Positions 1 through 25,768 of a stretch of DNA of 25,768 nt are shown here, one piece after another; the stretch's first letter is position 1; each line of letters begins with the position of its first letter. This DNA is from a virus, in the IMG/VR virus record IMGVR_UViG_3300010399_000076, positions 1-25,768 of that record, one strand, 5' to 3'. Under the pieces are notes generated by a model. That model was not told the origin of the DNA. It searched no databases and worked only from the letters and a program-made list of their open reading frames with translations. The position numbers were made by a program, and so were the translations under genes.

Positions 1-161
1 GTGGCGCCGTACTGGCGCTCACCGAGCGCGGGCGCCTGCATCCTGACCGCGGTCTCATTGAGGACGCGCACTTGGGCGCAGTAGTACATCGCGGGCGCCG
101 CGCCGTCCTTACCGGCGCCGGCCAGTGAGGGAACCACCGTTCCGAGTTTCCAGTCTGCCAT
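1..161 (-). CDS. Hypothetical protein, 3' end cut off by window edge
   Basis: An open frame of 53 codons reads leftward from an ATG at 161 and leaves the window without a stop. The start is supported by a GGAG ribosome binding site 8 bases upstream. The visible protein begins MADWKLGTVVPSLAGAGK and contains one Cys; no motif is recognised. It is the last visible member of the leftward operon, about 50 bases after the phosphatase gene. It could be a small structural or host-takeover protein; nothing in the sequence decides. Confidence 0.6.
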   Translation of the reverse strand, partial: MADWKLGTVVPSLAGAGKDGAAPAMYYCAQVRVLNETAVRMQAPALGERQYGA

Positions 162-173
162 GTGCGTCTCTCC

Positions 174-195
174 GTTGGGCGATCGTTGGGCGATC
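174..195. repeat. 11-bp tandem direct repeat (2 copies)
   Basis: GTTGGGCGATC occurs twice head to tail (174-184 and 185-195) in the short gap between the phosphatase gene and the next leftward gene. It lies just upstream of that gene's ribosome binding site. This could be a slippage product or a small binding site. Confidence 0.8.
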
Positions 196-214
196 GTGGT
201 TAGAGTGTGAGTTG

Positions 215-853
215 CTAGACGCGCCGGCCGCGGTTGATGGGCCACCGATCGGCGCCCCCAACGTAGGAGTCTACGTCGAAGCTTGAGCCGGCCGGCACCG
301 TGGGCAACGCCGCGGGCACGTGGGACGCGAGCGCGGTCACGGTGCGGCCCGTCACGTCCGCGACATAGGCGATTTGCGGCGTCGTCTCAACCGCGCTAGG
401 GCAGTAGCGGTCACGCACCCACGTCACCGGGCAGGCGCCGTCGGGCACCATACCCCACACACTGGCGAGGATGGCGAGCGCGGTGCCCGTCCGACCGTGT
501 CCCATCTGACAGTGGACGTGTAGCCGCTTGTCGGGCAGCCGTGCGAGCCGGCCGGCTAGCCACGTCCAGTCATCGCCCGTCATGGCCGGTACGCTCATAT
601 CGGGCCAGTCGAGCCGGATCACCACGGGGCGGTAGCCGGGCAACCCCGTCACTGTCAACTTCCGGGCCGACTGCGCGAGCGCGAGCACCGGGGCGCCAAG
701 CGGGGCCGGAGTGTTGGCGCCGCCGGCCGTGAGGATGAAACCGGCCGCGGTGACTCCGACCGGGATTGCGCGAGTGTGGCCCGGGCAGCGTGTCACGTCA
801 CTACTCCGGGGCGAGATCGGTGACGACTGTGGAATGTTTGGCAGATGGGCCAT
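215..853 (-). CDS. Dual-specificity/tyrosine protein phosphatase-like protein
   Basis: A 212-residue protein with the cysteine-phosphatase P-loop HCQMGHGRTG at residues 114-123 (nucleophile C115, phosphate-binding R121). A WPD loop lies at residues 83-85 and supplies the likely general acid D85. Downstream is WVRDRYCPSAVET (145-157), a pattern I associate with the C-terminal helices of small PTP/DUSP enzymes. Known members hydrolyse phosphate esters on Tyr, Ser/Thr or other substrates through a phospho-cysteine; the substrate here is unknown. The ATG at 853 is chosen over the longer frame because AAGCGGAGGT sits 8 bases upstream. The start lies inside the end of the preceding leftward gene (53-base overlap), suggesting translational coupling. 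The first 60 residues are low complexity and unassigned. All key catalytic residues are present, so the enzyme is probably active. Confidence 0.82.
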   Translation of the reverse strand: MAHLPNIPQSSPISPRSSDVTRCPGHTRAIPVGVTAAGFILTAGGANTPAPLGAPVLALAQSARKLTVTGLPGYRPVVIRLDWPDMSVPAMTGDDWTWLAGRLARLPDKRLHVHCQMGHGRTGTALAILASVWGMVPDGACPVTWVRDRYCPSAVETTPQIAYVADVTGRTVTALASHVPAALPTVPAGSSFDVDSYVGGADRWPINRGRRV

Positions 854-2267
854 ACGTGTAACCTCCGCTTGGGCTAGGGGTTTCGGACGTGGTAGCGTCG
901 CCGTCGTCGGGCGACACCGTGAGTCCTGCCGCACTCTTGAGTCTGACTTCGAGCGTGCCGGTGCCCCACGTGAGACGGGGGCTGGGAGTGTCCACCTTGT
1001 CTACCAGTTTGGCCGTCGGGCTCGTGATGATACCGCAGGCGACTGCGCCATAGACTAGCGTGGCACATTCGGGCGAGACTTCGAGCGTCAGTTTGCTCGC
1101 GAGTAGTGAGCCGTGCCGCTTGCAATCGAGCATCGCCATATAGTCAGCCTGATTGCGCGGATTCTTTAGCAGGTACCCCTTATTGAATGCGAGCCCTCCG
1201 TTATGGGCCAAGTCTACGCAATGATCGCTGAATGCGATGGGCGCCCGCTCCGCCAGCTTGAAATATAGGCCGGCCGCTTTGGCGATGTTGGCCCATTTCT
1301 TACCGCCGATGTTCCCGCCCCACATGCCGGGAATGCGAAACACGTGCTCCACGAGGGGCAGCATTTGGCGTGGGTCCAACGTCAAGGCGATTTCGTAGGC
1401 ATAGGCGCGAGACTCTAGCGCAACCGGCTTGCCATTGACCGCGACGGTGTAGCGTCCGTTATGCGTGCCGTACCGAAACTCCCCGAATGCGGCCATCGCG
1501 CAAAAATCGAAGAAATTGCGGGCGAGTGTGTCAGCGAACCCCGCGCGGTACGCGATTAGCTGGCGAGCCCACGCGAGTCTCGCGTAGTGCGCGCCTAGGT
1601 GACCGTCGGGTATCTCCGAGGGATTGACCGGCATGCGTAGTTGACTGGCCGCGACGTACAAATCCTCTAGCACGTACATGGTCGTTGTCGCGGGATACAC
1701 GTCCCGTTGGGTCGAGCGAATGGCGGAGATTGCCGACTGGCCGGTAATGTCGCCGGGTGTCATTGCGGGGCCGGTGAGCGGGGCTACTTCTAGCAAGTGC
1801 TTAGCAGTCGGGGGCGGTGCGGGCGCCGGGGTTGCGGACGCTATCGCGTCGGCAACCTCAGGCGTCGCGGTCTCATGCGTGTATGCGTTGTGGGCGCCCG
1901 AGTGCGCGCACTTGATACCCTGTTTCTCAAACGAGTATTGGAGCGCGTCAACGTGGTAGACGTGCGTGTAGGTCAGTTTGACCTTGCCGACATACATGGT
2001 CCAGGCGCCCGACGTGACACTCTTGAGCGCCTTGTGGAACGCTTTGTAGAAATGCCAGCACGGGCCGTAGTACGGATCATAATTCCCCGTCGTCGGAGAA
2101 TACTTGGTTGCGGCATAGTGCGCGTGATCCTTGACGCCCTTGAAAAATCCTTCGGTGTAGCTTGTGGCGCCGGCCGGTGTCTTATCCGCAAACATGATGC
2201 TCCACGCGTGCGGGGTAGTGGTCATTGCCTCGCCAATCTGACCGAGTGTGACACCGTAGATTTTCAC
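801..2267 (-). CDS. Large orphan protein, 488 aa
   Basis: I do not recognise this family. The GTG at 2267 is chosen because it overlaps the upstream stop as GTGA and has GGAGAGG before it; a longer frame from 2306 has no such support. It has an aromatic- and His-rich N-terminal part (residues 1-135) and a Pro/Ala-rich linker (about 140-165, including APAPPP). A mainly helical middle follows, then a block rich in aromatic, Gly and Asn residues with the landmark DHCVDLAHNGGLAFNKGYL near residues 355-373, and a Ser/Thr/Pro-rich tail. No signal peptide or membrane segment is evident. Composition looks less GC-rich than the rightward genes. One copy of the intergenic motif TGCTTAGCA falls inside it at 1798-1806. 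As part of the leftward operon it may be an early or accessory protein. Confidence 0.75.
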   Translation of the reverse strand: MKIYGVTLGQIGEAMTTTPHAWSIMFADKTPAGATSYTEGFFKGVKDHAHYAATKYSPTTGNYDPYYGPCWHFYKAFHKALKSVTSGAWTMYVGKVKLTYTHVYHVDALQYSFEKQGIKCAHSGAHNAYTHETATPEVADAIASATPAPAPPPTAKHLLEVAPLTGPAMTPGDITGQSAISAIRSTQRDVYPATTTMYVLEDLYVAASQLRMPVNPSEIPDGHLGAHYARLAWARQLIAYRAGFADTLARNFFDFCAMAAFGEFRYGTHNGRYTVAVNGKPVALESRAYAYEIALTLDPRQMLPLVEHVFRIPGMWGGNIGGKKWANIAKAAGLYFKLAERAPIAFSDHCVDLAHNGGLAFNKGYLLKNPRNQADYMAMLDCKRHGSLLASKLTLEVSPECATLVYGAVACGIITSPTAKLVDKVDTPSPRLTWGTGTLEVRLKSAAGLTVSPDDGDATTSETPSPSGGYTYGPSAKHSTVVTDLAPE

Positions 2268-3259
2268 TGTGCCTCTCCAGCCACGCGTACGCCGCAACCG
2301 CTCCACGCGCCCGCGTCAGTGTCGGCCGCGGTCTCAGGGATTTGGGCGGTCAGCTTGGCCTTGCACGCCGGGCAATGAACGTATCGGCCCGGTGTCGTGA
2401 ACCCCGGTGTCGGGGCCGGCTCTTGCCACACGCGCGCCGTCTTGGGATTCCAGCAATCCGGGCACTCGTCCCACGTCTGACTCGACTGGGCGGTCAGTTG
2501 CTCGCCGTAGGCGCGCATGGCGTCGGGGTCCGCTAGGAGAGTGAGCGGGGCGCCACCGATTGCGAACGCTGCGACCGCAACCGCAATTGGGTCACTTGCC
2601 AGTGGTGACACTGGCGCCGTCTCTTCGAGAGTTGCGGGCGCTAGCGCGGTGAGTGCCTTGTCCAGATAGGGCAGCCGCTCGACAATCGCCTTGATCCCAA
2701 ACGCAATGCCGCGCGCATAGGCGTCAGTCGCAATCGTCACTGTCGAATCGACTGCGCCGCGCATGGCAACCTGTCCAATGTCGGCCCACGTGATGATGCT
2801 GGCGCGTAGGCACGCGCCGAATGCGCCCGCGTCACCGGATACCGCGTCGAGCGCGGAGTCAGTCGCGGTCTCAACCTTTGCCATCGCGTAGGGGAGTGTC
2901 GTGGCGTTGTCGCCTATCCATTCGACGCCAGCGCAGTCACCGGGGCACTCGTCGAGACGTGCGTCGTCGTCGGGCACTGGCGCCGGCTCAGCCGTGATGG
3001 TAGGGGCGCCGAGTGCCTCTCGGACCGCGTCTCTCACTATCTCTGTGAGTGTGGCGCGGTCCATCGTGAGTGCGGGCACCGGCATGCTCGCCATTGGCAA
3101 CGTAGACTCCGGAGCGGGCGCTGGCGCCGCTTGCGACGTGGGACAGGTGTGGTGATAGGGCGAGTTTGGCACCGGGCGATTGTACCGCGCGTGACTCTCA
3201 CCGGGCGCAATCGGGCCGGTGCAGCGAGTGCATGTGAGGGGGAGAGTGCTAGTTGCCAT
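2264..3259 (-). CDS. Zinc-ribbon-like protein with Cys clusters at both ends
   Basis: A 331-residue protein. The N-terminus has CTRC (C10, C13) followed by HHTC near residues 36-39. The C-terminus has CPDC (about 266-269) and CPAC (about 296-299), a spacing typical of a zinc ribbon or small treble-clef. The middle contains a Pro/Ala linker, an acidic stretch with DECPGDC, and amphipathic helices. The ATG at 3259 is preferred over an upstream frame because an AGGA element lies 8 bases before it and it follows the stop of the 25-residue gene by 10 bases. Its TGA overlaps the GTG of the next gene as GTGA. A DNA/RNA-binding or adaptor role is plausible for a two-zinc-ribbon protein, but no enzymatic domain is visible. 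Confidence 0.75.
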   Translation of the reverse strand: MATSTLPLTCTRCTGPIAPGESHARYNRPVPNSPYHHTCPTSQAAPAPAPESTLPMASMPVPALTMDRATLTEIVRDAVREALGAPTITAEPAPVPDDDARLDECPGDCAGVEWIGDNATTLPYAMAKVETATDSALDAVSGDAGAFGACLRASIITWADIGQVAMRGAVDSTVTIATDAYARGIAFGIKAIVERLPYLDKALTALAPATLEETAPVSPLASDPIAVAVAAFAIGGAPLTLLADPDAMRAYGEQLTAQSSQTWDECPDCWNPKTARVWQEPAPTPGFTTPGRYVHCPACKAKLTAQIPETAADTDAGAWSGCGVRVAGEAQ

Positions 3260-3269
3260 GCGTCCGTTC

Positions 3270-3347
3270 CTAGTGAGCGAAGATGGCGACAAGCACAATG
3301 AGAATCGCGGTAGCGATACCGACAAACGTTGAAATCGTCTCTGGCAT
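3270..3347 (-). CDS. 25-residue single-pass membrane peptide
   Basis: ATG at 3347 with AGGAGA upstream (CAGGAGAGCAAAC) encodes 25 residues starting MPETISTFVGIATAILIVLV and ending AIFAH before TAG. Residues 6-23 form one hydrophobic helix. It is the first gene of the leftward operon, about 45 bases downstream of a candidate promoter, and the next gene starts 10 bases after its stop. It is too short for usual gene finders. The good ribosome binding site, clean membrane helix and operon position argue that it is real. Role unknown; tiny phage membrane peptides can act as holin modifiers or host-membrane effectors. Confidence 0.7.
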   Translation of the reverse strand: MPETISTFVGIATAILIVLVAIFAH

Positions 3348-3389
3348 GTTTGCTCTCCTGTCTAGCGTGGTGTGGTGTGCCATGACGTG

Positions 3390-3418
3390 AGACTAGCAAT
3401 TCGCTCATGCGCTGTCAA
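3390..3418 (-). promoter_or_regulatory. Candidate promoter of the leftward operon
   Basis: On the minus strand TTGACA (3413-3418) is followed after 17 bases by TAGTCT (3390-3395), with an extended TG one base before the -10. This places transcription start just upstream of the 25-residue gene. The -35 is perfect and the -10 is weak. The surrounding 16 bases TTCGCTTGACAGCGCA (3408-3423 as complement) recur exactly in the opposite orientation at 4457-4472. Confidence 0.55.
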
Positions 3419-3719
3419 GCGAATTCTAGTGACCTTGCAAATTAGTTGGCGCGTGCGTCCAGTCCAGGTTGCGCGTGCCCGGTGATCGCTGGCGCGCAGA
3501 TGATTCTGGTCGATTCCAGAATGATGCTTAGCACGCAATCTCCCATGATATTGCGAGGATAGCGTGCTAAGCGCGTTCGCTCATACGCGCATGCCAGAAC
3601 GATGCTTAGCAGTCTAAGTGCGTGATTCCATTGGCCGAATGGTGCGGTGATTCTGGAATTCCGATTCTTCTCCGTGGTCGCACGCTAGCCCGCTAGCTAG
3701 CCCTAGCTAGCAGTCTCTC

Positions 3720-3754
<35 letters not shown>

Positions 3755-3841
3755 GGGACTGACCGTGGACGTGGGCGGGCGGGGTACCGCGGGCACGAAG
3801 CAGAATCGTGATTCCAGAATCAAACTCACTTTCCGTTAATG

Positions 3842-3922
3842 ATATTCACTAGATAAGGTGCTAAGCATCGTTCTGGCGTCCGCGTTCAAGCGATCTTGCT
3901 AAGCACCTTATCTAGTGAATAT
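3842..3922. repeat. 26-bp inverted repeat nested in the right arm
   Basis: Arms 3842-3867 and 3897-3922 are reverse complements with one mismatch in 26 (at 3863), separated by 29 bases. Each arm ends inward with a TGCTWAGCA motif. It could extrude as a cruciform or bind two dimers. The corresponding pair of positions in the left arm of the large duplication is only weakly conserved. Confidence 0.9.
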
Positions 3923-4245
3923 GTCAGGGGAATCGGTGCTAAGCATCGTTCTGCTCGCGTCCAGAATCATCCGCTCATGCGCGGTCACTCACATTCAATG
4001 TTATCACGCACTTAGCATGCTAAGCGCCCGCGATTCTTCTGGGACGCTGGCCCAGCGTGGTCGCTCGCCGGGCGATTGCTTAGCATGCGACGCTTAGCAC
4101 TCGCTAGCATGCTTAGCACGCAACTAGTTGATTTGATTAGTGTGGGCTAGAGTGCTAAGCACCGATGCTAAGCGCCCAGCCGCATGCTTAGCACGCTAGC
4201 GGGCGCTTGCTAAGCACTCTGGGCTAGCCGCTAGCCTAGCCGCAC

Positions 4246-4289
4246 GCTAGTCGAGTGCTAAGCGTGGGCTAGTCGAGTGCTAAGCGTGG
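4246..4289. repeat. 22-bp tandem repeat (2 copies) carrying the iteron motif
   Basis: Units 4246-4267 and 4268-4289 are identical; each contains GCTAGTCGAG followed by TGCTAAGCG. The 22-base phase would place the binding sites on the same face of the helix. This is the right end of the dense iteron cluster. Confidence 0.9.
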
Positions 4290-4418
4290 GCCCAGCTGGA
4301 CGCTCACCAGGCGGCACAGATCGGGGCAAGGCCGGCGGGGAAGGGGGTAGGCCCCCCAGGGGGGTCGATCCGTAGCCGGAAGCGGCCCAAATTCGCGCGA
4401 TACATTTTTTCTCAACCC

Positions 4419-4438
4419 ACTGTCACCTCGCTGACAGT
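4419..4438. promoter_or_regulatory. 20-bp dyad, candidate operator upstream of the rightward promoter
   Basis: ACTGTCA (4419-4425) and TGACAGT (4432-4438) form a perfect 7-bp dyad with a 6-base spacer. It lies 23 bases upstream of the TTGACA at 4462 and next to the last iteron (4445). A run of six T precedes it at 4405-4410, which is on the wrong side for a rightward intrinsic terminator, so a regulator-binding dyad is more likely. Confidence 0.5.
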
Positions 4439-4461
4439 CGAGTCTGCTTAGCACATTTCGC

Positions 4462-4490
4462 TTGACAGCGCACGCCGCCTAGCGAGATGC
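4462..4490 (+). promoter_or_regulatory. Candidate promoter of the rightward operon
   Basis: TTGACA at 4462-4467 lies inside TTCGCTTGACAGCGCA (4457-4472), identical to the box in front of the leftward operon. At 17 bases the -10 would be AGATGC and at 18 bases GATGCT; both are poor. Either an activator or phage factor assists, or the 16-base box is an operator (CGCT-TGAC-AGCG is itself a small dyad) rather than a -35. It precedes the first rightward gene by about 200 bases. Confidence 0.4.
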
Positions 4491-4534
4491 TAGCGGCGAT
4501 GCAGACCCGATCAGGCATGTGGACGCAGGGAGCG

Positions 4535-4619
4535 AGCGACGCGCCACCGACACCGGCGTTGGGCACGGTGAGCCCCACCGCGAAATTGGGCCGCGGGGGA
4601 GCGGCGGTGGCGCGTCGCT
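4535..4619 (+). promoter_or_regulatory. Structured leader: 15-bp perfect stem enclosing inner hairpins
   Basis: AGCGACGCGCCACCG (4535-4549) is the exact reverse complement of CGGTGGCGCGTCGCT (4605-4619), enclosing 55 bases. Inside, CGGTG-agccc-CACCG (4566-4580) forms a second hairpin. No U-tract follows, so it is not a standard terminator. It lies in the untranslated leader between the candidate promoter and the first rightward gene. It could be a cis-acting RNA, a processing or stability element, or a DNA site such as a packaging site near the terminase genes. Confidence 0.6.
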
Positions 4620-4664
4620 GGGGCGGGGTCGGCTAACTAGTGGCTAGGAGAGAGGAGGCAGGTG

Positions 4665-4844
4665 GTGTGGTGCGTGGGCGGATCGTGCGGCTACTGCCGC
4701 GGGCCGATTCTCTACCCCTCGGTCTGGCGCTCGCCTGGGCCTCCGCCCGCAATCTACCCCTGCGGCCACTCGCCCGCCCCGCCGAAGGCGTACCCTCCGT
4801 GCTTAGGCATGGACCAGGTGCCCGACTGCGCCGAGCGGGCCTAG
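4665..4844 (+). CDS. Small Cys-rich putative zinc-binding protein
   Basis: A 59-residue frame from GTG 4665, six bases after AGGAGG (4653-4658); GTG 4662 is an alternative with tighter spacing. It begins VWCVGGSCGYC, then has a Pro-rich stretch, YPCGH and YPPCLG, and a final Cys before its stop. That gives six Cys and one His, enough for one zinc site or more. It resembles the other small Cys-rich proteins in this window in style (4864, 9916, 10452) though not in obvious sequence. A competing frame from 4640 is rejected because it looks like an Arg/Ala/Pro-rich shadow of this one. Function unknown. Confidence 0.55.
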   Translation: MWCVGGSCGYCRGPILYPSVWRSPGPPPAIYPCGHSPAPPKAYPPCLGMDQVPDCAERA

Positions 4845-4863
4845 CGGATCACGGGAGGTGACG

Positions 4864-5007
4864 ATGTGCCACTGCGGCCATGCGATCGACGACCACCACC
4901 CCACCGGCCGCTGTCCCCAGTGCCACCACGACTGCGCCCCCAAGCGGCCAGGCAATCCCGCATACGGTCCGCGGTGGTACGACCCGCCACCTGAGACGAC
5001 CCGCTGA
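4864..5007 (+). CDS. 47-residue Cys/His-rich mini-protein
   Basis: ATG 4864 follows GGGAGGTGACG. The protein starts MCHCGHAIDDHH and continues CPQCHHDC, giving a CxC...CxxC-type metal-binding pattern with many His, then a Pro-rich tail (YDPPPETTR). It is too short for standard gene finders but has a good ribosome binding site. Its TGA overlaps the ATG of the homing endonuclease gene as TGATG. It probably binds one zinc ion and might act in DNA or protein interaction; no known family is recognised. Confidence 0.65.
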   Translation: MCHCGHAIDDHHPTGRCPQCHHDCAPKRPGNPAYGPRWYDPPPETTR

Positions 5008-5492
5008 TGCCCTCTGCGAATCCTCAGCACCTATCTGTTGTCGTACCTACGACACAACGGGAGCTGGACCTGTCGTGGGCTGCTGGGATCATCGACGGCG
5101 AGGGCTATATCGGTGTCACCAGATTCAAGGTCAATGGTAAGCGCCTCGTATATCAAGCTCGAATAAAGGTGGCGATGTGCCATCGTCCAACCGTTGCTAG
5201 ACTCGCAGAGATATTCGAGTCTCGGCCGGTGATGGCTCGACCAGCCCAAAAAGCATCGCATCGGGGCTACTTCGTTTGGGACTGTTCGTTTCGTAAAGCC
5301 GAAGCGGTGTTGAAGGTGATCGAGCCGTTTCTGTTCACGAAACGCAACCACGCGAAGATGGTGCTCGCCTTTCAAGAGCACGTCGGAACCCAAAAGACGA
5401 GCCGCGCATCTCGTTTCTCTCAAGACAAGGCCGAGACGTACGAAGCATATTATCAGGCACTACGCTTCATGAATCGAACGGGTGCGAGATAG
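5007..5492 (+). CDS. LAGLIDADG homing endonuclease, free-standing
   Basis: A 161-residue protein with one LAGLIDADG-type motif, WAAGIIDGEGYI, at residues 24-35. The following beta-rich segment (IGVTRF, then YQARIKVAMCHR) and the later helix before FLFTKRNHAKM match the alpha-beta-beta-alpha homing endonuclease fold. Single-motif members act as homodimers that cut long asymmetric sites, so two copies would supply the catalytic acidic residues. The gene is wedged between its neighbours by a TGATG overlap at its start and a TAGTG overlap at its end. Local GC is visibly lower (29/60 in 5101-5160 against 40/60 in 5701-5760), a sign of recent arrival. No intron or intein boundaries are seen around it. 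Confidence 0.85.
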   Translation: MPSANPQHLSVVVPTTQRELDLSWAAGIIDGEGYIGVTRFKVNGKRLVYQARIKVAMCHRPTVARLAEIFESRPVMARPAQKASHRGYFVWDCSFRKAEAVLKVIEPFLFTKRNHAKMVLAFQEHVGTQKTSRASRFSQDKAETYEAYYQALRFMNRTGAR

Positions 5493-6052
5493 TGCCGTCA
5501 TCAAACACACCACCTAAGAAATTGAACGATAAACACGCGCTTGTAGCCTACCTGGCGCTCGCAGGCGCCACCAACACCGAGATTGCGGCCTCTCTCGACT
5601 ATCATCCGAACCGAGTCGCCGCCATCCGCGACAGTCCTCTATTCAAGACGCTCCTCACCAAGCTCCAGGGCGATCTCCGCCAACGCACCGTCGGCTCCGT
5701 CATCGACAAGATCATCGCGGAGGGTCCGGGCTCGGTCAACGTCCTCGTCGAGCTGCGCGACCACGCGGAGGGCGAAATGGTCAGGCTCAACGCCGCCCGC
5801 GACCTCCTCGACCGCAACCCAGACACCGCCAAGGTGTCGCGGGAGGACCGGCGGGAGGAGGTCCGCATCCTCCTTGACACCTCCGCGATTCAGCGGCTCA
5901 CAGGGGCGCTGGCGGACATGGGCGAGATCGTCGATGCGGAGGTGACGCCGGCCCTCCCCCCCGCCGAAGGCGCGTTCGGGCCACCGACGGGCGGAATTCT
6001 CACGCTGGAAGAGGTAATTGCGCAAGTGGCGGCGGCCGAGTCGGCGTCGTGA
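5492..6052 (+). CDS. terS: Terminase small subunit candidate
   Basis: A 186-residue protein from GTG 5492, overlapping the endonuclease stop by one base. Residues 14-48 form a helix-turn-helix-like unit (LALAGATNTEIAASLDYHPN, then RVAAIRD), followed by helical oligomerisation-like segments and LNAARDLLDRNPDTAK. That last pattern is one I associate with small terminase or maturase subunits of podoviruses. Small terminases recognise the packaging site and hand DNA to the large subunit. Position supports the call: the large-subunit ATPase gene is one gene downstream. The first 40 or so bases keep the lower GC of the upstream endonuclease, then composition jumps. It could instead be another HTH DNA-binding phage protein. 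Confidence 0.65.
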   Translation: MPSSNTPPKKLNDKHALVAYLALAGATNTEIAASLDYHPNRVAAIRDSPLFKTLLTKLQGDLRQRTVGSVIDKIIAEGPGSVNVLVELRDHAEGEMVRLNAARDLLDRNPDTAKVSREDRREEVRILLDTSAIQRLTGALADMGEIVDAEVTPALPPAEGAFGPPTGGILTLEEVIAQVAAAESAS

Positions 6053-6432
6053 GGCTCGATCCGGCGTCCGGCACCTCCGTCTTCGTCTGCCTGCCCGCCC
6101 CGGACCCAGCCGACCTCATCCCCGCCCCGGTCAACGTCTTCGACGCCAGCGGCGCCTTCATCCGCACCTACTCCGGCCCGTCGTTCCGCGAGCGGGCCGC
6201 GCCGGTGCCGCGGTGCCCGCACGGCTACGAGCGGTGCTACGCCTGCCGCTTCAACCTGGCGAGCGGGCCGGGCCGCCACCCCAATCAGCGCATCGTCCAG
6301 GTGGCCGAGCCCGCCCCGTCGCAACTGACGAGCCCACGCACTCCCGTGATCGCTCGAACGCGCATGAGCGATCTAGTTCGCGACCCCGCTAGCGCCGCTA
6401 GCGACCTCGTGGCCCAGGTGGCACTGGCGTGA
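6049..6432 (+). CDS. Hypothetical 127-aa protein with Cys/His knuckle
   Basis: Starts at GTG 6049 in a GTGA overlap with the terminase small-subunit stop and ends in a GTGA overlap with the large-subunit ATPase gene. Residues 55-67 (RCPHGYERCYACR) place C56, H58, C63 and C66 in a zinc-knuckle-like cluster; the rest is Pro-rich and uninformative. Being locked between the two terminase genes suggests a packaging accessory role, but this is inference from position only. Confidence 0.65.
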   Translation: MRLDPASGTSVFVCLPAPDPADLIPAPVNVFDASGAFIRTYSGPSFRERAAPVPRCPHGYERCYACRFNLASGPGRHPNQRIVQVAEPAPSQLTSPRTPVIARTRMSDLVRDPASAASDLVAQVALA

Positions 6433-7595
6433 GCACCTTCCTCGACACCTGGCTCCAGGACGCCGCCGTCGCCGACGCCGTCCCCACTGAGGTGGTCATC
6501 GACAAGAAGACCGGCCTCGCCCGGCAGGCCGGCGCCACGATGGCCGACGGCGCGTGGGTCACCGGGGTCCGCCTCCGGGCCGAACGCTCACTGTACGTGT
6601 TCGCTAAGGGCATCATGGGCCGCACCTACCTCACGAAGACGCTCCACCTCCCCATGTGCGCGTGGCTCCAGACCCGCCCGCCGTTCCGCAAGCTCGCCCT
6701 CTGGCCCCGCGAACATGCGAAGACGAGCATCGTCGGTCATTGCCTCCCCATCCACATCCTCCTCCAGCCCCGCTCTCACAACCTCTACTTCCCCGGCGAG
6801 GACGGGTGCGACCAGCGGATCGTGCTCGCGGGCGAGACCGAGACCCGCGCCACCGACGCGCTGCGGGTGATTCAGTCGGCGTACGAATCGAACCAACTCC
6901 TGCGCGCATTCTGGCCCCACCTCATGTGGGACAACCCCCGCCAGCAATCCAAGAAGTGGAACGAGAAAGAGATGATTGTGCGGCGGCCCACCGACTACCC
7001 GGACCCGAGCATCCGCGGAATCGGCGTCGGCGGCGCCATCACCGGCGCCCATCCCTCGGTCCTCCTCAAAGACGACTTGATTTCGGTGGAGGCCGCCAAC
7101 TCCCCCACGGTCATGCAGGGCGCCATCGAGTGGCACGTCACCTCCCGCGCCCTCATCAACCGGGACGGCACCCTGGAGTTCATCATCGGGACGCGGTGGG
7201 CCGTCGCGGACCTCTATGACTACATCATCACCAACGACCCCACCGTCGAAGTCACCATCCGATCCGTGGTGGAGGGCGGCGTCTGCATCTACCCCGAAGT
7301 CTTCAACATGGAGAAGGTCGCGCAGCTCCAGCGGGAGTTCGGCATCTTGTTTCCGCTCCTCTACATGAACTCGGCCGCCGACCCGGAACTCGTCGATTTC
7401 GACATGGCCCAAATCCGCGAATTCACCCTCTCCAACGGCTACGTCGAAATGACGGAGGACGACCGGGACGTGGTCATCGCCGAGCGCCTCCACGCGCCCC
7501 CGCTGGAGATGGCCGTCCCCGAGGGGGCGCCGATGAATCGGGACACGTGGCAGTCGATCTACAGGCCCGGAGAGGGAATCAGGCTCAGGGGATGA
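6429..7595 (+). CDS. terL (ATPase part): Terminase large subunit, ATPase domain as a separate protein
   Basis: A 388-residue protein holding the packaging motor ATPase. It has a Walker A variant PREHAKTS at residues 93-100, Walker B VLLKDDL at 211-217 with the acidic pair D215/D216, and the coupling motif IIGTRW at 252-257. It stops at residue 388 after a linker-like region (FDMAQIREF at 324-332, then HAPPLE and MNRDTWQSIYRPGEG). The RNase H-like nuclease expected to follow is absent here. That domain is found as its own gene at 13363-13986; the two parts total 595 residues, about the size of a T7-type large terminase. The ORF is clean with a normal stop that overlaps the lysozyme ATG as ATGA, arguing against a random frameshift. 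Confidence 0.9.
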   Translation: MSTFLDTWLQDAAVADAVPTEVVIDKKTGLARQAGATMADGAWVTGVRLRAERSLYVFAKGIMGRTYLTKTLHLPMCAWLQTRPPFRKLALWPREHAKTSIVGHCLPIHILLQPRSHNLYFPGEDGCDQRIVLAGETETRATDALRVIQSAYESNQLLRAFWPHLMWDNPRQQSKKWNEKEMIVRRPTDYPDPSIRGIGVGGAITGAHPSVLLKDDLISVEAANSPTVMQGAIEWHVTSRALINRDGTLEFIIGTRWAVADLYDYIITNDPTVEVTIRSVVEGGVCIYPEVFNMEKVAQLQREFGILFPLLYMNSAADPELVDFDMAQIREFTLSNGYVEMTEDDRDVVIAERLHAPPLEMAVPEGAPMNRDTWQSIYRPGEGIRLRG

Positions 7596-8026
7596 ACGCG
7601 GTCACCCGCGCCCGGTTGATCGCCCAACTCCGCCAGGACGAGGGGTTCCGGTCGCGCTCCTACCAAGATTCGGTGGGCGTCTGGACCGTCGGCTACGGCC
7701 ACAACCTCCAAGGGGGACCGCCGCTGACCATGCGGGCCGCCGCCATGATCCTCGACGACGACCTCACCGCGGCGGAGGGGGCGTGTGCGACGTTCCCCTG
7801 GTTCGATGAGATTGACGAGGTCCGCCAATTTGTCGTCGCCAACATGGTCTTCAACCTCGGCCTCGGGCGGTTCGCCCCGTTCCGCAAGATGATTGCGGCG
7901 TTGCGGGCCGCGCGTTATGATGAGGCGGCGGCGGAGATGCTGGATTCGGTGTGGGCGCGACAGGTCGGCGACCGGGCGGTCCGGCTGGCGGAGATGATGC
8001 GAACGGGGGAGTGGCTCGACCCATGA
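7592..8026 (+). CDS. T4-type lysozyme (endolysin, GH24)
   Basis: A 144-residue muramidase. The catalytic triad spacing matches T4 lysozyme: E17 in DEGFR, D26 in YQDSVG, T32 in WTVGYGH (E to D 9 residues, D to T 6, as in E11/D20/T26). It cleaves the MurNAc-GlcNAc bond of peptidoglycan at the end of infection. ATG 7592 overlaps the terminase ATPase stop as ATGA; a longer frame from 7547 is just read-through of that overlap. There is no signal peptide or N-terminal anchor, so a holin should be needed for release. Its stop overlaps the next gene as ATGA. Confidence 0.92.
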   Translation: MNAVTRARLIAQLRQDEGFRSRSYQDSVGVWTVGYGHNLQGGPPLTMRAAAMILDDDLTAAEGACATFPWFDEIDEVRQFVVANMVFNLGLGRFAPFRKMIAALRAARYDEAAAEMLDSVWARQVGDRAVRLAEMMRTGEWLDP

Positions 8027-8652
8027 ACTCTACTGCTCGACGGATCGCCGCCGCGGTGTCGTGGACCGCGCTCGGCGGCTGCACCGCGCTCGTCGCGCTG
8101 GCGATGGCCCAGACACCCGCGCCGATGGCTGCGCCCACGCCTGTCGCGGTGGCGGCGGAGACCCCGTGGGCCGCCATCGCCCAGATCGTCGCCACGATCA
8201 TCGGGGCGCTCGTCACCGGATTCTTGGCGTACCTCGCCCGCGGGGACGCCCGCGACGCGAAGCAGGAGGCCACGAAGTCCAAAGAGGAGTCCGCGGGCGC
8301 GAAGATGGCGGCGGGAGCCGCCCAGGCGGAGGCGGAGCGGGGCCAGAAGACCGCCGACACGATCAGCGAACGGGTGGACGAGTACCACAAGTCCGTCAAC
8401 TCGAAGATGGACGCGCTCCTCAAGGCGACCGACGAGGCAGCCGAGCTGCGCGGCGTCTTAAAGGAACGGGAGCGCCAGGCGCTCGTGCTGGCGGCGACGG
8501 CGGCCCAGCTCCTCAAAGAGAAGGGGGCGGCAGACGCGGCGGCGGTCCTTGAGGGGGCGCGGCTCGCCCTCATCAAAGAGGAGATTCGCGTGGCGGACGC
8601 GGATCGGGCCGCCCACACCCCGCCGATCGCGGGCGGCCCCAAGGTCCCATAG
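8023..8652 (+). CDS. Membrane protein with long coiled coil (holin or inner spanin candidate)
   Basis: A 209-residue protein starting at ATG 8023, coupled to the lysozyme by ATGA. It has two hydrophobic segments, about residues 8-30 and 49-72, separated by a Pro/Ala-rich loop. A charged, Ala-rich, heptad-like region follows from about 74 to 195. A membrane anchor plus long coiled coil directly after an endolysin is the usual layout of i-spanin or holin-associated proteins. The first segment might instead be a cleaved signal. The exact lysis role is not decidable from sequence. Confidence 0.6.
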   Translation: MNSTARRIAAAVSWTALGGCTALVALAMAQTPAPMAAPTPVAVAAETPWAAIAQIVATIIGALVTGFLAYLARGDARDAKQEATKSKEESAGAKMAAGAAQAEAERGQKTADTISERVDEYHKSVNSKMDALLKATDEAAELRGVLKERERQALVLAATAAQLLKEKGAADAAAVLEGARLALIKEEIRVADADRAAHTPPIAGGPKVP

Positions 8653-8662
8653 ACAGACGGCC

Positions 8663-8682
8663 GGCTAGCCTGCTAGCCTAGC
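8663..8682. repeat. CTAG-rich intergenic element
   Basis: GGCTAGCC (8663-8670) and GCTAGCCTAGC (8672-8682) fill the gap just upstream of the next gene's ribosome binding site. Similar CTAG-rich spacers recur at other gene junctions. Confidence 0.7.
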
Positions 8683-8698
8683 GAGTAGGAGACCCACA

Positions 8699-8938
8699 AT
8701 GGCGCTAGAGAAATACGACCGAGAGGGCAATCGGCTCGACCGCCGCGAGTCCCCCGTGTTCGTGGCGCACACGATGGACGAGTTTGTGGCGTTCGTGGGC
8801 CTGATCGCGGACCTCGCCCGCGGCGGCGACCCCGCGAAGATCGCGGAGTTGAAGGCCGCCATCACCGGCATGAGCGAGACGCGGGACCGGGTCAGCGCCA
8901 AGCTCGCCCCCAAACCCCCCACCCCGAAGAGGAGATAG
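8699..8938 (+). CDS. Hypothetical protein, 79 aa
   Basis: ATG 8699 with TAGGAG upstream after a CTAG-rich spacer. The protein is charged and helical, with a hydrophobic patch MDEFVAFVGLIADLA around residues 26-40 and a Pro/Lys-rich tail. No family recognised. It opens a pair of small genes between the lysis genes; the next gene begins 2 bases after its stop. Confidence 0.65.
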   Translation: MALEKYDREGNRLDRRESPVFVAHTMDEFVAFVGLIADLARGGDPAKIAELKAAITGMSETRDRVSAKLAPKPPTPKRR

Positions 8939-8940
8939 AC

Positions 8941-9171
8941 ATGGCCCTGGCAAACGTGCAGCCCTTCATCGACCAGGTCAACGCCACCGACGGCGTCCTG
9001 GAGTCCGTTCTCGTCTACATCGACGGCGTCAAGGCTCGGCAGGACGCCGCCGTGGCGGAGGCGATGGCGCTCGGGGCCACCGCCGAGGAGCTGAAGCCGC
9101 TGACCGACGAGTTCGCGCAGCAGGCCGCGCTCCGCGACAAGGTGGCCGCCGCGATCACCGCCAACCCCTAG
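8941..9171 (+). CDS. Hypothetical small helical protein, 76 aa
   Basis: ATG 8941 preceded by GAGGAGATAGAC. Acidic, Ala-rich and probably all-helical, with no Cys and no membrane segment. It sits between another small gene and the 2-TM protein; the role is unknown. Its size and the tight packing suggest a small virion or chaperone-like protein, but nothing specific supports this. Confidence 0.65.
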   Translation: MALANVQPFIDQVNATDGVLESVLVYIDGVKARQDAAVAEAMALGATAEELKPLTDEFAQQAALRDKVAAAITANP

Positions 9172-9183
9172 CCACGCCCGAAC

Positions 9184-9221
9184 GGCGTCCCCCAGTCGCC
9201 CGCACGTGGGCCGGGGGCGCC
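9184..9221 (+). promoter_or_regulatory. Strong hairpin directly upstream of the holin-like gene's ribosome binding site
   Basis: GGCG-T-CCCCC (9184-9193) pairs with GGGGGCGCC (9213-9221), and GCCC/GGGC (9198-9201 with 9208-9211) closes a six-base loop, for 13 G-C-dominated pairs with a bulge and an internal loop. No U-tract follows. It ends 3 bases before GGAGG of the 2-TM gene, so it could tune translation of a lysis gene or pause polymerase. Confidence 0.6.
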
Positions 9222-9233
9222 ACGGAGGCCCCC

Positions 9234-9443
9234 ATGATCGAAGACCTGATCCGCCTACTGGTCGCCGTTCTGATCTTCGGGCTCGCGGCGTGGGCCGCGT
9301 ACTGGATCATCGGGCATCTGCCCGCCCCGTTCCAGACGCCCGCGCTCGTCATCGTGAGCGTGATCTTCCTCATCATCATCCTGCTCGCGGTGGCCCACTA
9401 CTTCGGGGGCGGCGCGCCGAGCGGCTTGTGGAGGCGGCCATGA
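9234..9443 (+). CDS. Two-transmembrane small protein, holin candidate
   Basis: A 69-residue protein from ATG 9234 with GGAGG upstream. Two hydrophobic helices (about residues 5-27 and 37-57) are joined by a short loop HLPAPFQT, with a short polar C-terminus ending WRRP. This matches the size and topology of class II holins, which open the inner membrane to time lysis. It lies two genes after the lysozyme/coiled-coil pair and overlaps the following lipoprotein gene as ATGA. Other small 2-TM phage proteins would look the same. Confidence 0.6.
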   Translation: MIEDLIRLLVAVLIFGLAAWAAYWIIGHLPAPFQTPALVIVSVIFLIIILLAVAHYFGGGAPSGLWRRP

Positions 9444-9919
9444 AACACCTTGCAACGTTCTGCACCATCGCCCTCGTCGCCCTGCTCGCCACCGGGTGCG
9501 CCACCGGCAAGGATGCGAAGCCGCCGACGGTGGAGTTCCCCGCCAGCCGGTTCGCGCTCCAGTACGCGGACGCGAAGGCCGTGCGCGCCGTCATCGACTT
9601 TGACCGAATCGCCATGAAGGCGATGCTCAAGGCCGCGTGCGCCACCGGCACCGGGCATCTGCCGCCCAAGCTTGACGCGGTGACGTGCGCGCGGATCGAC
9701 CTGTCGAACAAGGTGCAGGCGACCGGGCGGAAGCTCGACCTGGCCCTCGAGACGTTCGCCCGCGAGGCCATCCTGAATCCCGTCATCTCGCAGCAAGGCG
9801 GGCTCGACATGGAGAAGGTGTTCGATCTGCTCAAGCGGGGCGGGGAGGCGTATCTGACGGGCGGCGGGAGCGAGGCCGACGATCTCGCCGGGTTGCTGTC
9901 GGGGATTACGGGGCGGTGA
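9440..9919 (+). CDS. Predicted lipoprotein, possible outer spanin component
   Basis: A 159-residue protein with a lipoprotein signal peptide: MKH, hydrophobic TFCTIALVALL, then lipobox LLATGC with the modified Cys at residue 20. The mature part has helical segments and several Cys residues but no catalytic motif. A lipoprotein next to a 2-TM protein, an endolysin and a coiled-coil membrane protein suggests outer-membrane disruption at lysis. It is however longer than typical Rz1 proteins and not proline-rich. A superinfection-exclusion lipoprotein is an alternative. Start and stop are both in 4-base overlaps with neighbours. Confidence 0.65.
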   Translation: MKHLATFCTIALVALLATGCATGKDAKPPTVEFPASRFALQYADAKAVRAVIDFDRIAMKAMLKAACATGTGHLPPKLDAVTCARIDLSNKVQATGRKLDLALETFAREAILNPVISQQGGLDMEKVFDLLKRGGEAYLTGGGSEADDLAGLLSGITGR

Positions 9920-10110
9920 AGGGCACGCCCGGCTTCTATCGCGGCGTGTGGCAGACCGACGGCGAGCAGCCGGTGGATCGCGGGTGCCCGGTGTGGTGCG
10001 CGGTGTGCGATGGCGGCGCGGACCCGTTCTGGGGGCTCGGGATCACGCCGGAGTGCCGAGAGCTTCCGAAGGGCGCGCAGCCGTCGTGGATGCGAGGTAT
10101 CTGGAAGTGA
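9916..10110 (+). CDS. Small Cys-rich protein, 64 aa
   Basis: GTG 9916 in a GTGA overlap with the lipoprotein stop; its own TGA overlaps the next GTG the same way. It contains CPVWCAVC (three Cys) and a further Cys in TPEC, giving a four-Cys metal-site pattern, plus several Trp. The overlaps at both ends and the ordered Cys spacing support a real gene despite its size. Function unknown. Confidence 0.6.
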   Translation: MKGTPGFYRGVWQTDGEQPVDRGCPVWCAVCDGGADPFWGLGITPECRELPKGAQPSWMRGIWK

Positions 10111-10451
10111 CCCTCGCCCGCCCACCCTGGGACCCGTCGATGGCGAACGGGTGTAGTGCGCCGAGGTTCGCGCAGGTGGTGGACTGGGCGCTCAGGAAGG
10201 CGTGCGAGGTGGCGCGGAAAGCCTGCGACCAACACGACGCCGCCTACTATCGCGGTGGAACCCTGGACGAGAAACTGGCCGCTGACATCGTCCTATTCGA
10301 GAACGTCAAGGTGGCGATGATGGCGTCGAATGAGACGTACCCGGATGCCCTCGGCGTCGCGTGCGCCATCTTCCGTGGCCTCCAGACGCCCATCGCGCTG
10401 GCCCACTGGTACACCCCGCCCGCCGTCGAGCGCGGGCCGCAGGAGGCGTAA
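10107..10451 (+). CDS. Phospholipase A2-like small protein
   Basis: A 114-residue protein from GTG 10107 (GTGA overlap). Residues 40-51, CDQHDAAYYRGG, fit the phospholipase A2 active-site helix signature CxxHDxxYxxGG, with the catalytic His-Asp pair H43/D44. An upstream GCSAP (16-19 region) resembles the short Cys-containing loop seen before this helix in small phage members. Classical enzymes hydrolyse the sn-2 ester of phospholipids with calcium. Here it could help membrane breakdown at lysis or entry, consistent with its place after the lysis genes. The calcium loop is not clearly recognisable and activity is not proven; it may be a fold relative only. Confidence 0.5.
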   Translation: MTLARPPWDPSMANGCSAPRFAQVVDWALRKACEVARKACDQHDAAYYRGGTLDEKLAADIVLFENVKVAMMASNETYPDALGVACAIFRGLQTPIALAHWYTPPAVERGPQEA

Positions 10452-10667
10452 ATGATTGGCTGGGAATGTCCGAAGTGCGGACGGTGCTACTCGCCATTCG
10501 TGTCCGCGTGCGGCGCGTGCGGGCCGGCGGTCTACTCCTCGGCCGGTACGTCGCCCTATTGCCCCGGCTGCGGCAAGTATCCCTGCGAGCACACGGGGAT
10601 GGCGTGCCCGCCCGTACCCATGCCGACCTTCAGCGTGATCGGATACACGAGCCCGCAGAACACGTGA
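10452..10667 (+). CDS. Zinc-ribbon mini-protein, 71 aa
   Basis: ATG 10452 begins immediately after the TAA of the preceding gene; AGGAGG lies 6 bases before it. The first half has CPKCGRC and CGACG, then CPGCGKYPCEH, that is, nine Cys and one His in the first 52 residues, a double zinc-ribbon arrangement. The tail is Pro-rich. It is the fourth Cys-rich mini-protein in the rightward operon. A nucleic-acid or protein-binding role is plausible but not shown. Confidence 0.7.
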   Translation: MIGWECPKCGRCYSPFVSACGACGPAVYSSAGTSPYCPGCGKYPCEHTGMACPPVPMPTFSVIGYTSPQNT

Positions 10668-10678
10668 AAGGGAGCACC

Positions 10679-13366
10679 ATGCCCCACCTCCTCCTCGCCA
10701 TCCTGTCGGTCCTGGCCGCCAGCGTGTGGGCGTCGCCCGCCACCGCCGCCACCTACGACTTCCGCTGCGACCTCATCTCCCTCATGGCGACCGAGACCAA
10801 GCCCGCCCAGGACGTGCAGGAGGACTCCGTGTGCCACGGTCGCTATGACCGGGGCCAGCATGCGTGGGGCAACATCTCCAAGGCCCGGTTCGCCCTCCGG
10901 GATACCCAAGGTGCCGACATCCCCGCCGCCTTGACGCCCGACACGTCGGCCCTCCGGGTGCGGTGTCTGGTGGATCGGGTGCCGGTGACCGCGTGGGTGA
11001 CGGGGCCGGCGGCGCTCAAGCCCACGTGTGATCTGACCGCGCCGTCGCTCGGCGACGCCAGCAAGACCGTCCTGCAAACCCTCAGGGATGGCTCCCACGG
11101 GCTCGAGATGGAGTGGGAGTGGCCGGGCAACCACATCCGCGCCTCGGGCATCCTGTTCACCAGCGGCCCGCCGCTCGGGTGGGAAGTCCCGCAGCCGCTC
11201 GCGGTGTGCCCGACCGCGCTCGACTTCGCGTTCGGCGCGGCGTTCAGCTCGGGCTGCGCGACCGTCCCATACCCGAATCCCGAGCCCGACATCGAGCCGT
11301 GGAATCGGGTGAGCAAGGCGGTGCCGTACACGGTGTTCCCTGGCACCGGCCAGGACCGCGTGACGCAGAACAACACCCGGTTGAATACGTACTGGATCGA
11401 GTCGCTCGGCGAGTGGGCGCACCAGAAGATCCCGCGCAACCCGATCTGTAGCTCGGCCAACCGGGATGGGCGCGAGGGGCCGTGCCGGATGCACACGGCC
11501 AACCTCCAGCCCTATGCGATCGAGGACGCCTACTCCACCTCGATCATCGACGGGCAGGGCACGAGCAATCCCATCACGCCGATGATCGACGGCCCGCGCG
11601 GGATTGGCACCATCGCCAAGGTGGTGGATGCGCACTGGTGCGCGGGCAACATCTACATGGGCGAGTCCACGGGCCGCATCTCGTGGATGCAAGGACGCGG
11701 GCCGGGCACGGGCCGCATTCTGACGGTGGCGGGCAACCGGCAGACGCCCGGCCATCCGTATGGCTACTGGAAAGAGAACCAGAGTCCGCAGTTCAACTCT
11801 CACCTTGAGTTCCATGGGACGTGGGTGGCGGGACACACCGGCCCCACCACGTTCAACGAGCTGTGGGGCAAAGTGATCCTGGACCTGGCGTCCTGCAACG
11901 CCGGCACGGGGGCGCATCATTTCCTCATCATGGACTCGAAGAACAACCGGCTCGTCTACGCGAACCACCTCCCGGCGCATGAGCCTGGAGGGCGGCCACT
12001 CCTGTCCGTCGCCGTGAATTTCTCGAACAACCTCGCCCTCTGTCGCTGGCCGTGGACGGGCGATCTGCGCCCGCAGGGCGACGGGTGGGTGTACGTCGCC
12101 TGCATGATGAGCCACACGACGATCCGCACGCGGCCGATGGTGCCGGGGCTCTACAGCGGCACCTGGGAGACGGAACTCGTATGGGACTCCGCCAAGAAGC
12201 CGACCCGTGAGCAGATCGGCGTGGTGGACACCGCCTGTCGCGGCTGCCCTCACCGGGCGACGGGCATGATCACGACGCAGATCCGCGCGGCCTACCACGC
12301 CGACGGCCCGCCGGGCGTGTCGTCTCAGATTTTCCCGCAGGCGCTCCGGTTCGACAGTCAGGGCAAGATGATCGTCGCCTCGCGCTACGGGTTCGCGCTG
12401 TTCGAGCACGAACTGGACCCCGACGTGACGAAGCCGCTCGTGGTCAACTCGCGGCAGTTCGCCGCGTGGAACGCGATGCCCGAGGTGTCGGCCGACTGGC
12501 GCGACGTGACGATTGACGTCAACTGGCACGGCGGCGCGGGCCAGCTCGACATGATCCGTATCCTCGGGTGGGGGCAGGGGACCCCGTTCGCGTTCACCCG
12601 GCAGGGCGCGCACCTCGGGGCGCTCTGGCCCGATGCGCCGAAGAAGACACTGGCCACCGGGCAGATGTCCGGGGCGTACCAACTCCAGTACCCGTGGGTG
12701 GCGGCGACGAACAAGGACGGCGAGGAAATCTACTTTCCCAGCAGCGACCCCATGGGGATCATCCGGCGGCTCAAGCTCCCGAGCGATGTGCCGGTGGATC
12801 TGGCCCTGTACGAGCGCGGGTTCAACACCTGGAAGGGGGGTGGAGGTGGACCGTCCTTCTCACTGACCCATGGCCAGCACGGGCTCGCCCCCCTCGCGCC
12901 GATCACCATGGACACGCTCGGCGGGATGGCGGACGCGGCGATCTGTGCGGAGTTCCGTTCGGGGCTCAGGACGGGGATCCCGCGCACGCTGTCGGACGCC
13001 GACTGTCCCGCCGTCGTGTACTTCGTTCGGCAGGATAGCAAGCGCGTGCAGGGGGCCGAGCCGCCGCCGCCTCCACCCCCGACGAGCTACCCGATCACAC
13101 TGGTCAAGACCGGCGAGGGGACCGTGAGCGGGCCAGCCAGCGCCATTGCCGGGGCCACGGTCAACCTCCTGGCCACGCCGGCGACCGGCTGGACGTTCTC
13201 GGCCTGGTCAGCCCCGTGCGCCCCCTCGTTCCCCATGCCCGCCAGCCCGACGACGTGCGCGGCGACGTTCGTCCAGGTGCCGCCGCCGGTGGTCGTCCCC
13301 GACGTGGACCTCAAGCTCGGCCCGACGATCAAGTACCGGATTCAGGGGGGCGTCGTAGTACCGTGA
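10679..13366 (+). CDS. Large secreted protein with C-terminal InlB-type repeat domain
   Basis: An 895-residue protein from ATG 10679 (AAAGGGAG upstream). It has a clear Sec signal peptide, MPHLLLAILSVLAASVWA then SPATA, with probable cleavage near residue 23. The main body (about 25-790) is rich in Gly, Trp and aromatics, carries many Cys, and reads like a beta-rich, possibly propeller-like, extracellular module; no catalytic motif is certain. A proline run near residues 796-801 leads to a domain at 803-866. That domain has a GEGTVSG-x-GATVNLLATP-x-GWTFSAWSAPC pattern typical of divergent InlB/Big-type bacterial repeats used in surface binding. A signal peptide on a phage protein this large is unusual. 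It may alter the host surface or bind glycans. Its TGA overlaps the terminase nuclease GTG as GTGA. Confidence 0.7.
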   Translation: MPHLLLAILSVLAASVWASPATAATYDFRCDLISLMATETKPAQDVQEDSVCHGRYDRGQHAWGNISKARFALRDTQGADIPAALTPDTSALRVRCLVDRVPVTAWVTGPAALKPTCDLTAPSLGDASKTVLQTLRDGSHGLEMEWEWPGNHIRASGILFTSGPPLGWEVPQPLAVCPTALDFAFGAAFSSGCATVPYPNPEPDIEPWNRVSKAVPYTVFPGTGQDRVTQNNTRLNTYWIESLGEWAHQKIPRNPICSSANRDGREGPCRMHTANLQPYAIEDAYSTSIIDGQGTSNPITPMIDGPRGIGTIAKVVDAHWCAGNIYMGESTGRISWMQGRGPGTGRILTVAGNRQTPGHPYGYWKENQSPQFNSHLEFHGTWVAGHTGPTTFNELWGKVILDLASCNAGTGAHHFLIMDSKNNRLVYANHLPAHEPGGRPLLSVAVNFSNNLALCRWPWTGDLRPQGDGWVYVACMMSHTTIRTRPMVPGLYSGTWETELVWDSAKKPTREQIGVVDTACRGCPHRATGMITTQIRAAYHADGPPGVSSQIFPQALRFDSQGKMIVASRYGFALFEHELDPDVTKPLVVNSRQFAAWNAMPEVSADWRDVTIDVNWHGGAGQLDMIRILGWGQGTPFAFTRQGAHLGALWPDAPKKTLATGQMSGAYQLQYPWVAATNKDGEEIYFPSSDPMGIIRRLKLPSDVPVDLALYERGFNTWKGGGGGPSFSLTHGQHGLAPLAPITMDTLGGMADAAICAEFRSGLRTGIPRTLSDADCPAVVYFVRQDSKRVQGAEPPPPPPPTSYPITLVKTGEGTVSGPASAIAGATVNLLATPATGWTFSAWSAPCAPSFPMPASPTTCAATFVQVPPPVVVPDVDLKLGPTIKYRIQGGVVVP

Positions 13367-13986
13367 CCCGCTTCCCCATCACTGACCTCATGGACCGGGT
13401 CGCGTTTTGCGATCCCGCCGGCGGCAAGAAGCTCCAAATCAAGCGCGTCCGCGCCCGCTCGGCGATCGTGGTCGTGGCCCAGGACACGCTCAACCGCCTG
13501 TTCGTCCTCCACGCCTGGGCCGACCGCTGCTCCACGGACCGCCTGACGCAGATGATCCTCAAGGTGAACGCCGACCTCCGTCCGCGACTGTTCGGAATCG
13601 AGGCCAACGCCATGCAGTCCCTCTACGGCGACATGGTCCGGCGGGAGTCCCGGACGACGAAGGGACCGCGGCTCCCGCTGATCCCCGTCGAGCAGCCCAC
13701 GAAGATTGATAAGGACTGGAGGATTCGGTCCGTCCTCCAGCCGGCGATTGCGGAGGGACGCCTCTTCATCCTCCCGACGCTCTACGAACTCAGGGCCGAG
13801 ATCACAACCTTCCCCATGTCCCCGACGAAGGACTTGATCGACGCCCTCGCCAGCGCGATTGCGTTAATGCCGAAGCGGGCGGTCGCCCGCGAACGCCAGG
13901 AGGAGATGCAGGCCCGGCTCGCCTACCTCCGGGAGACGGGAGCGAGCCCTCAATATATTGAGGCGGTGGCCGCGGGCCGCGAGTAG
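13363..13986 (+). CDS. terL (nuclease part): Terminase large subunit, nuclease domain as a separate protein
   Basis: A 207-residue protein from GTG 13363, overlapping the upstream stop as GTGA. It begins VTRFPITDLMDRVAFCDPAGG, the usual entry strand of the RNase H-like terminase nuclease. The three acidic positions expected to bind metal are D17 (CDPAGG), E80 (FGIEANA) and D160 (KDLIDALASAI; D157 is an alternative). This domain cuts the concatemer at the start and end of packaging. There is no ATPase motif; that domain is a separate gene ending at 7595. The fragments abut in a continuous terminase order, so nothing essential seems lost, and the enzyme may assemble from two chains. Confidence 0.88.
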   Translation: MTRFPITDLMDRVAFCDPAGGKKLQIKRVRARSAIVVVAQDTLNRLFVLHAWADRCSTDRLTQMILKVNADLRPRLFGIEANAMQSLYGDMVRRESRTTKGPRLPLIPVEQPTKIDKDWRIRSVLQPAIAEGRLFILPTLYELRAEITTFPMSPTKDLIDALASAIALMPKRAVARERQEEMQARLAYLRETGASPQYIEAVAAGRE

Positions 13987-13993
13987 GAAATCC

Positions 13994-14022
13994 TTGACAG
14001 GTGCGTGGGGTCGGGACACCAT
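13994..14022 (+). promoter_or_regulatory. Weak candidate promoter before the virion gene block
   Basis: TTGACA (13994-13999) is followed after 17 bases by CACCAT (14017-14022), a poor -10, in the 89-base gap between the terminase nuclease and the next gene. A small dyad GACTA-GCG-TAGTC (14026-14038) and AACTAGCTAGC (14047-14057) follow. This could be an internal promoter for late genes. Confidence 0.3.
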
Positions 14023-14046
14023 CATGACTAGCGTAGTCCCCTACCT

Positions 14047-14057
14047 AACTAGCTAGC
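14047..14057. repeat. CTAG-rich intergenic element
   Basis: AACTAGCTAGC sits just upstream of the AGAGGAG ribosome binding site of the gene at 14076, next to the dyad at 14026-14038. Confidence 0.65.
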
Positions 14058-14075
14058 GAGCAGAGGAGACAGGCA

Positions 14076-14255
14076 ATGGGCAACGGCAACGACAAGGCGG
14101 ATGGGCTGCGGCGGGTCGCGTCCAAGGAGCACAATTCGCAGAGCCAGGGCCGGAGCGGGGGCGGGACGATGAAGCTGCCCGGCCCGGTGAAGTCGGTGGC
14201 CCACAACCCGCTGAAGGGCGGCGGCATCAACCGAGCCACGAGCGGCAAGAAGTAG
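14076..14255 (+). CDS. Small basic protein, 59 aa
   Basis: ATG 14076 with AGAGGAG upstream. The sequence is Lys/Arg/Gly/Ser-rich, low complexity, and ends in RATSGKK, with no hydrophobic core. A protein of similar style is encoded at 18533-18700. Such basic, disordered peptides might bind DNA or scaffold the virion. The function is unknown. Confidence 0.65.
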   Translation: MGNGNDKADGLRRVASKEHNSQSQGRSGGGTMKLPGPVKSVAHNPLKGGGINRATSGKK

Positions 14256-14295
14256 CGGCACCTCGGTCATTGCGTTGACCGCTGGGACGACGTAG

Positions 14296-16656
14296 ATGGC
14301 CGGTCTCACCCACGCGGCCGTCGTCGGCGTCCCCGATGATCCCACCTACCCCGTCGGCACCGACGAGTGGAACGACGAGCATGTCGTCCTCGGTGCTGCG
14401 ACGGGGGCACTCCTCTACGTCGATGCGGCGGGCGTGGTGCAGCCCGCGGTCGGCTTCTCGTGGGATGACGCGCTCAAGCTCCTGACGATCTCGGGGGCAG
14501 CCGCGAGCGCGGTGCGGGTGACCGGCACCGCCAACTCCCTGACGATGGCCGGCTCCGCCACCGGCTCCCCCGTCACCCTGACGGCGACGGGCAGCGATGC
14601 CGACATTGCGATCAAGCTGGTCGGCAAGGGCACCGGCGGCATCCAGCTTGGCCCAGACTACGACGGCCCAGCGTGGGCGCTCGTGGACATCTCCGACTAC
14701 ACGGTCGTCGGGTTCGCGGTCGGCCTCAACATCGACCTCGACCTCGATGACACCGCGACCACCACCGCGCTCCGCGTTCTGTCCACCGGGGCCGGTACTC
14801 TCGGCACGCAGAACTACGACCTCCTGACCGGCGGCGAGAGCATCGTCTTCCACAACTCGACCGGCACCCTCACCGCGCTCTCGGGGTGGTCGGCGCGAAC
14901 GCACACGGGCGGCGGGGCCGGCGTGCTCTCCCGTATGGCCCCGTTCGTCGTCGGCAACAGCGACATCACGGGTGGGAGCGGGTTCACGATCGCCTCGACG
15001 GTTACCGAGTACGCGGGCCTGTGGGTATTCCCGCCGGGTGTCTCCGGCACCGTGACGACGCTCTCTGGTATCAAGATCGAGGATCACTCCGCCGTCGGCA
15101 CGACGAAGCGGAACCTCTGGTCGCGCGGGGCCACCGCCCTCAACGAGTTCGAGGGCGTGGTCAAGGTGGGGACGCGGACGGGTGTCGCCGCCACCATGGC
15201 GGTGTTCACGTCGGCGGGCGTGCTGGCGGAGACGACGCTGCCGACCGGCACCGGCACCGTCACCCACACGGCGGGCGCGCTCACCGCGTCGGCCCTCGTG
15301 GTCGGCAACGCAGCCGATGACGTGAAGGTGCTCGCCAGCTTGGGCACCACGACCACGGTGCTCCATGGCAACGCGGCCGGCCTGCCGACGTTCGGGGCGG
15401 TGAGCCTGTCGGCCGACGTGACGGGCAACCTCCCGGTCACGAACCTCAACTCCGGCACGGGCGCCGGCGCGACGACCTTCTGGCGTGGCGATGCGACGTG
15501 GGCGGTGCCATCGGGTAGCGGCGGCACCGTGGATCCCGGCCAGATCGAGGGCCGCCTGACGCTGGCCGATGTGGCCGTCTATGACCCGCAACCCGCCACG
15601 CCGTCCTCGACGGACACCGGGACGGAGGTCATCACGTATGCGGCGGCGCATGGCTGGTCCACCGGCACCCTGTTTACCCAGAGCACCACGGTCGGCGGCC
15701 TCACGGCGGGTACGACCTACTACATGCGCGTCCTCTCGACCACGACCATCTCGGTGCATACGACGCTGGCGGGGGCGCTCGCGGACACCGGCCGCGTCAA
15801 CCTGACCGCCAGCATCACCGGCCAGACCCGACCCGCCGGGATCGCGCAGACCACCATCAAGTTCATGCCGTGGAACGGCGATCAGGTGGCGACCTACGAC
15901 GCGGGCGCGTGGGCCGCCCACACGATCCCGACGGCGGGTGTCACCCTTGCCCTCACCGGCCTCCTGACGACCGGTGACGTAGCCGACGTGTTCCTCTACG
16001 ACAACGCCGGCACCCTCACGCTGGTCCTCTCCGCCGACTGGGCCAGCGCCACTGTCCAGACGGACGCCATCGCTCTGCAGAATGGCGTCGAGGTGCTCGG
16101 CAGCAACACCTCCCGCCGACGAGTCGGCACGATCCGCGCGAGCGGGACCGACACGGTCGAGTTCATTCCGGGGCGGGGCTTCGGCATCAACAACGCAATC
16201 CAGGTGGCGACTCCGGCGCGGGTTGGGTTGTGGAACTCCGATCGGCGGACCCGCGTCAAAGTCAATCTCATCCGGCAAGAGCAGACGGCGACGTGGACAT
16301 ACCAGACGGCGACGGTGCGCCAGGCGAACGCGAGTGCGAATAACCAACTGGAGGTGGTGTGCGGGGCGCCGACGCCGATCTTTGTCCGGGCCGAGCAATT
16401 GGCGAGCCATTCGGCCGGCCTCGCGGTCGAGGCGATCACGAGCATTGGCGAGGACTCGACCAGCGTCGAGGGATCGGGCGTGCAGGCGCGGGTGCGCACC
16501 ACGGTGGCGGGGGCGTTCTATCGCATGTCGTCGTCCCTGCTCGCGACGCCGATGGGCTATCACTCCTACGTGTGGCAGGAGCTGGCCACGGCGTCCGGGA
16601 CGATGACGTGGAACTGGCTCGGGTTCAGCGGCATCTACGGGGAGTGGGAGTACTAG
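14296..16656 (+). CDS. Tail fibre protein
   Basis: A 786-residue protein. The N-terminus, with [25 protein letters not shown] and then a Gly/Ala/Thr-rich stretch, matches the usual virion-proximal start of phage tail fibres (WN..H motif). A long region of Thr/Ser/Gly/Val-rich beta strands follows, including the hinge-like [18 protein letters not shown] near residue 395. The C-terminal part is Trp/Tyr-rich and ends [13 protein letters not shown], a likely trimer tip. Fibres bind the host surface. ATG 14296 has no strong ribosome binding site, so coupling or a leader effect may matter. The opposite-strand long frame here is a compositional shadow. Confidence 0.8.
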
Positions 16657-17112
16657 ATGGCGAACGCGGCGGCGCGACTGCAAGCGGCGATCATCACGGC
16701 GGGGGTCGCCATCACGGGCCTCTCCATCGGGACGGAGGGGGTGGCGGCCACGGTCGCGGTGGCGCCTGCGAACCTCCAGGGGGCGGCGCAGGCCACGATC
16801 AACTCCTTCGACTGGTCGGCGGGCGCGCAGGCGACGTGGGAGAACCTCCAGGCCCGCGCCCGTGCCATCGCCTTCCTCTCTGACACCGACGCGGCCGACA
16901 AGGTACTCCGGGCGGCGTTTGACGTAGCGCGGGACGAGAACAACGTGCTCCGCGCGTGGCTCGCGGCGTTCAAGGTCGAGGTGGCCGCGGCCACGACACT
17001 GGCCGACCTCAAGACTCGCGTCGCAGGGCTCCCGCCGACGCCCGCCCGCACGAAGGCGCAACTCATCACCGCGATCACCGCCCGCGTCAATGACGGCACG
17101 GTGGATACGTAG
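16657..17112 (+). CDS. Hypothetical protein, 151 aa, fibre-adjacent
   Basis: ATG 16657 follows the fibre stop directly. The N-terminus is Ala-rich with a moderately hydrophobic stretch (residues 8-30), then amphipathic helices and a Thr/Ala-rich end. No motif is recognised. The immediate adjacency suggests a fibre chaperone or small virion protein, which is inference only. Confidence 0.65.
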   Translation: MANAAARLQAAIITAGVAITGLSIGTEGVAATVAVAPANLQGAAQATINSFDWSAGAQATWENLQARARAIAFLSDTDAADKVLRAAFDVARDENNVLRAWLAAFKVEVAAATTLADLKTRVAGLPPTPARTKAQLITAITARVNDGTVDT

Positions 17113-17121
17113 GAGGACACG

Positions 17122-17511
17122 ATGGGCCGAGTCGCCCGCATGTCGCAGGCCACAAAGTTGCTCGCTGACAGCCGCACGGTCACGTTCGAGTTCGGCGGCC
17201 CCGCCATCGCGCTCGACGCGAGCCAGCTCGTCCGCACCGCCGTCGCCTCGACATTGGTGACCGTGGTCAACTCCGCCTTCCCGCAGGGCGTTGGCCGGGA
17301 CGACGGCAAGCTGTGGGCGGCGTGGCAGGAGGTGCTGACCGACAAGGACGTGGAGAAGGCGGAGATGCCGGCCCGCCAGGTGAAGTGGCTCCGCGACCTC
17401 TTCGCCCGTGACGAGTTGAAGGTGCCTGTGCAATTCGCCCAGGCGCGGGAAGCCGTCCTCGATTACCTCGACGCGCTGCTCAAGGAGCCGGAGGCGGACA
17501 ATGGCGAATAA
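17122..17511 (+). CDS. Hypothetical protein, 129 aa
   Basis: ATG 17122 preceded by TAGGAGGACACG. Mixed strand and helix, with a helical charged C-terminus ending KEPEADNGE. Its end overlaps the next gene by 11 bases. No family recognised. It sits in the cluster of small genes between the fibre and tailspike genes. Confidence 0.65.
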   Translation: MGRVARMSQATKLLADSRTVTFEFGGPAIALDASQLVRTAVASTLVTVVNSAFPQGVGRDDGKLWAAWQEVLTDKDVEKAEMPARQVKWLRDLFARDELKVPVQFAQAREAVLDYLDALLKEPEADNGE

Positions 17512-17692
17512 GGTCTTCGACCCCGCAGTCTTCCAGAACCAGGCCGGACCCGTCGGTCAGAAGGTGTTCCAGATGGAGGACGACTTCGGCGGGGGGACGA
17601 AGCGCCAGTGGCGCCGGGGCCAGTCGTGGCACCGGAGCGCCTCCGCCGTCCTCGCGTCCGTGCTATCCTACTTGTCAGGCACGCTCAGGTGA
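17501..17692 (+). CDS. Hypothetical small protein, 63 aa
   Basis: ATG 17501 lies inside the end of the upstream gene, with a possible ribosome binding site AAGGAG near 17482. The protein starts MANKVFDPAVFQNQ, is Gln/Gly/Arg-rich, and ends with a short hydrophobic helix VLASVLSYLSGTLR. No family recognised. The strong overlap and small size make it less certain than its neighbours. Confidence 0.5.
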   Translation: MANKVFDPAVFQNQAGPVGQKVFQMEDDFGGGTKRQWRRGQSWHRSASAVLASVLSYLSGTLR

Positions 17693-17706
17693 AGGAGGGA
17701 ACGGGC

Positions 17707-18213
17707 ATGGCACCGACTGGGAAGCTAGCGTCCGCTTCGGCGGCGGTCACCAACGTCCTCGATGCGTGGCTCGTCCCTCTGACCGCCCTCCGTGAGTCGC
17801 TGGACGGACTGGCCGAGGCGGAGACGGAGGTCACGGAGGCCCACGCCGCGATCGACTCCATCCGCCAGCAGGCCGCCGACGCCGTCCGCGACCTCAAGGA
17901 CATCGAGCGGGTGCGGGCCGAGGCCGAGGCGAACCTCGCCACGCGCCTCGTGGAGATCAAGGAAGCCGCCGCCGAGGCTCGCAAGGTCATCGAACGGGAG
18001 CTGATCGCGGCCCGCAACGCGAAAACCAAGGAAATCGACGCGATGGAGGCCGATTTCGCGGCCCGCCAGGCGGAAATCCACCGCTCGATCGACGAGGCGG
18101 AGGCCATGCTGACCGCCAAGCGCAAGGAATTGGTCGCGGTGGAGGCTCGGAAGGCGGATGCGGAAGCCGCGCTCGCCCAAATCGCCCGGGTGACCGCCCC
18201 GGCGGCCCGGTAG
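17707..18213 (+). CDS. Coiled-coil protein, 168 aa
   Basis: ATG 17707 with AAGGAGG upstream. From about residue 25 to 160 the sequence is a nearly unbroken Ala/Glu/Lys/Arg-rich heptad pattern, predicting a long coiled coil. There is no membrane segment, signal or catalytic motif. Possible roles are an internal virion rod, a trimerising stalk, or an assembly chaperone; sequence alone does not choose. Confidence 0.7.
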   Translation: MAPTGKLASASAAVTNVLDAWLVPLTALRESLDGLAEAETEVTEAHAAIDSIRQQAADAVRDLKDIERVRAEAEANLATRLVEIKEAAAEARKVIERELIAARNAKTKEIDAMEADFAARQAEIHRSIDEAEAMLTAKRKELVAVEARKADAEAALAQIARVTAPAAR

Positions 18214-18223
18214 GAGGCGAAAT

Positions 18224-18511
18224 TTGGCCAACGACCTTCTAAAAAATCCCTGGAAAGTGGATACCGCCGCCGCAACCATCCTTTCGACCGAACTTTTGAG
18301 AATCAAGGGGATTCGGTGGGTCGGCGCGACCACTGCCGGCCATACCGCCGTGATTCAGGACAAGAATGCGAGGGTGGTGTGGTCCAGCGTCGCTTCCGGC
18401 GCGAATTACGTGGAGTCCGACCTCATCAACGACGGCGATCGGGGTTGGAACTGGGACGGGCTGGTGGTGGCGACGCTCGCCAGCGGCATCCTCTACATCG
18501 AGTTCCTCTAG
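18224..18511 (+). CDS. Small beta-rich virion-like protein, TTG start
   Basis: A 95-residue protein. TTG 18224 is the only sensible start; TAGGAGG lies about 6 bases upstream and the frame starts MANDLLKNPWKVD. The core (IRWVGATTAGHTAVIQDKN, ARVVWSSVASGANY) is strand-rich, resembling small beta-sandwich phage proteins that accompany tail or capsid genes. No specific family can be named. Confidence 0.65.
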   Translation: MANDLLKNPWKVDTAAATILSTELLRIKGIRWVGATTAGHTAVIQDKNARVVWSSVASGANYVESDLINDGDRGWNWDGLVVATLASGILYIEFL

Positions 18512-18514
18512 ACC

Positions 18515-18523
18515 GCTAGCTAG
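18515..18523. repeat. CTAG-rich intergenic element
   Basis: GCTAGCTAG merges into the TAGGAGG ribosome binding site of the next gene. Confidence 0.6.
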
Positions 18524-18532
18524 GAGGCTCCA

Positions 18533-18700
18533 ATGGCCCAGAAGTCCTCGACCAACGTCAACACCTCCTCGAACCCCAAGCGGGCGGACCGGATGGGCGA
18601 CCGCTCAATCCGCGTCACGACGGCCCCGGTGCGGCTGGGCCGCGACCCGGCGGGCCAGAACCGCGGTGGGACCGGCAACAAGGGCGCGTACGGGCGCTAA
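18533..18700 (+). CDS. Small basic disordered protein, 55 aa
   Basis: ATG 18533 follows TAGGAGGCTCCA. Lys/Arg/Ser/Gly/Asn-rich, ending NKGAYGR. It resembles in character the 59-residue protein at 14076. Both are followed closely by a host-recognition gene (fibre or tailspike), so they may be related virion peptides. Too short for many gene finders. Confidence 0.6.
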   Translation: MAQKSSTNVNTSSNPKRADRMGDRSIRVTTAPVRLGRDPAGQNRGGTGNKGAYGR

Positions 18701-18705
18701 CCGGC

Positions 18706-18715
18706 GCTAGCTAGC
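18706..18715. repeat. CTAG-rich intergenic element
   Basis: GCTAGCTAGC fills the 19-base gap before the tailspike GTG. No Shine-Dalgarno-like sequence is present in this gap. Confidence 0.6.
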
Positions 18716-18719
18716 CGCT

Positions 18720-20510
18720 GTGACCCAGACCCACAACCCGCTCCCGGTCGCCGACGCCAGCTTCATCTCCGCTCTCACCACCTTTTTGGAGAGTGAGGAC
18801 GCCGATCGGTTCGTCGACCAATTCCAGGCGTTCGTGGTCAGCGGCGGCACGCACCCCACCGGCGCCGGCCTCACCCACGCCCCGACCGCCCTCGTCGCCT
18901 ACGCCGCCGGTGAGTACATCACCGAGTCCGGCTCGATCACCTACACCAACGCGGTGACGACGTTCGTCATCGCTACCGCCGCCCTGACCGGCAACGTGGG
19001 GACGTACACGCGGGTGGCGGGCACCCACTATCTCATCGATGCGACTGGGACGACGCTCCCCGCGCTGCCCTCGGGCGCAGTCCAGTTGATGAAGGTGGTC
19101 ACCTCTGGTGGCGCCGTGACCGCGGTCAGCGACCTCCGTCCAACGTCCCCCGTGCGTCGGCTCTACAACTTCGGCATGGTGTTCTCCTCCGCCTACACGT
19201 CGCTCCAGGCCGCGATCGACGCGCTCCCCGCCGAGGGCGGCATCGTGTTCGTGGAGCCGGGCACGTACACGCTGACCGAGACCCTCCGCATCGGCAACGG
19301 CGCGGCGGCGACGATGAGCACCCGCCAAGGTGTCCACTTGGTGGGGATGGGCGTGCCGGGCCACAACCAATTCGGATTCACGGACACGTCGCCGGTCCGG
19401 CTAGTGTGGGCCGGTGGCGCGGACCCCATGATCTCGGTCCTCGGCCCCATTGCGGGCTGGGGAATCGAGAACCTCAGCCTCGACGGGGCCGAGGAGGCGT
19501 CCCACGGCATCTTGGTGACGAGCGGGCAGGATGGGTTTGTCCGCAACGTCGTCATCCGGGGCTGTCTCATCGCGGGCCTCGCCACGACTACGGTTTCGAC
19601 GTTTGGGGGCAGCACCAACACAAGCTGTCTCCACAACAAGTTCGAGAACATCTTCATCATCTCGGCGGGGACGTACGGAATCGACTTGACTGGCGGCAGC
19701 GCCAGCGCCCCGACCAACTTCAACGAGTTCTCCAACGTCATGGTGGAGGTGACTGGGAACGGGATCGGGATGCGGCTCGGGGCCGCGGCCGACAACGTCT
19801 TCCACAACCTCCATTTCCTGCTGAGCGGCGGGGCCACGTCGCCTCTGACATTCGCCTACGACAACGGAATCAGTGCGAGCTGGCCCGCCTCCAACTACTT
19901 CTACGGCCTGGAGCCGCACAACGTCGTCATCGCCTCGACCGGCGCCGCCGCGGCGGGCCTCGCCCCCAACTTCATCGTCGGCTTCCGGCCCGCGACCGAC
20001 ATCGACATCGAGGGCGTCGCCGTCATCTTCACCGACGGGGACGGCAACATCAACTTCATCACGAGTCGCGTGGCCGCGAACGCCACCCCGGTGGGCAACG
20101 TCGTCGTCGTCAGCAACGCGAGCTACGTCACCCACTTCGTCCCGAGCATTACGAACGTCAGCGACCTCGGGGCGCCGCTGTTCCGGTGGCGCACCCTCTA
20201 CGTCGGCGGGATGGCGGCGGCGATTGCGACGAAGACTGCCGCCACCTACGACCTCGGCCTCGCCGACCAGACGATCCTCGCCGACACCACCGCCAATGTG
20301 GTGACCGTCACACTCCCGCTGGCCGCGAACGCGACCGGCAAGCTCTATACGCTCAAGCGGATCACGGCGGGGGCCAACGCCGCGGTGCTGGAGGGGAATG
20401 GGGCGGAGCTGATTGATGGGGCCGCCAACGTGTCGCTGGCCGCACAGTGGGACGCGGTCACGGTCCAATCGAACGGGACCGCCTGGTACATCACGGCGAT
20501 CGGACCGTAG
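18720..20510 (+). CDS. Tailspike / receptor-binding protein with right-handed beta-helix
   Basis: A 596-residue protein. After an N-terminal virion-binding region (1-150), residues 157-185 give the classic entry to a pectate-lyase-like beta-helix (SAYTSLQAAIDALPAEGG, then FVEPGTYTL). Many short beta rungs follow with N/G-rich turns to about residue 420, then a C-terminal domain ending WYITAIGP. Spikes of this fold bind and often cleave host polysaccharide; catalytic residues cannot be assigned. GTG 18720 is forced, because an in-frame TAG ends at 18710, and it lacks a ribosome binding site, so reinitiation from the upstream gene is likely. Confidence 0.82.
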   Translation: MTQTHNPLPVADASFISALTTFLESEDADRFVDQFQAFVVSGGTHPTGAGLTHAPTALVAYAAGEYITESGSITYTNAVTTFVIATAALTGNVGTYTRVAGTHYLIDATGTTLPALPSGAVQLMKVVTSGGAVTAVSDLRPTSPVRRLYNFGMVFSSAYTSLQAAIDALPAEGGIVFVEPGTYTLTETLRIGNGAAATMSTRQGVHLVGMGVPGHNQFGFTDTSPVRLVWAGGADPMISVLGPIAGWGIENLSLDGAEEASHGILVTSGQDGFVRNVVIRGCLIAGLATTTVSTFGGSTNTSCLHNKFENIFIISAGTYGIDLTGGSASAPTNFNEFSNVMVEVTGNGIGMRLGAAADNVFHNLHFLLSGGATSPLTFAYDNGISASWPASNYFYGLEPHNVVIASTGAAAAGLAPNFIVGFRPATDIDIEGVAVIFTDGDGNINFITSRVAANATPVGNVVVVSNASYVTHFVPSITNVSDLGAPLFRWRTLYVGGMAAAIATKTAATYDLGLADQTILADTTANVVTVTLPLAANATGKLYTLKRITAGANAAVLEGNGAELIDGAANVSLAAQWDAVTVQSNGTAWYITAIGP

Positions 20511-20519
20511 GAGCCGACG

Positions 20520-20891
20520 ATGCCCGCAATCAAGGTGACGGTGACCGTTGAGGTGGATGGGCAGGTGGTGGATGGATTTCCGTACGTCCGCCGGCTCGTC
20601 GTGGACCAAATTCAGACCTTCAACCCGTACTCGAAGGTGGTGGACGCGGGGACGTTCGCGTCCCTGCCGGTCGAGAAGATGGCGACGCTCCAGGCACTCG
20701 TGGTCAGGCCCGATCGCCAGGTGACGGTGCGGCTCGATGGTCAGTCGGACGCGGGCCTGGTGCTCAACGCCGAGGGGATTCTCCTCATCCTGGACGCGGA
20801 CGCCGACGCGAGCGCCACCACCAACGCGACCATCTCGAATGTGAGCGGGGCGACGGCGAACGTGCGCGGGCTCGGGGGCGGCGCCGCGTGA
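20520..20891 (+). CDS. Hypothetical beta-rich protein, 123 aa
   Basis: ATG 20520 with AGGAGC upstream. The sequence is strand-rich (KVTVTVEVDGQVVDGF, VTVRLDGQ, ILLILDADAD) with a Gly-rich tail. Its stop overlaps the portal GTG as GTGA, coupling it to the head-assembly genes. It may be a small head or connector protein; no family recognised. Confidence 0.65.
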   Translation: MPAIKVTVTVEVDGQVVDGFPYVRRLVVDQIQTFNPYSKVVDAGTFASLPVEKMATLQALVVRPDRQVTVRLDGQSDAGLVLNAEGILLILDADADASATTNATISNVSGATANVRGLGGGAA

Positions 20892-22777
20892 GGTTAGTCG
20901 AAAAGCACCCGACCGCGAACGCGGCGACGTTCGTCGCGGACGCCGCCCAGGTGGAGAAGTTTGGAGCGTGGCTCACCCGCGAAATCGAGGACGCCCTCTC
21001 GGCCCGCAACCCGCAGGAGTCGGTGTGGCGGGAGCGCCTTCGTGGGTATGAGGGCGTTCCCAAGAACCCCGTCCGAAAAGTCCCGGTAGAGAATGCACCC
21101 AACATCGAGGTGACGCTCGGCGCCATCGCCGTCGATTCCATCTACTCCCAGTCCCTCGATCTCATGTTCACCGTCGCCCCGGTCCTGACCGCTCGCGGCG
21201 CCAACGGGACGGTCGATCCGAAGGCGGTCTCGGGCATCCAACGTCTGATTGACTGGGGCATCAAGTCGGAGTGGGCGTTGCGGCCCGCCGCCGAACACTC
21301 GGTCCTCGACAACGTCCAGCTCGGCACCGGCGCCTACTACATCCCGTTCGTCGAACACAAGAAGAAGACCAAGACCAAGAAAGTGACCTCGCGCGCCCCG
21401 CGCATCTTGACGCATCCGATCGAGGACGTGCTCGTCCCCGGCGGCGCCCACGGCGACCTCCAGACGGAGCGGTGGTGCGCCCTCCGCTTCTGGTACACCG
21501 AGGGCGAGATGGAGGACCGGCGGGACGCCGAGAAGTGGAACATCGAGGGCGTCATTCCGGTCGGCACCATCGGGTGGATGCGGACCCGCCGCGAGCAGCT
21601 CGGCCGCACGTCGTCGGGGACTCGGGTTTCGGAGTTGTATGAGACGTTCCGAATCTGGGCCTACTACGACATCGACGGGGACGGATTCGAGGAAGACCTC
21701 ATGTGCGTGTGGGACCGCTCCTCGAAGAAGATCCTCCTCCTCGGCTACAACAAGTACGACTACCGCCCGGTCGAAGTCAGTCGCTACCAACTCCGGGCTC
21801 ATCTCTTCTATGGCGTCGGCGTCATGGACATGATCGCCCCGTACCAAGAGGAGACGACCGAGATCCACAACCACCGCGTCCTCAACATGCTGCTGGCCAA
21901 CTCCCGGTTTTGGAAGGCGAAGGCGGGGGCGGTCCCCGAGTCGATGAAGATTTGGCCCGGCAAGGTCCAGGAGATGGGGAGCCCGGAGGATGTCGTCGGG
22001 GAGGCGATGGCGGACGTGTACCCGTCGGCGCCGCAGGCGGAGGCGATCACGATTTCCCTCGCTGAGCGGAGGGTCGGGATCAACGACCTCTCCACGCCGC
22101 GGCCGAGCGCGGTGCTCGGGAGCCGCACGCCGGGAATCACCGCGCTGTCGATGCTCCAGCAAGTGAACAAGAGATTTACGGCGGCGTTCGATGGGATGCG
22201 GAACACCGCGGCCGGAGCGGTCCGTCAATGTCTCTACCGCTATCAAGAGCGACTGCTCGGCGGCGATAAGGATGTGGAGACGCACCTCTCGCGCGTGATC
22301 GGCGAGGACGCCCAGGCAGTCATCTCGATCATGCGCGACCCGGACTTCGACGAGATGGTGAGCATCGAGCTGACGGCGTCGTCCGCCTCGGTCAACCGGG
22401 ACGCCGACCGCCAAAACTCCATGATGCTCGTCAACATCCTCTCCCAGTATTACCAGCGCACGCTGGAGCTGGTGGCGATCGCGGCCAATCCCCAGACGCC
22501 GCCCGCGGTCCGATCGGTGGCGCAGAAGATTGCGGAGTCGGCCGGGGCCATCATCGAGCGGACCATTCGGACGTTCGATGTCATTCGAGATCCGAGCACG
22601 TTCATCATCGACACGGCGGAGGAGATGGACAGCATCGAGGGCCTGAGCCAGCAGGGGATGCTCGGCCTATCGCAGATGATGAGCGGACTGTTCCAGCAAG
22701 TCGGCGCGGGGGCTGGTGCCGGGGCCAATGGCGGACCGCCCGCGCTCGGTCCGGGTCCGAGTGATGTCCCAGCCTAA
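20888..22777 (+). CDS. Portal protein
   Basis: A 629-residue protein from GTG 20888. Portals form the dodecameric ring through which DNA enters the head. Supporting features are an acidic and aromatic N-terminal region, the YYDIDGDGFEEDLMCVWD wing segment (residues 257-274) and the stretch RAHLFYGVGVMDMIAPYQ. That stretch is followed by EIHNHRVLNMLLANSRFW (about 305-345), the portal-type block preceding the tunnel helix. A Gly/Ala/Pro-rich disordered tail ends the protein. Length and position before scaffold and capsid genes fit podovirus-like portals. Its end overlaps the next small gene by 14 bases. Confidence 0.82.
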   Translation: MRLVEKHPTANAATFVADAAQVEKFGAWLTREIEDALSARNPQESVWRERLRGYEGVPKNPVRKVPVENAPNIEVTLGAIAVDSIYSQSLDLMFTVAPVLTARGANGTVDPKAVSGIQRLIDWGIKSEWALRPAAEHSVLDNVQLGTGAYYIPFVEHKKKTKTKKVTSRAPRILTHPIEDVLVPGGAHGDLQTERWCALRFWYTEGEMEDRRDAEKWNIEGVIPVGTIGWMRTRREQLGRTSSGTRVSELYETFRIWAYYDIDGDGFEEDLMCVWDRSSKKILLLGYNKYDYRPVEVSRYQLRAHLFYGVGVMDMIAPYQEETTEIHNHRVLNMLLANSRFWKAKAGAVPESMKIWPGKVQEMGSPEDVVGEAMADVYPSAPQAEAITISLAERRVGINDLSTPRPSAVLGSRTPGITALSMLQQVNKRFTAAFDGMRNTAAGAVRQCLYRYQERLLGGDKDVETHLSRVIGEDAQAVISIMRDPDFDEMVSIELTASSASVNRDADRQNSMMLVNILSQYYQRTLELVAIAANPQTPPAVRSVAQKIAESAGAIIERTIRTFDVIRDPSTFIIDTAEEMDSIEGLSQQGMLGLSQMMSGLFQQVGAGAGAGANGGPPALGPGPSDVPA

Positions 22778-23012
22778 GTGGTTGGATTGGCTGGACAAAT
22801 CCCCCGACGCGCTGGCCGACTTCATCCTCTACCTCCGCGCTCGGCGGAAGCAGGCGGAGGCCGCTCAGGACGCGGCGACCGACTTCGCGGAGTCGCGTGA
22901 GGCGCTCGGTCGAAAGAAAATGATTGACGAATTGATTAACTTCGCCAACATGCACCACCAGGAGGAGACATCCCTTGGACGCTACCAACAGGCAGTGGGT
23001 CCGAAGCATTAG
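22764..23012 (+). CDS. Hypothetical small helical protein, 82 aa
   Basis: ATG 22764 inside the portal end; it ends 38 bases into the scaffold candidate gene. Highly charged and helical (LYLRARRKQAEAAQDAAT, IDELINFANMHHQEE). Such small proteins between portal and scaffold often assist head assembly, but no family is recognised. The frame is distinct from both neighbours and lacks a strong ribosome binding site, consistent with coupling. Confidence 0.6.
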   Translation: MSQPKWLDWLDKSPDALADFILYLRARRKQAEAAQDAATDFAESREALGRKKMIDELINFANMHHQEETSLGRYQQAVGPKH

Positions 23013-23754
23013 CGGCGGCAGTGACAACGACCCGCCCGAGCCGGCGGAGCCTGTCGAGCCGGCCGCTCCGTCCTTCGTCCCCTCCGACGAATTCAAGCAA
23101 TTCCAGGCGACGGTGAGCGGATCGCTCGCCGCCATCAACGACACGCTCGGCTTCCTGCGCGAGTCCGCGGGCCGCGCGGCGGCACCGCCGGCTCCGGTCG
23201 CGCCGGGCGTCAAGATCACCGCGGCGCAATTCGCCGAGGCGGTCCAGACCGGCGACGTTCCCACAATCGAGGCGTACGAGCGCCAGACCCGCCAGTCGTT
23301 CGACGACGAGCTGGTGAGCCCGCTCCGCAACACCGGCCTGGAGGCGATCGCCAACCTCACCCGCGACACCACTGTGGCCTCCCTCCCGTACTACGCCCGC
23401 TTCAAGAAGGAAATCGACGCATTCGTGGCGGGCCTCCCGCCCCAGATGCGGATGAACCCCGTCGTCTACAAGACGGCGCACGACGCCGTCGTCGGCGCCA
23501 ACATGCCGGCGCTCATCGGCGAGGCGACGGAGGCCGCGGTCCGCAAGGCGAACGAGCCGGTCCCCGACACCACGAGCGGAGGGCGACGGCCCGGTCGGGT
23601 GAGCGGCACCGACGCGGTGCCCACGGTCGAGGAGCTGATGGGACCGGAAGCGGCCCAGGCCCTCGCGCATCGCGGGCTCAGCGCGGACCAACACGCACAG
23701 AAGCTCGGCTACGCGAATTGGGCGGCCTACGCCAAGCTCGCGGTGAGCGAATAG
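22975..23754 (+). CDS. Scaffold-like capsid assembly protein, TTG start
   Basis: A 259-residue protein. The start is TTG 22975, supported by GGAGGAG about 10 bases upstream; no ATG or GTG in that area fits. An acidic, Pro-rich N-terminus (DNDPPEPAEPVEPAAPS) is followed by helices and a Pro/Ala linker. A mainly helical body then leads to a basic, Gly-containing C-terminal region. This composition, and the place between portal and capsid genes, is typical of internal scaffolds that shape the procapsid. No protease motif is seen. Confidence 0.6.
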   Translation: MDATNRQWVRSISGGSDNDPPEPAEPVEPAAPSFVPSDEFKQFQATVSGSLAAINDTLGFLRESAGRAAAPPAPVAPGVKITAAQFAEAVQTGDVPTIEAYERQTRQSFDDELVSPLRNTGLEAIANLTRDTTVASLPYYARFKKEIDAFVAGLPPQMRMNPVVYKTAHDAVVGANMPALIGEATEAAVRKANEPVPDTTSGGRRPGRVSGTDAVPTVEELMGPEAAQALAHRGLSADQHAQKLGYANWAAYAKLAVSE

Positions 23755-23764
23755 GAGGGTGACG

Positions 23765-24430
23765 GTGGCCAAGGTTCAGAACCCGAGCGAGATGCCCGCG
23801 GGCGATGCCCGCCGCGAGGCGATGCGCGAGGCGGCCGACACGCTGGCCCAGGCCGCGGAGGAGTCCGGCGCGGACGGCGGGGCCATCGACCCCCGCGCGC
23901 TGGAGATCGAGAACGAGATCGCCCAGCACTTCAACGAACTCGAAGTCACCAACGCCGACCCCGCATACGCCTACTGTTGGGTGAACTTCGGGTTCGGGGG
24001 CCGCTTCATCAAACAGAAGATGGCCCACCGCGTCCCGGAGGACGGCGGCCTCTCGCCCGTGTGGGAGGTCGTGCAGGGGGAGATGCCCGAGGCCCCCGAG
24101 CTGCGCGGAATCGGGGCGGATTCGACCCGCCGGCTGGGCGACGTGCTCCTCATGCGGGCGCGGAAGGACCGGGCCATCCTCCTCAGGCGGCAGCAGACGA
24201 CCCGCCAGCGGGCGCTGGAGGGAGCGCCGCTCAACGCGCTCCAGGAGATGGGCGACAAGTACCGCCATCTCGGGGTGGTGGTCCACACGAACCCCAACGA
24301 TCAGCTCCTCAAGACGATGGAGACCCGCGCGGCCACCGCGCTGATGGCCCAGCAGCAAGTGGACAACATGCTCCGAGCCGGCACGGTGCCGGGCCTGGGG
24401 CGCCCCGGCAGCCGACGGACTGCGGGCTAG
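23765..24430 (+). CDS. Hypothetical head-region protein, 221 aa
   Basis: GTG 23765 is preferred over GTG 23759 because the latter abuts the AGGAGGG ribosome binding site. The protein has an acidic helical N-terminus and a central aromatic region (ADPAYAYCWVNFGF, then SPVWEVVQGEMPEAPEL, GDVLLMRARKDRAIL; about residues 60-140), followed by Gln/Arg-rich helices. The central pattern resembles conserved proteins I associate with podovirus head modules just before the capsid gene, but no function is known to me. It may be a second scaffold or an internal head protein. Confidence 0.65.
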   Translation: MAKVQNPSEMPAGDARREAMREAADTLAQAAEESGADGGAIDPRALEIENEIAQHFNELEVTNADPAYAYCWVNFGFGGRFIKQKMAHRVPEDGGLSPVWEVVQGEMPEAPELRGIGADSTRRLGDVLLMRARKDRAILLRRQQTTRQRALEGAPLNALQEMGDKYRHLGVVVHTNPNDQLLKTMETRAATALMAQQQVDNMLRAGTVPGLGRPGSRRTAG

Positions 24431-24443
24431 CCGCCTAGCTAGC
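24425..24443. repeat. CTAG-rich intergenic element
   Basis: GGCTAGCC (24425-24432) and CCTAGCTAGC (24434-24443) straddle the stop of the upstream gene and precede the AAGGAG of the decoration-like gene. Confidence 0.65.
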
Positions 24444-24457
24444 GCAAGGAGACACAC

Positions 24458-24973
24458 ATGGCACTGACTACGCAGCCCCAGCGAGCCGCCGAGGCCAAAC
24501 TCATCGGACTGGCCGCCTCCCCTATCGTCCACGGCGTGGAGAAGGCGTCCCAGACCTACACGATGGGCGCCTTCCTCCAGGACGACGATGCGGGCCGGAT
24601 CACCGAGTCCGCCTCCCCGATCGACGCCAGCGGCGTCACCAAGCGGGCGTTCGGCCTGGCGATCCACGCCGCGACCGGGACGACCGACGCCGACGTGCCG
24701 ATGGTGTGGCTCGGCCCCAACACGGTGATCGAGATCACGCTGTCGGAGCTGACGGCGGGGACGCACACACTGGCGCAGGCGGACCAGTGGAAGGTGTACC
24801 CGATCACCAAGGGCACCGCCAATTGGTATCTCAACGCCGATGCGGTGTCGGACACCGGCGGTGGGATCGTGATCGGCTTCAAGGACCCGATCGGCACCGT
24901 CGATGGCCGGGTCTACATGGTCATCTCGAACCCCGCGCGCGGCGGCGCCAACGCCGGCTCGGCCGCCTTCTAG
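24458..24973 (+). CDS. Head decoration-like protein, 171 aa
   Basis: ATG 24458 with AAGGAGACACAC upstream. The protein is strand-rich, and segments such as KRAFGLAIHAATGTTDADVP, VWLGPNTVIEITLS and the final DGRVYMVISNP give the look of a small capsid-binding beta protein. Its place directly before the major capsid gene, with a similar strong ribosome binding site, fits a stoichiometric head protein. A decoration role is inferred from position and fold style, not a named family. Confidence 0.55.
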   Translation: MALTTQPQRAAEAKLIGLAASPIVHGVEKASQTYTMGAFLQDDDAGRITESASPIDASGVTKRAFGLAIHAATGTTDADVPMVWLGPNTVIEITLSELTAGTHTLAQADQWKVYPITKGTANWYLNADAVSDTGGGIVIGFKDPIGTVDGRVYMVISNPARGGANAGSAAF

Positions 24974-24988
24974 GCCAAAGGAGACACT

Positions 24989-25768
24989 ATGCCCCCGATC
25001 GGACGAGGAGCATTTGGGCCGCTGCTGGCGCCCGACCTCCGCAAAGTGTACGTGGAGACCGGCAAGGAGCGCCCGACCGAGTACAACCTCTGGTGCAACG
25101 TCTCGAACATGGAGTGGAACCCCATGCGCGATCAACAGATCAGCGGATTGGGGACCATGCCGTCGAAGCTGGAGGGCACCACGTTCGCCCTCGACCAGCC
25201 GATCCTCGGCGGGAACAAGAGCTACACCGCGACCCCGTACGGGCTGGCGGTCGAGATCACGTTCGAGATGTGGCGGGACGACCTCTACGGCGTCATGCGG
25301 GAGATCATCGCCGGCCTCGCCCGCGCCAGCCGCAACCGGCTGGAGGTGAGCGGCCACGCGGTCCTCAACAACGCCTTCTCCACCTCGTTCGTGGGCTTCA
25401 CCGCGGGCGAGTCGCTGGCGTCCACCGCCCACGTGGGCCTCGATGGGGTGACTCGGGCGAACCGGCCGAGCCCGGACATCGGCTTCTCGATCACCGGCAT
25501 CCAGTCCGCGGTCAATCGGTTCGAGTCGCAGACGGACGAGCGGGGCCTGCCGCGCCTCATGTCGCCGGTGATGGCGCTCATCGCCCCCACGAACAAGTAC
25601 GTGGCGCGGGAGATCCTGGGATCGAGCGGCAAGCCGTTCACCGCGGACAACGAGATCAACGCGCTCATCGAAGAGGATCTCTCGTGGATGGTGGATCACT
25701 ACCTCTCCGTCGGCACCCGGTGGTATCTGCTGGCGGCGAAGGGCGTGCATGATTTGAACATGATGGTA
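24989..25768 (+). CDS. Major capsid protein, 3' end cut off by window edge
   Basis: ATG 24989 with AAAGGAG upstream; 260 codons are visible without a stop. Features typical of HK97-fold capsid proteins are present: an extended N-arm (RKVYVETGKERP), then YGLAVEITFEMWRDDLYGVM at about residues 84-103. A helix with LARASRNRLEV follows, then VLNNAFSTSFVGF and later ALIAPTNKYVAREILGS. The DDLYG block is common in podovirus-like major capsid proteins. It forms the icosahedral shell. Together with the decoration-like gene it has one of the cleanest ribosome binding sites in the window, consistent with high expression. Confidence 0.82.
   Translation, partial: MPPIGRGAFGPLLAPDLRKVYVETGKERPTEYNLWCNVSNMEWNPMRDQQISGLGTMPSKLEGTTFALDQPILGGNKSYTATPYGLAVEITFEMWRDDLYGVMREIIAGLARASRNRLEVSGHAVLNNAFSTSFVGFTAGESLASTAHVGLDGVTRANRPSPDIGFSITGIQSAVNRFESQTDERGLPRLMSPVMALIAPTNKYVAREILGSSGKPFTADNEINALIEEDLSWMVDHYLSVGTRWYLLAAKGVHDLNMMV

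Follow-up and report, generated by a model that had tools for sequence, protein, structure and literature searches.

A large terminase encoded by two separate genes in a clade of uncultured phages

In the viral DNA analysed here the large terminase subunit (TerL) is encoded as two proteins, an ATPase and a nuclease, by two intact genes that lie 5767 bp apart. The whole stretch, which we call the window, is the entire viral record IMGVR_UViG_3300010399_000076, a linear fragment of 25,768 bp. With a probability of about 0.83 we consider this to be a naturally two-gene large terminase, which goes back to an ancestral fission at the interdomain linker in a clade of uncultured phages and the two proteins of which have been made separately since. 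To our knowledge, tailed phages are taken to have, universally, a TerL of one chain, and this protein serves as a marker gene. In the open-access literature we found no published description of a two-protein TerL, only of spliced terL genes.

Results

The two halves of TerL in the window

The ATPase half (6429..7595, + strand, 388 aa) starts with a GTG at 6429, which overlaps the preceding stop by 4 bases, and ends with the basic tail RLRG; its stop codon TGA (7593-7595) overlaps the ATG of an endolysin gene at 7592. The Walker A residues P93, R94, H96 and K98, the Walker B residues K214, D215 and D216 as well as T255/W257 are unchanged in 14 aligned relatives. The nuclease half (13363..13986, + strand, 207 aa) also starts with a GTG, at 13363, in a 4-base overlap with the preceding stop. 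Here D17 and D160 are unchanged in 14 aligned relatives and position 80 is E or D throughout. The fold matches the RNase H-fold nuclease structures of the RB49 and P22 TerL.

The coordinates, lengths, motifs and 4-base overlaps that an earlier note on this DNA had given for both genes were rechecked in the sequence and hold, and so does its claim that TerL is split between the ATPase and nuclease domains. A single profile, phrog_38, aligns to the two proteins in separate and complementary parts, namely positions 266-523 in the ATPase (1.1e-28) and 546-717 in the nuclease (3.9e-26); together the two proteins (388 + 207 = 595 aa) thus make up one TerL. The intact second terminase that the earlier note thought worth looking for is absent from the window record, which is a 25.8-kb fragment. 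A search of GenBank phages gave no match to the nuclease half, and sequence-profile searches of solved structures gave weak matches only.

The terminase small subunit (TerS; 5492..6052, + strand; phrog_2538, 9.5e-7) is located upstream, and in many relatives a TerS homologue lies directly 5' of the ATPase half. It is followed by a small ORF of 127 aa without family match (6049..6432, + strand), which overlaps both TerS and the ATPase half. A phosphatase signature of the dual-specificity or tyrosine type (HCQMGHGRTG) occurs at 215-934 on the minus strand; the Pfam matches are weak, the best (1.1e-5) being below the cut-off.

Relatives with a split TerL

Relatives were collected by searches of viral contigs and bacterial genome contigs, followed by profile searches of their open frames; a first scan with the ATPase sequence alone found nothing, and the relatives needed alignments. 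After merging identical or near-identical contigs we counted 23 further distinct loci with a split TerL, i.e. 24 including the window. The break is in the interdomain linker in all 24: the ATPase gene ends there and the nuclease gene begins there. The nuclease gene is also kept at every one of the 24 loci. By homology these proteins provide the motor ATPase and the RNase H-fold nuclease of a TerL, while the single polypeptide is missing in 24 of 24 clade members. The earlier note had left it to the homologues whether the halves are fused or split at the same residue; the 23 other loci are split in the same linker, and single-chain TerLs are found outside the clade. A search of 19 clade records other than that of the window, most of them fragments and all with both halves, turned up no single-chain phage TerL.

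The spacing of the halves varies, and since start codons were chosen mechanically the single values given here may shift. The two genes overlap in L131 (11 bases), L115 (8) and L012 (4) and nearly touch in L001 (0 bp, a TGA directly followed by ATG), L123 (20 bp) and L008 (33 bp). At the remaining loci they are 157-1332 bp apart, with the 5767 bp of the window as the largest distance.

The genes found in the gaps are of different kinds. The 186-bp gap of L005 holds a small membrane protein, and small hydrophobic proteins are likewise encoded in the gaps of L014, L015, L016 and L126. Cys-rich proteins occur in the gaps of L004, L009, L010 and L020, and an exonuclease (PF00929, 3.6e-16) in those of L119 and L121. 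In L147, a contig assigned to a Dehalococcoidia MAG by binning, an endonuclease VII gene (9112-9747; PF02945, 1.8e-20) separates the ATPase gene from the nuclease gene, for which no usual start codon was found; the endonuclease VII gene is possibly a homing gene at the break. Another TerL is present in this MAG on a different contig. The gap acts as a site where insertions are tolerated; it accepts other genes because the halves need not be contiguous.

Three further features of the relatives were noted. A type-P5 twister ribozyme (Rfam, 52.5 bits) is located at 4267-4329 on the minus strand of L005, the closest relative. Two tRNA genes (6321-6475) lie 5' of the terminase genes in L004. L001 has, between TerS and the ATPase half (4829-6076), the gene for a protein that is secreted and contains the zinc-protease motif HEVGH; it is another secreted protein adjoining packaging genes.

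The fission is old and the filling of the window is young

In a joint tree from both halves the 24 split loci form one clade with a support of 100/100, from which it follows that we are dealing with an old, heritable fission. The same clade is recovered when the halves are analysed individually (ATPase tree, 100/97; nuclease tree, 100/98). Single-chain TerLs lie outside the clade, including all 26 loci of the L132 group. The trees of the two halves largely agree and differ in places. Swapping of halves between lineages was considered for these places: the ATPase data reject one clade of the nuclease tree (p 8e-5), but the ATPase grouping is compatible with the nuclease data (p 0.209), so that we make no claim.

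The nearest kin of the window within the clade are L005, with its gap of 186 bp, and L001, with 0 bp. The 5.8-kb filling of the window is therefore younger than the split and entered an existing gap; it is a later, lineage-specific filling. According to the earlier note a block of lysis and secreted-protein genes had split the terminase. The fission is instead clade-wide, and insertion as its cause is ruled out by the six relatives without an insert, in which the halves overlap or are at most 33 bp apart. The same note had pointed to a LAGLIDADG endonuclease upstream of the terminase genes as a possible agent of the rearrangement. This gene is real (5007-5492, 5' of TerS; phrog_5046, 1.6e-23; GIIDGEG motif in the sequence), but its suggested role is unsupported, as the gap does not include it and the window lineage is younger than the fission. 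A LAGLIDADG-type endonuclease of the same family (phrog_5046, 1.3e-14) is found in L003 at 4728-5192, directly 3' of the nuclease half.

The description of the intervening genes as lysis genes stands for one of them. The endolysin, a lysozyme (7592..8026, + strand; PF00959, 1.1e-13), is the only firm lysis gene in the gap. It is followed on the same strand by a membrane protein that has a helical tail and two hydrophobic stretches, is possibly related to lysis and belongs to no confident family (8023..8652), two small ORFs of 79 and 76 aa with no assigned function (8699..9171), a holin-like small protein with two hydrophobic segments and without family match (9234..9443), and a protein that resembles a lipoprotein by a signal, LLATGC, read from the sequence (9440..9919). 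Then come three small ORFs (9916..10667), the last of which encodes a Cys-rich (CxxC) protein (10452-10667), and a secreted protein of 895 aa with a divergent InlB B-repeat domain (10679..13366; PF18998, 1.4e-10). The small gap protein at 10107-10451 has no family match and contains a CDQHD stretch that resembles the active site of phospholipase A2. Homologues of the lysozyme are located 5' of TerS in L001 and 3' of the nuclease in L003; these differing sites indicate that the lysis gene moves about.

A similar split in podovirus ctLwi270

The TerL of podovirus ctLwi270 (L023, MW202554.1), a complete circular genome in GenBank, is split at the same linker. Two CDSs, both annotated as terminase large subunit, are separated by a small ORF. 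Like the window, ctLwi270 thus has a two-CDS TerL; unlike the window, it groups with single-chain relatives, the L132 set (97/97), outside the split clade, and its ATPase half has an intein by motif. With this placement the tree needs two changes, either fission twice or a fission plus a re-fusion, and the ctLwi270 split is probably a second, separate fission. The ATPase-half CDS (5926-7581) holds the apparently complete intein with a LAGLIDADG motif (CSRPDMRVLLPDW ... SRN/C); it is unannotated in the record, and its motifs were read by eye, with no Pfam support. The nuclease is a separate gene despite this putative intein inside the ATPase half.

Structure model and the ATPase tail

In L001 the halves are separated by one in-frame TGA, and we read this codon as W in order to model both domains as one chain. 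Both domains of this read-through model are confident (mean pLDDT 87.7, pTM 0.67). The break adjoins its least confident stretch, residues 376-381, and the model supports the idea that the break point is a flexible linker. Over its full length the model matches single-chain TerLs (8dgc, 6.6e-20; best viral match TM 0.62/0.74). The single-chain large terminase of the T7/PhiV-1 type (phrog_38; PDB 8dgc) has the same domains, motifs and fold; it is one polypeptide, whereas here there are two proteins from two genes.

The C-termini of the ATPases tend to be basic. R-x-[RK] occurs within the last 9 residues in 14 of the 24 proteins, where random stretches drawn from these proteins would give 0.9; the motif had been spotted before this test, which was run on related sequences. 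In the final 8 residues the share of R and K is 28%, versus 12%. From these sequences the tail is a candidate dock for the nuclease, which we treat as a lead and not as a result.

Is the nuclease still part of the motor?

The fission may have made the nuclease a separable cutter, which would join the motor only for cutting, by docking on the ATPase's basic tail; amounts and timing of the two proteins could then differ. We put this forward tentatively, as a possibility. Another explanation, which we find rather unlikely, is that the nuclease has ceased to be a motor subunit altogether: the ATPase alone would be the motor, and a free cutter would be recruited only for cutting the DNA. In its favour, the nuclease folds as a complete domain and has a start of its own, and a spacing that reaches 5.8 kb shows that the halves can do without equal, coupled synthesis. 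However, the halves always co-occur, they are close together at most loci, and their trees are largely concordant. The packaging ATPase of phi29, gp16, is also a protein of its own, and it is thought to be the motor alone; phi29 packages unit-length DNA and terminase cutting is not needed. The clade shares the separate motor ATPase with phi29; unlike phi29, it has conserved the terminase nuclease gene in 24 of 24 loci.

Splicing, assembly and decay

The halves could also be exons that are joined with the help of an RNA intron, or parts that are joined by protein splicing. Introns split terL in ICP1 (PMC10448857) and in Jug phages (PMC12363816); the coding sequence lies in genomic pieces there as it does here, and RNA splicing restores one protein. 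Inteins occur in the TerL of cyanophage Mic1 (PMC7156551), where the gene is interrupted as well and a single mature TerL is left, and, by motifs, in that of ctLwi270. However, no intron family matched the window or ten relatives, six relatives have no room for an intron, as their halves overlap or nearly touch, and the gap of the window is packed with genes. An intron-split terL was rejected on the absence of an intron family match together with these overlapping or abutting genes. An intein-split TerL was discarded because no intein parts flank the break; neither half gave a Pfam match, and the short tails were read by eye. Splicing of either kind is hence very improbable.

It is harder still to believe that the window was mis-assembled, or that an intact gene was recently rearranged there by accident. 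The window is known from one contig only, and our search for a second assembly of this virus found none; a 22-base junction probe matched only an unrelated contig, by chance. However, the split is seen again in 23 other viruses, both edges of the gap are 4-base gene overlaps, the G+C content is even across the gap (0.66-0.70), and the genes downstream match those of L001 and L005 in the same order.

Split genes often mark decay, but we give practically no credence to one half being a decaying pseudogene, since the active sites are conserved in both halves and the dN/dS values of the closest pair, L119/L121 (ATPase about 0.03, nuclease about 0.05), show strong purifying selection, in agreement with the earlier note's view that this is not simple decay. 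Pairs at greater distance approach saturation and yield no firm ratio.

Discussion

The shared break of the 24 loci, the co-occurrence of the halves, the constraint on them and the lack of a spliced or single-chain alternative in the searched records together lead to the reading of a two-gene terminase. Most likely the two chains cooperate as the packaging enzyme; the earlier note had suggested as much, and the 23 relatives split at the same linker support it. The TerL gene of the clade's ancestor would have broken in two at the flexible linker that joins the ATPase to the RNase H-fold nuclease, with two proteins being made separately ever since. The ATPase protein would then assemble into the packaging ring at the portal. 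On this ring the nuclease protein would dock, perhaps via the basic C-terminal tail at the break. The docked nuclease would cut the DNA at the start and the end of packaging.

Motor and cutter have long been separate proteins in this clade, which makes it a natural test of two things, namely whether packaging requires their covalent linkage and how the motor signals to the cutter. The finding affects TerL-based taxonomy, in which half-length TerLs may be discarded as fragments. It also bears on defence proteins that recognise TerL, such as Avs3, which is bound to a related terminase in PDB 8dgc.
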